Positions 1-58,003 of a stretch of DNA of 58,003 bases are shown here, in pieces. This stretch comes from an uncultured Bacteroidia bacterium. GTDB lineage: Bacteria > Bacteroidota > Bacteroidia > NS11-12g > UBA9320. The stretch spans positions 1 through 58,003 of the forward strand of contig CALSMN010000007.1 of assembly GCA_943787465.1 (NCBI GenBank), written 5' to 3'. A program made the translations under genes and the position numbers. The notes under the pieces were generated by a model that did not search any database, was not told the origin of the DNA, and was given only the letters and a program-made list of their open reading frames with translations. Numbering within the stretch: position 1 is the first letter of the stretch; each line of letters starts with the position of its first letter.

Positions 1-1617
1 TGGTTGAAATTACTCGAAAATATCACGAAACAATACACCGATAACTTTAGTAAAATTAAATCGTATGCTCAAAAACTAACAGTAGGGATTCAAATGCAGG
101 AAACCGCAATAAGTGATCAAACTCCTCAAAAATTAACCGCTGATGTCCTAGAAAATATGATCAACACTTGGAAATCAAAGTGGGACTATGAATATGGTGG
201 AATGAAAGGAGCACCTAAGTTTCCGATGCCTAGTAATTATGACTTTTTGTTAGCATATAGTTCCATCATTTCTAACTCATCAATCCAGGATTTTATTGAT
301 ATATCACTTCAGAAAATGGCATTTGGTGGACTCTTTGACCAAATTGGTGGTGGATTTTCAAGATATAGTGTCGATGCTGTTTGGAAAGTCCCCCACTTTG
401 AAAAAATGCTCTATGATAACGCCCAATTGTTAGCCATTTATGCGCGTGCATTTCGAAAAACAAACAATCCCTTATATGCACAAGTCATAAAAAAAACAAT
501 TGACTGGTTACAAAGAGATATGCAGGACAGAAGTGGTTTATTTTATGCTGGGATAGATGCAGATAGTGAAGGAAAAGAAGGCAAATATTATGTGTGGAAT
601 TCTGATGAAGTAAAGCAAAACATTGGTTCCGATTATCCCCTTGTAAAAGCCTACTATGAAATAGACCAGCAAGGACAATGGGAACACCCAAATAATATTC
701 TTCTACGAACTAAGACTGACGCTATCATTGCCTCCGAATTTGATTTAACACCCTCAGAATTAAATCAACGAATAGATGCTGTAAATAAAAAATTACTCCA
801 GGTTCGAAACCAACGTGTAGCTCCTGGATTGGATGATAAATGTCTAACCTCTTGGAATGCAATGATGGTGACAGGCCTTCTCGAAGCATATACAGCCACA
901 CATGATGAAACATGTAAAAACCTTGCGATTCATGCACTAAATCAGATTATTGAGAAACAATATCAGCATGAACAGTTATGGCACAGTTATAAAAATAATC
1001 AATCATCAATATCCGGAATGTTAGAGGATTACGCCTTTGTAATCCAAGCTTGTTTAAATGCATTTTCAATTACAGGACAAGAAAAATATTTAGACATAGC
1101 TAATCAACTCACGACGATTAGTCTGCATCGATTTTATGATGTTGAGAAAGCATTTTTTTATTTCAATGAAGAAAATGAATTAATTATTCGTACGGCAGAA
1201 ATTCATGACAATGTAATTCCTTCTTCCAACGCTGTGATGGCCAATAATTTATTGAAATTGGGACTCATTTTAGGCAACCAATCCTATCTTGAACTTGCAG
1301 AGAATCTTGTAGGAAAAGTACAAGCTAATATGGGTACATATCCCAGTGGTCATTGCTATTGGGCACAAACCCATCTAGCCCTATCCTACCCATTTTATGA
1401 GGTTGTCATTGTTGGGAAAAATGCACAACGATTAGCCCTCCAAATGCAGTCAATATTTTTACCCAATACGCTTATTTTATGGACCGCTACATCATCCAAT
1501 ATTTCGATATTTAAAAATCGTTTCAAAAGCAACGAAACATGGATCTATGTTTGTCAAAGAGGAGTTTGTAAGCTACCCGTAAAGACGGTTGAAGAAGCGA
1601 TGGAGCTTATTCAATAA
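1..1617 (+). CDS. DUF255/YyaL-type protein (SPATA20-like), 5' truncated by window edge
   Basis: The frame is open from base 1, so this is the C-terminal part (about 538 residues) of a longer protein rather than a gene starting at the TTG at base 4. The region with GAPKFPMPSNYDFLL and the block GGGFSRYSVD...VPHFEKMLYDNAQL is characteristic of the family with an N-terminal DsbH-like thioredoxin domain followed by an alpha/alpha six-barrel (YyaL, human SPATA20). The thioredoxin part must lie upstream of the window. The family is widespread but its biochemical role is not settled; a cytoplasmic redox or sugar-related role has been proposed. It ends at a terminator shared with the convergent S46 peptidase. 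The family call is firm; the function is not. Confidence 0.9.
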   Translation, partial: WLKLLENITKQYTDNFSKIKSYAQKLTVGIQMQETAISDQTPQKLTADVLENMINTWKSKWDYEYGGMKGAPKFPMPSNYDFLLAYSSIISNSSIQDFIDISLQKMAFGGLFDQIGGGFSRYSVDAVWKVPHFEKMLYDNAQLLAIYARAFRKTNNPLYAQVIKKTIDWLQRDMQDRSGLFYAGIDADSEGKEGKYYVWNSDEVKQNIGSDYPLVKAYYEIDQQGQWEHPNNILLRTKTDAIIASEFDLTPSELNQRIDAVNKKLLQVRNQRVAPGLDDKCLTSWNAMMVTGLLEAYTATHDETCKNLAIHALNQIIEKQYQHEQLWHSYKNNQSSISGMLEDYAFVIQACLNAFSITGQEKYLDIANQLTTISLHRFYDVEKAFFYFNEENELIIRTAEIHDNVIPSSNAVMANNLLKLGLILGNQSYLELAENLVGKVQANMGTYPSGHCYWAQTHLALSYPFYEVVIVGKNAQRLALQMQSIFLPNTLILWTATSSNISIFKNRFKSNETWIYVCQRGVCKLPVKTVEEAMELIQ

Positions 1618-1618
1618 A

Positions 1619-1644
1619 AAAGGCTCTTCTTCTGAAGAGCCTTT
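1619..1644. terminator. Bidirectional intrinsic terminator
   Basis: A perfect 11-bp inverted repeat (AAAGGCTCTTC / GAAGAGCCTTT, 4-nt TTCT loop) lies between the stops of two convergent genes. It is flanked by A-rich DNA on the left and TTT on the right, so it can end transcription on both strands. Confidence 0.85.
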
Positions 1645-1663
1645 AAAAAGAATAGTTTAAAAA

Positions 1664-3841
1664 TTACCTCGCTAATGTCATTTCATCAACAATGTGCTTA
1701 GCACCTGCAAGCTTATCGATGCACCACAATACGTAGCGAATATCTACCGATATAGTCCGTTGCAAGTCTGGTTCAAAAGCAATATCACCGCTCATGGCTT
1801 CCCAATTACCATCGAAAGCCAATCCAATTAACTCCCCATTTCCATTAATAACAGGACTACCTGAGTTACCTCCAGTGATATCATTGTTCGTCAAAAAACA
1901 GATACGTAAATCTTCTCCAGGTTTTGCATAATCCCCATAATTTTGATTTTTAGCAACGTCCAAGTAGTTGGCTGGCAAATCAAATTCATCATCCCCAGGT
2001 TGGTACTTTTCCATGACCCCTTTCATGGTAGTATAGTGTTTGTATTGCATAGCATCTCCAGGCGAGTAGTCTAAAACTTGACCATACGTAAATCGCATGC
2101 TGCTATTTGCATCAGGTGCAAAAGCTTTATTGGGATGCATTTGAAATAACGCGGCTTTGTACAAACGATCGGCGGTAGCTCTTTTTAGATCAGCTTCTGC
2201 AAATACTGCTTGAAGATCGTTTAAATAGAAATCTAACATAATCGCCGAAAACTTAACACCTTGATCCTTTTTTAACTTTTTAGGATTGGGATTATTTAAA
2301 AAATTCATGGCTCTATCCTTATTCACTAGAATAGATTTATCAAAAATACATGCAGCCATCGCTTGAGTGTTACCTTTGAATTTGGCAATCATCTCATTAA
2401 AAGCAGCTGGTCTTAAATCAGCACTTAGGTCATTCATATAAAAATCAAGCATTGCTACCATCACTTCTTGGTCAATTGGAGCATAATAATCTTTAAAATT
2501 ACCCTCTGTAGATTCTTTAAGACGACCTATCATTCCGTCAATTTGAGATTGAATTTCAGCTTTTTTTGTTTTGTCTTTTTCTGATGAAAGCATGGCATAC
2601 ATACTAGCTAATCTCCCAAAACCAAACCCATACTTCGTAAACTCAATACCATAAATTGCTTCCATCCAATAGGTTTCAGCTAGTTTTTTTGAATCATAAA
2701 CGTCGTAAGCATCTTTATACATTGTGAGCACATCGCCAAACTTGTCTTTTCTTAATTTATCCCCACTATTTACCCATGCTTGAAAAGCAGCTTCTTCAGC
2801 TCTTTTCTTCCCTTCAATATCTAATCGTTTGAGGCCTCGAGTTTGTCCCATAAAATATTTCCAGTAATTAGCAACTTGAGCATGTTTAGCAGCATACATT
2901 AAATCTACAGCTTCATCTTTCTTTTGATATTTTTCGTACACATCTAATTTAGCACGTCTAATTTTAACTCGAGCAGGCTGATCAATTTCTGTTGCATTTT
3001 TCACTCCATAAGAAGACAAATAACGATCGGTACTTCCAGGAAAACCCCAAATCATGGCAAAATCACCTTTATCTACCCCTTTCATACTTACGGGAAGATG
3101 GTGCTTTGGGGTATAAGGAATATTGTCTTCTGAATATGTTTTAGTTGCTTTGTTATCTCTTGAGGCATATACTCTAAACATAGAAAAGTCACCTGTGTGT
3201 CTGGGCCACATCCAGTTATCGGTATCGCCACCATACTTACCTACAGACTCAGGTGGAGTTCCAACTAGACGAACATCTCCAAACGTTTCATAAACATAGG
3301 CGTAGTATTTATTTCCACTAAACATTTCTTTGATATCGACATCATAGGCACCGGAGTCGGATAATGTTTTTCGAACTTCTGAAGAATGCTCAGCAATCAT
3401 TTTTGCTCTATTTTCATCGGTCACACCCGCTAAAATATCATCGGTTATGTCTTCAATTTTTACCAAAAATGATACGCTAAAACCAGCAGACAATTCAGCC
3501 GCTTTTGTTTTGGCCCAAAACCCATTTTTTAAGTGATTTGCTGTTGTCGTACTTAATTTTTGGATTGCACTATATCCACAGTGGTGGTTAGTTAAAATCA
3601 AGCCTTGACTGCTAATAATTTCTCCTGTACAAAAACCAGAACCAAGACGAACAATTGCATCTTTCATGCTGCTTTTATTGATATCATAAATTTGCTCTGG
3701 GGATAATACTAAACCCAATCGCTGCATTTCAGCATAGTTGTCTGTGAGCAAAGCAGGAATCCACATTCCTTCATCTGCTTTAGAGATTTGACTACTTAAA
3801 AGTGTAGTTAACCCTAGAATCAATGTAAATATTTTTTTCAT
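1664..3841 (-). CDS. S46 family dipeptidyl-peptidase (DPP7-like)
   Basis: 725 residues from the ATG that opens a clear signal peptide (MKKIFTLILGLTTLLSS). A 40-residue upstream extension of the frame is unlikely because the signal peptide would become internal. S46 serine-protease motifs are visible: TNHHCGY near residue 86 (His), GGDTDNWMWPRHTGDF near 225 (Asp) and GGNSGSPV near 648 (Ser nucleophile). The segment after the Ser, FDGNWEAMSGD, resembles DPP7 (hydrophobic P1 preference) more than DPP11 (Asp/Glu), judged from memory. S46 enzymes cut dipeptides from the N terminus of peptides in the periplasm and feed peptide use. It is a single gene, convergent with its left neighbour. Confidence 0.93.
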   Translation of the reverse strand: MKKIFTLILGLTTLLSSQISKADEGMWIPALLTDNYAEMQRLGLVLSPEQIYDINKSSMKDAIVRLGSGFCTGEIISSQGLILTNHHCGYSAIQKLSTTTANHLKNGFWAKTKAAELSAGFSVSFLVKIEDITDDILAGVTDENRAKMIAEHSSEVRKTLSDSGAYDVDIKEMFSGNKYYAYVYETFGDVRLVGTPPESVGKYGGDTDNWMWPRHTGDFSMFRVYASRDNKATKTYSEDNIPYTPKHHLPVSMKGVDKGDFAMIWGFPGSTDRYLSSYGVKNATEIDQPARVKIRRAKLDVYEKYQKKDEAVDLMYAAKHAQVANYWKYFMGQTRGLKRLDIEGKKRAEEAAFQAWVNSGDKLRKDKFGDVLTMYKDAYDVYDSKKLAETYWMEAIYGIEFTKYGFGFGRLASMYAMLSSEKDKTKKAEIQSQIDGMIGRLKESTEGNFKDYYAPIDQEVMVAMLDFYMNDLSADLRPAAFNEMIAKFKGNTQAMAACIFDKSILVNKDRAMNFLNNPNPKKLKKDQGVKFSAIMLDFYLNDLQAVFAEADLKRATADRLYKAALFQMHPNKAFAPDANSSMRFTYGQVLDYSPGDAMQYKHYTTMKGVMEKYQPGDDEFDLPANYLDVAKNQNYGDYAKPGEDLRICFLTNNDITGGNSGSPVINGNGELIGLAFDGNWEAMSGDIAFEPDLQRTISVDIRYVLWCIDKLAGAKHIVDEMTLAR

Positions 3842-4043
3842 GTTTCGAATATTATAAATAAGTATGGCAAATCTCTTATTTTTACAATAATATCCTACAT
3901 GGATTGGATAAAGTTCTATAATATTTCGATGATAAGGAATTAAAACAACATCTAAAATCAATCAAATATCAAGACTAAATGGCAATTAAATTTTTTTTTA
4001 ACTTTGTAATAAATCAAATTTCAAACATCCAAAAAATTAAGCA

Positions 4044-4652
4044 ATGAAACAATCCATATTTATATTTAGTATCCTTATAATATCAGCATTTACAATAAGT
4101 TGTGAAGATGATAAAAAAAAGAACCATAAAAATGATTCAGATGACACAGATGTTAACGATGTTGAAGATAAAAAAAAGTATTCTAAAAACAATTCCGAAG
4201 ATACAGATGCAATTGGCACAAAAGAATGGTCTGAATTTGATAAAAGAACATTCAGAAATGACATGTATGATCAAGATGAATTTGCTGTATTTGGTGAATA
4301 TAAAAATGATTTTATTGATTGTTGCCTTGAAAAGTGCCAAAAAAATTATTCTTCCTATGCAGAAGCTGTGAGTGACGAGGTTGGGTTAGAAAGAATAGGT
4401 GAACAATGCGCTTTAAAATTTGTTTCTGAAATTGATTTGAATGATAGTTGGTCTGATTATGAGAAACGAAAATTTCGAAGTGACATGAGAAAAATTCCAG
4501 AACTTTCAAATTTTGGTGAAAATGAAGATATTTTTATTGAATGTTATTTGGATAAGCTACAAGCAAACTACTCTTCATATGCTGAAGCTGACCAGGACGA
4601 AGATGGATGCACCAAATTATCTATTGAATGTGCTTCAGAAATCTATTACTAA
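4044..4652 (+). CDS. Uncharacterised lipoprotein with two tandem ~66-residue repeats
   Basis: 202 residues. A lipoprotein signal ends at Cys20 (FTISC). A very acidic/lysine-rich linker follows, itself duplicated: KKKNHKNDSDDTD at about 24-36 and KKKYSKNNSEDTD at about 43-55. Two homologous domains come next, at about 62-130 and 136-202. They share W-S-[ED]-[FY]-[DE]-K-R, F-R-[NS]-D-M, F-[IE]-[DE]-C and an exactly repeated NYSSYAEA, at an offset of 74 residues. Repeat 1 has several Cys (CCLEKC plus a later Cys), while repeat 2 has lost two of them. I know of no function. The fold could be a small helical Cys-containing domain seen in other Bacteroidota lipoproteins. It is single, between divergent and unrelated genes. 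Confidence 0.75.
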   Translation: MKQSIFIFSILIISAFTISCEDDKKKNHKNDSDDTDVNDVEDKKKYSKNNSEDTDAIGTKEWSEFDKRTFRNDMYDQDEFAVFGEYKNDFIDCCLEKCQKNYSSYAEAVSDEVGLERIGEQCALKFVSEIDLNDSWSDYEKRKFRSDMRKIPELSNFGENEDIFIECYLDKLQANYSSYAEADQDEDGCTKLSIECASEIYY

Positions 4653-4708
4653 AAAATAGAATTTTTACAAAGCGTTATTATCATTTTAAAAAATTCAGAC
4701 TTCCCTTC

Positions 4709-4729
4709 AATTCTGTATGATACAGAATT
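4709..4729. repeat. 21-bp near-perfect palindrome
   Basis: AATTCTGTAT-G-ATACAGAATT is a 10+1+10 perfect inverted repeat in the gap after the duplicated-repeat lipoprotein. No T-run follows, so it looks more like a dimeric protein-binding site than a terminator. No regulator can be assigned. Confidence 0.5.
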
Positions 4730-4765
4730 CAACAAGAATTTCCACCTAATAATGAACACTCATCA

Positions 4766-4983
4766 TTAATTTAGAAACCCAACTCCTGCAGTTTTATTGG
4801 TATTTAAATCGATTATAATGAATGATCCATTAATTCGATGATTACTAAATTTATCGTAATAAATTGGTTTATTTAGAAGAAAATTAACTGAACCAATATC
4901 ATTCATTTGAGTTCCTTAAATGTCAAAATTATCAACTTAAAATTGTAAAGGAATTTGGCCATTTATAGCTTCAGCATAAGCCA
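4766..4983 (-). pseudogene. Decayed C-terminal fragment of sulfate adenylyltransferase subunit 1 (cysN)
   Basis: On the minus strand, 4766-4906 encodes 46 residues beginning MNDIGSVNFLLNKPIYYDKF, then GSFIIIDLNTNK, and ending at a TAA. This matches the C-terminal beta-barrel end of CysN, which typically reads NDIG-V...P-..D-Y..NR.TGSFILID..TN.TVAAGMI. The frame continues upstream through two in-frame stops (near 4914 and 4938), with residues VDNFDI and GTQ between them and GQIPLQF beyond, up to about 4983. No start or GTPase domain remains, so this is a fossil. It fills most of the 355-base gap 4653-5007. The neighbouring gene on the right also belongs to sulfur amino-acid metabolism, which hints that a sulfate-assimilation locus once stood here. 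Confidence 0.7.
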
Positions 4984-4994
4984 AAACTTATATG

Positions 4995-5002
4995 TACATT
5001 TG
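4995..5002 (+). promoter_or_regulatory. -7 box TACATTTG for the CBS/cysteine synthase gene
   Basis: An exact match to the Bacteroidota TAnnTTTG element. The ATG follows after only 5 nt, so the mRNA is predicted to be leaderless or nearly so. No clear -33 TTG is visible. Confidence 0.45.
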
Positions 5003-5007
5003 AACTA

Positions 5008-6372
5008 ATGTATTATAATGATATCTTAGAAACCATTGGAAACACACCTCTAGTAAAACTAAATCGCACCGTTTCAGAATTACCATGTACTGTTTTGGCC
5101 AAGATAGAATCTACCAATCCTGGCAACTCTGTAAAAGATCGTATGGCTCTTAAAATGATAGAAGATGCTGAAGCCGATGGTCGTTTAAAACCTGGAGGAA
5201 CGATAGTGGAGGGCACAAGCGGGAATACAGGCATGGGATTGGCAATAGCTGGTGTAGTTAAAGGATATAAATGCATTTTTGTAACTACTGATAAACAAAG
5301 TAAGGAAAAAGTAGATGCTCTCAAATCTGTAGGAGCTGAAGTAATCGTTTGTCCTACTGATGTAGATCCAAATGATTCCAGATCTTACTATTCAGTTTCT
5401 AAACGATTAGGTAAGGAAATACCCAATGCCTGGTATGTTAATCAATATGACAATCCAAGTAATGTACAAGCTCATTATGAAAGCACTGGTCCCGAAATTT
5501 GGGAACAAACCGAAGGAAAAATCACTCATTTTGTAGTGGGTGTTGGAACAGGAGGTACGATCAGTGGAGTCGGAAAATATTTAAAAGAAAAAAACCCAAA
5601 TATTCAATGTTGGGGTATCGATACATATGGTTCGGTATTTAAAAAGTACCACGAAACGGGTGAATTTGATGAAAAAGAGATCTATCCCTACATCACTGAG
5701 GGTATTGGAGAAGATATTCTTCCCCAATGTGTCAATTTTGACATCATTGACCACTTTGAAAAAGTCACCGATAAAGATGGATTATTATGGCAACGTAAAA
5801 TTGCAAGAGAGGAAGGCATTTTAGCTGGTAATAGTGCTGGAAGTGCTGTAAAAGGTATTTTGCAATGTGCTCATATGCTTAAACCTACAGATGTGGTTGT
5901 CGTTTTGTTCCATGATCATGCTACTCGATATATGGGAAAAGCATTCAACGATGAATGGATGAAAGAACGGGGTTTTTTAGATGCTAAACCAAAAACTGCC
6001 GAAGATATCATCCAATCACACAAACATTTACCCATGCTCACAGTCACGAACACTGATCAGGTAGGAGTTGCTTTTAAACTTATGGAAAAACACGGTATAT
6101 CTCAATTACCAGTAAAAAATAAAGATGGTGAATTTGTAGGTTCGGTAAATGATCATCACTTACTTTCATTATTGCTTAAAAACCCTTCTTTATCATCTCA
6201 AACTATTAATGATGTTATGCAACAACCTTTTCCTATGGTAGAATATTCAGAAAATATTGAAGTTGTATCTCGATTAATTAATAAAGAACATCCGGCAGTA
6301 TTAGTAAAAGAATTAAGTGGATCTATTCATATTTTAACAAAATATGATTTGATTGGCGCACTGGCTAACTAA
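5008..6372 (+). CDS. PLP-dependent cystathionine beta-synthase / cysteine synthase with CBS domain pair
   Basis: 454 residues. The N-terminal fold-type II PLP domain carries NPGNSVKDRMAL (Schiff-base Lys43), GTSGNTGMGLA (PLP phosphate/substrate loop) and a second glycine-rich VGVGTGGTISG. A CBS domain pair occupies roughly residues 330-454 (HLPMLTVTNTDQVGVAF... and DVMQQPFPMVEYSENIEVV). This layout is that of cystathionine beta-synthase, but in bacteria such proteins may use O-acetylserine or serine, with sulfide or homocysteine, so the exact reaction is open. The CBS pair suggests nucleotide or AdoMet control. The start MYYNDILETIGNTPLVKL is where the family usually begins. It stands alone next to a cysN fossil. 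Confidence 0.92.
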   Translation: MYYNDILETIGNTPLVKLNRTVSELPCTVLAKIESTNPGNSVKDRMALKMIEDAEADGRLKPGGTIVEGTSGNTGMGLAIAGVVKGYKCIFVTTDKQSKEKVDALKSVGAEVIVCPTDVDPNDSRSYYSVSKRLGKEIPNAWYVNQYDNPSNVQAHYESTGPEIWEQTEGKITHFVVGVGTGGTISGVGKYLKEKNPNIQCWGIDTYGSVFKKYHETGEFDEKEIYPYITEGIGEDILPQCVNFDIIDHFEKVTDKDGLLWQRKIAREEGILAGNSAGSAVKGILQCAHMLKPTDVVVVLFHDHATRYMGKAFNDEWMKERGFLDAKPKTAEDIIQSHKHLPMLTVTNTDQVGVAFKLMEKHGISQLPVKNKDGEFVGSVNDHHLLSLLLKNPSLSSQTINDVMQQPFPMVEYSENIEVVSRLINKEHPAVLVKELSGSIHILTKYDLIGALAN

Positions 6373-6413
6373 GCGTGTACACAAAAAAAATCCTATGAGT
6401 TATCCTACGATTT

Positions 6414-6433
6414 TCAACTTTTTAAAAAGTTGA
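6414..6433. terminator. Perfect 20-bp palindrome between convergent genes, possible terminator
   Basis: TCAACTTTTT/AAAAAGTTGA lies between the convergent CBS and aldolase genes, immediately before the aldolase stop codon. The stem is AT-rich with no free loop and no following T-run, so it would be a weak terminator at best. Confidence 0.4.
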
Positions 6434-6435
6434 TG

Positions 6436-7509
6436 TTAAAGTGTATTTACATTATTTAAATCACTGAAGGCCTTTTCGAGTCGGGTAACAAATGTCAACT
6501 CACCTTCTCTCACCCACTTTCTGGGATCATAGTGTTTTTTATTGGGTAAATCAGACCCTTCTGGATTTCCAATTTGTGTTAATAGATAATCTTTTCGATT
6601 CAGCATATAATCTCTAACTCCCTCAGTGAAAGCAAATTGCAAATCAGTATCAATATTCATTTTAATGACACCATAAGAAATACCCTCACGAATTTCCGAT
6701 AAAGTAGATCCTGATCCGCCATGAAAAACAAAATCTATAGGATTATGATTCGTTCCATATTTTTCCTGAACATACACTTGAGAATTCTTTAAGATAATAG
6801 GCGTTAATTTCACATTCCCAGGTTTGTATACACCATGCACATTACCAAATGCAGCTGCAATTGTAAATCGTGGACTTATCTTCATTAACTCTTCATAGGC
6901 GTAGGCTACTTCACTGGGTTGAGTATATAATTTACTGCTATCTACATCGGTATTATCCACACCGTCTTCTTCTCCTCCTGTGATACCTAATTCTATTTCT
7001 AAAGTCATACCCATTTTACTCATGCGTTCTAAATAGGTTTTACAGATCTCTATATTTTCTTCAATAGGCTCCTCTGATAAATCAATCATGTGAGAACTAT
7101 AAAGCGGCTTGCCTGTTTCCGCAAAATATTTTTCACTAGCATCAAGTAAACCATCAATCCATGGTAATAATTTTTTAGCTGCATGATCGGTATGAAGAAT
7201 AACTGTTGCCCCATATGACTCAGCCAGTTCATGTATATGTTTTGCACCTGCAACACCCCCTTTGATGGCTGCTAATTCGTTAGAATTACTCAACCCTTTT
7301 CCGGCAAAAAATTGTGCTCCACCGTTACTAAATTGGATGATAACAGGAGCATTTAATCTAGCAGCTGTTTCCATAACTGCATTTACCGTACTTGAACTTG
7401 TAACATTGACTGCAGGTAAGGCAAAAGCTTTTTCCTTGGCGTACGAAAAAATAGCTTGGACTTCATCTCCTGTTGCAACTCCTGGTTTTATTGTATGACT
7501 CATATTCAT
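6436..7509 (-). CDS. fbaA: Class II fructose-bisphosphate aldolase
   Basis: 357 residues. It catalyses reversible cleavage of fructose-1,6-bisphosphate in glycolysis/gluconeogenesis in the cytoplasm. Class II zinc-enzyme features are present: LHTDHAAKKLLPW (catalytic Asp and Zn-binding His), the Glu-rich LEIELGITGGEEDGVDN loop, GNVHGVYKPGN and FVFHGGSGS (Zn-binding His and phosphate loop). The length fits the long E. coli-type FbaA subgroup. Two starts are possible, ATG at 7509 (MNMSHT) or ATG at 7503 (MSHTIKPG); family members usually begin at the second. A near-match -7 box (TAATATTG on the minus strand, 7523-7530) sits 13 or 19 nt upstream. The ABC exporter just upstream may be co-oriented rather than functionally linked. 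Confidence 0.95.
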   Translation of the reverse strand: MNMSHTIKPGVATGDEVQAIFSYAKEKAFALPAVNVTSSSTVNAVMETAARLNAPVIIQFSNGGAQFFAGKGLSNSNELAAIKGGVAGAKHIHELAESYGATVILHTDHAAKKLLPWIDGLLDASEKYFAETGKPLYSSHMIDLSEEPIEENIEICKTYLERMSKMGMTLEIELGITGGEEDGVDNTDVDSSKLYTQPSEVAYAYEELMKISPRFTIAAAFGNVHGVYKPGNVKLTPIILKNSQVYVQEKYGTNHNPIDFVFHGGSGSTLSEIREGISYGVIKMNIDTDLQFAFTEGVRDYMLNRKDYLLTQIGNPEGSDLPNKKHYDPRKWVREGELTFVTRLEKAFSDLNNVNTL

Positions 7510-7575
7510 TAAATTATTGGGGCAATATTACGTATTTTATGTAGTAAATTAAAAGAGTAATTGGGTTAGTTTTTG

Positions 7576-9393
7576 TTATTCAAAGGTTTGTAAATCTACC
7601 AATTTCTTATAGATTCCATTGTTTTGCATCAACTCATCATGCGTTCCTTGTTCTGTAATTTTACCTTTATCAAGCACCACTATTTTATCTGCTTTTTGTA
7701 TGGTACTCAATCGATGAGCAATGACTATACTAGTCCTATTTTGCATTACTTTATCAATTGCGTCTTGCACCATTTTCTCACTTTCAGTATCCAATGCACT
7801 AGTAGCTTCATCCAAAATAAGTATAGGAGGTTCTTTAGCAATTGCCCGAGCTATACTCATCCGTTGTCGTTGACCGCCACTTAAATTTGTTCCCTTTTCA
7901 CCCATATTGGTATTATAACCCGCTTTCATATCTGATATGAATGCGTGTGCATTGGCTACTTTAGCTGCCTGTAAAAGCTGATCCCCACTCATGTATACAT
8001 CACCCATTCGAATATTATTTGCCGCTGTGTCGTTGAACAATATCGCATCTTGTGTGACAATGCCCATCATACTTCGAAGGGTAGATAAATCTAGTTGAGC
8101 TATATCTTTACCATCAATAATAATTCTGCCTGATGTCAATTCATGAAATCTAGGAATTAAATCTATCAATGTAGATTTTCCTCCTCCAGATGGACCTACC
8201 AAAGCTATTGTATCTCCTTTATTAATCTCTAGATTAATCTGTTTCAGGACTAATGCATCATTGGTGTAACCAAAACTCACATTATCAAATAAGATTGATT
8301 TATTGAATGTAATATTTTTATCACCTAAAGTATCTTTTTCTTCATCCTTGTCTAATATTTCATTAATTCTTCCCATGGATGCAGCACCTTTTTTTAATCG
8401 AAAAAAGGCTTCAGAAATTCCTTTTGCTGGAGGAATTAATTGAGAAAAAATAGCAATATAGCCTATAAGGACTGATGGAGGCAAAGATGAATTTTCAGAT
8501 AAAATGAGAGAACCACTATAAATTAGGATACTACTCAATACGATACTTGCCATAAACTCACTCATGGGAGAAGCCAATAATTCTTTTCTGTTTAAGCGAA
8601 CCATTTGTTTAAAATGATCATCATTTAGTGTTTTGAATTTCTCTTGTTTATCTTTAATAGCACTGAATGCTTTTATAATTTTGATGCCGTGTAAACTTTC
8701 TTCTAGATGTGATAATACTTCTGACAATTTCTCTTGACCTGCTTGTGCAGCATTTTTAAGCTTTTTACCTATCCTACTGATCAGAAATCCACTTAATGGA
8801 AGAACTATAATTACAAAAAGTGTTAACTGATAACTCATCATAAATAATACAACCAAGGGTATTAAAATTGATAATGGATGTTTAAAATATAGCTCGACTA
8901 CACCCAAAAGACTCCATTCTACCTCTTTTACATCGTTGGTAAAACGAGACATGGTATCTCCTCTTTTTTCTTTATTAAAATAACTCAGCGGCAACTTCAA
9001 TAAATGATTATAGATGTGTTCCCGAATATCACGAACCACTGCACTTCTCACATAAGCTAAATTATAAAAAGCAAGATATAAAGCTGCATTCTTTAAAAAG
9101 AAAGCAATTACAATTCCAACGGAAAAATAAATGAGTGCCATTTGCTTACCTAACTCCATTATTTTAGCACTCATAATATAATTCAAATAAGTCATCCAAG
9201 TGTTGGGATCTGAGGTCATTTCAACGGGAGATAAAGATGCTTTATCTCCATAAAAAATAAGTTCTAGAAAAGGGATAATTAGAGCTATGCTTACAACATT
9301 AAACATAGCTGTTAGTAAATTAAAACTAAAAAAATTAATTAACCTTGAGGTATAGGGTTTAGCTAATGCAAATATGTTTTTGAACTTAATCAA
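7576..9393 (-). CDS. MsbA-like ABC exporter (fused permease and ATPase)
   Basis: 605 residues. The N-terminal type IV exporter membrane domain (about 1-330, six predicted helices) is followed by an ATPase domain with Walker A GPSGGGKST (about 395-403), Q-loop VTQDA, signature LSGGQRQR, Walker B ILILDEATSALD and H-loop IAHRLST. This is the homodimeric half-transporter architecture of MsbA/LmrA-type lipid or drug flippases. In Bacteroidota such genes are often assumed to export lipid A core, but substrate is not readable from sequence. The start codon is TTG; no ATG or GTG fits. It lies 41 nt downstream of the B12 operon on the same strand with no terminator seen, so read-through is possible. 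Confidence 0.93.
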   Translation of the reverse strand: MIKFKNIFALAKPYTSRLINFFSFNLLTAMFNVVSIALIIPFLELIFYGDKASLSPVEMTSDPNTWMTYLNYIMSAKIMELGKQMALIYFSVGIVIAFFLKNAALYLAFYNLAYVRSAVVRDIREHIYNHLLKLPLSYFNKEKRGDTMSRFTNDVKEVEWSLLGVVELYFKHPLSILIPLVVLFMMSYQLTLFVIIVLPLSGFLISRIGKKLKNAAQAGQEKLSEVLSHLEESLHGIKIIKAFSAIKDKQEKFKTLNDDHFKQMVRLNRKELLASPMSEFMASIVLSSILIYSGSLILSENSSLPPSVLIGYIAIFSQLIPPAKGISEAFFRLKKGAASMGRINEILDKDEEKDTLGDKNITFNKSILFDNVSFGYTNDALVLKQINLEINKGDTIALVGPSGGGKSTLIDLIPRFHELTSGRIIIDGKDIAQLDLSTLRSMMGIVTQDAILFNDTAANNIRMGDVYMSGDQLLQAAKVANAHAFISDMKAGYNTNMGEKGTNLSGGQRQRMSIARAIAKEPPILILDEATSALDTESEKMVQDAIDKVMQNRTSIVIAHRLSTIQKADKIVVLDKGKITEQGTHDELMQNNGIYKKLVDLQTFE

Positions 9394-9434
9394 GATCTTT
9401 AACTTGTTGCGAAGATAATGGACTCTTTTTTAAC

Positions 9435-10439
9435 CTATGGAAAAAAGAAATCACCTGCTATAATTCCTACAAAAAAAGTATCCTTTAGCAGGCCTTGATA
9501 ATCATATACAAACACTTCACTTCTACTCACAAAATCTCTCACATCTGAAACATAAACATCGCTAGATATTGGATCTATATTGATTCCAAAAAAAGTACGA
9601 TTTTGATGTGCAATAAATGGCTTCGGAATAGCTGATTTTGAAGACATACTCCAGATATCACCATTGATAAAATACAACTGATCCAAGCGAGTATCATATC
9701 TTAATTGCGTTGGATTTTCTTTTAGTTCTATTTTCAAATCTAACTCACCCGTAATCGGTTTATCGATACGAACTAAACAAGGTAATTCTTTAAGCTCCTC
9801 GTCCCCTCTACAAAGTACCCAAAGACAAGATTGATTATCTACAATCAATGATTCAGGAGATGAGCCTACTTGAATACTGTCTACAAGTTTATCATTTGAA
9901 ATATCTATGGCATAAAGCTGATTAGTTGATGATCCAGTATACCAAAAAAGACCATCAATGAACACCCCTTTTTCAGACCATCCTCGACAAGAAATCGTGT
10001 GAGTTATCTCATTTTTAGCTAAATCAATCACATTGATTCCATTAGCATAAAGATCTGTAACATAGGCTTTATTTTCATTCAACGGATACATATACCTAGG
10101 AGATGTTAGCCCACTAATTTCTCCAGTTTGCTTATACATGGAATCTGTAATTATAATTTTTCCTGAATTATTCATCACGAAATAATACGAATTTTTATGA
10201 GTAGAAATCGATTGAAAAACATTACCTAAACTCTTTCCATTAACTGCTTTAAATACCTCATTTTGAACAGATTTTGTTGACGGATTGTACAGAGAAAGTG
10301 TACCCTCTCCCCAACCAAAATTTCCTTGATTGGCAATTAATATATCGGTATTTTGTATTGTTATTTTAGGTTTTTCGGAGTGTTCACTGCAAGCTCCAAA
10401 TAATACAATACCTATAATAAATGCGATTATTGTACGCAT
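9435..10439 (-). CDS. BtuG-like surface lipoprotein, YncE/DUF5074-type beta-propeller
   Basis: 334 residues. A lipoprotein signal ends at Cys17 (IVLFGAC). A YncE-type propeller follows: ILIANQGNFGWGEGTLSLYNP is the standard first blade of DUF5074-like proteins, followed by repeats such as AYVTDLYANGINVIDL, NQLYAIDISNDKLVDSIQVGSSPESLIVD and DVYVSDVRDF. In gut Bacteroides the BtuG propeller lipoprotein binds cobalamin very tightly and caps the BtuB receptor (established). The same role is inferred here because this is the last gene of a riboswitch-controlled B12 operon. Its start overlaps the preceding gene by 13 nt, which suggests translational coupling. Confidence 0.82.
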   Translation of the reverse strand: MRTIIAFIIGIVLFGACSEHSEKPKITIQNTDILIANQGNFGWGEGTLSLYNPSTKSVQNEVFKAVNGKSLGNVFQSISTHKNSYYFVMNNSGKIIITDSMYKQTGEISGLTSPRYMYPLNENKAYVTDLYANGINVIDLAKNEITHTISCRGWSEKGVFIDGLFWYTGSSTNQLYAIDISNDKLVDSIQVGSSPESLIVDNQSCLWVLCRGDEELKELPCLVRIDKPITGELDLKIELKENPTQLRYDTRLDQLYFINGDIWSMSSKSAIPKPFIAHQNRTFFGINIDPISSDVYVSDVRDFVSRSEVFVYDYQGLLKDTFFVGIIAGDFFFP

Positions 10440-11368
10440 ATTTTTTGGACAAATTGTTTACCCTGATGGATAAGTTCTACAAAATAAATACCTGGTTGAG
10501 TGATGTATAGTTGCTGATTATTTTCAATAAAATGAACGGATTTGTAGTTTATATCAAATACACGGCATTCTGTAGCATGAGGTGCTTCAATATGTAAAGG
10601 TTGATTTATTTTCAGAACAGTTGGATATACTGAAACATTAGACAAAATGCTCTGTTGAATATCCAATAATTCACCATTAACTATAGCCACAGCATCTAAA
10701 TCAAATCCACTACTTTCAAAGGGGCTAGGAAATGGGTCGTTGATTAATCGGCCCTTACTATCTCTGGTTCCAAGGGTGTCATTAACACTACCAACTACAT
10801 CGATAACTCGAATAAAATAAATGGTATCCATACCGATCTCATCTAAATCAAACAAAGTACCGTAAGGTGCCTGATGCTTTCCTGCTAAATTATATAACTG
10901 ATATGGATCTGTGTAACTAAAATTATTGGTTTGATAGGATGTATCTGTTAAACTCTCACTTGGAAACCGAATAAAATCAATTCCATTTTTACTTACCTCC
11001 ACATGAGCTAGTTCAAGATAATATGAAAGACCCACTTTAAAACCATTTTCAAAAATTGCAAAGTCATACCCTCTATGATTAATAACGGGTTGGTCAAAAC
11101 TCAACGTGGCTTGTCCTCCGTCTCCCAAACTTACAACAAGACCGTCAGCACGGTTAAGTGCATCCGCAGCACTACCCGTTGATGGTTTGCCTAATGCAGT
11201 ATCATTAATTTGCATCGGACCTCTCTCTAATGTCACACCTGTAGCCCAACCTACAATGGATGAGGCATCATTAAGAATGGACTTGCTACCTAGCTCCCCA
11301 CCTGGACCGTCAAACTGAGCACATAGCCTTATTGTTAAAAAAACTACGATTAATGATGATATTCTCAT
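10427..11368 (-). CDS. T9SS-secreted surface protein of the B12 operon
   Basis: 313 residues. A Sec signal peptide (MRISSLIVVFLTIRLCAQ) is followed by a beta-rich region of about 210 residues with GYDFAIFENGF, ELAHVEVSKNGIDF and SSGFDLDAVAIVNG. The tail (from about residue 240: VSVYPTVL...ECRVFDINYKSV...GIYFVELIHQGKQFVQKICVQ) has the layout of a T9SS type A sorting domain. The family is repeatedly found in Bacteroidota cobalamin loci, but its biochemical function is unknown to me; a surface accessory or ligand-binding role is inferred from position. It overlaps its upstream neighbour by 4 nt and its downstream neighbour by 13 nt. Confidence 0.78.
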   Translation of the reverse strand: MRISSLIVVFLTIRLCAQFDGPGGELGSKSILNDASSIVGWATGVTLERGPMQINDTALGKPSTGSAADALNRADGLVVSLGDGGQATLSFDQPVINHRGYDFAIFENGFKVGLSYYLELAHVEVSKNGIDFIRFPSESLTDTSYQTNNFSYTDPYQLYNLAGKHQAPYGTLFDLDEIGMDTIYFIRVIDVVGSVNDTLGTRDSKGRLINDPFPSPFESSGFDLDAVAIVNGELLDIQQSILSNVSVYPTVLKINQPLHIEAPHATECRVFDINYKSVHFIENNQQLYITQPGIYFVELIHQGKQFVQKICVQ

Positions 11369-13044
11369 TGTTTCATAAACTTTGATACACTCATTCCGTC
11401 ATTTGTGTATACACGAGCATAATACAATCCCCTATTCAAATTAGAGACATCCATCTTATAAAATGAGGAGACTGTGGTACAATTCATTTCTTGTATAATT
11501 AGTCCCGACAAAGAAAACAATTCAATACGTTGAATGTTCGAATGTGCTTGAATATTTAATGTTTGTTGTGTAGGGTTGGGGTAAAGCTGTATAGATGAAA
11601 TCGCATAATCTTCTACAGACATGAGTTCTTGCTGAGCTAAAGAAAGGCAAAAATAGGCTGGTGTATTTATTCCCCATGTACCTATATCTGAAGATTGTAA
11701 TTCAAAGTCTACGCGATCACAAGATACGATATCAGCCATTTGCCAATCTTTCAGAATATAGTCTTTTGAATTTTCCTCAAAACGATAATCAGCTAGATAT
11801 ATCGTATCGGTATGCAAAATGTGATTAGAAGAAGAAATACTTTTAATTAACAGACGAAAATAGTCTGGATCATCACCACTTTCACCCCCAAATTTTTTAC
11901 TAAACCCACTACCATATCTCATGTCCAATGCAGCATAGGTCGCATTGGTAATGTAAAAACGAACGGGTACGGGTAACTGTACTAGACCAAATATACTCTC
12001 TTCTTCATCGTCAAAATAAGGAGATCTTATACTATTAGTAATACCACTATTTACAAAATGGACTTGCTCAAAATTCCAGGTTGATTCAGGTATTGAAACC
12101 AACGGTTCCTGGAAAGCAGCATACTGATTTGTATATCCAGGAGATACAGTATCATATATTGAGCTCACACTCCAGCCCGACCAAGATTCAAAAGTAGCAT
12201 TATAGGTATTTGGAAAAAACAAATGTGATACTGAAAAACCGCCTGCTTGGTCCTGTCCGTTGTAAAATGTATCTGGATTCATGATGATTTTTTCGGGTAT
12301 AATTTGAGCCGTGCTTATCGCATTAAAATCATCCATACATAAATAGGTCGGAGTTCGTATTCCAAAACTGTTGGTATCTGAACTCTCAAAGACAAAAGCG
12401 ATACTATCTATCTTACTGTCTTGGCTTTGATCATTGTTAAAATCCACATATACCCAATCATCAATGATATAATCACTCGATTGATCATCAAATCGAAAAT
12501 CTGCTAAAAAGAACTCCGTTGAGTCCATAATATTACCAGCCAAGTAGGAATAAATATGCACACTTAAAAAATCAGGATCATTCCCCGACTCACCACCAAA
12601 CTTTTTACTAAAGCTACTACCCTCTAACAGATCATAATAGGTATAGGTGCTATTGGTAAAATAAGCTCCAGAAATAGGTGAAGGTCTATCTAACTTGATA
12701 TACGTATTGCCATAACCAACCATATAATTAGCCGTATGACTTACCCCATGTCCAGGAATGGCACTAAATTGATTCCCATATCCCGGTGTGATTGTATCGG
12801 TCATATTGCTCAATGCCCAACCTGTCCAGCTATCCCATTCTGAATTATACTCATTGATCCAATTACGACCAAAATGAAAAAATTTGCCATTGATATCTGC
12901 ACCATTGTTAAAGGTATCTGATTGAATCAAAGATAAATTATCAAACGTAGAATACACTCTTGGATGATTGAATTGTCCAAATGAATTTAGGTGATTTGTG
13001 AGGATTAATAAAAATGTAATTAGGTTTAAAATTAGTTTTTTCAT
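11365..13044 (-). CDS. Double-DUF4465 T9SS-secreted protein of the B12 operon
   Basis: 559 residues. A signal peptide (MKKLILNLITFLLILTNHLNSFG) precedes two tandem DUF4465 domains, about 40-245 and 255-470. Each shows NG.D..G.F, W.SW.GW..S...DT..PGY.NQ, the nearly identical SFSKKFGGESG.DPD, and LADYRF/LADFRF, DYI..DW, and ending in WGINTPAYFCL or FGIRTPTYLCM. A type A sorting tail (about 485-559, IQLYPNPTQQTLNIQ... GLYYARVYTNDGMSVSKFMKQ) predicts T9SS export and surface attachment. DUF4465 genes commonly travel with B12 TonB receptors. One or both domains may bind cobalamin, comparable to BtuH-type proteins of gut Bacteroides, but that equivalence is recalled, not tested. It overlaps both neighbours by 4 nt. 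Confidence 0.82.
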   Translation of the reverse strand: MKKLILNLITFLLILTNHLNSFGQFNHPRVYSTFDNLSLIQSDTFNNGADINGKFFHFGRNWINEYNSEWDSWTGWALSNMTDTITPGYGNQFSAIPGHGVSHTANYMVGYGNTYIKLDRPSPISGAYFTNSTYTYYDLLEGSSFSKKFGGESGNDPDFLSVHIYSYLAGNIMDSTEFFLADFRFDDQSSDYIIDDWVYVDFNNDQSQDSKIDSIAFVFESSDTNSFGIRTPTYLCMDDFNAISTAQIIPEKIIMNPDTFYNGQDQAGGFSVSHLFFPNTYNATFESWSGWSVSSIYDTVSPGYTNQYAAFQEPLVSIPESTWNFEQVHFVNSGITNSIRSPYFDDEEESIFGLVQLPVPVRFYITNATYAALDMRYGSGFSKKFGGESGDDPDYFRLLIKSISSSNHILHTDTIYLADYRFEENSKDYILKDWQMADIVSCDRVDFELQSSDIGTWGINTPAYFCLSLAQQELMSVEDYAISSIQLYPNPTQQTLNIQAHSNIQRIELFSLSGLIIQEMNCTTVSSFYKMDVSNLNRGLYYARVYTNDGMSVSKFMKQ

Positions 13045-14870
13045 GTTGAGTAAATTTTATAAGTTAATGTTATTTTAAGCGTCCTCCCAGGTAAGGGAGT
13101 TCTAGGTTGAGTGTAGTATGGTGTATTCCTTACATTTGTTAAGGTGGCACTTATTCGCAAGGTTTTGTTAGAGTAATAACCACCCACGTCAATTAGCACA
13201 TAGGGGTCAATGAAAATAGAATTATCGCTGGTGACATAATTTTTACCTACCTGTTGAAGATTCATATACACCCCACTGCGTCTAGAAACGAAGCTAAGTG
13301 TTAAATTACTGCTAAATTGAGGTGTAAAAATAAGTTGTTGATGGTGACGAGGATCCGTTTTATTGTTATAGACATAAACAGACCTCACATAATGTGCATT
13401 GGTTTGAGCCAATAGCTTATATTTTTGGAAAGGGTATGTATAAGAAGCACTCCCAACAAGACCAACTATCTGGACTTGATTTAAGTTATATGGCTTAATT
13501 TCAGGAAACCCGCCCCATTGAACCCAGTTCTTAAAAATACCCCCATGCGGATTGAGTGTCCATTGAAATTGATTATTAGTCTGGGCTAGTATAAAATCTA
13601 CCTTATACCCCTCTTCTGGTTTAAGGTCAATATTTCCCATAGCCTCCCCCGGCTGATACCAAAATAATTCGTTGAGCACGGGCAATCGATATACTTTCTG
13701 CAGATTAGCCTTCACCATATACTTTGAATGAACTCTATAATTGATGTCTAATGAAATACGGGTAGCCCATTGTTGTTCAGTATGAATAGCTCCATGAGTG
13801 TAATTTAAATATCCCTTTTTAAATTGTTTTTTTATAATAAAGGATGCTTTATTTCTATTCCAATTTACCGACTGACGAAGCGCATCTGAAGTATAGTTTG
13901 CTTGAAGATTACTCCATAAAAAATGATAGGACCAGTTTTTATTGAACCGCTTGTTAAAACTTAAATTGGTATTCAAATTAATAACATTACTTATGCTATT
14001 TTTAGAAGTAGGAGTAGCTTGAAATCCTATTTTCTCTTTGGAAAGTTGATTACTGATTTTTAAAATGGAGCGATTTGAAAATGTTTTTTGATACTCCGTG
14101 AGTAAAAATCCATTGTTATCTTCTTGTCTACTAAGTTGATTTTCCCCGATAGATGGAGGAATACCTCTGTTTGCAGTCAAAAAATAAAATTGGGAGGTAA
14201 TGGAATTATTCGTCCAGGCATAGTTGATATTTTGCATTACACTGGCCCGATGAAACTCCGTATTTTGTAGAAAACTATCCAATTGATAGTGCTTTAAATT
14301 AATTTTATTTTCTGATTTAATTGTAGAAACACTCAGGCAATATTTAAGATTTTTATGTTGAAAAGCATACGCACCCGATACGCCATATTCATGTAAAGAA
14401 CTCAAACTAGCATTTATATTTATTCCCGTTTGAGGAAAATCTGATTGTAGGGAAATTCCTTCTCCCATGGATTGAATACCCAACTTGTTCATGTCCTGAG
14501 ATGTAAATTGAATGGAATTAAAATGTACCGCATCTATCAAACTTAAATCCATGGTACCATTCATGCTACTTTGCATATTGATTCCTTGAAGATATATGGG
14601 AATGTGCATGGAACCTAAGCCTTTATACGATGGAGTACTCAAAGTCGCATTTCCTTGGCTTCTTATAAACATACCACTTTGTTTTTGCAATAATTCAGCA
14701 AAAGTCTGATTTGGGTTAGATTGAAACAGAACTTGGCTAATCAGTTGTTTATTAGACGCAAACTTATTATAACTTACAGCTACAGAATCTAGACCATACA
14801 CCACTGTATCTTGAGCCATTAATTGATGGCTCAAGAAAATAAAAAATAAGACAGCAGTTGCGAATTTCAT
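13041..14870 (-). CDS. btuB: TonB-dependent outer-membrane receptor, BtuB-like
   Basis: 609 residues with a Sec signal peptide (MKFATAVLFFIFLSHQLMAQ). A plug domain (about 40-150, with LLQKQSGMFIRSQGNATLSTPSYKGLGS) is followed by a 22-strand-type barrel, including LNELFWYQPGEAMGNIDLKPEEG, a standard TonB-receptor barrel motif. No carboxypeptidase-like (SusC) N-terminal domain is present, so it is a compact BtuB-type receptor. The cobalamin substrate is inferred from the riboswitch just upstream and from the DUF4465 and BtuG-like genes downstream. It is the first gene of the operon and its stop overlaps the next start by 4 nt. Confidence 0.9.
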   Translation of the reverse strand: MKFATAVLFFIFLSHQLMAQDTVVYGLDSVAVSYNKFASNKQLISQVLFQSNPNQTFAELLQKQSGMFIRSQGNATLSTPSYKGLGSMHIPIYLQGINMQSSMNGTMDLSLIDAVHFNSIQFTSQDMNKLGIQSMGEGISLQSDFPQTGININASLSSLHEYGVSGAYAFQHKNLKYCLSVSTIKSENKINLKHYQLDSFLQNTEFHRASVMQNINYAWTNNSITSQFYFLTANRGIPPSIGENQLSRQEDNNGFLLTEYQKTFSNRSILKISNQLSKEKIGFQATPTSKNSISNVINLNTNLSFNKRFNKNWSYHFLWSNLQANYTSDALRQSVNWNRNKASFIIKKQFKKGYLNYTHGAIHTEQQWATRISLDINYRVHSKYMVKANLQKVYRLPVLNELFWYQPGEAMGNIDLKPEEGYKVDFILAQTNNQFQWTLNPHGGIFKNWVQWGGFPEIKPYNLNQVQIVGLVGSASYTYPFQKYKLLAQTNAHYVRSVYVYNNKTDPRHHQQLIFTPQFSSNLTLSFVSRRSGVYMNLQQVGKNYVTSDNSIFIDPYVLIDVGGYYSNKTLRISATLTNVRNTPYYTQPRTPLPGRTLKITLTYKIYST

Positions 14871-14976
14871 TTATTAAAATAAAAAAATTAAGCGTAGAAA
14901 AATAGTGTAATAATTGACCGAAAACAATGTCAGACACTTATCGCTTTTTTTCCCGAAAGCTTAATACCGTTAGTTG

Positions 14977-15123
14977 AACAAAAAGTAGGTCTTCTGACTT
15001 AGTTTAGCAAATGCCACCTTCCCATTTTAAAAAACAGTGGTGTTGACTGGCAATACTCTATCAAACTTTTACAGCTGCGGGTACAGTGGAAGATTTTCAC
15101 TTCGCTTCCCTTAACTTATTGTT
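14977..15123 (-). ncRNA. Cobalamin riboswitch (AdoCbl/Cbl class)
   Basis: Read on the minus strand the element contains GGGAAGCGAAGTGAAAATC..., CTGTACCCGCAGCTGTAA, GCCAGTCAACACCACTG, GGGAAGGTGGCA and the B12 box AGTCAGAAGACCTAC (14985-14999), the conserved order of cobalamin riboswitches. P1 can form between AACAATAAG (15115-15123) and CTTTTTGTT (14977-14985), with one U-U mismatch. A TAnnTTTG promoter predicts the transcript to start at about 15121-15123, right at P1. It lies about 105 nt upstream of the BtuB-like receptor; no strong terminator is seen in between, so translational control is more likely. Together with the promoters it accounts for the 337-base gap 14871-15207. Confidence 0.95.
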
Positions 15124-15127
15124 AGTT

Positions 15128-15161
15128 CAAACATAGAACATTAAACGTTGACTTAAACAAA
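15128..15161 (-). promoter_or_regulatory. Promoter of the B12 operon
   Basis: On the minus strand TATGTTTG (15128-15135) matches TAnnTTTG and is preceded at 22 nt by TTTG (15158-15161), within the 17-23 nt spacing reported for Flavobacterium promoters. The predicted start site falls at the first base of the riboswitch P1 stem. Confidence 0.6.
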
Positions 15162-15191
15162 CAACATATAAACATAACTATTTAGATGTAA

Positions 15192-15199
15192 TATATTTG
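15192..15199 (+). promoter_or_regulatory. -7 box TATATTTG for efp
   Basis: An exact TAnnTTTG match ending 8 nt before the efp ATG, which implies a very short or absent 5' leader. No -33 element is evident. Confidence 0.45.
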
Positions 15200-15207
15200 C
15201 CACCTAT

Positions 15208-15768
15208 ATGGCTACAACACAAGATTTATCCCGTGGAATGTTTTTACGATATAATGGTCAATTATGTCAGGTTATCGACTACCAACACACCATGCCAGGA
15301 AAAGGTGGAGCATTTTATCAAGTTAAAATGAAAAATGCGATTACTGGAAAATCCATTGAAAATCGCTTCAGAAGTGGTGAGACAATTGATGATGTAAGAA
15401 TAGATCAAATTGAAATGCAGTATTTATATAAAGATGGATCCAATTTAGTACTAATGAATACGGAAACCTTCGAGCAAGTATCTGTTGCCGATACAATGTT
15501 GGGTGATCAAATGAAATTTATAAAAGAAGAGATGATGCTTAATGTATATTTTGATGAAGGAAATCCTATAATGGCTGATGCACCAAATCATGTGGTGCTA
15601 GAAATCACCTACAGCGAACCTGGTATCAAAGGTGATACAGCAAACAATCCACTTAAACCTGCTACATTAGAAACTGGCGCCATTGTCAATGTGCCTTTAT
15701 TTGTTGAATCTGGCGAAAAAATAAAAGTAGATACTCGAACTGGCGAATACGTAGAACGAGCTAAATAA
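15208..15768 (+). CDS. efp: Elongation factor P
   Basis: 186 residues, the normal EF-P length. It binds ribosomes stalled at polyproline and promotes peptide-bond formation. The N-terminal KOW-like domain has GMFLRYNGQLCQVIDYQHTMPGKGGAFYQVKMKN, in which the tip loop PGKGG carries Lys32, the position modified in many bacteria (lysylation or other). Two OB domains follow, ending with GEYVERA. The ATG sits directly behind a -7 box. Agmatinase follows in the same orientation at a 20-nt gap (11 nt if the TTG start is used), so the two are probably co-transcribed. Confidence 0.97.
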   Translation: MATTQDLSRGMFLRYNGQLCQVIDYQHTMPGKGGAFYQVKMKNAITGKSIENRFRSGETIDDVRIDQIEMQYLYKDGSNLVLMNTETFEQVSVADTMLGDQMKFIKEEMMLNVYFDEGNPIMADAPNHVVLEITYSEPGIKGDTANNPLKPATLETGAIVNVPLFVESGEKIKVDTRTGEYVERAK

Positions 15769-15788
15769 TCTATACTTAATTGAAAAAT

Positions 15789-16667
15789 ATGGATGGTAAA
15801 ATCCCTCATTTTTTAGGAATAACTGAATCTAAATGGTCCAACTATGACACTTCATCGTGCATTGTTCAACAAATACCATACGAACATACCTCTTCCTACA
15901 AACAAGGCTCAGCTCATGGACCTCATACGATTATAGAGAACTCTCAATATGTTGAGTTTTACGATATTGAATTAGATCAAGAAACCTACAAAAAATGTGG
16001 AATTGCATGTACAAAACCCCTGATTTTTGGAGAAACGATTAACCAAGATGCTATGCATTTAATCCATGCAAAAACATCAAAATTACTTAAAGACAACAAA
16101 TTTGTGGTCAGTTTAGGAGCTGAACACACGGTAACTTATGGTATATTCAAAGCCTTCCAAGAAAAATACCAAGACATTGGTATACTTCAACTTGATGCTC
16201 ATAGTGATTTAAGATTATCCTACAACGGAAATGAGTGGTCTCATGCTAGTGTAATGGCTCGCATTCATGAATTAAAACCTGAAATTTTTCAAGTTGGTAT
16301 CCGAGCTCAATCCATTGAAGAGAATCAGCTCATCCAAAATTCATCCAATATCCATACTTGGTATGCTCATCAAATTTGGGAAGATAACCAATGGATGGAT
16401 GAGGTCATTGAAAAACTACCTGAAATTCTATATATCACCATTGATACTGACGGATTTGACCCGAGTATTTGCCCTAGTGTAGGTACTGCCGAACCCGGTG
16501 GATTACTCTGGTATCCTACCCTCCAATTTCTTCGAAAAGTATTTAAAAAATGTGATGTTAAAGGATTTGATATTGTTGAGTTAAATCCAAAATCACAGGA
16601 TGATATTACGGCCTATCATATGGCTCAATTATGCTATAAATTAATAGGCTATAAATATTCTGATTAA
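15789..16667 (+). CDS. speB: Agmatinase (ureohydrolase family)
   Basis: About 292 residues from ATG 15789; a TTG at 15780 would add three residues. Ureohydrolases use a binuclear Mn centre, and all ligand motifs are present: GAEHTVTYG (His), LQLDAHSDLR (Asp-His-Asp) and ITIDTDGFDPS (Asp-Asp), plus the Glu-containing DIVELNP. The length and motif spacing fit agmatinase (agmatine to putrescine plus urea) better than arginase, though arginase or another guanidino substrate cannot be excluded. The role is polyamine biosynthesis in the cytoplasm. It lies directly downstream of efp; cysteine desulfurase follows 23 nt later. Confidence 0.88.
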   Translation: MDGKIPHFLGITESKWSNYDTSSCIVQQIPYEHTSSYKQGSAHGPHTIIENSQYVEFYDIELDQETYKKCGIACTKPLIFGETINQDAMHLIHAKTSKLLKDNKFVVSLGAEHTVTYGIFKAFQEKYQDIGILQLDAHSDLRLSYNGNEWSHASVMARIHELKPEIFQVGIRAQSIEENQLIQNSSNIHTWYAHQIWEDNQWMDEVIEKLPEILYITIDTDGFDPSICPSVGTAEPGGLLWYPTLQFLRKVFKKCDVKGFDIVELNPKSQDDITAYHMAQLCYKLIGYKYSD

Positions 16668-16690
16668 TTCGTTAATTTGCATTTAATCTT

Positions 16691-17815
16691 ATGCAAGTTT
16701 ATCTCGATAATGCTGCGACTACCAGCATGGATTCTCAGGTCATTGAGGCAATGACTTCTATTATGAATGAAGTGTACGGAAACCCTTCTGCCACACACAC
16801 ACAAGGAAGACAGGCAAAAGCAGCTGTAGAGATGGCACGTAAAAATATTGCAAAACTTCTTCATTGCGAAAGTCAAGAGATTATCTTTACTGGAAGTGGA
16901 ACGGAAGCAGATAATATGGCTTTGCGATGTGCGGTGCATGATTTAGGAGTGACCCATATTATTACCAGTACAATAGAGCATAAAGCTGTTCTTGACACGG
17001 CCAAAGAATTAGAATTAAAAGGGCTTGTTCAGATTAGCTACGTACAATTAGATATTTTTGGAAAAGCAGATTTATCTGATTTAGAAGAATTAGCCAAACG
17101 AAATCCGGGAAGCTTGATCAGTTTAATGCACGCCAATAATGAGATTGGATCACTGAATGATGTAACTAAAATTAGCCAAATAGCACGAGCAAATAAGTGT
17201 TACTTCCATAGCGATACAGTGCAAACTATCGGTCACTATCCTATAGATTTGAGTAAGTGGGATATAGATTTTATTACCTGTTCTGCTCATAAATTTCATG
17301 GACCCAAAGGAGTCGGTTTTTTGTACAAAAATAAAGCCTTAAAAATCCGTCCTATAGTTACCGGAGGAGGGCAAGAACGAGCCATGCGTGCAGGAACTGA
17401 AAACATAATTGGAATCGTAGGCATGGCAAAAGCATTGGAAGTGGCTTCTCATAATGTGGACCAAAAAATCACTAAAGTTCAATCCATTAAGAACTATTTC
17501 ATCCAACAATTGGAAGAAAAAATAGCTGGTATTTGCTACAACGGCGATATTACCAGTACAGGCAGTTTATATACGGTACTTAATGTGTCCCTTCCTCCCT
17601 CTGATAAAGCCTCTACCCTCCTTTTTCAATTAGATATTAACGGCGTATATGCCAGTGGTGGTTCAGCTTGCAACAGCGGTGCTGTAGGTTCTAGTCATGT
17701 CCTTGAGGGTATTAATCATCCCCCCAACCGTTCTGTTGTCCGATTTTCCTTTAGTAAATACACCACCCCTGATGAAGTAGATTTTGCCGTAGATACTTTA
17801 GCTCAAATTCTCTAA
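16691..17815 (+). CDS. Cysteine desulfurase (NifS/IscS type)
   Basis: 374 residues. This PLP enzyme removes sulfur from cysteine to supply persulfide for Fe-S clusters or tRNA thiolation. The N terminus MQVYLDNAATTSMD is typical. TGSGTEADNMAL binds PLP, H98 lies in TIEHKAV, the Schiff-base Lys201 is in CSAHKFHGPKG, and the catalytic Cys327 is in ASGGSACNSGAVGSSHVL. The sequence suits the group I NifS/IscS-like class rather than SufS. No isc or suf scaffold genes are nearby. It follows agmatinase closely and is succeeded by a strong AT-rich hairpin. Confidence 0.93.
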   Translation: MQVYLDNAATTSMDSQVIEAMTSIMNEVYGNPSATHTQGRQAKAAVEMARKNIAKLLHCESQEIIFTGSGTEADNMALRCAVHDLGVTHIITSTIEHKAVLDTAKELELKGLVQISYVQLDIFGKADLSDLEELAKRNPGSLISLMHANNEIGSLNDVTKISQIARANKCYFHSDTVQTIGHYPIDLSKWDIDFITCSAHKFHGPKGVGFLYKNKALKIRPIVTGGGQERAMRAGTENIIGIVGMAKALEVASHNVDQKITKVQSIKNYFIQQLEEKIAGICYNGDITSTGSLYTVLNVSLPPSDKASTLLFQLDINGVYASGGSACNSGAVGSSHVLEGINHPPNRSVVRFSFSKYTTPDEVDFAVDTLAQIL

Positions 17816-17848
17816 TCAATACTCCTTCAAAAACTCGTATAAAAATCA

Positions 17849-17880
17849 TATCAAAATATGACCAATATCATATTTTGATA
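17849..17880. terminator. AT-rich 13-bp inverted repeat after cysteine desulfurase
   Basis: TATCAAAATATGA - CCAATA - TCATATTTTGATA is a perfect 13-bp stem with a 6-nt loop, 34 nt after the desulfurase stop. It may terminate the efp-speB-desulfurase transcript, but the stem is AT-only apart from two C/G pairs and no T-run follows; an operator role is also possible. Confidence 0.5.
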
Positions 17881-17936
17881 GCTTGAGATGATACAATGGG
17901 ATTGTTCATTTGTAGTGAAAATAAACAATCAACATC

Positions 17937-18542
17937 ATGAACACAATCAATTTTTATTTAACGCTATCTTTTCTTATTCTAAATTTTTACAATTCCAATG
18001 CTCAAGAAGTCCTTACCAAGGTAAATGGTGGAACAAGTTGGCAAACACCAACCGACGAGAATGGCATATATTCTGGAAGTGGAACTATACCTTCTGGTGG
18101 AGTCGTCATTACCGGAGGAACAAATACTATGGATATAACTACTACTGTTGTAGATGGATTTAGTGTGGACGGAACTACATTAAGTATAGATGGAGCAAAT
18201 GATAGAGTTGGAATTGGAACCAATTTACCCACTAGTTCACTACATCTGGGTGGATCTATGGCTGTTCCTACGCGGCACTTTAATTCTGTAAGTGGAACCA
18301 CAACCACTACACTGGATGAGGCAGATTACTTTTTAACTATTTCCGGTCAAAATTCTACCGTAAACTTACCTTCAGCTTCATCCTGCCCAGGTCGAATTTA
18401 TATTGTTAGTCATCTAACCTCAGGTAGAACATTTACTTACAATACAGCCATTAGTCAACCACCTGGGGTAACAACCAATACCACATTTTCAGGTATGACC
18501 ATGATAATTTCTAACGGAAACAATTGGTATCAATTACCTTGA
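17937..18542 (+). CDS. Secreted fibre/adhesin-like protein with RVGIGT motif
   Basis: 201 residues. A Sec signal peptide (MNTINFYLTLSFLILNFYNSNAQ) is followed by a Gly/Thr/Ser-rich region. It includes DGANDRVGIGTNLPTSSLHLGGS, a motif recurrent in Bacteroidota secreted proteins related to phage-tail-fibre-like repeats, and a C-terminal beta segment (STVNLPSASSCPGRIYIVSHLTSGRTF...MIISNGNNWYQLP) resembling the ends of such proteins. No sorting tail or catalytic motif is visible, and the biological role is unknown. It is a single gene flanked by non-coding gaps of 121 and 168 bases in which I see only the hairpin described separately. Confidence 0.75.
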   Translation: MNTINFYLTLSFLILNFYNSNAQEVLTKVNGGTSWQTPTDENGIYSGSGTIPSGGVVITGGTNTMDITTTVVDGFSVDGTTLSIDGANDRVGIGTNLPTSSLHLGGSMAVPTRHFNSVSGTTTTTLDEADYFLTISGQNSTVNLPSASSCPGRIYIVSHLTSGRTFTYNTAISQPPGVTTNTTFSGMTMIISNGNNWYQLP

Positions 18543-18710
18543 TATTCTAATTCCCTACAATAGAGAGAGTATCCATGCTTGTCAAAGATAGAATACAACA
18601 CTTTTCAATCGCTTTAATTAACCAAAATAAATGCATTTAAATTTAACTATAAGTCAACTTAAAAAAACATTTCAGTAATTTTAATTCCTTGATTTTTATT
18701 ATTTTGCAGC

Positions 18711-19205
18711 ATGTCTAGTATCAGATATGCTGCAATTATCATAATCTTATGTTCGTTTGCTTCAAAGCAGAAACCTGAGTCTAAAATCATTGCCATTAAT
18801 CGACAATTAGATCAGTGGCATAAAAGTGCTTCTGACTCAGATTTGGATGCATACTTTTCCTTCATGGATAGCACTTGCCATTTCATCGGCACAGATGCTA
18901 ATGAAAATTGGTCCAAAAAAGAGTTTAAAGAATTCTGCACTCCATACTTTCAACAAAATGAAACATGGTCTTTTACTCCACTGAATCGTGAATTTAATTT
19001 TAATAAAGATAGCACCGCAGCATGCTTTTATGAAACCTTAGATACCCACATGGGGGCATGCCGAGGTTCTGGTATGATTGAATATAAATCTGGTCGATGG
19101 TTTTTAATGTATTATGTACTTTCTTTAGCAATACCCAACGAGTGCATGGAAGATGTTAAAAAAGTGATTCGGAATGAGAACATTACAGACAACAAAAATG
19201 ACTAG
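18711..19205 (+). CDS. NTF2/SnoaL-like domain protein (DUF4440-like), exported
   Basis: 164 residues. A short hydrophobic N terminus with Cys14 (AAIIIILCSFAS) suggests a lipoprotein or signal peptide. The rest has the cone-shaped NTF2 pattern: ..INRQLDQWHKSASDSDLDAYFSFMDSTCHFIGTDANENWSKKEFKEF..., followed by W.F.P..R.F and a beta-sheet RGSGMIEYKSGRWFLMYYVLSLAIPN. The family includes small-molecule-binding and enzyme members, so no substrate can be given. It converges on the TolB-like gene with only 2 nt between stop codons. Confidence 0.75.
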   Translation: MSSIRYAAIIIILCSFASKQKPESKIIAINRQLDQWHKSASDSDLDAYFSFMDSTCHFIGTDANENWSKKEFKEFCTPYFQQNETWSFTPLNREFNFNKDSTAACFYETLDTHMGACRGSGMIEYKSGRWFLMYYVLSLAIPNECMEDVKKVIRNENITDNKND

Positions 19206-19207
19206 AA

Positions 19208-20311
19208 TTAATCGATCCAATCGGCAATGAATAAGTTGGTATCTCTACCACCGCCATTATTTCTATTACTTGAAAAAATCAACTTCTTCCCATCTGGAGA
19301 AAACATGGGAAAGCTATCAAAAACCTTATCGTAAGTAACTTGCTCCAAGCCCGTTCCGTCTATATTTATCATAAATAGATTAAATTGTGGCCTTCCACCT
19401 TTAGGACTATGATGATTGCTACAAAAAATAATTTTTCGACCACTGGGATGAAAAAAAGGAGCCCAATTGGCATTTCCTAAATCCGTAATTTTACGTAAAT
19501 CAGACCCATCTATATTACACACATACAACTCCATATTGGTAGGTTGAACTAAATTCCGATTCAGCAGATCCTTATATTCTTTGATTTCATCTTCTGTTTT
19601 GGGACGAGAAGACCGAAAAATTAATTTTGTTCCATCAGGTGAAAAAAAAGCTCCTCCATCATAACCTAACTCATGTGTAATCTGTTTGACACCTGAACCA
19701 TCTATATTCATCGTATATAATTCTAAATCTCCCGAACGTGTACTTGTGAATACAATTTTATCGCCCAAAGGAGAAACGGTTGCCTCCGCATCGTAACCGG
19801 GTCTATTGGTTAATTGTTGTATGATATCCCCATTAAAATTGGCAACATAAATATCAAAATCTTCATAAATTGGCCAAACGTATTTATTTCCTCGAGGAGG
19901 TTCTGGAGGACAATTTTCGTCACCTTCATGGGTGCTTGCATATAAAATTGAACTATCCCCTGGCATAAAATAACTACAGGTTGTTCTACCTTTTCCAGTA
20001 CTTATCAATGGCGGAATAGAATTATGCCATGTTTGGTTAACCCCAGTAATATAAATTTGATCGCAAAGTGCATTCCATTTCGGATTTTTGGCTTGAAAAA
20101 CCAATCGATTTCCATCGAAACTAAAATATGCTTCTGCGTTATCTCCTCCAAACGTTAATTGCTTCATATTTTTAAAATGAGTTTCCCCTTCAAGAATCAA
20201 TGTATCCTTGGTGATTAAGGGGTGATGTTCTGTATTATTGGTCTGACTGAACGCTTGTGGTATGCAAACCCATCCTAAAAATAAGATCACTAAAAAAGTC
20301 CATTTTTTCAT
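19208..20311 (-). CDS. Secreted TolB-like WD40/PD40 beta-propeller protein
   Basis: 367 residues. A signal peptide (MKKWTFLVILFLGWVCIPQAFS) precedes at least five PD40 repeats of the form ..G..ITx..G.D....FSPDGTKLIF.S.R.., for example GYDAEATVSPLGDKIVFTSTRSGDLELYTMNIDG and FDSFPMFSPDGKKLIFSSNRNNGG. Such periplasmic propellers resemble the TolB C-terminal domain but lack its N-terminal domain, and no Pal/Tol genes are adjacent. It may bind a protein partner or a sugar; the role is unresolved. It is probably separate from the hydrolase gene upstream (73-nt gap). Confidence 0.85.
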   Translation of the reverse strand: MKKWTFLVILFLGWVCIPQAFSQTNNTEHHPLITKDTLILEGETHFKNMKQLTFGGDNAEAYFSFDGNRLVFQAKNPKWNALCDQIYITGVNQTWHNSIPPLISTGKGRTTCSYFMPGDSSILYASTHEGDENCPPEPPRGNKYVWPIYEDFDIYVANFNGDIIQQLTNRPGYDAEATVSPLGDKIVFTSTRSGDLELYTMNIDGSGVKQITHELGYDGGAFFSPDGTKLIFRSSRPKTEDEIKEYKDLLNRNLVQPTNMELYVCNIDGSDLRKITDLGNANWAPFFHPSGRKIIFCSNHHSPKGGRPQFNLFMINIDGTGLEQVTYDKVFDSFPMFSPDGKKLIFSSNRNNGGGRDTNLFIADWID

Positions 20312-20384
20312 GGTTCAATATTAAACAATATACGCCAAAAGTGTAAGATACACCGATTAAAAAATCATCTTATTATTACTAAAA

Positions 20385-21158
20385 TTAATAATTCAAAAAT
20401 ACTTCAACAGCAGCCCAATATTCCTCATGATCTGGCATAGAAGACCATAGATTCCTACTTCCATGTTGTCCATCACCCATAGGTATAAACTGCTTTTTAT
20501 ATGATGTATTGGTAATTGCGTTGTATAATTTTTCAGTTTGAACCCTTTCACTTTTTGATGAAGTTAAGAAACAAGGTATAGATATTCCTGAGATATTTCC
20601 TTGAACACTAATGCCTTGAAGATATTCTCCTGGACTAAAAGCGAGTACTTTACTAACATCGTCTCTTTCTGCTGAAATCATTAATGATAGTGATGAAGAA
20701 TACGAACTCCCCCATAAGATCACTTTTTGATTATACCTATTTTTTGCCCAATCTATAGCTGCTTGTATATCCTGTTTAGCATCAATAAATCGCATGGATT
20801 TTTGTTCAATAGAAGCATTCTTAGCTGTTTCATTTTCGATACCATTGACAGCCATACCAGATCGTTGATCAATTGCTAAAGCATTATATCCCAAATCATT
20901 TAGTCTAGTAGCAATCTCTATATACTCTCCTCTGCTCCAGCCTGCTTGATGACAAAGTATAATAACTGGAGAACTGTTGTTTATATGATAATGATCTGCC
21001 GTTATTTCTAAACTATCCAATGAGTAAAAGGTTATAGTTTTTACAAACGCAGTATCTATCTGACCAGTGTTATTTGTAGAAATATCGTTTTTATCTTTAC
21101 AACTAAAGAATGTCAATACAAATGAGAAAATCAGGAAACTTAATACAATTTTTTTCAT
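20385..21158 (-). CDS. Alpha/beta-hydrolase lipoprotein
   Basis: 257 residues from ATG 21158, which opens a lipoprotein signal ending in LTFFSC. The alpha/beta-hydrolase core is visible: VIILCHQAGWSRGEY (oxyanion region), YNALAIDQRSG, and the nucleophile elbow WGSSYSSSLSLM, which reads G-S-S-Y-S rather than the classical G-x-S-x-G. The probable catalytic His is near the end, GDGQHGSRNLW. It resembles dienelactone-hydrolase-like or acyl-peptidase-like hydrolases; the substrate is unknown. A frame extension upstream by eight codons is rejected because it would bury the signal. It is the last gene before a gap to the uptake operon. Confidence 0.8.
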   Translation of the reverse strand: MKKIVLSFLIFSFVLTFFSCKDKNDISTNNTGQIDTAFVKTITFYSLDSLEITADHYHINNSSPVIILCHQAGWSRGEYIEIATRLNDLGYNALAIDQRSGMAVNGIENETAKNASIEQKSMRFIDAKQDIQAAIDWAKNRYNQKVILWGSSYSSSLSLMISAERDDVSKVLAFSPGEYLQGISVQGNISGISIPCFLTSSKSERVQTEKLYNAITNTSYKKQFIPMGDGQHGSRNLWSSMPDHEEYWAAVEVFLNY

Positions 21159-21248
21159 GTCAATATTAATTTTTGTCCCCAAATATTAAATCTAATTCTT
21201 ATTAATCACGTACTATGTTCAATATATGACAAAATTATGGCGTAAAAA

Positions 21249-22163
21249 TTACAAAACTTTAAATTCGAAGGTAGGATGACCTGACACCCCTTGATCATTT
21301 AAAAAGTTAACAAAACGTAATTTACACAGAAACTGAGCATTGGTAGCTATCATATACGTATTATTTGGAATTATCTCATAAGCATTTTTAGTTAAATTGA
21401 ATTTTTTCCAATCCCACCCAATTACATCTTTAGAGGATTTTAGTTCTTTTGTGTCAAAATCATCCCTAGTTAAAGGTTCAAATGCCGTGTTTAACGCATA
21501 TGCTTTTGCTTGTCCTAAAATTGCTCCATAAATCAGATAATCTTGAGATATATCATCCACGGTGACATAATCAGTATATTTACCAAAAGCTACATCGTAC
21601 TCATATTCCATGGGAAAATCCAGCGACTGATTTGTTCTCAGATTATAATAACATGCTTCAGATACCGTCGATTTTTTCTTTGCTGTATCATTCAAGAACT
21701 TTTGGATAATTTCAAATGAATCACCAATACGTCTAACTTGAACCGCTACAAATCCCATCGGTTGATATTCCAGATCTAAACCTAAATCTAAAATGTATTT
21801 TTTATTCTCTTCTAATTCCCACTGAGTTAAGGTATCTTCCTGATTGGTTAGATAGGAAAATTGTAATCCCGATGTATCACTAATCTGATTCCAATCCAAT
21901 AAAGTAACTGCTACTCTTAAACTTCTAAAATAATTGATTCTAATGACGGATTCATCAAGATATAAATCCCAGTCCATAGGACTGGCTTCAGCAACAATTT
22001 TAGCTTCATCCAAAGAATAAAAAACGACCTTGTTTTTAGTTTTACCTGCATCAATTTTTACGGTTTGGAATACCCTTGGTTTAGGTGTAATGGTGTCTTC
22101 TTTAGGGAAACAAGCTGTAAAAAAAAGCGAGCTATAAAATACTATTTTAGTGAAATAACGCAT
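21249..22163 (-). CDS. HmuY-like ligand-binding lipoprotein, downstream of TonB receptor
   Basis: 304 residues from ATG 22163; an in-frame 30-codon extension is rejected since it would precede a clear lipoprotein signal ending at Cys18 (SLFFTAC). HmuY-family features are the opening MDWDLYLDES..RINYFRS and the later KDVIGWDWKKFN...Y.I.PNNTY.I...LCKLRF..F, which closely parallels the T9SS protein encoded upstream of the receptor. HmuY of Porphyromonas binds heme with two histidines, but this sequence has only one His, in the C-terminal GHPTFEF, so heme binding by that mechanism is doubtful. The start overlaps the receptor stop by 17 nt, implying translational coupling. Confidence 0.78.
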   Translation of the reverse strand: MRYFTKIVFYSSLFFTACFPKEDTITPKPRVFQTVKIDAGKTKNKVVFYSLDEAKIVAEASPMDWDLYLDESVIRINYFRSLRVAVTLLDWNQISDTSGLQFSYLTNQEDTLTQWELEENKKYILDLGLDLEYQPMGFVAVQVRRIGDSFEIIQKFLNDTAKKKSTVSEACYYNLRTNQSLDFPMEYEYDVAFGKYTDYVTVDDISQDYLIYGAILGQAKAYALNTAFEPLTRDDFDTKELKSSKDVIGWDWKKFNLTKNAYEIIPNNTYMIATNAQFLCKLRFVNFLNDQGVSGHPTFEFKVL

Positions 22164-24354
22164 AACGAATAGTAAAAAAATAAGTTCTTCCTGGACTGAT
22201 TGAAATAAAGCTAGTGCTTGGCGTATGTGCTCCCACTTCTGTATTATTAGCATTGATATTTACAACACCCAATAGATTTCGGACGCCCAATGTTGTTTTC
22301 ATTCTGGTATTGGGCCATTGTCGATGCAATGTAAAATCAATCATGGTGTACGCATCTTGCTCTTGAATATTTAAGTTTGAGTTTTCGCTATCTGAGAATA
22401 CTCGACTGACTGCCCCAAAATGATTGAGGTATAATCCCAGTTGTGTATTTATTTTTGAGATCATAAAGGTGGGATTGATGGTATATTGAGGAGAAAAATA
22501 AAAATCACTTTTCTTCGCATCCACACCATTATAAATACCTGTATAGTTGAATGAAAAATTGAGCTTAAAATTATTATTTATAATCGATTGACTGATGCCT
22601 CCACCAATAGATTGATATTTTCCAATATTGCCATATTGAGCTTGAATTGGTCCAGTCACAATCAATTCAATCTTGTTACTCACCCGATTATAAAAACCAT
22701 CTATGGTGGAAGATGAGGATATATTTCCCCATTTATGGTATTTGGTATATGAACCTGTAAGCGAATATGAGGATTCTGAAACTAGATTCACATTTCCAAA
22801 TACTTCATGACGACTATCACTAAAATCTAGATAGAGTTCTTTTAACGATGGAGCTCTAAATCCTTTTCCATAAGCTAGTTTTATTTGCTGATCATGGGGT
22901 AAATTTAGTTTTGTTTGCAAGGAATATAAAAGGGGAGCATTAAAAGCTGAATTCTGAGCAAACCGAACCCCAGCTCGTACAAGCAAAAAAGAAGTTAGTT
23001 GTTTTTCTGCACTACCAAACAAAGCAATATCATATTGCCGCTGTGTGGTTTCTTTAATCCGATTGCCTGAACCTATTTCATAGTTTCCATCTAAACCTAT
23101 GAGTGTTTCTATGCCCTTTGTTCGTTTTCTATCAGGCCCAAAAATCAAACGAAAAACGGAAGCATTGAAGGACTGCGTATCTTGCTCAGATGTACCCGGA
23201 ACAAGTTGCTCTTTCAGATTAATGAGGTTTTTTAGGTATTTATTTTTTACTCTTCTAAAATTATTATTTCCAGCAATTAATTGGATACTCGACTCTCCTA
23301 ATTTGTTTTCATAACTTAAGCTATTGTCCATACGAATATTCGTATAATGCTGATCGATAGCTGTTTCTTGATAAGGTAAAAGCGGTACTCCACGATCAAT
23401 CAATTTAGAACGAAGGGCCTCTGTTCTTACATTTATTTTCGCATCTTCATGCTGGTAACTGTATTGAAGCCTTCCAGTATATTGCTCTTTGGGGATCCAA
23501 TCAAATGTTCTGTCTGTATTCGTTTGACTCCACCCTGTAAACATCATTCTACCTCCACTTAAGGTTACAAAATGATTGTTGTACGAGTTTGATACGGTTA
23601 GACCCGTATTATATTGCCCATCAGACTCATAATTTCCATTGATATTAAACCTTGATTTTGTATTCGTATTATTGGTAATTAAATTGATACTTCCAGCTAG
23701 GGCATTACTGCCATAAATTACTGACATGGGACCACGAACAATTTCAATTTGTTTCATGTTCTCCAGATTAAATTGTTCCAAATCTAACTGATTGAATAAT
23801 CGTCCAATCACAGGTACCCCATCAATCAATAATTTTACATTATCACCACTCATTCCCATTAAACTCAATCCTGATGAACCGATAGCATTATCTCGACTCA
23901 ATCGAATATTATTTTGGAAAGATAAGGCGTCTTTTAAGTCCACAGCACCCATAGATTCCATTTGTTGGGCACTAATTTTAGAAACATGAAGAACAGTGTT
24001 GGTAAATGAACGATTGGAGTGAATATCTGTAACCAAGACCTCACCCAAATTATAAAAAGATTTGGCTAGTTTAACGGAATAAACCTCATTCGGCAAAAGC
24101 GTTAAGTTTTGAGGCAAATATCCTTTAGAAAATAGGATTACTTGCTTAGAAGTTTTGATGGAATAATGAATCTCACCGTTAATGGATGTAAGAATTAATG
24201 AGTCATTATGAAGGGGATTTGCCCCTTGAATAGCTACTTGAAAAGGAACACTAAAGTTGGTTTCTGCATCAACAGCACGCACAATAGTTTGTGCCCACCC
24301 GAGGGTAGGCACTACAATAAGAAAAAATTGAAAAATTAAACCTAATTTATTCAA
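22147..24354 (-). CDS. TonB-dependent receptor, HmuR/siderophore-type
   Basis: 735 residues. A signal peptide (MNKLGLIFQFFLIVVPTLGWAQ) is followed by a short carboxypeptidase-like extension (about 25-95), a plug (VLVTDIHSNRSFTNTVLHVS...ALSFQNNIRLSRDN...VKLLIDGVPVIGRLFNQLDLEQFNLENMKQIEIVRGPMSVIYGSNALAGSINLIT) and a barrel with KLAYGKGFRAPSLKELYLDFSDSRHEVFGNVNL. This is the pattern of heme or siderophore receptors. It sits between two homologous HmuY-like genes and overlaps both (8 nt and 17 nt), forming one uptake operon, probably under the divergent AraC-type regulator. Confidence 0.92.
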   Translation of the reverse strand: MNKLGLIFQFFLIVVPTLGWAQTIVRAVDAETNFSVPFQVAIQGANPLHNDSLILTSINGEIHYSIKTSKQVILFSKGYLPQNLTLLPNEVYSVKLAKSFYNLGEVLVTDIHSNRSFTNTVLHVSKISAQQMESMGAVDLKDALSFQNNIRLSRDNAIGSSGLSLMGMSGDNVKLLIDGVPVIGRLFNQLDLEQFNLENMKQIEIVRGPMSVIYGSNALAGSINLITNNTNTKSRFNINGNYESDGQYNTGLTVSNSYNNHFVTLSGGRMMFTGWSQTNTDRTFDWIPKEQYTGRLQYSYQHEDAKINVRTEALRSKLIDRGVPLLPYQETAIDQHYTNIRMDNSLSYENKLGESSIQLIAGNNNFRRVKNKYLKNLINLKEQLVPGTSEQDTQSFNASVFRLIFGPDRKRTKGIETLIGLDGNYEIGSGNRIKETTQRQYDIALFGSAEKQLTSFLLVRAGVRFAQNSAFNAPLLYSLQTKLNLPHDQQIKLAYGKGFRAPSLKELYLDFSDSRHEVFGNVNLVSESSYSLTGSYTKYHKWGNISSSSTIDGFYNRVSNKIELIVTGPIQAQYGNIGKYQSIGGGISQSIINNNFKLNFSFNYTGIYNGVDAKKSDFYFSPQYTINPTFMISKINTQLGLYLNHFGAVSRVFSDSENSNLNIQEQDAYTMIDFTLHRQWPNTRMKTTLGVRNLLGVVNINANNTEVGAHTPSTSFISISPGRTYFFTIRYALFH

Positions 24355-25582
24355 TGATTAATTTTTTAATATCACTATTATTTCCTGATGAAAAACGAAC
24401 CGAATAAAGACCTGAAGCAAATGATTCTACGTTTATTTTTGATTGTGTGTATGGAGGCAATTCCTCAATATAAATAATTCGACCGTAGGTATCTACAATT
24501 TCAACATTTAACTTGGTCGGCTCTTGATTATCAATGTGTACATTCGATAAAGCGGGATTAGGAAATAAAGAGGTTTTTAACTTTCTTGTAATTGGCACCG
24601 TATTTACACCTCTTTTGATTTCTTTTTTGTTAAATACATATTTCCCCTCAGCACCCCCGTTGTAAGCAGTAAACCATAACTTCCATACCGCGTTATTTTT
24701 TGTTTTAACGAAATATACCAAATCTGGGGTGATGTCATATTGGAAAGTGTTCCGATTGAATGTTTTCCAATCATAGCCAATTTCGGTAATAACACTACTC
24801 CATGTAATAGTACTGGTATCATCATCTAAAACATCCATACCTGACCGAACTGCCACCTCACATCCTGCATTCACTTTTACTCCGCTAACGGGCATGATCC
24901 TAACCGTAGGTCCTTGTACTACTTCCGTGTAATATTTGGTGAATAAGATATCCCAATCTTTAGAAAAGGGATTGGTTAAAATTGTATTAGGAGTAGATAA
25001 ATCTACAAGCGTAAAATTTTTCCCCCGATCTGTAGATTTTTTTAGAGAAAATAAATTCAAATTGGTTCCATCTAAATTCGCTGTTCTAAATTTAAAATCT
25101 CCAGTACTAGACATTTTATCAATAATCATTTTCAGATACTCACCTTGATTTGTTTTTATGATGAATAAACGACTACCATTAATATCATGTGAATTCATAT
25201 CATACACCCCCCATCCGTAATCTGGGTGATTTGTACCTAGGTTAGAAAAAGCACCATTATCCCAGGATTCTTCTGAATTGTAAATGTTACTAAATGTAAA
25301 TGCTGTAGTATCGACTGATGACCAATCTGCCGTATCATTACTATACAAAAAAAGTTCTACCCCAGCATTTTCATTAATAATTACACTTGAACTTCTTGGA
25401 TCAGTAGTCAAACCAATATCCCATGTTGTTCTATCCAATAAAATTTGAGAACCAGTCTCAAAATCATAATACGCATCAAAGGTTCCTGCAGTGGTAACAA
25501 CAGAATCAGCTGTTTGTGCTGAGGCAATTCCACACATAAGTAATGGGATTAACATAAAGAGTTTATTTTTTGTATTTATCAT
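24347..25582 (-). CDS. HmuY-like T9SS-secreted protein, first gene of the uptake operon
   Basis: 411 residues with a signal peptide (MINTKNKLFMLIPLLMCGIASAQ). The body carries HmuY-like TTWDIGLTTD, DWDILFTKYYTEV and ITEIGYDWKTFNRNTFQYDITPDLVYFVKTK...VWKLWFTAYNGGAEGKYVFNKKEI. A C-terminal type A sorting domain (about 335-411, KTSLFPNPALSNVHIDN...GLYSVRFSSGNNSDIKKLIIE) predicts T9SS export. The homologous gene after the receptor has a lipid anchor instead. Few histidines are available, so the ligand is uncertain. A CACTTTTG motif (25587-25594, minus) just before the ATG may be a degenerate -7 box. Confidence 0.8.
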   Translation of the reverse strand: MINTKNKLFMLIPLLMCGIASAQTADSVVTTAGTFDAYYDFETGSQILLDRTTWDIGLTTDPRSSSVIINENAGVELFLYSNDTADWSSVDTTAFTFSNIYNSEESWDNGAFSNLGTNHPDYGWGVYDMNSHDINGSRLFIIKTNQGEYLKMIIDKMSSTGDFKFRTANLDGTNLNLFSLKKSTDRGKNFTLVDLSTPNTILTNPFSKDWDILFTKYYTEVVQGPTVRIMPVSGVKVNAGCEVAVRSGMDVLDDDTSTITWSSVITEIGYDWKTFNRNTFQYDITPDLVYFVKTKNNAVWKLWFTAYNGGAEGKYVFNKKEIKRGVNTVPITRKLKTSLFPNPALSNVHIDNQEPTKLNVEIVDTYGRIIYIEELPPYTQSKINVESFASGLYSVRFSSGNNSDIKKLIIE

Positions 25583-25714
25583 GATGCAAAAGTGCTGTAG
25601 AGTGATTTGACAAAATAACCAAAAAAGAAATAAAAATACCCGAAAATGAAAAAACTTAAATCATGTTAAATTGATTGATTTACAGTTACTTACAATAATA
25701 AATCAAAAACACAC

Positions 25715-25722
25715 TACCTTTG
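25715..25722 (+). promoter_or_regulatory. -7 box TACCTTTG for the AraC-family regulator
   Basis: An exact TAnnTTTG match 22 nt upstream of the regulator ATG, in the 162-nt divergent intergenic region shared with the uptake operon. No clear -33 element is present. Confidence 0.45.
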
Positions 25723-25744
25723 TTGTTTAATTAATAACCCAAAA

Positions 25745-26563
25745 ATGGACGATTTAGCTATTCAACTTCAAGTACAAAAAATAAGAAATGATTTGGCTAG
25801 TTACCAATACAATCAAGGTAATATTTGTCTTTTTATCAATGGAGAACACGAAATATTAATGCCTATGGGACAAAGAAATATACCTTTACCTCCTCATGGT
25901 ATTTACCTATTTTATGACCAGAATAGGAATTTTAAGCTGTCCATGAAGTCGAATGTTTCTACTCAACTTTGTATTATTAACCTTCCAATTTCAACCCTTC
26001 ATAAAATTATAGGACATGGAACGGACCATCTCAACTTTACTCAAGCATCTATTTTTGAAAAAGAACAATATCATCATTTTGAAATGGCTACAGATGTGAT
26101 CATCAATTGTGTTCACGATATCAACAACAATCCTAATAATCCATTATTAATAAAAGCTAATAAATATGTTATTCTAGATAACTATTTTAACAAACCCAGT
26201 AAACAAAAAGCCTATAAATGTCCTTTCCTAAATCAAAAAGAAAACGTCAATAAAGTGAGGAAAGCTAAAGAGTTTTTGCTCCAAAATCTCAATAGCTCTC
26301 CTACGATTAAAGAAATAGCAAAACATGTTGCTTTGAATGAATATAATTTAAAAACTGGATTCAAAGAAATTTATGGAAAAACTATTCATGTATTTCTTAA
26401 AGAGTACAAAATGAGTAAAGCAAGAGAACTTATTTTACAACGTGAATTTCAAATTGCAGAAATCGCTGATCAGCTTGGATACACCAATGTAAGTCATTTT
26501 ATTGATGCCTTTAAAGCTAAATATGGAATAACTCCCAAAAAATTTGAACTGAGCTTACCCTAA
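25745..26563 (+). CDS. AraC-family transcriptional regulator (PchR-like)
   Basis: 272 residues. The C-terminal AraC/XylS DNA-binding domain (about 175-272) contains two helix-turn-helix units: SPTIKEIAKHVALNEYNLKTGFKEIYGKTI and QIAEIADQLGYTNVSHFIDAFKAKYGITPKKF. The N-terminal about 150 residues are a ligand-sensing region without a recognisable cupin motif. The FLNQKENVNKVRKAKEFL lead-in resembles PchR-like regulators of iron/siderophore uptake in Bacteroidota. Divergent placement opposite the HmuY-TonB-HmuY operon suggests it activates that operon in response to its ligand (inference). Confidence 0.9.
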   Translation: MDDLAIQLQVQKIRNDLASYQYNQGNICLFINGEHEILMPMGQRNIPLPPHGIYLFYDQNRNFKLSMKSNVSTQLCIINLPISTLHKIIGHGTDHLNFTQASIFEKEQYHHFEMATDVIINCVHDINNNPNNPLLIKANKYVILDNYFNKPSKQKAYKCPFLNQKENVNKVRKAKEFLLQNLNSSPTIKEIAKHVALNEYNLKTGFKEIYGKTIHVFLKEYKMSKARELILQREFQIAEIADQLGYTNVSHFIDAFKAKYGITPKKFELSLP

Positions 26564-26655
26564 AATCATTGTAACAATTTATACCCAAATTTCTTTTTCT
26601 TATAGCTCCTCACCCTAGTTTGTATTTTATTTGCTCCACCAATATAAAATTAATC

Positions 26656-27588
26656 ATGGAAAAAGTAGAATGCCTAATCATTGGATCAGGACCAGCCGGA
26701 TATACCGCAGCCATTTATGCTGCAAGAGCAGATATGAAACCTGTTTTGTATGAAGGTCTCCAACCGGGTGGACAATTAACAATTACTACGGATGTAGAGA
26801 ATTACCCGGGATATCCAGATGGAATTATGGGTCCTGAAATGATGGAAAATTTCAAAAAACAAGCCGTACGCTTAGGAGCTGATGTTAGATTTGGTATGAT
26901 AACTGCTGTAGATTTTGATAAAAATGGAAATAATCATACTGTAACGGTTGATGGATCTCATCAAATTGAATGCGAAACAGTAATTATTTCTACAGGTGCT
27001 AGTGCAAAATGGTTAAATATTCCCAGCGAACAACGTTTAAATGGAAGTGGAGTATCCGCTTGTGCTGTTTGTGACGGATTTTTCTACAAAGGAGAAGATG
27101 TTGCCATAGTTGGTGCTGGAGATACTGCTGCTGAAGAGGCTAGTTATTTGTCTAAAATTTGCAATAAAGTATATATGTTGGTCAGAAAAGGTGAAATGAG
27201 AGCATCCAAAGCCATGCAACATCGGGTAAATAGCTTAAAAAATATTGAGATTCTATATAATACCGAAACAGATGAAATACTCGGTGATATGACGGTAGAG
27301 GGTGTTCGTGTTAAAAATAATATAACCCATGCAACGCGTGAAATTGCAATCAAAGGATTTTTTGTTGCTATTGGCCATAAACCCAATACCGATATTTTCA
27401 AAGACTTTTTAACCATGGATGATTCTGGATATATAATTACTCATGCTGATAGTGCTAAAACGGATATTCCAGGTGTTTTTGCTTGTGGAGATGCTCAAGA
27501 CAAAATTTATCGTCAAGCTGTAACTGCAGCAGGAAGTGGTTGTATGGCTGCATTGGATGCAGAACGATATTTAAGTTCTAGAAGCTAA
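26656..27588 (+). CDS. trxB: Thioredoxin-disulfide reductase
   Basis: 310 residues from ATG 26656; the 12 upstream in-frame codons do not resemble TrxB. This flavoprotein reduces thioredoxin with NADPH. FAD-binding GSGPAG is at 10-15, the redox motif CAVC at 136-139, NADPH-binding GAGDTA at 153-158, and the C-terminal FAD motif reads GVFACGDAQDKIYRQAVTAAGSGCMAA. The length is normal for the low-molecular-weight bacterial class. It stands alone between a regulator and a transglycosylase gene; the 186-base downstream gap shows only a possible promoter. Confidence 0.96.
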   Translation: MEKVECLIIGSGPAGYTAAIYAARADMKPVLYEGLQPGGQLTITTDVENYPGYPDGIMGPEMMENFKKQAVRLGADVRFGMITAVDFDKNGNNHTVTVDGSHQIECETVIISTGASAKWLNIPSEQRLNGSGVSACAVCDGFFYKGEDVAIVGAGDTAAEEASYLSKICNKVYMLVRKGEMRASKAMQHRVNSLKNIEILYNTETDEILGDMTVEGVRVKNNITHATREIAIKGFFVAIGHKPNTDIFKDFLTMDDSGYIITHADSAKTDIPGVFACGDAQDKIYRQAVTAAGSGCMAALDAERYLSSRS

Positions 27589-27735
27589 TAACGCAATCCG
27601 TTAATTCCTTTCTTGTAAATTAATTTGTCTTGAAGAAAAATCATAATTTTAGTATTAGAACATACTATCGTATAAAAAACATAACACTTTTACCCCAATG
27701 TGATTAAACTCATCCGTTAGTTTTTAAGCATCATT

Positions 27736-27743
27736 TACATTTG
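27736..27743 (+). promoter_or_regulatory. -7 box TACATTTG for the lytic transglycosylase gene
   Basis: An exact TAnnTTTG match 31 nt upstream of the ATG. No convincing -33 TTG at 17-23 nt; otherwise the 186-base gap after trxB looks empty. Confidence 0.4.
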
Positions 27744-27774
27744 TATTTAAATAAATACCTGACAAGGTTCTTTC

Positions 27775-28332
27775 ATGCATTCTAAAAGTGCTTATTTGTT
27801 TTATTTGTTAGCAATAACATCCCTTTTTAGTAGTAGCTTCATAACAATTTTACCTTCCAAGAACACTACAGAAAATATTTCGATGCATGTGACTGAGAAA
27901 AATGATGCTACAATAAGAGATACTTTTCGTCAGAAAACTAAACCAAAAGATGTATTTCAACTGGCAGATTCAATTTGCCAGTCAGTAGATGTACCTTACC
28001 CCTTAATTTACGAAATTGGACAAAATGAAAGCAATTGGAGTTATATTCAAAATAAGTCTGGCGGAACTGATTTTGGAGACTTACAAGTCATTGATAAAAC
28101 GTTTTGGTATTGGTATGAAAAATTAAATCTTACTGATGGAAAAACAAGAAAAAATTATCTTGTTGTGGGTATCCATTATTTAAAGTATTTGCATGTCAAA
28201 TATGGATCATGGGAAAAAGCAAGATTTGCTTACGGAAGAGGTCATTGGCGTTCCCCTGATACTTGGACTTCTTTAGAAAAAAAATTTATGAGCAAAATAG
28301 ATTTTTCAAAATATGATGATACCAATAACTGA
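27775..28332 (+). CDS. SLT-domain lytic transglycosylase, exported
   Basis: 185 residues. A hydrophobic N-terminal segment (about 5-28) looks like a signal peptide or anchor. A compact SLT (goose-lysozyme-like) domain follows from about 60: PYPLIYEIGQNESNW with catalytic Glu85, GTDFGDLQVIDKTFW, YLVVGIHYLKYLHVKYGSWEKARFAYGRGHW. Such enzymes cleave the MurNAc-GlcNAc bond of peptidoglycan with anhydro-sugar formation. The protein is shorter than MltC/Slt types and has no visible LysM. It may co-act with the cell-envelope genes around it, but it is transcribed from its own promoter. Confidence 0.85.
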   Translation: MHSKSAYLFYLLAITSLFSSSFITILPSKNTTENISMHVTEKNDATIRDTFRQKTKPKDVFQLADSICQSVDVPYPLIYEIGQNESNWSYIQNKSGGTDFGDLQVIDKTFWYWYEKLNLTDGKTRKNYLVVGIHYLKYLHVKYGSWEKARFAYGRGHWRSPDTWTSLEKKFMSKIDFSKYDDTNN

Positions 28333-28365
28333 TTTTTCAGGATCTTGGACCTAAGAAACAACAGA

Positions 28366-28395
28366 TTGCCTTTTATTTAAAAATAATTACATTTG
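28366..28395 (+). promoter_or_regulatory. Bacteroidota promoter TTG-N19-TACATTTG
   Basis: TTG at 28366-28368 and TACATTTG at 28388-28395 with 19-nt spacing fit the TTTG/TAnnTTTG consensus closely. It lies 22 nt upstream of the coiled-coil membrane protein ATG and is the best-formed promoter in the window. Confidence 0.65.
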
Positions 28396-28417
28396 TTACG
28401 ATATCAATCTGAAAAAT

Positions 28418-29428
28418 ATGAGCGAGGTACAAAACACTGAGGAACAACCAACCAAATCTAAGTCTGGGTCATTGACTTTGTTTATTATCCTATTTATAAT
28501 GTCTCTGGGTCTTTCCACATTTTTATTTTTAAAATATGTGAAAAATGCAGCCAAAATAGAAAAGCAAAATGAAGAATTATCTCTAGCTTATGAAGCTTTA
28601 AACCTCCATGCAGATTCATTGCAAAGAGAATTAGATATGGTTATGATCAAATTTGAGAATGAAATCAATAAGAACTTAGCTCAAGAAGATTTAAAGCAAG
28701 AATTAAGAAACGAGTTAATGGCCCAAAAACAGGAATTAACATCTGCCTATGATAGAATACAATCACTAATCAACGAAAGTAGAACCAATACTAATTCTTC
28801 CATTGCTAAAGATGTTAACTCTTCTTCAGGTAAAACACCAAAAAGCCTTGTTGCAGCCAAAGCTCAAATCAACCAGCTTGTGAAGATCAACTATGAGTAC
28901 ATCGATAAAATTGAGAAACTGCAAAATGAATATATCCAAGAAAAAGCGAAATCAGATTCCGTTCAATATGTGGCTCAATCATTACAATTTTCAAATGATA
29001 GCTTGCTAATATCAAATATTCAGTTGCAAGAAGATTTAAGCAACAGTAACCCACTACTTATTTCTAAACTTAATATTACTCCCATTCGAGAGAAGAATGG
29101 AGTACAAGAAATAGTTGATAAATCTAAAAAAGTACAGCGTCTTAAAATTAAATTTATAATTCCAGAAGGGAAGCCAACAGAAGAGGTTGAAAAAGAAGTC
29201 ACCATTCGAATAATTGCCCCAAATGGATCAGTTCTGACTCAGTATAATGATGAATTATCAAATATCGATGATTTGTATACGTTAAATGAAACTGTTACTT
29301 ATGATGGATCTGAAAAGAGTTTCATATATTATTATGATCAAAAGGCAAACTACAAGCCTGGCGTTTATCAGGTTGAAATCCTCCATGAAAACAGAGTATT
29401 AAATCAAAACGAGTTTTATTTATACTAA
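28418..29428 (+). CDS. Single-pass membrane protein with coiled coils, unknown function
   Basis: 336 residues. A hydrophilic N terminus precedes one transmembrane helix at about 18-38 (GSLTLFIILFIMSLGLSTFLFLKY). Long heptad-rich coiled-coil stretches follow (about 45-125 and 150-205, rich in E, K, Q and L), ending in a globular beta-rich domain (about 215-336: KKVQRLKIKFIIPEGKPTEEVEKEVTIRIIAPNGSVL...YDGSEKSFIYYYDQKANYKPGVYQVEILHENRVL). No catalytic motif is recognisable. The topology suggests an inner-membrane anchor holding a periplasmic sensor or structural head. The 3' end overlaps the convergent lysA by 9 nt. Confidence 0.8.
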   Translation: MSEVQNTEEQPTKSKSGSLTLFIILFIMSLGLSTFLFLKYVKNAAKIEKQNEELSLAYEALNLHADSLQRELDMVMIKFENEINKNLAQEDLKQELRNELMAQKQELTSAYDRIQSLINESRTNTNSSIAKDVNSSSGKTPKSLVAAKAQINQLVKINYEYIDKIEKLQNEYIQEKAKSDSVQYVAQSLQFSNDSLLISNIQLQEDLSNSNPLLISKLNITPIREKNGVQEIVDKSKKVQRLKIKFIIPEGKPTEEVEKEVTIRIIAPNGSVLTQYNDELSNIDDLYTLNETVTYDGSEKSFIYYYDQKANYKPGVYQVEILHENRVLNQNEFYLY

Positions 29429-30655
29429 ATCGACCTCAATTTGATTTTGCAATAGATCATCCAGTGTTTCTCGCTTTCTGATTAGTACAGCTTTCTGGTT
29501 TTGAATAAGTACTTCCGCAGGTCTAAATCTTGAATTGTAATTACTGCTCATGCTAAATCCATAAGCTCCAGCATTACTTATTGCCAGTATATCCCCAACC
29601 CGCACTTCATTTAGTTTTCGATCATACCCTAATGTATCCGACTCACATATGTATCCAACAATAGAATATATGCGTTCAACACCTGTATGATTAGAAACAT
29701 TAGTGATGTGATGATACGCATCATACATCATGGGGCGTAATAAATGGTTTTGTCCTGAATTTACTCCAGCAAAAACGGTTGATGTCGTTTGTTTTACCAC
29801 ATTGACGTCTACCAATAAATGCCCCGCGTTACTAACAATGTACTTCCCTGGTTCAAACCACAATTGCAATTCTTTTCCGTATTCCAGACAAAATTTTTTG
29901 AAACTATCGACAATTTGTTGACCAATATCATTAACATCGGTAGTAATATCTCCTTCCTTATATTTTACCTTGAAGCCACTTCCAAAATCCATAAATTCAA
30001 GTTTTTCAAAAGATTTAGCCGCTTCATACAAAAGAGAAGCACCACGTAGAAAAACATCAGCATCCAATATATCGCTACCTGTGTGCATATGTAAGCCATT
30101 GACATGGATACCCAAGTTATCTACAATTCTTTTGATGTGTGGAACTTGATAAATACTTATACCAAACTTGCTATCAATATGACCAACGGATATATGTGAA
30201 TTTCCGCCAGCCATAATATGAGGATTTAGTCGAATGCAGCAGGGTACACTACCCCCGTATTCGTTACCAAATCGTTCTAAAGTACTCAGCTCATCAATAT
30301 TAATGATTAAACCAAGACTTACAGCCTCTTGAATTTCTTCAAAAGAAACGCAGTTTGGGGTATACAAAATATCGTTGGGTTGAAAGCCTGCTCGTAAACC
30401 CATTTTTGCTTCTTGTATACTTACCGTATCTAATCCTGCTCCTTCTTGTTGAAGTATTTTTAAAACGTTGATGTTGGTTAAAGCTTTACAAGCATATTTG
30501 AGATGAACATCTACACCACTAAATGCATTTTTCAAAGTATGATAATTTTTTCGAATGACGTCTGCATTATAAACGTATAGTGGTGTTCCGAAATTCTTAG
30601 AAAGCTCTGTGACAGGAACGCCACCAAAAGTGTAACCATGGTTGGTTAATTTCAT
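29420..30655 (-). CDS. lysA: Diaminopimelate decarboxylase
   Basis: 411 residues. It decarboxylates meso-diaminopimelate to lysine, the last step of the DAP pathway. The alanine-racemase-fold PLP domain contains LKYACKALTN with the Schiff-base Lys, HMHTGSDI, FMDFGSGFKVKYKEGD and FEPGKYIVSNAG; the C-terminal domain has GYICESDTLG (catalytic Cys-Glu) and GAYGFSMSSNYNSRFRPAEVLI. The length is normal. It is the last gene of the tamL-M48-lysA cluster, 11 nt downstream of the M48 gene stop. The other DAP gene in the window, dapB, is about 7 kb away. Confidence 0.95.
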   Translation of the reverse strand: MKLTNHGYTFGGVPVTELSKNFGTPLYVYNADVIRKNYHTLKNAFSGVDVHLKYACKALTNINVLKILQQEGAGLDTVSIQEAKMGLRAGFQPNDILYTPNCVSFEEIQEAVSLGLIINIDELSTLERFGNEYGGSVPCCIRLNPHIMAGGNSHISVGHIDSKFGISIYQVPHIKRIVDNLGIHVNGLHMHTGSDILDADVFLRGASLLYEAAKSFEKLEFMDFGSGFKVKYKEGDITTDVNDIGQQIVDSFKKFCLEYGKELQLWFEPGKYIVSNAGHLLVDVNVVKQTTSTVFAGVNSGQNHLLRPMMYDAYHHITNVSNHTGVERIYSIVGYICESDTLGYDRKLNEVRVGDILAISNAGAYGFSMSSNYNSRFRPAEVLIQNQKAVLIRKRETLDDLLQNQIEVDLV

Positions 30656-30666
30656 TGTTATAGTAT

Positions 30667-31479
30667 TTAAGGTAAGCTGTTTTTAAATTCAGTATATCTG
30701 GAAATGTATTGTTGGCCTGTTTTACCCCCTAAACCGTGCCAATGGGCATAAATGGCTTCTACTCTATTTTCTGGATTAGGATGAGTACTTAAAAAGGCTG
30801 GACCAGAAGATCCACCACTTTCTTGTATTTTTTCAAAAAAACGTGCGGCTCCTCTAGCATCATAAGCTGTGGGGTAAAGATACTCCACAGAACGCATGTC
30901 CGATTCTGATTCATTTGATCTACTGTATTTAAGATTAATTAGATTTTGAGCAATTTGAACTAATGTTCCTTTATTATCACCAAGTAAAATACTCAATAAA
31001 ACGTCTAATCCATATTGTTGAGTAAGTGCTGTGGTTGAGTGACGTTCATCAGCATGAGCTATCTCATGACCCATGACTCCGGCAAATTGATCTTCAGAAT
31101 CCAAGTACTTAATGATTCCAGTATATACGTAAATATATCCCCCTGGCGTACAAAATGCATTTAATACATCATCATCTTTAATGATTTTTACTTGCCAGGT
31201 GAAATCGCTCTTGTGTACTACATTTCCGGATGATAAAATACTGTCCCGAATAGCATATAAATATCCATAAGCCTCTGGATACAGAGTACTATCTAAAATT
31301 GGATAAGTAGCAGGATCTGAAGCTATTTCTGCAGCTACTTGAGCTCCAAAAGCCTTATCATCTTCCAATGAAAAAAAGTTAATGCCACCCCCACCAGACT
31401 TATCTTGACAAGATGATAAAAACAATGAGTTGATCAATGTAAGTACTAATAAATTAAAATAAAGTTTTCTGTGTTTCAT
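30667..31479 (-). CDS. M48-family zinc metalloprotease, lipoprotein (BepA/LoiP-like)
   Basis: 270 residues from ATG 31479, which opens a lipoprotein signal ending at Cys24 (SLFLSSC); a 22-codon upstream extension is not convincing. The M48 active site VMGHEIAHADERHS (HEXXH) and the later SESDMRSVEYLYPTAYD with the third Zn ligand (Glu) are clear. Related periplasmic proteases such as BepA or LoiP act in outer-membrane quality control. Location between a BamA/TamA-family gene and lysA, in the same direction, supports an envelope-assembly role (inference). Confidence 0.9.
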   Translation of the reverse strand: MKHRKLYFNLLVLTLINSLFLSSCQDKSGGGGINFFSLEDDKAFGAQVAAEIASDPATYPILDSTLYPEAYGYLYAIRDSILSSGNVVHKSDFTWQVKIIKDDDVLNAFCTPGGYIYVYTGIIKYLDSEDQFAGVMGHEIAHADERHSTTALTQQYGLDVLLSILLGDNKGTLVQIAQNLINLKYSRSNESESDMRSVEYLYPTAYDARGAARFFEKIQESGGSSGPAFLSTHPNPENRVEAIYAHWHGLGGKTGQQYISRYTEFKNSLP

Positions 31480-31501
31480 GAGGTAAAATTTGATTGATAA
31501 A

Positions 31502-33799
31502 TTAAAATGGATAACCGATGGCAAAATTAACTGCTGTATTATCAAAAATCCACCTATTATCTGAAAAATATTTTATCACCCATCGATCTTCCTCAGGTAA
31601 CGATGGATCATGTAGGGATATTCCCCAATCAATTCTAAATACAATATAGGAAAAATCAAATCGAAGCCCTATACCACTATTGATAGCAAACTCTTTGTAA
31701 AAACGATCGAATTTAAATTCTCCATTTTGAAAATTAGCATCTTCTTTATAATTCCATATATTACCTACATCCAAAAATATGGCCCCATCTATTCGCTTAT
31801 CAATGATATCAAATCGATATTCTGCACTCCCTTGTAAAAGAATTTCACCTGTTTTTTCTATAGTAATGTTATTGGTAGAATCGCGATAACTACCTGGACC
31901 CACCGTTCGAGGTCTCCAAGCTCTTAAACTATTTACACCACCCACAAAAAAACGGCGTTCAAAGGGTAAAAATTCGGTATTGCCATAAGGCACCCCAATA
32001 CCACCATTTACACGATAGGCTAATGCGTTATTCTCGTCCCATATAAAGGTGTATACCACATCAATATCTGAACGGACAAATTGAGAATATTTTACACCTA
32101 GTATTTCTTTATTAACTCCCTTTTTTTGTGTGAATTGATCAAAATATAAAGAAGCTAAATTTCCTGAAAGCTCTAATGCATTTGATCTTACTTGCCAATA
32201 CGATTTTTTATTTTGCCAACGATTAGACCAATTAAGAGTCACTTTAGGTCCAGAGATGATATTATTCGTTAATAATTGACTTGTATAGAACTGAGCATTA
32301 TCATCTAATGTTTTAAGAAAATCAGGCTCTATTCTCGCTTGATTAATACTCAGTCTTAATGGGGTAATGCCCATTGACCAATTATTCTTTGTAAAGGCAT
32401 AGGTCAAATTAAAAGGTATCACATTACGCGTAAAATTAACATTTCTATCATGTAAAAAGGATGCGTTTATTTTAGTGGTTTTTTTAGTTAAAGACGGACT
32501 AAACTTATTTCTCTCAAAATAGATCAATGAGGGAAACTTGAGTTCTGCATTAACACTCTGTCTAAAACCGTTTAAAGAACCGTTATTATCTTTTCTAATT
32601 TGAGTTTCTATGGCTGTTAGAGAACTAATCACAAAAGACTCTCCGTTCCCAAATACATTCCTATTATTCAGACGGATATTACTTGCTATCCCAAAATTTT
32701 GATCTGAAGTAGATTGGACAACATCACTTCTATCGGTGTAAATCGTTTGAGGTTCCCATGTAAAATCATGTTTTGGTGTAGTTTGTAAAATAACCTCAGC
32801 TATTAATTGATTCTCGGCAGTATCATTCTTCAACCGTATGGTCACAAAATCAAATAATCCCATAGAAAGTAAATTAGCATACGTTTTTTGTATCAGATCG
32901 GACTTATATACATCTCCTTTTCTAAAAATTATATTTTTAGCTAGTGTATTGGGATTAATATAACTGCTGCCCTCAAGAAATTGAATACCATCATACTCCA
33001 ATGAATCTATGTTATTTTGATCATCAATTTTTACAATTATTTGCTTAATATAATTGGGTTGATGATTAACATCAGTACTAATTTTCCTAATATTGAGAAC
33101 CACATCAACTTCGTAAGCATTTATGGTCGTATCAATATCATAATCTATAAATGAACTATTAAATGTATAAAAACCATTATTTCTAAACAATCCCGTAATG
33201 CGTGACCGTTCATTTTCCAAATTCTCAAAATCGAGCCTTTGACCTGATTTCAATATTTGATCACTTGAAGTTGAAGCAATTAAAGAACGCATAGCTTTTG
33301 AATCAATGTTATAATTGAGTTTTCGAATATTAAAATGATTTTGTAAATCAACGACATAATTTACTTTAGCTCGACTTTTATAAAAACGTTTGGGTTGTAC
33401 TATAAAATCTACCGAATTATTGAGATACCCTTTTCCAAAATAATACTCATTTAATTTTTGTGCAGATATCTGAAGTTTATTTGAATCTATTAAAACCGGT
33501 GCTTCTCCAATTTTTTCCGCAAATCGACGAAGCGGAGGTTGTTTTTTTTGGATGCCTAAACCCTTATTCCCGTATTGATATGCCCAGAGATGAAATTTTA
33601 TAAAACCCAATAGTTTTCGATTGGGTTTTTGTTTGATATTATTTTTTTCTTCGGATAAATCAATACCGTGTATATCGTTTCGAATAATTTTATTGCCTAC
33701 TAACAATTGATCTCCCTCGGGCACAATTCGAGCAATATGACAAGCCGTTAAGCTCAAAAAACAATAAATTGTCAGACAATATTTTAGTTTTGTATTCAA
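31502..33799 (-). CDS. tamL: BamA/TamA-family outer-membrane lipoprotein, TamL-like
   Basis: About 765 residues. Two TTG starts are possible, 33799 or 33811; there is no ATG. The first is chosen since it opens a lipoprotein signal (MNTKLKYCLTIYCFLSLTAC) and avoids overlap with the divergent trmH. POTRA-like segments (about 25-330) precede an Omp85 barrel with the conserved GVNSLRAWRPRTVGPGSY...LQGSAEYRFDI...GAIFLDVGNIW and a final beta strand FAIGYPF. A lipid anchor on an Omp85 protein is the hallmark of TamL, a Bacteroidota variant of TamA thought to partner TamB. No tamB is visible here. It heads a cluster with the M48 protease and lysA. Confidence 0.88.
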   Translation of the reverse strand: MNTKLKYCLTIYCFLSLTACHIARIVPEGDQLLVGNKIIRNDIHGIDLSEEKNNIKQKPNRKLLGFIKFHLWAYQYGNKGLGIQKKQPPLRRFAEKIGEAPVLIDSNKLQISAQKLNEYYFGKGYLNNSVDFIVQPKRFYKSRAKVNYVVDLQNHFNIRKLNYNIDSKAMRSLIASTSSDQILKSGQRLDFENLENERSRITGLFRNNGFYTFNSSFIDYDIDTTINAYEVDVVLNIRKISTDVNHQPNYIKQIIVKIDDQNNIDSLEYDGIQFLEGSSYINPNTLAKNIIFRKGDVYKSDLIQKTYANLLSMGLFDFVTIRLKNDTAENQLIAEVILQTTPKHDFTWEPQTIYTDRSDVVQSTSDQNFGIASNIRLNNRNVFGNGESFVISSLTAIETQIRKDNNGSLNGFRQSVNAELKFPSLIYFERNKFSPSLTKKTTKINASFLHDRNVNFTRNVIPFNLTYAFTKNNWSMGITPLRLSINQARIEPDFLKTLDDNAQFYTSQLLTNNIISGPKVTLNWSNRWQNKKSYWQVRSNALELSGNLASLYFDQFTQKKGVNKEILGVKYSQFVRSDIDVVYTFIWDENNALAYRVNGGIGVPYGNTEFLPFERRFFVGGVNSLRAWRPRTVGPGSYRDSTNNITIEKTGEILLQGSAEYRFDIIDKRIDGAIFLDVGNIWNYKEDANFQNGEFKFDRFYKEFAINSGIGLRFDFSYIVFRIDWGISLHDPSLPEEDRWVIKYFSDNRWIFDNTAVNFAIGYPF
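33785..33792 (+). promoter_or_regulatory. -7 box TAGTTTTG for trmH-type gene
   Basis: An exact TAnnTTTG match ending 10 nt before the ATG at 33803; it lies inside the first codons of the divergent tamL-like gene. Confidence 0.5.
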
Positions 33800-33802
33800 A
33801 TA

Positions 33803-34528
33803 ATGATTCAAACGTTAAGCAAAGGTAAAATAAAACAATACCAGCAACTTCATTTTAAAAAATTTAGACAAATGTATGGTCAATTTATTGTTGAAGGATT
33901 GAAATCTGTCCATGAATTGGTTGAGAGTAATTGGCCTATAGCTCAAATTATTTGTAGCGAATCATTCAATGCTGAGATTTCTAAGAATTACAGTCCTTAC
34001 ATCTGTTCTCTAAGCGATCGTGATTTCGAGACCATTTCCCAACAAAAAAGCACCCAAGGCATATTAGCCATTGCTGAGTTTCATGAACCAAATTGGACAG
34101 AAACACCATGGCAAATTGCATTAGATAATATCAATAACCCAGGTAATTTAGGCACCATCATTCGAATAGCCGATTGGTATGGAATCAATACCATTTATTG
34201 CAGTCAAGATACCGTTGATTTATATAACCATAAAGTTATTCAATCTAGCATGGGCTCATTTCTTAGAGTTCAGTTAAAATATGGCAGTCTTTCTGAAAAT
34301 TTAGACCAAAAAGATGTGTATGCCACTATGCTTGATGGTGAAAATATACGAACACTTCCCAAGATAAAAAATGGTGTTTTATTGATTGGCAATGAGGCCA
34401 ACGGTATTTCTGGTTCACTACTCCAAAAAATCAACTATCTGCCAGTGACTATTCCAGGAAACAAACAAGTCGAAAGCCTTAATGCGGCCATGGCAACTGC
34501 CATTTGTTGTGAGCGGTTGTTGGGATAG
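33803..34528 (+). CDS. SpoU/TrmH-family RNA 2'-O-methyltransferase
   Basis: 241 residues. The N-terminal substrate-binding region opens IKQYQQLHFKKFRQMYGQFIVEGLKSVHELV. The SPOUT trefoil-knot domain follows, with the three motifs IALDNINNPGNLGTIIRIADWYGI, LIGNEANGIS and PVTIPGNKQVESLNAAMATAICCERLL. It methylates a ribose in tRNA or 23S rRNA using AdoMet; the target cannot be named from sequence (RlmB-like or TrmH-like). Its 5' end abuts the divergent tamL-like gene, an arrangement I recall from other Flavobacteriia. Confidence 0.9.
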   Translation: MIQTLSKGKIKQYQQLHFKKFRQMYGQFIVEGLKSVHELVESNWPIAQIICSESFNAEISKNYSPYICSLSDRDFETISQQKSTQGILAIAEFHEPNWTETPWQIALDNINNPGNLGTIIRIADWYGINTIYCSQDTVDLYNHKVIQSSMGSFLRVQLKYGSLSENLDQKDVYATMLDGENIRTLPKIKNGVLLIGNEANGISGSLLQKINYLPVTIPGNKQVESLNAAMATAICCERLLG

Positions 34529-34562
34529 ATCATACAATCAACCTAAATCCAATAAATATAGT

Positions 34563-34570
34563 TACCTTTG
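34563..34570 (+). promoter_or_regulatory. -7 box TACCTTTG for DEAD-box helicase, long leader
   Basis: A classical TAnnTTTG match 84 nt upstream of the helicase ATG, leaving a 5' leader of about 78 nt, far longer than for other genes here. Cold-induced helicase genes often carry regulatory leaders; no clear fold is evident by eye. Confidence 0.45.
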
Positions 34571-34654
34571 CACCCTATTTAGCATCAGAGCAATCTGGAA
34601 ATATAAATCAACCCAAGTCGATACGTGCTCATTTGCTAACAAAAACAAATAACA

Positions 34655-36466
34655 ATGAGTACATTCAAAGAAATGGGCTTAAAATCAGAGATTTTAAGTG
34701 CCATCACCGACTTAGGCTACGAAAAACCAACGCCTATCCAACAACTTGCCTTACCAAAGGTATTAGAATCAAAACAAGATTTAATTGCATTTGCCCAAAC
34801 AGGGACTGGAAAAACTGCAGCTTTTAGCTTACCCATCCTTAATCAGATTGATTCCCAAAAAGAAGGAATCAAATGCATCATTTTGAGTCCTACCCGAGAA
34901 CTTGGGCTTCAAATAGCTGAAGACATCAAAAGCTATTCAAAAAACCTGACTGGCTTCAAAGTTGTCGCTGTATATGGCGGAGCAGATATCATGACTCAAA
35001 TCAAAAAATTAGAACGTGGCTGCGATATTGTTGTTGGAACTCCAGGTAGAACATTAGACTTAATCAAACGAAATCGGCTTAATTTAGAAGGTGTTCAGTA
35101 TCTCGTATTGGATGAAGCAGACGAAATGTTGAGCATGGGTTTTGCAGAGGATTTAGATGCTATTTTAGCCAATACCCCGCAAGAAAAACAAACGTTACTT
35201 TTTTCAGCAACCATGCCTCCTGATATGGTAAAGCTTAGCAAAAAGTATATGACTGATCCCATTGAAATTTCCGCTGGAAGTAAACAAGAAGCAAATACTA
35301 ACGTAACCCATCAATATTATAAAATCAATTCTCGAGACCGGTATCCCTCACTTAAAAGGGCCGTAGATATCGCCCCAGATATTTATGGTATTATTTTTTG
35401 TAGAACTCGAGCTGAAACTAAAGAAGTAGCTGAGCGACTTGCCGAAGATGGCTACAATACGGATGCTCTGCATGGCGATTTATCACAAGCTCAAAGAGAC
35501 TATGTGATGAACCGATTTAGAAATAGACAATTACAATTGCTAGTAGCTACGGATGTTGCTGCTCGTGGTTTGGATGTCAATGAACTTACTCACGTCATCA
35601 ACTTCAAGTTACCAGATGAGGATGCTGTATATGTGCACAGGAGCGGTCGTACTGGAAGAGCAGCCAATATGGGTATTTCTCTCTCTCTCTTAACAGCAAA
35701 AGAAGAAAGCAGACTTCGCTATCTTGAAAAGAAAATTGGGAGAAAATTTGAAAAAGTATCGATACCTAATGGTCAAGAAATTTGCGAAAAGCAACTTTTT
35801 AGTTTGATTGATAATATCAAAGAGACAGAAATTGCAAATAGTCATATTGATAGTTTTCTTCCTCAAATTTTTGACATGTTCAAAGACATGACAAAAGAAG
35901 AGGTCTTGAAAAAAATTGTTTCTACGGAGTTTAATCGATTTTTAGATTACTATCGCGATGCCCCAGATTTAAATAAAACATCCGATAAAAGGGAGCGAGA
36001 ACGAAAAAATGATCGCAACAACTCCAATGACGATGACAGAGGAGAACGAAGAGGACGAAGAGAAAAAAGAGAACATAAAACTGCTGCCAATATGACTCGA
36101 TATTTTATCAACCAAGGCAAAAAAGATGGTTTTAGTCCAAAGCTACTCATGGGTATGATCAATTCACATATGGGTGGATTATCTCCAGAAATTGGGCAAA
36201 TAGAAATCATGAAAATGTTCTCATTTTTTGAAATGGAAACGGGTCACACCTCAGATTTACAGCGTGCCGCAAAACAAATGGAATTTAATGGTCGTGAAGT
36301 CGCCATTGAAGAAAGTTCGCCGAGACCAGAGGGAAATGGAGAACAAAAAGACAATCGAAATCGAGGAAGAGGTCGTGGCAGTGAGTCCCGCGGTGATAGA
36401 GGACGAGGTAGACGTAAAGAGAGTAGTGCAGGTAGTCATGGTTCTAAAAGAAGAAGGAGATATTGA
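34655..36466 (+). CDS. DEAD-box RNA helicase (CsdA/DeaD-like) with DbpA-type and Arg-rich tail
   Basis: 603 residues. Core motifs: Q motif (PTPIQQ), Walker A AQTGTGKT (47-54), PTRELG, DEAD (153-156), SAT, and the C-terminal ARGLDV and HRSGRTGR. A middle helical segment and a DbpA-like RNA-binding domain (about 470-545, TRYFINQGKKDGFSPKLLMGMINSHMGGLSPEIGQIEIM) follow, then an extremely basic Arg/Gly/Ser tail with RGRGRGS and RGDRGRGRR. This order matches CsdA/DeaD helicases involved in ribosome assembly and cold adaptation. The Glu/Arg-rich spacer at about 440-468 is low complexity. Transcription probably starts far upstream, giving a leader. Confidence 0.94.
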   Translation: MSTFKEMGLKSEILSAITDLGYEKPTPIQQLALPKVLESKQDLIAFAQTGTGKTAAFSLPILNQIDSQKEGIKCIILSPTRELGLQIAEDIKSYSKNLTGFKVVAVYGGADIMTQIKKLERGCDIVVGTPGRTLDLIKRNRLNLEGVQYLVLDEADEMLSMGFAEDLDAILANTPQEKQTLLFSATMPPDMVKLSKKYMTDPIEISAGSKQEANTNVTHQYYKINSRDRYPSLKRAVDIAPDIYGIIFCRTRAETKEVAERLAEDGYNTDALHGDLSQAQRDYVMNRFRNRQLQLLVATDVAARGLDVNELTHVINFKLPDEDAVYVHRSGRTGRAANMGISLSLLTAKEESRLRYLEKKIGRKFEKVSIPNGQEICEKQLFSLIDNIKETEIANSHIDSFLPQIFDMFKDMTKEEVLKKIVSTEFNRFLDYYRDAPDLNKTSDKRERERKNDRNNSNDDDRGERRGRREKREHKTAANMTRYFINQGKKDGFSPKLLMGMINSHMGGLSPEIGQIEIMKMFSFFEMETGHTSDLQRAAKQMEFNGREVAIEESSPRPEGNGEQKDNRNRGRGRGSESRGDRGRGRRKESSAGSHGSKRRRRY

Positions 36467-36473
36467 TCTTAAA

Positions 36474-37499
36474 TTATCGTAATACCCCTTTTTTATTTAA
36501 ACTTTGCTGATAAGCCCTTGCATTACGTTGATGCTGAGTCAGACTTGCCGTAAAATTATGATAATAAGAAGCATCTGGTTTTGCACACATATAGATGTAA
36601 TTATGAGATTCGGAATCCAAAACAGCTAAAATAGCCCGTTTATCTGGAGTAAAAACTGGACCTGGGGGCAATCCTTTGTTCAAATAGGTATTGTATGGAT
36701 GAGGTGTTTTTAGGTCTTTATTCAAAACACGTTTTCTACCTTCCTTACCTACCACATATAGAATGGTTGGATCTGCTTGAAGCATCATACCTCTATTTAA
36801 TCGATTCAGATATAAACCCGCAATGATTGGCATTTCTTTTATATGTATGGCCTCTGCATCAACAATACTCGCCAATACGCACACTTGAGATGAACGAAGA
36901 CCTAGTGATTTTGCAACCGATAATCGTTCTTTGTTCCAGAAATTTTTATACTCTGAAATAAACCTATCTATTATTGTTTTTGAATCTGAAGCCCAATTAA
37001 AATGATAATGATCAGCTAAAAACACAGTCCATTTGTCCTCTTCTGTAAAACCATTTTCTTGCACCCAAGATTCTTTCATTTGTTCTAGTAATTCTGTTTT
37101 ACTAGCCTCTAAGTTTTCAGCAAGATGCTGAATAATCTGATCTCGAGACATTTCTATGTCAATTTTAATGACAACGTTATCCCATTGACCATTTCGAATT
37201 TTACGAATCAATTCGGTATTGGTTAAGTCTTCATCAATCTTATATCGCCCAGGCTTGAAAGTTTGAGGCAAATTCATTTTGTTTGCCGCTAAATCGAAGG
37301 TTTTAATTTGCTTAATAATATTATACTTGATGAGTCCTGATCTTACTTCGGCATATGTATCATCGTGACGAATATAAAAATACTCCCCATCACTCAAAGA
37401 ATTTGTATTTTTAGTAAAAAAAACAGTATATGCTAGCGTAAATCCAATAGCAGTCAAAAACAAAATAAATCCGATAAACCTTCTTGTATTTTTCTTCAA
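36474..37499 (-). CDS. mltG: Endolytic transglycosylase MltG
   Basis: 341 residues, normal for MltG. An inner-membrane anchor at about 6-28 and a LysM-like segment (about 38-100) precede the YceG domain: VLASIVDAEAIHIKEMPIIAGLYLNRLNRGMMLQADPTILYV with the probable catalytic Glu216 and GLPPGPVFTPDKRAILAVLDSE. MltG cuts nascent glycan strands and thereby acts as a terminase. The residue three to four positions before the Glu differs among Bacteroidota MltGs and is Asp-Ala here. The start codon is TTG. It is convergent with the helicase gene. Confidence 0.92.
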   Translation of the reverse strand: MKKNTRRFIGFILFLTAIGFTLAYTVFFTKNTNSLSDGEYFYIRHDDTYAEVRSGLIKYNIIKQIKTFDLAANKMNLPQTFKPGRYKIDEDLTNTELIRKIRNGQWDNVVIKIDIEMSRDQIIQHLAENLEASKTELLEQMKESWVQENGFTEEDKWTVFLADHYHFNWASDSKTIIDRFISEYKNFWNKERLSVAKSLGLRSSQVCVLASIVDAEAIHIKEMPIIAGLYLNRLNRGMMLQADPTILYVVGKEGRKRVLNKDLKTPHPYNTYLNKGLPPGPVFTPDKRAILAVLDSESHNYIYMCAKPDASYYHNFTASLTQHQRNARAYQQSLNKKGVLR

Positions 37500-37539
37500 A
37501 TCAGTTCGTACTTAATCGCAAATTAAGTAAACTATATAT

Positions 37540-37547
37540 TAGTTTTG
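37540..37547 (+). promoter_or_regulatory. -7 box TAGTTTTG for dapB
   Basis: An exact TAnnTTTG match ending 10 nt before the dapB ATG; it drives the dapB-lepB-fmt series. Confidence 0.5.
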
Positions 37548-37557
37548 TAGTTCAATA

Positions 37558-38280
37558 ATGAATATAGCATTAATCGGTTATGGTAAGATGGGGAAATCCA
37601 TCGAAAAAATGGCTATCGAAAAAGGGCATCAAATTGTTTCAAAGATCAATTACCCTGATTTTGAACCCAATGAACTTAACCAGGCTGACGTTGCCATAGA
37701 ATTTACTCAACCTGACATGGCTATTGCGAATATTAAAAAATGCTTCGAAGCAAATATTCCAGTTATTGTTGGAACAACAGGTTGGTATGAAGATTACCCT
37801 TCAATAAAAAAAATTGCTCTCGACACAAATCAGACGCTATTTACAGCTACCAATTTTAGTTTAGGTGTCAATATTTTGTTTCACATTAATGAAAAATTGG
37901 CTCAAATTATGAATCAATTTCCCCAATATAATGTGGAGATGACTGAAACTCACCACTTAGAAAAGAAAGATCATCCCAGCGGAACTGCAGCTACACTTGC
38001 AGAGGGCATCTTAAATAACATTGATAGAAAATCAACCTATGTTGGTCTAATTGATCCACCATCGCACACCTCAAATCCTTTAGAATTGCAGATAAAATGT
38101 AATCGCGAAGAAAACGTCCCTGGATTTCATCAAGTAACATATGCCAGTCATATTGATGAAATTAAGATCAGCCATAATGCAATTAATCGACAAGGATTTA
38201 CCCAAGGTGCACTTATGGCAGCTGAGTGGATTTATAATAAAAAAGGCGTTTATACAATGAACGATTTAATACAATTTTAA
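37558..38280 (+). CDS. dapB: 4-hydroxy-tetrahydrodipicolinate reductase
   Basis: 240 residues, on the short side of DapB. It reduces 4-hydroxy-tetrahydrodipicolinate in lysine and meso-DAP synthesis. NAD(P)-binding MNIALIGYGKMGK, the GTTGWY segment and the signature ETHHLEKKDHPSGTA with the catalytic His-His-Lys are present. Acidic residues absent after the GYGKMGK loop leave NADH/NADPH preference open. It leads a plus-strand run with lepB (6-nt gap) and fmt, likely one operon. Confidence 0.95.
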   Translation: MNIALIGYGKMGKSIEKMAIEKGHQIVSKINYPDFEPNELNQADVAIEFTQPDMAIANIKKCFEANIPVIVGTTGWYEDYPSIKKIALDTNQTLFTATNFSLGVNILFHINEKLAQIMNQFPQYNVEMTETHHLEKKDHPSGTAATLAEGILNNIDRKSTYVGLIDPPSHTSNPLELQIKCNREENVPGFHQVTYASHIDEIKISHNAINRQGFTQGALMAAEWIYNKKGVYTMNDLIQF

Positions 38281-38286
38281 AAAAAT

Positions 38287-39561
38287 ATGAAAATTAACAT
38301 AAAAGAAGACTGGAAATTATTAAGCAAAAGAGCGGCAATTTTTTATATCATTTTTTCCGTAATTAACCTGATTACCTTTATTTTACTCTTTTCCCAAACG
38401 GATGTAAGTTTTATTGCGGCTTTTATCTATTTTATCTTTTGGCAAGCAGCCATTTGGGTATATTACATGTTTCGCTACAAGCGAAGAAATAATATGAAAG
38501 GTGGCGAATGGATTGATGCAGGAATGTTTGCCATTTTAGCGGCAACCTTAATTCGAACTTTTTTTATTGAAGCCTATCAAATTCCTACTTCTTCGATGGA
38601 AAAATCTTTACTTCGAGGTGACTTCCTGTTTGTGAGTAAAATGAATTATGGACCAAGAATACCCATGACTCCTATTTCATTTCCTTTTGTACATCAAGAA
38701 TTACCCATCATTGGTGGCAAATCATTTTCTGAAATATTAAAACTACCATTTTATAGATTACCTGGTTTTCAAAAAATCAAAAACAATGATGTAGTTGTCT
38801 TTAATTATCCAGGTGAAGATGAATTTCCAGTCGATAAAAAAACCAACTACATTAAGCGATGTATAGCCATAGCAGGTGATAGCTTAACCATAAGAAATGG
38901 TATTGTATACGTCAATGGAAAAGTAGCTGATTTGGCAGAAAATAGCCAAACTAGCTACCGAGTTAACACCTCGAATGTGATTGATCGAAAATCACTTGAG
39001 AAAATAGATATCTCTGAATACGGATATAATCCGAATATAAGGGCATATGAAATATGGATGACTCCGAATAACAAAAAACAAATATCTGAACTTCCTGGAG
39101 TTGTGAGTATAATACCTACCATAGATTCCTTCGGAAATTATCCCGATGTATATCCCCATATCCCAGAGCAACTTCCTTGGAGTAGAGACAATTACGGACC
39201 AATCTATATTCCTAAAAAAGGAGATAAACTAAAATTAGACGCCAAAACTATGTGGATATATAGAGACTTGATTCAAAAATATGAAGGAAATGAAAGTTAC
39301 GTTATTCGTGATGGCAAGGCATATTTAAATAACCAAGAAATATCGTCCTACGAAGTAAAAATGGACTACTACTTTATGATGGGTGACAACAGACATCGAA
39401 GTGCTGATTCTCGTTATTGGGGATATGTTCCAGAGGACCATATTGTTGGTAAAGCTCTATTTATCTGGATGAGTATAGAACAAGATGGAATTTATGGAGG
39501 TAGGCACAAAGGTACTTTCAGTAGAATCCGTTGGAATAGAATTTTTAATATTATTCACTAG
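38287..39561 (+). CDS. lepB: Signal peptidase I, long Bacteroidota form
   Basis: 424 residues. It cleaves Sec signal peptides at the inner-membrane periplasmic face. Two to three N-terminal transmembrane helices lie at about 16-35, 41-62 and 77-92. Box B IPTSSMEKSL carries the nucleophile Ser103, and NYIKRCIAIAGD carries the general base Lys. The closing box, GDNRHRSADSRYWGYVPEDHIVGKALFIW, is intact. A large insertion (about 220-355) between the Lys box and the closing box is usual for this phylum. Its stop codon overlaps the GTG start of fmt by 1 nt. Confidence 0.94.
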   Translation: MKINIKEDWKLLSKRAAIFYIIFSVINLITFILLFSQTDVSFIAAFIYFIFWQAAIWVYYMFRYKRRNNMKGGEWIDAGMFAILAATLIRTFFIEAYQIPTSSMEKSLLRGDFLFVSKMNYGPRIPMTPISFPFVHQELPIIGGKSFSEILKLPFYRLPGFQKIKNNDVVVFNYPGEDEFPVDKKTNYIKRCIAIAGDSLTIRNGIVYVNGKVADLAENSQTSYRVNTSNVIDRKSLEKIDISEYGYNPNIRAYEIWMTPNNKKQISELPGVVSIIPTIDSFGNYPDVYPHIPEQLPWSRDNYGPIYIPKKGDKLKLDAKTMWIYRDLIQKYEGNESYVIRDGKAYLNNQEISSYEVKMDYYFMMGDNRHRSADSRYWGYVPEDHIVGKALFIWMSIEQDGIYGGRHKGTFSRIRWNRIFNIIH

Positions 39562-40511
39562 TGAGTTACACCTATAAAAATCGAATTATTTTTATGGGTA
39601 ATCCCGAATTTGCTCGTTATCATCTTGAAAAGATAGTAGGAGCTAATTTCAACATCGTAGCTGTTATTTCAGCTCCTGACAAACCTGGCGGAAGGGGTCT
39701 TCAATTACAGGAAACACCTGTAACTACCTATGCAAAGTCCATGAATATACCCTGCTTGCAACCTAAAAATCTAAAGAATGAAGCGTTTCTTAAAACGCTA
39801 AAAGACTTAGATGCTGACATTCAAATTGTGATAGCATTCCGCATGTTGCCAAAAGTAGTCTGGAACATGCCTGCTATGGGAACGATTAATCTCCATGCTT
39901 CTTTGCTTCCACAATATCGAGGTGCAGCTCCTATTAATTGGGCCATCATCAATGGAGAAAAAACAACAGGAGTTACCACCTTTCGATTGCAACATGAAAT
40001 AGACACTGGCGGAATATTACTTCAAAAAGAGTGTTCGATTGAACCCCAAGACAATGCAGGCACATTGCATGATAAACTAATGGTTTTAGGAGCCAACACA
40101 ATGATCGAAACCCTTGAAAAATTATTTCAAAAAACTCTCCACGAAAAACCCCAAATTGAACTAAAACAGCTTAAAAGTGCTCCAAAACTTTATACGCAAA
40201 ACACTACAATTGACTGGAATCAGAAGGGACAAGATATTCTTAATTTTATTCGTGGATTAAACCCCTATCCTTCTGCTCATTACACCTTTAATGGGAAAAA
40301 AATGCAAATTTTTGAAGCTCGATTTTATGAAAAAGAGCATAAAAAAGAAAGAGGCCTATTTTTTTCAGACCAAAAAAAATATATAGCAGTAAGTGTTTTA
40401 GATGGATATGTCTATTTAGAATGTATTAAACTTCAAGGTAAACGAAAAATGAATATTACTGATTTTTTAAATGGATACAATACTACTGATTTGTTAACAC
40501 TCAAATTATAG
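39561..40511 (+). CDS. fmt: Methionyl-tRNA formyltransferase
   Basis: 316 residues. It formylates initiator Met-tRNA using 10-formyl-THF. The N-terminal formyltransferase domain has IIFMGNPEFARYHLE, SAPDKPGGRG, the catalytic INLHASLLPQYRGAAPINWAIINGE with Asn-His..., and GVTTFRLQHEIDTGGIL with the catalytic Asp; the C-terminal OB-like tRNA-binding domain is present (about 205-316). The start is GTG, overlapping the lepB stop by one base, so translation is coupled. Confidence 0.95.
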   Translation: MSYTYKNRIIFMGNPEFARYHLEKIVGANFNIVAVISAPDKPGGRGLQLQETPVTTYAKSMNIPCLQPKNLKNEAFLKTLKDLDADIQIVIAFRMLPKVVWNMPAMGTINLHASLLPQYRGAAPINWAIINGEKTTGVTTFRLQHEIDTGGILLQKECSIEPQDNAGTLHDKLMVLGANTMIETLEKLFQKTLHEKPQIELKQLKSAPKLYTQNTTIDWNQKGQDILNFIRGLNPYPSAHYTFNGKKMQIFEARFYEKEHKKERGLFFSDQKKYIAVSVLDGYVYLECIKLQGKRKMNITDFLNGYNTTDLLTLKL

Positions 40512-40612
40512 CTTAATCATACAACTTGTAGATTCAATAACCCTTATTCCCAGACAAATTGTATTACCTAAAATGAATGCATTTTGACTACTTTCGCAAA
40601 CCATTAAACTAC

Positions 40613-43087
40613 ATGTGGGAAAAAATTGCCAACACTATCCTAAGAAATAGGCTTTTCCTTATTCTATTTCTGATTGTCGCTACTGTGCTAATGGTATACA
40701 AAGCCGCTCAAGTAGAATTAGCCTACGACAATCCTAAATTTATACCCGACAATGACCCTGACATGGTCGCCTATCAAGAGTTTAAGAATCTTTTTGGTGA
40801 TGATGGCAGTGTAATGGTTGTTGGTATTAACACCTCAAAAATAACCAACCTTAATTTTTTTAATGAATGGTATGATCTTACCCATCAACTGGATACCACT
40901 GCAAATATTAAACAAGTTATTTCCATAGCTAATTTAATAACACTCTCAAAAAAAAATGTATACCAATATTTTGAAGGAGATTCTTTTGAAACTGAAGTAT
41001 TTACTGCGCAAAAAATAATCAATCAGAAACCTAACTCTCAAAAAGAACTGGATACTATTTTCAATGAAATAAAAAATTTACGATTCTATGAAGGCTTAAT
41101 ATTCAAGGATTCCTCTGATTTTACGTTGATGGCTATCACGCTTGAAAAATCAATTTTAGACACCAAAGAAAGGGTTCCCTTTGTTAATGGAATTCAAGAT
41201 AAAATATCCTCCATTTGTTCGAAATATGATGTAGAAGTCCATTATTCCGGTCTTCCGTTTATTCGAACAAAAATGTCGCAAATGATCAAACAGGAATTGA
41301 TTCGATTTACCATCGTATCCATGATTCTTACATCATTGATTCTTCTATTTTTCTTCAGAAGCTTCCCGACTATTGCATTTTCGTTGCTCACGGTTGTCAT
41401 AGGCGTGATATGGTGCATTGGTATACTTGTTTTGTTAGGATATAAAATTACGATGTTTATTGGTCTGTTACCACCCCTTATCGTAGTCATAGGCATTGCC
41501 AATTGTATTTACTTGCTCAATAAATATCACGACGAATACCGTAATCATACCAATAAAATTAAATCCCTACAACGCGTAATATCTAAAGTTGGACGAGCTG
41601 TATTATTTACCAACTTAACCACTGCCGTTGGATTTGGAGTTTTCACCCTTACGGGGAGTTCAGTACTTCAAGAATTTGGACTCACTGCTTTTTTATCCAT
41701 TATTGCTGTATTTGTTATTTCAATTATTCTAATTCCTGTACTATTCAGTTTTCTGCCACCTCCTAACAAAAGACAAACAAAACATCTCGACTATAAATTT
41801 CTAAACTCCCTTATTGATACCCTATCACATTTAGCCATTTCCCATCGAAAATGGGTTTATTTAGCTACATCAATATTAGTCATAGCATCTGCCATTGGTA
41901 TGTCCAAGCTTAAAAATGTTGGTTATATGGTCGATGATATTTCAAAAGAAGATCCGTTATACCTTGACCTAAAATTTTTTGAAAAAAATGTCAACGGCGT
42001 AATGCCTTTTGAAATCATTGTTGACACCAAAAAACCGCAAGGTATTTTTGATGTGAAAACACTTATGAAAATTGACTTACTTGAACGAAAAATCAGCAAA
42101 TACCCTGAGTTTTCAAAACCCGTAAGTATTTCAAAAACAATGAAATTTCTGAATCAATCCTATTTTGACGGTGATCCAAGAAGATATAGAACACCTAGTG
42201 TTATGGACCTAGGTAATATCATGAATTATATACCGAAAAATGAAACCAATGATAACTTAATTCACAGCCTAGTTAATCCTGATAATAGCCAGGCAAGAGT
42301 TAGTGTTCAAATGGCTGATGTTGGCAGTGTTCGAATAAAAGATTTGAAGCAGGAAGTCCAACTTATAGCTGATACTATTTTTAATTATCAAAAAAATACA
42401 GAAGAAATAGCAACTGATTCAATACTATATGTAGACCTCATTGACGTTGAAAACAATGAAACAGATACTACCTTTTATTCGAAAAAAGTAGTAAGCTACA
42501 CCCCTTTAGATTCCTCAGATTTGACTAATATTTCAATTACAGGAACAAGTATCATTTTTCTCAAGGGAAATGATTATTTAATCTCAAATTTACTAATGAG
42601 TTTGCTTATTGCTTTTATCATTATTTCCTTATTAATGGCTAGTATATTTAAGTCACTACGAATGATATTAATATCTATGCTACCGAATTTGATACCACTC
42701 CTATTTACTGCAGGTATTATGGGTTTTTTTGATGTCAACTTCAAACCAAGTACCGTATTGGTGTTTAGTGTAGCATTTGGAATAGCCGTTGATTTCTCTA
42801 TTCATTTTTTAACAAAATACAGACAAGAACTCAAAAATTCTAACACTATTACTGAGGCCGTTGCTAAAGTTCAAAAAGAGATAAGTACGAGCATGATTTA
42901 TACTGCTGTGATCTTATTTTTTGGATTTATCATATTTGTATTTTCAGATTTCGGTGGAACGATTGCATTAGGTTTATTCACAGCAATCACCCTTTTTATT
43001 GCTCTTTTATCCAATTTGATACTTCTACCATCCTTGCTACTATCTTATGATAATGTACAAGAGAAAAAAAGAAGAAAGAAATTATAG
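40613..43087 (+). CDS. MMPL/RND-family efflux transporter
   Basis: About 824 residues from ATG 40613 (MWEKIANTILRNRLFL). An ATG at 40577 would add 12 residues but overlaps a degenerate -7 box TACTTTCG (40589-40596), so the inner start is preferred. It is built as two halves, each with a first transmembrane helix, a large periplasmic loop (about 35-225 and 430-650) and five further helices. GFGVFTLTGSSVLQEFGL and ...AVDFSIHFLTKYR are typical of MMPL/HpnN-like transporters that move lipids or hydrophobic compounds. No partner genes are adjacent, and the substrate is unknown. Confidence 0.88.
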   Translation: MWEKIANTILRNRLFLILFLIVATVLMVYKAAQVELAYDNPKFIPDNDPDMVAYQEFKNLFGDDGSVMVVGINTSKITNLNFFNEWYDLTHQLDTTANIKQVISIANLITLSKKNVYQYFEGDSFETEVFTAQKIINQKPNSQKELDTIFNEIKNLRFYEGLIFKDSSDFTLMAITLEKSILDTKERVPFVNGIQDKISSICSKYDVEVHYSGLPFIRTKMSQMIKQELIRFTIVSMILTSLILLFFFRSFPTIAFSLLTVVIGVIWCIGILVLLGYKITMFIGLLPPLIVVIGIANCIYLLNKYHDEYRNHTNKIKSLQRVISKVGRAVLFTNLTTAVGFGVFTLTGSSVLQEFGLTAFLSIIAVFVISIILIPVLFSFLPPPNKRQTKHLDYKFLNSLIDTLSHLAISHRKWVYLATSILVIASAIGMSKLKNVGYMVDDISKEDPLYLDLKFFEKNVNGVMPFEIIVDTKKPQGIFDVKTLMKIDLLERKISKYPEFSKPVSISKTMKFLNQSYFDGDPRRYRTPSVMDLGNIMNYIPKNETNDNLIHSLVNPDNSQARVSVQMADVGSVRIKDLKQEVQLIADTIFNYQKNTEEIATDSILYVDLIDVENNETDTTFYSKKVVSYTPLDSSDLTNISITGTSIIFLKGNDYLISNLLMSLLIAFIIISLLMASIFKSLRMILISMLPNLIPLLFTAGIMGFFDVNFKPSTVLVFSVAFGIAVDFSIHFLTKYRQELKNSNTITEAVAKVQKEISTSMIYTAVILFFGFIIFVFSDFGGTIALGLFTAITLFIALLSNLILLPSLLLSYDNVQEKKRRKKL

Positions 43088-43135
43088 ATTCCCACTAAAA
43101 AAGGTATCAAACCCAAATTTAATAACGTAAAATAC

Positions 43136-43143
43136 TAAATTTG
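43136..43143 (+). promoter_or_regulatory. -7 box TAAATTTG for ileS
   Basis: An exact TAnnTTTG match 30 nt upstream of the ileS ATG. No T-box-like leader can fit in this space. Confidence 0.45.
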
Positions 43144-43173
43144 CATTCCTTTATTAAATAGGGTGTAATTTTA

Positions 43174-46100
43174 ATGTCCAAAGTTTCTTCATATCCTCAA
43201 TACAAACAATTAAATCTTCCTGAGATTGAAAAAGATATTTTACACTATTGGAAAGAAAATACTGTTTTTCAAAAAAGCATCAAAAACCGAATTAATCAGG
43301 AAAACTTTGTGTTTTTTGAAGGACCCCCTTCTGCCAATGGAATGCCGGGCATTCACCATGTGATTAGTAGAAGTATCAAAGATGTATTTTGTCGATACAA
43401 GACACTCCAAGGATATAGAGTACAACGAAAAGCCGGCTGGGATACTCACGGCTTACCTGTAGAACTTCAAGTTGAAAAAAAACTAGGAATCACCAAAGAA
43501 GATATTGGATCCAAAATATCTGTGGAGGATTATAATAAAGCTTGCAGAGAGGATGTATTAAAATACAAAGACAAATGGGATGAGCTTACTGAAAAAATAG
43601 GATATTGGGTTGATCTTGAGGACCCCTATATTACCTATGATAATTCATACATAGAATCCGTATGGAATTTATTAAAACGATTGTATGATAAAGGCTTGCT
43701 ATACAAAGGGCACACCATCCAACCCTATTCTCCTGCAGCTGGGACAGGTTTGAGTTCGCACGAACTTAATCAACCAGGCACATATAAAAATGTTAAAGAC
43801 ACCACTATAGTTGCTCAATTTCAACTTTCGAATCCTTTATCTATTGGACTAGATTTTAATTGGGGAAACACATACTGCTTAGCTTGGACTACTACTCCCT
43901 GGACACTTCCAAGCAATACAGCATTAGGGATTGGTCACAAAATAGACTATTCGATTATTAAAACATTTAATTCCTACACGTTTGAAAAAATCACTGTCAT
44001 TCTCGCTTCAAAATTAGTCGGCAAGTATTTTCCTTCCAAAAATGAAGAATTACAATTGACAGCATACCATGCTGGAGATAAAAATATACCATTCGAAATA
44101 GTCAAAGAAATTAAAGGGTCAGAACTGGTTGGGCAATCCTACGAACAACTCATGCCTTATCAACAACCCGAAGATGGAGATGCTTTTAAAATCATAGCCG
44201 CCAATTTTGTAACGACCGAAGATGGAACAGGAATCGTTCATTTAGCGCCAAGTTTTGGTTCTGATGACTACATCGCTGCAAAACAAAATGGAATTGGTTC
44301 TTTAACTTTAGTTGATCGTGAGGGAAAATTTACAGATGGAGTTGGTGAATTTTCTGGCCTTTATGTTAAAAATTACAAAGAAGAAGATGAATCTGCTCAG
44401 GGATTCATGACTACTGATGTCAAAATAGCAATCCAGTTAAAAACTGACAATAAAGCATTTAAGGTAGAGAAATACGAACACAGTTATCCGCATTGCTGGA
44501 GAACAGATAAACCCATTCTATATTATCCTTTAGAGAGTTGGTTTATCAAAACAACCGCTGTAAAAGATCAATTAATTGGATTGAATAAAACCATCAACTG
44601 GAAACCAGCCAGCACAGGTGAAGGCCGATTTGGTAATTGGTTAGAAAATTTGGTTGACTGGAATTTGAGTCGAAGTAGGTATTGGGGTACACCTCTGCCT
44701 ATATGGAAAACGAAAGATGGAGAACAAGCTATTTGTATAGGATCTATTGAAGAATTAAAAAGCGAAGTTCAAAAAGCGGTTAATGCTGGTCTTATGAAAG
44801 AGAATCAAATCAGTCATGATTTTGATTTACACCGACCATTCATTGATGACATTATTTTAGTATCAAATAATGGTGAACCCATGTATCGAGAAACTGACCT
44901 TATCGATGTATGGTTTGATTCTGGAGCTATGCCATTTGCTCAACACCATTACCCATTTGAAAATAAAGATGCAATAGAAAGTAATCATTCTTATCCAGCA
45001 GATTTTATCGCCGAAGGAGTAGATCAAACGCGTGGTTGGTTTTTTACATTGCATGCCATATCAGTCATGCTAAACAATTCTGTTGCCTACAAAAATGTAG
45101 TTGCCAATGGTTTAGTACTTGATAAAGAAGGCAATAAAATGTCCAAACGTTTAGGCAATACTATCGACCCATTTATGGCTGTTGAAAAATACGGTGCAGA
45201 TGCCATTCGTTGGTATATGTTAAGTAACGCTGCTCCTTGGGATAATCTCAAATTTGACTTAGATGGTGTGGTTGAAACCCAACGTAAATTTTTTGGAACA
45301 TTACACAATACCTACGAATTCTATGCATTGTACGCTAATATTGATCAATTCAAGAATCAACATGATTTAGTCCCTTTCAAAAAACGAACAGAATTAGACC
45401 GTTGGATACTTAGCAAGCTAAATTCACTTACCAAATTAGTAGAAGAGGCCATGGATGATTACGAACCTACTAAGGCAACTAGAGCAATTCAAAGTTTTGT
45501 GATAGATGATTTGAGTAACTGGTACGTCCGACTGAATCGTAGACGTTTTTGGAAAGGAGAAATCAGTCAAGATAAAATCGCTGCATATCAAACCTTAAGT
45601 ACCTGTTTGGAACAAATAGCTATACTCATGTGTAGTTTTAGTCCATTTTATGCAGATAATCTGTATCAAAATTTAACTTTTTCTAAAGCATCTGTACATT
45701 TACAAGATTTTCCGAGTGTTGATTCTAATTTAATTGATGAAGAATTAGAAAGTCAAATTGCCATATCGCAAGCAATTACATCACTTATACTACGTATACG
45801 TAAAGCAGAAGGCATAAAAGTACGTCAACCATTACAAAAGGCTATTGTACCTGCTCTAAGTGAAACCTTTGCAGAGCAACTTAAACATGTAGAGCAGATC
45901 ATTAAATCTGAGGTTAATATCAAAGAAATAGAGATTATTGATAAAGATTCAAGTGTGATTAAAAAATCTGCTAAACCTAATTTCAAATCATTAGGAAAAA
46001 AAGCTGGTAAAAACATGAAGGCTTTGACAGCCCAGATTTTTTCTTTTGATAATGACCAAATAGCCTGCCTTGAACAAGGTCAATCTATTCCTATTGATAT

Positions 46101-46479
46101 TGACGAAACAACATATCAGATTGGTCTGGAAGATATAGAAATCAAAACAGCAGATATTCCGGGTTGGCAAATCATCAGTGATCAAAAATATACAGTCGCT
46201 CTTGATCTAGAATTAACCACCGAGCTTAAAAATGAAGGTATTGCTCGAGAATTAGTCAACAAAATTCAAAACCTAAGAAAAGATAAGGACTTTCAAGTAA
46301 CAGATAAAATTCAGGTGAATTTACAACATCATCCATACATTATGGATGCAATTCAGGTTCATAAACAATATATTTGCGGAGAAGTTCTCGCACATGAAAT
46401 TACCATAAATGATACAATAGACTCCAAAGAGACCATTGATATTGACTCTAATTCAATCCTAATAAACTTAACAAAATAA
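43174..46479 (+). CDS. ileS: Isoleucyl-tRNA synthetase
   Basis: 1101 residues, a class I synthetase of the long form. The HIGH-type motif is GMPGIHHV (about 57-64) within FFEGPPSANGMPGIHHV; KMSKR lies in DKEGNKMSKRLGNTIDP. The editing (CP1) domain includes LAWTTTPWTLPSNTALGIG and GTGIVHLAPSFGSDDY. The anticodon-binding and C-terminal regions include RKAEGIKVRQPLQKA and a long C-terminal domain of the eukaryote-like IleRS2-type group, in which a Cys-rich C-terminal zinc domain is absent. It starts the ileS-dksA-lspA operon, with a 6-nt gap to the next gene. Confidence 0.97.
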   Translation: MSKVSSYPQYKQLNLPEIEKDILHYWKENTVFQKSIKNRINQENFVFFEGPPSANGMPGIHHVISRSIKDVFCRYKTLQGYRVQRKAGWDTHGLPVELQVEKKLGITKEDIGSKISVEDYNKACREDVLKYKDKWDELTEKIGYWVDLEDPYITYDNSYIESVWNLLKRLYDKGLLYKGHTIQPYSPAAGTGLSSHELNQPGTYKNVKDTTIVAQFQLSNPLSIGLDFNWGNTYCLAWTTTPWTLPSNTALGIGHKIDYSIIKTFNSYTFEKITVILASKLVGKYFPSKNEELQLTAYHAGDKNIPFEIVKEIKGSELVGQSYEQLMPYQQPEDGDAFKIIAANFVTTEDGTGIVHLAPSFGSDDYIAAKQNGIGSLTLVDREGKFTDGVGEFSGLYVKNYKEEDESAQGFMTTDVKIAIQLKTDNKAFKVEKYEHSYPHCWRTDKPILYYPLESWFIKTTAVKDQLIGLNKTINWKPASTGEGRFGNWLENLVDWNLSRSRYWGTPLPIWKTKDGEQAICIGSIEELKSEVQKAVNAGLMKENQISHDFDLHRPFIDDIILVSNNGEPMYRETDLIDVWFDSGAMPFAQHHYPFENKDAIESNHSYPADFIAEGVDQTRGWFFTLHAISVMLNNSVAYKNVVANGLVLDKEGNKMSKRLGNTIDPFMAVEKYGADAIRWYMLSNAAPWDNLKFDLDGVVETQRKFFGTLHNTYEFYALYANIDQFKNQHDLVPFKKRTELDRWILSKLNSLTKLVEEAMDDYEPTKATRAIQSFVIDDLSNWYVRLNRRRFWKGEISQDKIAAYQTLSTCLEQIAILMCSFSPFYADNLYQNLTFSKASVHLQDFPSVDSNLIDEELESQIAISQAITSLILRIRKAEGIKVRQPLQKAIVPALSETFAEQLKHVEQIIKSEVNIKEIEIIDKDSSVIKKSAKPNFKSLGKKAGKNMKALTAQIFSFDNDQIACLEQGQSIPIDIDETTYQIGLEDIEIKTADIPGWQIISDQKYTVALDLELTTELKNEGIARELVNKIQNLRKDKDFQVTDKIQVNLQHHPYIMDAIQVHKQYICGEVLAHEITINDTIDSKETIDIDSNSILINLTK

Positions 46480-46485
46480 CCAATT

Positions 46486-46866
46486 ATGAGTGAATCATTA
46501 AGATATAGCGACGCAGATTTAGCAGAATTCAAAGATCTTATTTTAAAAAAATTAGAATCAGCAAAAGAGGAGTACAATTACCTCCGAAAACAAATTCGAT
46601 CTGAAAATGAAAATGGAACTGATGACACAGCTAGTGCATATGTTGCCATTGATGATGGAAGTGCCTCTCAACAAAAAGAAAGTACCGGTCAATTAGCTGC
46701 TCGTCAACAAAAATTTATAGAAAATTTAGAAAATGCATTGGTTCGTATTGAGAATAAAACATATGGCATTTGCAGAGTAACTGGTAATTTAATCAGTCGT
46801 GAACGATTGAGAGCAGTTCCGCATACTACCCAAAGTATGGAAGCTAAAAAGAATCAATATCGTTAA
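46486..46866 (+). CDS. TraR/DksA-family transcriptional regulator
   Basis: 126 residues. An N-terminal coiled coil (about 8-75, with the acidic tip near NGTDDTAS) is followed by the C-terminal pseudo zinc finger YGICRVTGNLISRERLRAVPHTTQSMEAKKN. Only one of the four canonical Cys remains, so zinc is unlikely to be bound, which is common in Bacteroidota versions. The family binds RNA polymerase in the secondary channel and modulates initiation, often with ppGpp. Gene order ileS-dksA-lspA recurs in Bacteroidota, to my knowledge. Confidence 0.9.
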   Translation: MSESLRYSDADLAEFKDLILKKLESAKEEYNYLRKQIRSENENGTDDTASAYVAIDDGSASQQKESTGQLAARQQKFIENLENALVRIENKTYGICRVTGNLISRERLRAVPHTTQSMEAKKNQYR

Positions 46867-46867
46867 T

Positions 46868-47542
46868 TTGTCACATTTTTCTCTTTCTGAACAGTCAAAA
46901 AAACAAGTACTTTTTGCTCTAGTCACTGTACTATTTGTACTGGTTTTTGACCAATGGTTGAAATATTACATTAAAACCCACTTTACATTAGGTCAAACCG
47001 TAACACTTATTCCAGATTGGTTTCAATTGCATTTTACAGAAAATCCAGGGATGGCTTTTGGTTTGACCTTGGGAGGTAAATGGGGGAAAATTGCGCTTAC
47101 ACTTTTTAGAATAATTGCATCTGGTATCATTATATTGTACATTAAAAATCTTATACAAGAGGGAACAAAAACAATAACTATTGTTCTGATCTCCCTCATC
47201 TTAGCTGGTGCAATTGGCAACATTATTGATTCTTTGATATATGGATATTTTTTTGAAGAAAGTTCTTACCATAGAATCGCAAAATTTACAGCTCAAGGTA
47301 ACGGATATGCACCATTATTTATGGGAAAGGTTGTAGATATGTTGTACTTCCCGCTCATTGATACTTTTTGGCCTGATTGGATTCCATACATAGGTGGAAG
47401 TCGTTTTCAATTTTTTAGACCCGTATTTAACATAGCAGACGCTGCAATAAGTATTGGCGTATTTACCATTCTTATTTTCAGAAAATTTCTATTTCCTATA
47501 CAAGCAACTGATCAAGATAAAATAGAACCCTCCTCAGAATAA
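46868..47542 (+). CDS. lspA: Lipoprotein signal peptidase II
   Basis: 224 residues, longer than the usual 160 as expected for this phylum. Four transmembrane helices lie at about 14-30, 69-92, 99-122 and 190-208. The aspartyl catalytic pair is in GAIGNIIDSLIYG and FNIADAAISIG. The insertion ending in MGKVVDMLYFPLIDTFWP is the Bacteroidota-type segment. It removes signal peptides from lipid-modified prolipoproteins. The start codon is TTG directly after the dksA stop; no ATG precedes the first helix. It is likely the last gene of the operon. Confidence 0.93.
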   Translation: MSHFSLSEQSKKQVLFALVTVLFVLVFDQWLKYYIKTHFTLGQTVTLIPDWFQLHFTENPGMAFGLTLGGKWGKIALTLFRIIASGIIILYIKNLIQEGTKTITIVLISLILAGAIGNIIDSLIYGYFFEESSYHRIAKFTAQGNGYAPLFMGKVVDMLYFPLIDTFWPDWIPYIGGSRFQFFRPVFNIADAAISIGVFTILIFRKFLFPIQATDQDKIEPSSE

Positions 47543-47552
47543 TTCCCGTTTA

Positions 47553-47584
47553 AAGTCATTCTAGCTTGTAAAAAAGAATGACTT
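47553..47584 (+). terminator. Hairpin after lspA
   Basis: AAGTCATTCT / AGAATGACTT forms a perfect 10-bp stem with a 12-nt loop, 10 nt past the lspA stop. There is no strong T-run, so it is either a weak or a factor-dependent terminator. Confidence 0.5.
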
Positions 47585-47597
47585 ACCAACCTTTTCA

Positions 47598-47629
47598 TTT
47601 GGTTTTGCGTACATAAGGCTATAGCTTTG
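47598..47629 (+). promoter_or_regulatory. Promoter TTTG-N20-TAGCTTTG before the collapsed T9SS gene
   Basis: TTTG (47598-47601) and TAGCTTTG (47622-47629) fit the Bacteroidota consensus with 20-nt spacing. The ATG comes 10 nt later. The promoter survives although the gene behind it is a remnant. Confidence 0.55.
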
Positions 47630-47639
47630 TAAGTGCATT

Positions 47640-48060
47640 ATGAAAAAATACTCGCTTTTATACCCTAAATATTGGAATATCCTTTTTTTTGTATTCATCA
47701 CCAGTTGCTCTATATTCCATAATCAATTCTCTACCCACTCCAAAAAAGAACAACGCTTTCAAGAAGCTCTTCAACACGAATGGGATAAAACTCACGATCC
47801 AAAGCTCGGGTTTGTTCCTTCCAACCGATTGCAATCGGCAGTAGAATACTATAATGAAGTCAACCTTAGTAACCTAAAAACCAAAACTAGTCCTGCTTTT
47901 GCCGATATCGAGTGGAAGGAACGCGGACCCAATAATGTATCTCCTTGCAGAGACCAATCATGCATATAAATTGGATGTATCATCCTTAAGTCCAGGTATG
48001 TACATTGCAAGTATCCGTACTGGTGAAAAAAACTACTATCGTAGATTTATAAAACAATAA
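47640..48060 (+). pseudogene. Remnant of a large T9SS-secreted protein: N terminus joined to sorting tail, frame-broken
   Basis: The 5' frame (47640-47969, 109 codons) encodes a lipoprotein-like signal (FVFITSCS) and an N-terminal segment ending IEWKERGPNNV, the start typical of large Bacteroidota sialidase/VPS10-like T9SS proteins, where GGRTR usually follows. From about 47950 the +1 frame reads ETNHAYKLDVSSLSPGMYIA and ends ...YYRRFIKQ at the TAA 48058-48060, the last part of a type A sorting domain. So the middle of the protein and part of the tail have been deleted, with the junction at about 47938-47955 and a frame mismatch. The ribosome would reach a stop at 47969, giving a tail-less 109-residue product. 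Confidence 0.75.
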
Positions 48061-48166
48061 TCCCTAATCGATACATTATTCTATTAAAATTAATGATGAT
48101 ACGGAGATAACTATTCAAAAATGATAACTTTTTAAGAATAATGGTTTTCTAACACCTACAGTAGCA

Positions 48167-48174
48167 TATTTTTG
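48167..48174 (+). promoter_or_regulatory. -7 box TATTTTTG for sucC
   Basis: An exact TAnnTTTG match ending 10 nt before the sucC ATG. The 124-base gap before sucC otherwise shows nothing recognisable. Confidence 0.5.
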
Positions 48175-48184
48175 CAACTTCATT

Positions 48185-49375
48185 ATGAATATACACGAGT
48201 ATCAAGCAAAACAAATATTAAAATCCTATGGCGTTGCCATTCAAGAAGGAATTGTCATCGACAAAAAAGAAGATGCTTTAAAGGCTGGAGCTCAATTGCG
48301 TGCAGAAACTGGTACCGATTGGATGGTTGTAAAAGCTCAAATACATGCCGGTGGACGTGGAAAAGGAGGCGGAGTTAAATTAGCCAAAAATGATGCTGAA
48401 TTACAACAAGTTGTTGATGATATTTTAGGTATGACACTGGTAACACCGCAGACAAGCAAAGCTGGAAAATATGTCAGTAAGGTACTACTTGCACAAGACG
48501 TGTATTACCCGGGAGCCAACGAACCAGACGAATACTACATGAGTGTTTTACTTGACCGTACTACAGGTAAAAATGTAATTATTTATACAACAGAAGGTGG
48601 AATGGATATTGAGCAGGTTGCTCACGACACACCCGAAAAAATATATAAGGAGTTTATTGATCCAACTTTAGGATTACAGGCTTTTCAAGCCCGTAAAATT
48701 GCTTTTAACTTAGGGCTTAGCGGTAACGCTTTCAAAGAAATGGTCAAGTTTGTAAACGCTCTATATAATGCCTATGTCGGTATTGATGCTTCTTTGTTTG
48801 AAATTAATCCTGTACTGAAAACATCCGATGATAAAATCATAGCGGTAGATAGTAAAGTATCGCTAGATGATAATGCTTTGTACAGACATAAAGATTATGC
48901 AGAACTTCGTGATGAAAGTGAAGAAGACCCCACTGAAGTTGAAGCTAAAAAACATAACCTTAACTTTATCAAACTAGACGGAAATGTAGGCTGTATGGTT
49001 AATGGTGCTGGCTTAGCTATGGCAACCATGGATATAATCAAACTAAGCGGAGGAGAACCTGCGAACTTTCTGGATGTAGGTGGAGGAGCAAATGCTGAAA
49101 CTGTGGAAGCAGGATTCAGAATAATCCTTAAGGATCCCAATGTAAAGGCGATCTTAATCAATATTTTTGGTGGAATTGTGCGATGTGATCGAGTAGCTAA
49201 TGGTGTTGTAGAAGCATACAAATCCATTGGAGAGATTAACGTACCCATTATTGTTCGCTTACAAGGCACCAATGCTGAGGAAGCCAAAAAAATTATTGAT
49301 GAAAGCGGTCTACGTGTCGAATCCGCTATTGTTTTACAAGAAGCAGCAGATAAAGTTAAACAAGTACTAGCCTAA
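48185..49375 (+). CDS. sucC: Succinyl-CoA ligase (ADP/GDP-forming), beta subunit
   Basis: 396 residues. It carries out substrate-level phosphorylation in the TCA cycle. The ATP-grasp N-terminal half opens [22 protein letters not shown] and includes [20 protein letters not shown]; the C-terminal ligase half includes [33 protein letters not shown] and [17 protein letters not shown]. Length and motifs are normal. The alpha subunit gene sucD is not adjacent. A Sua5/YciO gene follows 6 nt after the stop, so the two may be co-transcribed. Confidence 0.97.
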
Positions 49376-49381
49376 AAAATT

Positions 49382-50002
49382 GTGGGCATTCTTTTAGAGA
49401 TTCGTCCTCATAACATCAATGAGCGTAGCATTCAGTCTATTGTAGACCATCTTCGAAAAGGACATCTAGCGATCATTCCAACAGATAGTATTTATGCAAT
49501 TGTAGGAGACTTAAATCACCGAGAGGTTCTAGAAAAAATATGCAAACAAATTGGTAAAAAGCCCAATCAAGCCAACTTATCTATTCTTTGTGCAAATTTG
49601 AGTAACTTATCCAAGTACACCTCTCCTATTCCCAATCCATTGTATAAGCTCATGAATCGATTACTGCCTGGACCATTCACTTTTATTCTCAAGGCCAATA
49701 CCAATATTCCGAAAATATTTCGTCAAAATAAAAAAACCATTGGTATACGTGTACCTGATAATACCATTTGTCAATCGCTCATCGCATCCTTAGGCAATCC
49801 TCTTGTATCAAGCTCAATACACGCTGAAGATGAAATCCAAGAATACTTAACCGAACCAGCTGAAATTTATGAAAAATGGCACCACTCCATTGCTATGATT
49901 GTAGATGGAGGAGCGGGTAAAAATATAGGAACCACCGTTATAGACGCGACCACAGATCATCCCGAAATTATTCGCGAAGGACTGGGTGTCGATCAACTAT
50001 AA
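49382..50002 (+). CDS. Sua5/YciO/YrdC-family protein (threonylcarbamoyl-AMP synthase-like)
   Basis: 206 residues with a GTG start. The YrdC-like fold shows the substrate-binding segment GHLAIIPTDSIYAIVGDL, the KPNQANLSILC segment, LLPGPFTFILKA and GIRVPDN..CQSLI..LGNPLVSSSIH, ending in GTTVIDATTDHPEIIREG. Sua5/YrdC enzymes make threonylcarbamoyl-AMP for tRNA t6A modification. The KPNQANLSILC stretch in place of K..R..P....V points to the YciO-like branch, whose activity is lower or uncertain. It is co-oriented with sucC. Confidence 0.85.
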   Translation: MGILLEIRPHNINERSIQSIVDHLRKGHLAIIPTDSIYAIVGDLNHREVLEKICKQIGKKPNQANLSILCANLSNLSKYTSPIPNPLYKLMNRLLPGPFTFILKANTNIPKIFRQNKKTIGIRVPDNTICQSLIASLGNPLVSSSIHAEDEIQEYLTEPAEIYEKWHHSIAMIVDGGAGKNIGTTVIDATTDHPEIIREGLGVDQL

Positions 50003-50064
50003 AATTGACCCTAATATTACATAAACCAAGCACTAAAATATTTTGTGTAACCTATCATTGCAGG

Positions 50065-50841
50065 ATGAAAATTTCTATTAAATCATTTGTGATCATAAGT
50101 ACTCTCCTAATTCTGATTCAATCATGTCAATTATGTGGTGGAGACGATGAACCCACTCCAAACCCTACAACTCTCACTATTCATGTCAAAAGCATGTATT
50201 ATTTTCAAGGTGAATTACAAGAAGATAAAGATGTTGAGGGTGCTGTTGTATACTTATATCCCAGTGAAGAAGATAGACTCAATAGTGTAAACCTAATTTC
50301 CAAAAAACTGACGAATGATCAGGGTAAAGTTGTATTTGTAGACCACATTCAGGAAAACATAACTTACAGTTATGATGTGTTCTATCAGGGGCATAGTGGT
50401 GAAAGTCTATACCCTCGAACAAATTGGGATGATAATACAACCCCAGATACCCCAATCATTGCTCACACCAATAACTATACGATGACTAACATATTTGGTC
50501 CATGGAACGGTCTTTCACCTACGTATGTTTTATCCTCAGTTTTGGGAAGATCATGGAAAGTAACCAGCATTACAGATGCCAATAATATAGAACGCATCAA
50601 TGAACCGAAGTATAGAAACTACATAGAAGAGTCCTATGCACTTTTTAAGAATAAGAATGCACGTAACAATGATTTTTTAACTCCTGATACATGGGAGTAT
50701 GATAATGATACGCATCGTCTACAAGTTTTTCTAGAGGGTAGTCCACAGACAGAATTGAACCTAATTCTTAAGGAAATTAATTTTGGTTATATCGTCGGCT
50801 GGGATCCGTACCATTTGGTTTATTTTCATCTTCGCTCCTAA
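50065..50841 (+). CDS. Uncharacterised lipoprotein
   Basis: 258 residues from ATG 50065; a 20-codon upstream extension would overlay the real signal peptide. The lipobox LILIQSC gives Cys at about 21, followed by the Cys-containing QLCGGDDEPTPNP linker. A beta-rich region TTLTIHVKSMYYFQGELQEDKDVEGAVVYLYPSEEDRLNSVNLISKKLTNDQGKVVFVDHIQENITYSYDVFYQG resembles an Ig-like/carboxypeptidase-regulatory fold. The C-terminal half (SVLGRSWKVTSITDANNIER...PDTWEYDNDTHRLQVF) resembles a lipocalin-like pattern. Function is unknown. A weak -7-like TATCATTG sits just before the ATG. Confidence 0.75.
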   Translation: MKISIKSFVIISTLLILIQSCQLCGGDDEPTPNPTTLTIHVKSMYYFQGELQEDKDVEGAVVYLYPSEEDRLNSVNLISKKLTNDQGKVVFVDHIQENITYSYDVFYQGHSGESLYPRTNWDDNTTPDTPIIAHTNNYTMTNIFGPWNGLSPTYVLSSVLGRSWKVTSITDANNIERINEPKYRNYIEESYALFKNKNARNNDFLTPDTWEYDNDTHRLQVFLEGSPQTELNLILKEINFGYIVGWDPYHLVYFHLRS

Positions 50842-50931
50842 AAAAAATAATAAAATTAAGGACATCTATTGTTCAACTGTAAATTTATTTTTAATAATAG
50901 AGTATTTTCAATAAAATACTTTAATTTGGAT

Positions 50932-50939
50932 TAGTTTTG
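50932..50939 (+). promoter_or_regulatory. -7 box TAGTTTTG for sulP
   Basis: An exact TAnnTTTG match 16 nt upstream of the transporter ATG; no -33 element is obvious. Confidence 0.45.
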
Positions 50940-50955
50940 ATATACCGTTAATTTT

Positions 50956-52488
50956 ATGAAATCATATTTTAAGAGTTTAAAATCCGATCTACCTGCAGGA
51001 ATTGTTGTTTTTTTAGTGGCTGTACCCCTATGTTTAGGTATCGCTGCAGTGAGTGGCGTAGAACCATTTTCTGGACTTATTGCTGGAATAGTAGGAGGTA
51101 TTGTAGTAGGATTGTTCAGTGGATCAAAATTAGGCGTGAGTGGACCTGCTGCTGGATTAGCTGTCATCGTATATGACTCCATTGAGGATATTAAAAATAC
51201 ACTTGCTAATGGTATTTCTAGTGATGCATTTCAAATGTTTTTACTAGCGGTAGTTCTTGCTGGTGTCTTCCAGATCATTTTGGGTTTTTTTAAGGGAGGG
51301 ATTATTGGATATTATTTTCCCTCTTCCGTGATTAATGGAATGTTGACAGGTATCGGTTTAACTATTTTCCTGAAAGAACTTCCCCATGTAATGGGATATG
51401 ATAAAGATATTGAGGGAGATTTTGAGTTTTTCCAAATGGATGGTGAAAATACATTTACAGAAATTATCAATGCCTTTGGCAATCCAGATATGGGTGCTAC
51501 GATAATTGCACTTGTTGGACTTACCATTTTGATTCTTTGGGAACAAAATTTTATTCGAAAACATTATATTTTCAATCTCATACAAGGTCCATTAGTAGCA
51601 ATAATTGCTGGCATTAGCCTGGTTATCGCATTCAAAGGAAGCGGATTTGAAATGATCGATGAACACCTAGTTAATGTTCCTGTAGCTAAAAATACAAATG
51701 AATTTATTGGTTTTTTTAATTTCCCAAACTTCTCAGCTATCCATAACGTGTTAATCTGGAAAACAGCCCTTGTAATTGCGATTGTGGCAAGTTTAGAAAC
51801 ACTTTTATGTGTTGAGGCTACTGATAAGCTAGATCCAGAAAAAAATGTAACCCCAACCAATCGTGAATTAAAAGCTCAGGGTTTGGGTAATCTTATATCT
51901 GGATTAATTGGAGGTATTCCAATCACGCAGGTTATTGTTCGAAGTTCAGCAAATATTCAAAGTGGTGGAAAATCAAAAATTTCAGCGGTGTTCCATGGTT
52001 TCTTAATCCTTGGATTTGTTAGCTTATTACCCGGTATTTTAAATCTCATTCCACGTGCTAGTTTAGCGGCTATTCTTCTTATTGTAGGGTATAAGCTTGC
52101 CAAACCTGCTACTTTTAAGAAAATGTGGAATGCTGGATTAAGTCAATTTTTACCGTTTATAATAACCATAGGTTTTATCATATTTAAAGATCTATTGTGG
52201 GGAGTAGGTATTGGGCTTGTAGTTGCCATATTCGAAATTCTATACATCAACTATAAAAAACCATATCACATGGATGTTAATGATGGAAATTATCTCATTG
52301 AATTGGCTGATGAAGTTAGCTTTTTAAATAAAGCACGGATACTTGAAACCCTTAATAAAATACCCAATGGATCTGTCGTAACTATTGATTCATCAAAATC
52401 AACGTACATCCACCCTGATGTTGAGGAAATTATTCAGGATTTTATGACGCATGCCTCTTATTCAGACATTGAGGTAATCAAAAAATAA
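50956..52488 (+). CDS. SulP-family anion transporter with STAS domain
   Basis: 510 residues. SLC26/SulP fold with the N-terminal DLPAGIVVFLVAVPLCLGIAAVSGV signature, about 12-14 transmembrane helices (about 15-425), the TNRELKAQGLGNLISGLIGGIPITQVIVRSSANIQSGGKSK segment conserved in the core, and a short C-terminal STAS-like domain (about 435-510, ISYxx... SVVTIDSSKSTYIHPDVEEIIQDF). Substrate may be bicarbonate, sulfate or another small anion; BicA-like and dicarboxylate members also exist. The gene is single and ends at a strong shared terminator. Confidence 0.9.
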   Translation: MKSYFKSLKSDLPAGIVVFLVAVPLCLGIAAVSGVEPFSGLIAGIVGGIVVGLFSGSKLGVSGPAAGLAVIVYDSIEDIKNTLANGISSDAFQMFLLAVVLAGVFQIILGFFKGGIIGYYFPSSVINGMLTGIGLTIFLKELPHVMGYDKDIEGDFEFFQMDGENTFTEIINAFGNPDMGATIIALVGLTILILWEQNFIRKHYIFNLIQGPLVAIIAGISLVIAFKGSGFEMIDEHLVNVPVAKNTNEFIGFFNFPNFSAIHNVLIWKTALVIAIVASLETLLCVEATDKLDPEKNVTPTNRELKAQGLGNLISGLIGGIPITQVIVRSSANIQSGGKSKISAVFHGFLILGFVSLLPGILNLIPRASLAAILLIVGYKLAKPATFKKMWNAGLSQFLPFIITIGFIIFKDLLWGVGIGLVVAIFEILYINYKKPYHMDVNDGNYLIELADEVSFLNKARILETLNKIPNGSVVTIDSSKSTYIHPDVEEIIQDFMTHASYSDIEVIKK

Positions 52489-52491
52489 AAA

Positions 52492-52515
52492 AAGCTCGGA
52501 TACTTAGCCGAGCTT
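52492..52515. terminator. Bidirectional intrinsic terminator
   Basis: AAGCTCGG - ATACTTAG - CCGAGCTT, an 8-bp GC-containing stem with 8-nt loop. It is flanked by an A-run on the left and nine Ts ending at 52522 on the right; it serves the convergent sulP and M13 peptidase genes. Confidence 0.9.
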
Positions 52516-52537
52516 TTTTTTGTACAAATAGATTTGC

Positions 52538-54565
52538 TTACCAAATGGCAATACGTGAGGTATCAGGCTTATACATATGACCTGACTCACAGGTACCAAA
52601 GGCTTCATAATACGGTTCAAAATTGACCAATGGGCCAAGTACTCTATATTCAGCAGGAGAGTGAACATCAGACTTCAAACGATTGACCATTTCTTCTTCC
52701 TTTATGTTGCCTTTCCAAACGTTAGCCCATCCTAAAAAGAATCGTTGCTGCCAAGTGAATCCATCAATATCTGCAGGCTTTCCATTTTTAAATTCTAACT
52801 GCAAAGCATTATAAGCTAATGTCACACCTCCTAAATCTGCGATATTCTCTCCCATAGTCATTTTACCATTCACATTCATCCCTTCTACAGGTGAGTATGA
52901 ATCATATTGTTCACCTAATTTCTGTGCTAATTGATCGAACTTAGCTCGATCCTCTTCAGTCCACCATGAATTTAAATTTCCATCCCAATCAAACTTACTA
53001 CCTTGATCATCAAATCCATGCGAAAATTCATGACCAATGACAGCTCCAATACCACCATAATTAATAGCATGGTCAAATGTTTTATGGAAAAATGGTGGCT
53101 GTAATATCCCAGCTGGAAAGACAATTTCATTATTACTTGAACTGTAATAAGCATTTACCATTTGTGGGGACATATGCCATTCTTTTTTATCAACGGGTTT
53201 ATCGAGTTTAGCTAACATTCTATTATATCCAAATTTCCTTACGCGTAAAATATTCTGTATGTAACTGTCAGACTTAATCGTCAATTTACTATAATCCTCC
53301 CACTCATCTGGATATCCTACTTTATAGGTAAAGGCATTTAATTTTTTGAGTGCCTTCATTTTTGTTTCATCGCTCATCCACGCTAATTCTTCAATACGAT
53401 CTCTATAAGCAGATCTCAAATTTTCTATCATATTGACCATGTATTGTTTGCTCTCCTCATCGAAATATGATTGGACAAACAGCTTTCCTAAAGGTTGACT
53501 TAATGAACCATCAACAACCGAAAATACACGCTCATTTCTAGGTTTCATTGTTTGAGTACCTCGAAGTTTTGAGCTGTAAAAAGAAAAATGCTCATTCACA
53601 ATTTCCTCATTAAGGTATGAAGCAAAAGAATGAATAGTATTCCATTTTAAGTAAGCTTTCCAGACGTCAACAGATTTATTCACCAGAAGTCCATCAAACG
53701 ATTCAAAAAATGAAGGTTGGCTCACAATAATTGTATCAAATGATCCAAAACCCCTATTATTCAAGATAGATTGCATGTCTAGAGTCGGTAATGAATTATC
53801 CCAGTCTACTAAATTTTTCTTATTGTATCTTCTGTTGGGGTCACGTTGTTCCAACCTACTCCAGCTTATTGTAGCCAACGAAGTTTCCACATCTAAAATT
53901 TGTTCACCCATTTGTTGATCCTCTCCAATAAAATTCATCATTCGATTGATATGTGACACGTATGCGGATCGAATATCTATAAATTTAGGGTTGTCTTGTA
54001 TATAAAAATCACGATCGGGAAGATTCAACCCAGATTGACTAGCATATACCACATTTGCTATACTATTTTTACTATCAGCAGATATATAAAAACCTAGAGG
54101 AGTATTAATACCTAGGGGAGCCAGTTTTCCGAATAATGTCTGAATATCTTGAACAGTAGAAGCCGCATCGATAGAGTTAATAATATCTTGTATTTCAGAT
54201 ACACCGCGCTTTTCGATTGATGCTACATCCATTCCTGAATTATAAAAATCACGAATCATCTGTTCATCAGACCCTAATTCTAGCGATTTTTTTTGAGAAA
54301 CTTCATCTACCAATTTCATCAATTTCTTACGATTTTCTTCATTCAAAATATTAAAAGCCATCCATCTACTTTCCGTCTCTGGAACAGGATTATTTAACCT
54401 CCAATTGCCTATTGCATAGGTATAAAAGTTGTCACACGGACTAGTAGTAGTGTCCATATAATGAATATCAAATGCAACTGGTTGATTCGTGCTTTGAGTT
54501 ACTTTATTTGAACAAGAAACCACATACAGGATGGATAATAAAATGATGATGTAACTATTTTTCAT
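52538..54565 (-). CDS. M13-family metallopeptidase (neprilysin/PepO-like) lipoprotein
   Basis: 675 residues. A lipoprotein signal ends at SILYVVSC. The M13 N-terminal domain begins DIHYMDTTTSPCDNFYTYAIGNW, and the catalytic domain has VIGHEFSHGFDDQGSKFD (HEXXH) and GENIADLGGVTLAY (the third Zn ligand Glu in ENIADLGG), followed by QRFFLGWANVWKGNIKEE and the family C terminus MYKPDTSRIAIW (the usual ending is RCxVW). M13 enzymes cut small peptides outside the inner membrane. A TATATTTG -7 box lies 19 nt before the ATG. Confidence 0.95.
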   Translation of the reverse strand: MKNSYIIILLSILYVVSCSNKVTQSTNQPVAFDIHYMDTTTSPCDNFYTYAIGNWRLNNPVPETESRWMAFNILNEENRKKLMKLVDEVSQKKSLELGSDEQMIRDFYNSGMDVASIEKRGVSEIQDIINSIDAASTVQDIQTLFGKLAPLGINTPLGFYISADSKNSIANVVYASQSGLNLPDRDFYIQDNPKFIDIRSAYVSHINRMMNFIGEDQQMGEQILDVETSLATISWSRLEQRDPNRRYNKKNLVDWDNSLPTLDMQSILNNRGFGSFDTIIVSQPSFFESFDGLLVNKSVDVWKAYLKWNTIHSFASYLNEEIVNEHFSFYSSKLRGTQTMKPRNERVFSVVDGSLSQPLGKLFVQSYFDEESKQYMVNMIENLRSAYRDRIEELAWMSDETKMKALKKLNAFTYKVGYPDEWEDYSKLTIKSDSYIQNILRVRKFGYNRMLAKLDKPVDKKEWHMSPQMVNAYYSSSNNEIVFPAGILQPPFFHKTFDHAINYGGIGAVIGHEFSHGFDDQGSKFDWDGNLNSWWTEEDRAKFDQLAQKLGEQYDSYSPVEGMNVNGKMTMGENIADLGGVTLAYNALQLEFKNGKPADIDGFTWQQRFFLGWANVWKGNIKEEEMVNRLKSDVHSPAEYRVLGPLVNFEPYYEAFGTCESGHMYKPDTSRIAIW

Positions 54566-54584
54566 ACGTATAAATTTAGGAATA

Positions 54585-54592
54585 CAAATATA
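54585..54592 (-). promoter_or_regulatory. -7 box TATATTTG for the M13 peptidase
   Basis: The minus-strand TAnnTTTG match ends 19 nt before the peptidase ATG. Confidence 0.4.
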
Positions 54593-54644
54593 TTAGAAGA
54601 ACCTCCTTGTGAAGGGAAATTTAGAAAATACGTAATTTTTTGTT

Positions 54645-56057
54645 TTACTTACCTCTCCCCTGAACCATTATAAGAACAGTGTAGATTAAAATTTTTAAAT
54701 CTAATAACAAAGAAATATTTTCTAAGTATAGTAAATCAAACTCTAATCGTTGTACCATTTGATCTACATTTTCAGCATATCCATATTTTACTTGACCCCA
54801 AGAGGTGATGCCTGGCTTTACACGTTGAAGTCTTTTGAAATGTGGAGCTTGTTGCATGATTTGGTCTATGAAAAATTGTCGCTCAGGTCGAGGACCTACC
54901 AAACTCATATCTCCTTTCAATACATTCCAAAATTGCGGAAACTCATCTATTCTAGTCTTACGTAAAAATAATCCTAATGGTGTGATTCTTGGGTCATTTT
55001 CTCTGCTCAATTGTGGTCCATTAGATTCAGCATCAATACGCATGCTTCTGTACTTTATAATTTTGAAAGGTTTACCTGCAATACCAATTCTTTCCTGAAG
55101 AAACAGTATTGGACCTTTGGAACTTATTTTTACGCATATTCCAATTAAAATAAAGAAGGGAAATCCGAGTATAAGAATTAAAATTGACACTCCAATATCA
55201 AAAATTCGTTTTAAAAACTTTTGCCAAGGGGGGAGTACATTTATTTTTATTTCAATAAGAACAGCACCGAATACATTACCCATTTTAACCATCCCAGCTA
55301 AATGTTGATACATGTTAGGAATAATTTTAATACGAATGCTTTCTCCATCCAGTAGCGATAAAATTGAAGCTATTTCATCTTTTTGATCTTCTTCTGTTGC
55401 TATTATAATTTCTTTGATATGGTATTCAGAAATTATTTTATTGAGTTCATTTTTTGATCCTAATCGTTTAAGTTCATTGACAGAAGTCTTTTCGCCATTG
55501 ACCGAAATATAACCCATAAAAAAATGACCCTCAGAATATTTAGCAGATACTAACTCTGTATATATTTTTTGAGCTCGGGGACCAGACCCTACTAGTAAAG
55601 TAGGAAAACCAATAATTCTATTTTTTAGAAGGTAACTTATTCGAGTAGATAAAATAAAACGAAAAGAGGACGTTAATCCAAAATGAAGGGTAAATAAAAC
55701 AGCTAGATATTGATAATAATTTTGATACCCAACAATTTCATCATCAATTAATAAGGTAAAAAACAATATTAATACACCGATCACACTGGTCGTCATCACT
55801 TGAATAAATTCTTTTAAGCGTGATTTTCGATAGACATTTCTATAAAGACCAATGAGGCCATGCAATAAAATCCAAAATAATGGGACTATGATTACACCAA
55901 TATACAATTTTGAATCAGACCAAACGTATTGCATGTAATAGGAATTATAAATACCTTCCACAAAGCATTTGCGATAAATAAAAAATAATCCCCAGGCAAC
56001 AAATGCTGCTACAAAATCTAGCAATAAATAGGTCAGTATGAGTCGAATTTTATTCAA
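54645..56057 (-). CDS. Polyprenyl-phosphate sugar-1-phosphate transferase (WcaJ/PssY type)
   Basis: 470 residues. Four or five N-terminal transmembrane helices (about 5-27, 47-68, 84-102, 111-130) and a cytoplasmic NAD-like middle domain (about 145-270, FPTLLVGSGPRAQKIYTEL) precede the bacterial sugar transferase domain: KRIFDIGVSILILILGFPFF, QERIGIAGKPFKIIKYRSMRIDAE and RKTRIDEFPQFWNVLKGDMSLVGPRPE. It initiates O-antigen, capsule or exopolysaccharide repeat units on undecaprenyl phosphate; the sugar is not readable. It is the last gene of the short operon, overlapping the lipoprotein gene by 4 nt. No flippase or polymerase is visible in this window. Confidence 0.92.
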   Translation of the reverse strand: MNKIRLILTYLLLDFVAAFVAWGLFFIYRKCFVEGIYNSYYMQYVWSDSKLYIGVIIVPLFWILLHGLIGLYRNVYRKSRLKEFIQVMTTSVIGVLILFFTLLIDDEIVGYQNYYQYLAVLFTLHFGLTSSFRFILSTRISYLLKNRIIGFPTLLVGSGPRAQKIYTELVSAKYSEGHFFMGYISVNGEKTSVNELKRLGSKNELNKIISEYHIKEIIIATEEDQKDEIASILSLLDGESIRIKIIPNMYQHLAGMVKMGNVFGAVLIEIKINVLPPWQKFLKRIFDIGVSILILILGFPFFILIGICVKISSKGPILFLQERIGIAGKPFKIIKYRSMRIDAESNGPQLSRENDPRITPLGLFLRKTRIDEFPQFWNVLKGDMSLVGPRPERQFFIDQIMQQAPHFKRLQRVKPGITSWGQVKYGYAENVDQMVQRLEFDLLYLENISLLLDLKILIYTVLIMVQGRGK

Positions 56058-56944
56058 AAGTGTACGAGCTTAAAATTATCGAAGAAAATTTGTTTTTCTA
56101 GATCTCCATTGGTTTGTGCATTAAAGAATATCCGAAAATCAGCTCCTGAATAATCAGGATTATTCACATCCTCTTTCAAACTTACATAGGCTTTTTTCCA
56201 CTGCATTTTTCCATTATCATCTTGAGTTGAATAGAAATTAACAATTGGCACACCACTTATAAATGACCCTGTAACTGGATATATACCTGCCAAAAATTCG
56301 GTATTACATTTAAAATTGAATTCTAAAAATATTTCCGTACCCCTCCGCGGTAAATCATATAATTGTACGGTTGCATTTTCAAAAATTTGAAATCCACTGG
56401 GGATAACTACTTGTCCAGAAAATTGATTAGCCAAACCATCATAATTAAATACATGGTCAGGATCATCTGTAACAAATAAGCTATCAGTTGTAGTATTTGA
56501 TCCACTTTTTTCAACCGATATAGAATTGTCCTCAAAATCCTCCAACCAACTAAATGTAATATTCGATCGATACGAAAATATCGGAGAAAGCGTATCAATA
56601 ACTGTTGGGATCAATTCTAAATCAATTTCATATGGCTTATAAAATGGATATGTCACTCTTTGGTTAAATAGTCCATTTTTTTTTATGCCGGGAACAATGG
56701 TAATGGTGTGTTTCCCCGATTGAAGTATTGGAATTCGGGAAGGCAGCTCAAAGACTCCTATTAAAATACCATCACAATATACCCACCCATCTACAATATC
56801 ATGGGATGCATCCCCTTGGGTCGCTCGATCAGTTATTAATGAAATATCCGAAATATAAATATAAGAAGGGATAGATTCCTCCTCATCACAGCCGTGAAAA
56901 ATTAAACACAGAAAAAATAGACTCCATATCCATGGAAGTGATAT
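56054..56944 (-). CDS. Lipoprotein of polysaccharide operon with apparent AUA start
   Basis: The open frame runs from the TAA at 56981-56983 to the stop at 56054. Its conserved start would be codon 56944-56942, which reads ATA: the upstream gene's TAA and this ATA overlap as TAATA, where TAATG would be expected. From there 296 residues begin with a lipoprotein signal (SLPWIWSLFFLCLIFHGC) and a beta-rich body (SYIYISDISLITDRATQ, GWVYCDGILIGVFELPSRIPIL, and a C-terminal region with FNYDGLANQFSGQVVIPSGF). No ATG, GTG or TTG lies upstream of the signal in this frame; a GTG at 56656 would make only 200 residues with no signal. Function is unknown, perhaps a surface glycan-binding protein. Confidence 0.7.
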   Translation of the reverse strand: MSLPWIWSLFFLCLIFHGCDEEESIPSYIYISDISLITDRATQGDASHDIVDGWVYCDGILIGVFELPSRIPILQSGKHTITIVPGIKKNGLFNQRVTYPFYKPYEIDLELIPTVIDTLSPIFSYRSNITFSWLEDFEDNSISVEKSGSNTTTDSLFVTDDPDHVFNYDGLANQFSGQVVIPSGFQIFENATVQLYDLPRRGTEIFLEFNFKCNTEFLAGIYPVTGSFISGVPIVNFYSTQDDNGKMQWKKAYVSLKEDVNNPDYSGADFRIFFNAQTNGDLEKQIFFDNFKLVHF

Positions 56945-57873
56945 TATACGTTGGCTGTGAAATTGCGTTCTAATTGCTCTTTAATTTTACCCGTCACTGA
57001 CTGGAGTTGCAAATATTGTGAAATCCCAGCAAATGGCTCAATATTATTTAAAATACTATGTTGAAGTGCTTGAATCTCTTTTGTAAGCATAAAAATATAA
57101 TCGTCTTTTCCATGATTATAATTAGATCGAACTCCCCAATCTTTTTTCAAATCACCAACATGAGACTGGCTACTTTGCACTTGCACATATTGATCAAGGA
57201 AATTGATGACACAATGAAAGTTATTTTGAAATAATTCAGTTGAATGAATATCCGTATCTGCAATTTTGCTTGCCGAAATATTTGCCACACAACCATTGTA
57301 AAATTCAATTCGACAATTAACTATATCTGGATCTTTATAATAAACACCGACAGCATTTGAATTGATAGATTTTACATCTGAATTTACCAATCCTAATATG
57401 ACATCAATATCATGTTGCATTAAATCATCTACTACACTCAATTGTGTAGTATTAATATTAAATTTGATATGTCTTCTAGCATCTATCATTCTTGGCAAAA
57501 CATCATGCTTTTCCAAGTCATCATAGAAATTATAAAATCGCTGCTTCAAACCAATTTGGAGCACAACACGCGCCTCTTGTGACAATAATTCTAGACGACT
57601 TAAATCCCGTCTACTTAACAAACCAGGACTTTCAATATACAGGTGTTTGCTTTGTTTTAAAATAGTAGATAAAGTAACATAATTACAGGATAACATATCG
57701 AGGACTAAAACTATATCAACAGAAATAAGTAAATCATCTAAAGTTTTAAACGTTTTAAAATTAGAAGCCTGAATTGAATCATATCCCCCGATTATGGAGA
57801 TCCCATTCATTTTTTTCAAAGAATTAAATACTTCAATTGAAAAATTACCCGATCCTATTACTCCAATGTGCAC
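56944..57873 (-). CDS. Gfo/Idh/MocA-family oxidoreductase-like protein
   Basis: 309 residues with a GTG start; the preceding codon in frame is TAG, so no longer start exists. The N-terminal Rossmann motif MHIGVIGSGNFSIEVFNSL and the middle HLYIESPGLLSR plus QHDIDVILGL match Gfo/Idh/MocA proteins. This branch has ESPG at the position where the catalytic EKP is usual, so NAD(P)-dependent sugar oxidation is uncertain and a structural role is possible. It overlaps the lipoprotein frame by 1 nt, and the lipoprotein in turn overlaps the sugar transferase by 4 nt, so one polysaccharide-related operon is likely. Confidence 0.85.
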   Translation of the reverse strand: MHIGVIGSGNFSIEVFNSLKKMNGISIIGGYDSIQASNFKTFKTLDDLLISVDIVLVLDMLSCNYVTLSTILKQSKHLYIESPGLLSRRDLSRLELLSQEARVVLQIGLKQRFYNFYDDLEKHDVLPRMIDARRHIKFNINTTQLSVVDDLMQHDIDVILGLVNSDVKSINSNAVGVYYKDPDIVNCRIEFYNGCVANISASKIADTDIHSTELFQNNFHCVINFLDQYVQVQSSQSHVGDLKKDWGVRSNYNHGKDDYIFMLTKEIQALQHSILNNIEPFAGISQYLQLQSVTGKIKEQLERNFTANV

Positions 57874-57909
57874 CTATGTATTTTATAAATATGAATACGA
57901 ATAAAGCTC

Positions 57910-58003
57910 TTATTTTATTTGTGCTAAAAACAATGATATTTGCTGCGTATCAAAAAGTAAACACTTGCTCAAAGACACATACAAGGACAAAGGAAAGAGG
58001 AAT
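57910..58003 (-). CDS. Possible C-terminal end of an upstream gene, cut by window edge
   Basis: The minus-strand frame entering from the right edge gives about 30 residues, ending SKCLLFDTQQISLFLAQIK before TAA (57910-57912), 37 nt upstream of the Gfo/Idh/MocA gene. It reads like a protein C terminus but is too short to identify. Confidence 0.3.
   Translation of the reverse strand, partial: FLFPLSLYVSLSKCLLFDTQQISLFLAQIK

Follow-up and report, generated by a model that had tools for sequence, protein, structure and literature searches.

A riboswitch-controlled cobalamin operon in an uncultured Bacteroidia bacterium encodes BtuJ- and BtuH-like proteins with predicted T9SS sorting tails

The 58,003-nucleotide window analysed here (contig CALSMN010000007.1 of assembly GCA_943787465.1, from an uncultured Bacteroidia bacterium) carries a four-gene operon that is most probably a cobalamin-scavenging system turned on at low B12, in which two capture proteins of the BtuJ and BtuH types, exported through the T9SS, feed a BtuBG importer. 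Judged by sequence, the components of the operon are homologs of known B12 proteins. An earlier note on this DNA had read the genes as a B12 operon whose capture layer leaves the cell by the T9SS, and that proposal is now supported by the riboswitch, the homology of two proteins to BtuB and BtuG, the DUF4465 domains, the predicted BtuH fold of a third protein, the T9SS machinery and approximately 60 sorting tails of the host, and the recurrence of the design across the Bacteroidota.

All four genes lie on the minus strand at 9435-14870 and all four open reading frames were confirmed. The BtuB-type receptor (13041-14870, 609 aa) is followed by a protein with tandem DUF4465 domains and a T9SS tail (11365-13044, 559 aa), a second protein with a T9SS tail (10427-11368, 313 aa), designated P3 in this study, and a BtuG-type lipoprotein (9435-10439, 334 aa). 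Downstream of these genes lies one for an ABC exporter. The gene overlaps described in the earlier note were likewise recovered: 4 nt between btuB and the DUF4465 gene (13041-13044), 4 nt between the DUF4465 gene and P3 (11365-11368), and 13 nt between P3 and btuG (10427-10439). The idea that these junctions set the operon apart was weighed and rejected in favor of ordinary operon packing; overlaps of 4 nt are common in operons, and P3-btuG overlaps of 8-16 nt are also found in relatives. The arrangement of the four genes itself is not a product of chance, because the gene order is conserved among relatives.

The cobalamin riboswitch previously recognized ahead of the operon corresponds to an RF00174 aptamer at 14967-15134 on the minus strand (74.1 bits, E 1.9e-16, cut-off 31.5), directly upstream of btuB, the first gene. 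Aligned with homologous riboswitches, the aptamer possesses the conserved core and the B12 box. It was the sole cobalamin riboswitch detected in the host genome and, on this sequence evidence, the operon is the only one in the genome that is B12-switched. A putative Bacteroidota-type -7 promoter box, TATGTTTG (consensus TAnnTTTG), is positioned at the 5' end of the aptamer (15128-15135, minus strand). The consensus occurs within the 70-nt stretch spanning the aptamer start for 46 of 64 homologous riboswitches, mostly at exactly -1, compared to a background of 3.9% of random 70-mers. Folding of the leader RNA revealed nothing above shuffled sequences (z 1.14), and scans for sigma-70 promoters and terminators returned matches at chance level only.

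The assignment of the first and last genes to a TonB receptor and a BtuG-like propeller was borne out. The receptor matches the Pfam Plug domain (29.8 bits, cut-off 23.9) and its best PDB matches are BtuB of Bacteroides thetaiotaomicron (8p98 at 2.6e-11), and the propeller matches BtuG (8bmx, chain 8bmx_D) at 1.4e-55 over residues 4-332, effectively its full length, in addition to Pfam DUF5074 (8.7e-13). By eye, the BtuG-type protein has a lipobox (LFGAC) and it has no T9SS tail, so the earlier statement that two of the three surface proteins carry such tails is correct. TonB receptors and YncE-like propellers are found in other uptake systems as well, and it could be argued that the operon imports heme, another tetrapyrrole or an iron chelate and that its control by B12 is coincidental. 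Such a reading is highly improbable, as both core proteins match the B. thetaiotaomicron BtuB/BtuG pairs best in the PDB and several independent B12-linked features share this one operon. Within the preferred reading of a cobalamin importer, BtuG would be a surface lipoprotein acting as a lid on BtuB, by analogy to B. thetaiotaomicron, where BtuG has this role (PMC10404256).

The second protein contains the two DUF4465 domains that the earlier note had described, both in one open reading frame (Pfam, 3.4e-75). Domain 1 (PF14717, 12325-12840, minus strand, 146.7 bits) has the HI loop RTPTY and domain 2 (PF14717, 11644-12195, minus strand, 117.6 bits) has the HI loop NTPAYF, the same as in proven B12 binders. 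The Arg of domain 1 takes the place of the binders' Asn, which counts against B12 binding by this domain; the DE-helix Tyr and the HI-loop Tyr are retained in both domains. Across 25 tandem proteins, the HI-loop Asn is present in 24 first domains and all 25 second domains, and in every domain the loop carries an aromatic side chain, either Tyr or Phe. Domain 2 matches 9hmu in the PDB at 2.6e-8, with 9i2l and 9fct also matched, and the AlphaFold model of domain 1 superimposes on B12-bound 9hmu with Z 27.8 (1.6 Å, 34% identity), though the tandem as a whole is modelled with no more than fair confidence (pLDDT 77.7), with domain 2 the weaker part.

DUF4465 (BtuJ) has been demonstrated to bind B12 in B. 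thetaiotaomicron and in distant homologs (PMC12751083, PMC13398666; 2025-2026). The link between the domain and B12 was thus already known, as binding had been demonstrated by 2026 in eight divergent members, one of them from Fluviicola taffensis (PMC13398666). The earlier note had held that its reading would fail if no DUF4465 homolog bound a corrinoid, and these eight family members do bind B12. By analogy, we infer that the tandem protein of the window binds B12.

Two DUF4465 domains occur in one frame in 29 of 31 DUF4465-bearing genomes from the family of the host, and no tandem DUF4465 open reading frame was seen in the sister family. In a tree of DUF4465 domains, the second domains of the host family cluster together (87/90, support not full), and the domain may have been duplicated independently in a further lineage (L141 and L162), although the deep nodes of the tree are weak.

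The tandem protein ends in a T9SS type A C-terminal sorting domain (11368-11586, minus strand; TIGR04183, residues 487-559, 42.3 bits, cut-off 23). The modelled tail matches the CTDs of T9SS cargo, with Z 10.3 to the CTD of mirolase. Unlike BtuJ1 and BtuJ2, no lipobox was seen and the sorting domain is present instead. The published description of the DUF4465 family reports more than 70% of members as lipoproteins and the remainder with periplasmic targeting signals, and T9SS is unmentioned (PMC13398666). In this study, 58 of 62 DUF4465 open reading frames end in a T9SS-type tail, as determined with our own tail profile on a set in which this order and loci with P3 are over-represented, and TIGR04183 matches all 23 of the homologs scanned.

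For P3, Pfam, NCBIfam and PADLOC returned only the tail and a weak match to an LIC_13355 lipoprotein, a phmmer search of the PDB returned gingipain tails only, and a scan of genome contigs with the P3 sequence alone produced no matches. The sorting domain (10430-10612, minus strand, residues 253-313) scores 25.9 bits against TIGR04183 (cut-off 23) and falls under the cut-off of Pfam Por_Secre_tail (15.4 vs 27). The earlier assignment of a T9SS tail to P3 is nonetheless corroborated by the modelled C-terminus, which matches the CTD of the gingipain RgpB (Z 9.5, 1.6 Å), and by TIGR04183 matches on 63 of 68 P3 homologs.

The relationship of P3 to BtuH, which phmmer missed, surfaced only with profiles and structure. 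Structure prediction and comparison with BtuH had been proposed as a check, and an AlphaFold (AF2) model built with 68 homologs (mean pLDDT 92.1) was compared to 991 PDB chains. The best fold match is B12-bound BtuH2 (7biz, chain 7biz_B; Z 13.0, 2.5 Å, 153 residues, 20% identity), followed by the BtuG-BtuH fusion 8blw (Z 11.9, 24% identity), with CBM32 carbohydrate-binding modules ranked after BtuH (Z ≤10.0). The P3 profile reaches the BtuH half of 8blw (8blw_B) at E 0.003, a core-only profile at 0.1, and nine of the 11 weakest hits of the P3 profile in the sampled genomes were also found by a 45-residue fragment of BtuH. HHalign aligned P3 to a profile of BtuH homologs at P 2.7e-5 over 44 columns, compared to P 0.2-0.9 for controls with four unrelated profiles. 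A forced full-length alignment is unreliable and, among the ligand residues of BtuH2, only Asn-x-Phe aligns reliably. This motif corresponds to N108-x-F110 within the BtuH-like core of P3 (10676-11254, minus strand, residues 39-231), and N108 is invariant across the 68 homologs. In BtuH2, N399 touches the phosphate of B12 and F401 the lower ligand (PMC8941943); the Asn-x-Phe of the aligned BtuH block is equated with N399/F401 through the BtuH-family motif GNAF and its location, and not by direct numbering. By profile and model, the P3 core is a BtuH-like fold and a distant homolog of BtuH. Many sampled BtuH homologs have a lipobox-like motif, and none of them has a T9SS tail detectable with our own profile.

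As most of the ligand residues of BtuH2 are not mappable on P3, the protein could hold the fold without the ligand. P3 might in that case bind a glycan or a surface partner through its BtuH-like (CBM32/discoidin-like) fold and act as an anchor or adaptor instead of a B12 binder, for which the position of the CBM32 modules next after BtuH in the fold list, the partial alignment of ligand residues and the occurrence of some P3 genes outside of B12 operons can be cited. This role is rather unlikely given that BtuH2 and BtuGH score 2-3 Z above the CBM32 modules, that the Asn-x-Phe motif is retained and that P3 is commonly linked to the riboswitch: a same-strand upstream cobalamin riboswitch is present at 45 of the 55 P3 loci that have at least 5 kb of upstream sequence, and at 53 of all 80 loci.

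Of the 108 genomes of the order, 80 carry a P3 homolog, and P3 homologs are also present in the Flavobacteriales, Bacteroidales, Saprospiraceae and Cytophagales. BtuB is located near P3 in 47 of the 80 loci and BtuG in 52. The gene adjoining P3 is variable and encodes DUF4465, a T9SS-tailed propeller-like protein or T9SS-tailed repeats of DUF4430, a kind of domain that vertebrate transcobalamins have at their C-terminus (PMC4350170). At one locus (L160), DUF4465 and the P3 core are fused in a single protein with a T9SS tail. Exceptions include one genome (G007) in which the tandem DUF4465 gene is under its own riboswitch, separate from BtuB-P3-BtuG, and several genera of the sister family in which P3 occurs alone, away from the operon and with no riboswitch nearby. 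At the level of sequence, the T9SS-tagged design for B12 capture is one that recurs across the Bacteroidota.

The host genome (1.97 Mb, 99.5% complete) was queried one family at a time. SprA of the T9SS is present (SprA_N match at 3e-153), along with 60 matches to T9SS tails. Use of B12 by the host is evident from the genes for the B12-dependent enzymes MetH (domains in two open reading frames) and methylmalonyl-CoA mutase and from a MeaB fusion. The family search for a second DUF4465 gene found none elsewhere in the genome. No BtuC- or BtuF-type proteins were found in the genome, where the search for Peripla_BP_2 returned 0 matches; the FecCD matches proved to be ABC-3 metal permeases.

Combined, these components point to a model in which a shortage of B12 would permit expression of the operon through the riboswitch. 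BtuB would import cobamides across the outer membrane and, together with BtuG as its lipid-anchored lid, constitute the importer. Both capture proteins, the BtuJ-type and the BtuH-like one, would cross the outer membrane via the T9SS, for which the case rests on their sequences, profiles and models, with signal peptides judged by eye. Processing by the sortase would then remove the tails, and the proteins would be attached to surface polysaccharide or LPS or released. Outside of the cell they would presumably bind cobamides and deliver them to BtuG/BtuB.

The data fit either form of the capture layer, secreted or LPS-attached, that the earlier note had envisioned. As a variant of the model, both proteins may be soluble, released B12 binders ("cobalophores") that act away from the cell. 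In Flavobacteria, release is compatible with a type A sorting domain, whereas the type A cargo of Porphyromonas gingivalis is LPS-attached, and the sequence does not discriminate between the two. BtuJ of B. thetaiotaomicron occurs on vesicles and works at a distance from the cell (PMC12751083). Full release is less likely than not, and the broader model of T9SS-exported capture proteins accommodates both outcomes.

No prior report tying the T9SS to the capture of B12 or cobalamin was found in the open-access literature. Nor was a description located there of the T9SS export of proteins of the B12-capture type, of what kind of protein the P3 family represents, or of the exchangeable T9SS cassette. 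B12 is scarce and contested in water, soil and the gut. Should the T9SS carry B12-capture proteins, many non-lipoprotein DUF4465 proteins now called periplasmic would instead be located on the surface or secreted, the uncharacterized P3 family would gain a testable function, free-living Bacteroidota would own a counterpart to the cobamide-capture system of gut Bacteroides, and T9SS mutants should lose B12 capture.

The closest known systems are btu loci 1 and 2 of B. thetaiotaomicron, which share with the operon a cobalamin riboswitch, BtuB with its BtuG lid, and accessory proteins of the BtuJ (DUF4465) type and the BtuH fold (PMC10404256, PMC8941943, PMC12751083). The accessory proteins there are surface lipoproteins, whereas here they are T9SS-tailed, and in the window DUF4465 is doubled and btuFCD is absent from the operon. 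Compared to the DUF4465/BtuJ family (IPR027828; PMC13398666), the protein of the window has the same type of jelly-roll B12-binding domain, including the HI-loop and DE-helix tyrosines, but combines tandem domains with a T9SS tail. Similarly, P3 shares the predicted fold and the Asn-x-Phe motif with BtuH (7biz and the C-terminal part of BtuGH 8blw), but at ~20-24% identity it consists of a compact single core, with a T9SS tail where BtuH has a lipid anchor and PKD or propeller domains.

The genome of the source bacterium (G000) encodes both MetH and methylmalonyl-CoA mutase, and no BtuC- or BtuF-type protein was found in the whole genome (99.5% complete), where the nearest matches lie at 243386-245325 of contig C4. 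On the same contig (near 273663; L196), the MetH domains are spread over two overlapping ORFs, with the pterin and cap domains in one and the B12 and activation domains in the other, which represents either a split gene or a frameshift. An MsbA-like ABC exporter gene (window 7576-9393, minus strand) starts 41 bp past btuG on the same strand and may be co-transcribed with the B12 operon, as a gene of similar size also adjoins B12 genes in L064, L065, and L071.

Genes for P3, the BtuH-like protein with a T9SS tail, also occur without a nearby riboswitch (L073, L075, L077, L079, and L081), and by eye most adjoin glutamate formimidoyltransferase-, folD-, and queE-like genes. In those genomes with a stand-alone P3 that were checked, riboswitch-BtuB-DUF4465-BtuG occupies a separate genomic site. 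Weak matches to the NCBIfam LIC_13355 lipoprotein family among the aligned P3 homologs (24 of 68; A3) hint at a wider BtuH-like superfamily beyond the Bacteroidota.

In two Bacteroidales riboswitch operons (L085 and L127), T9SS-tailed DUF4430 repeat proteins hold the position of DUF4465, a replacement that likely extends to further loci, such as L128 and L101. The DUF4430 repeats of L085 and L127 are of the same type as the C-terminal domain of transcobalamin.
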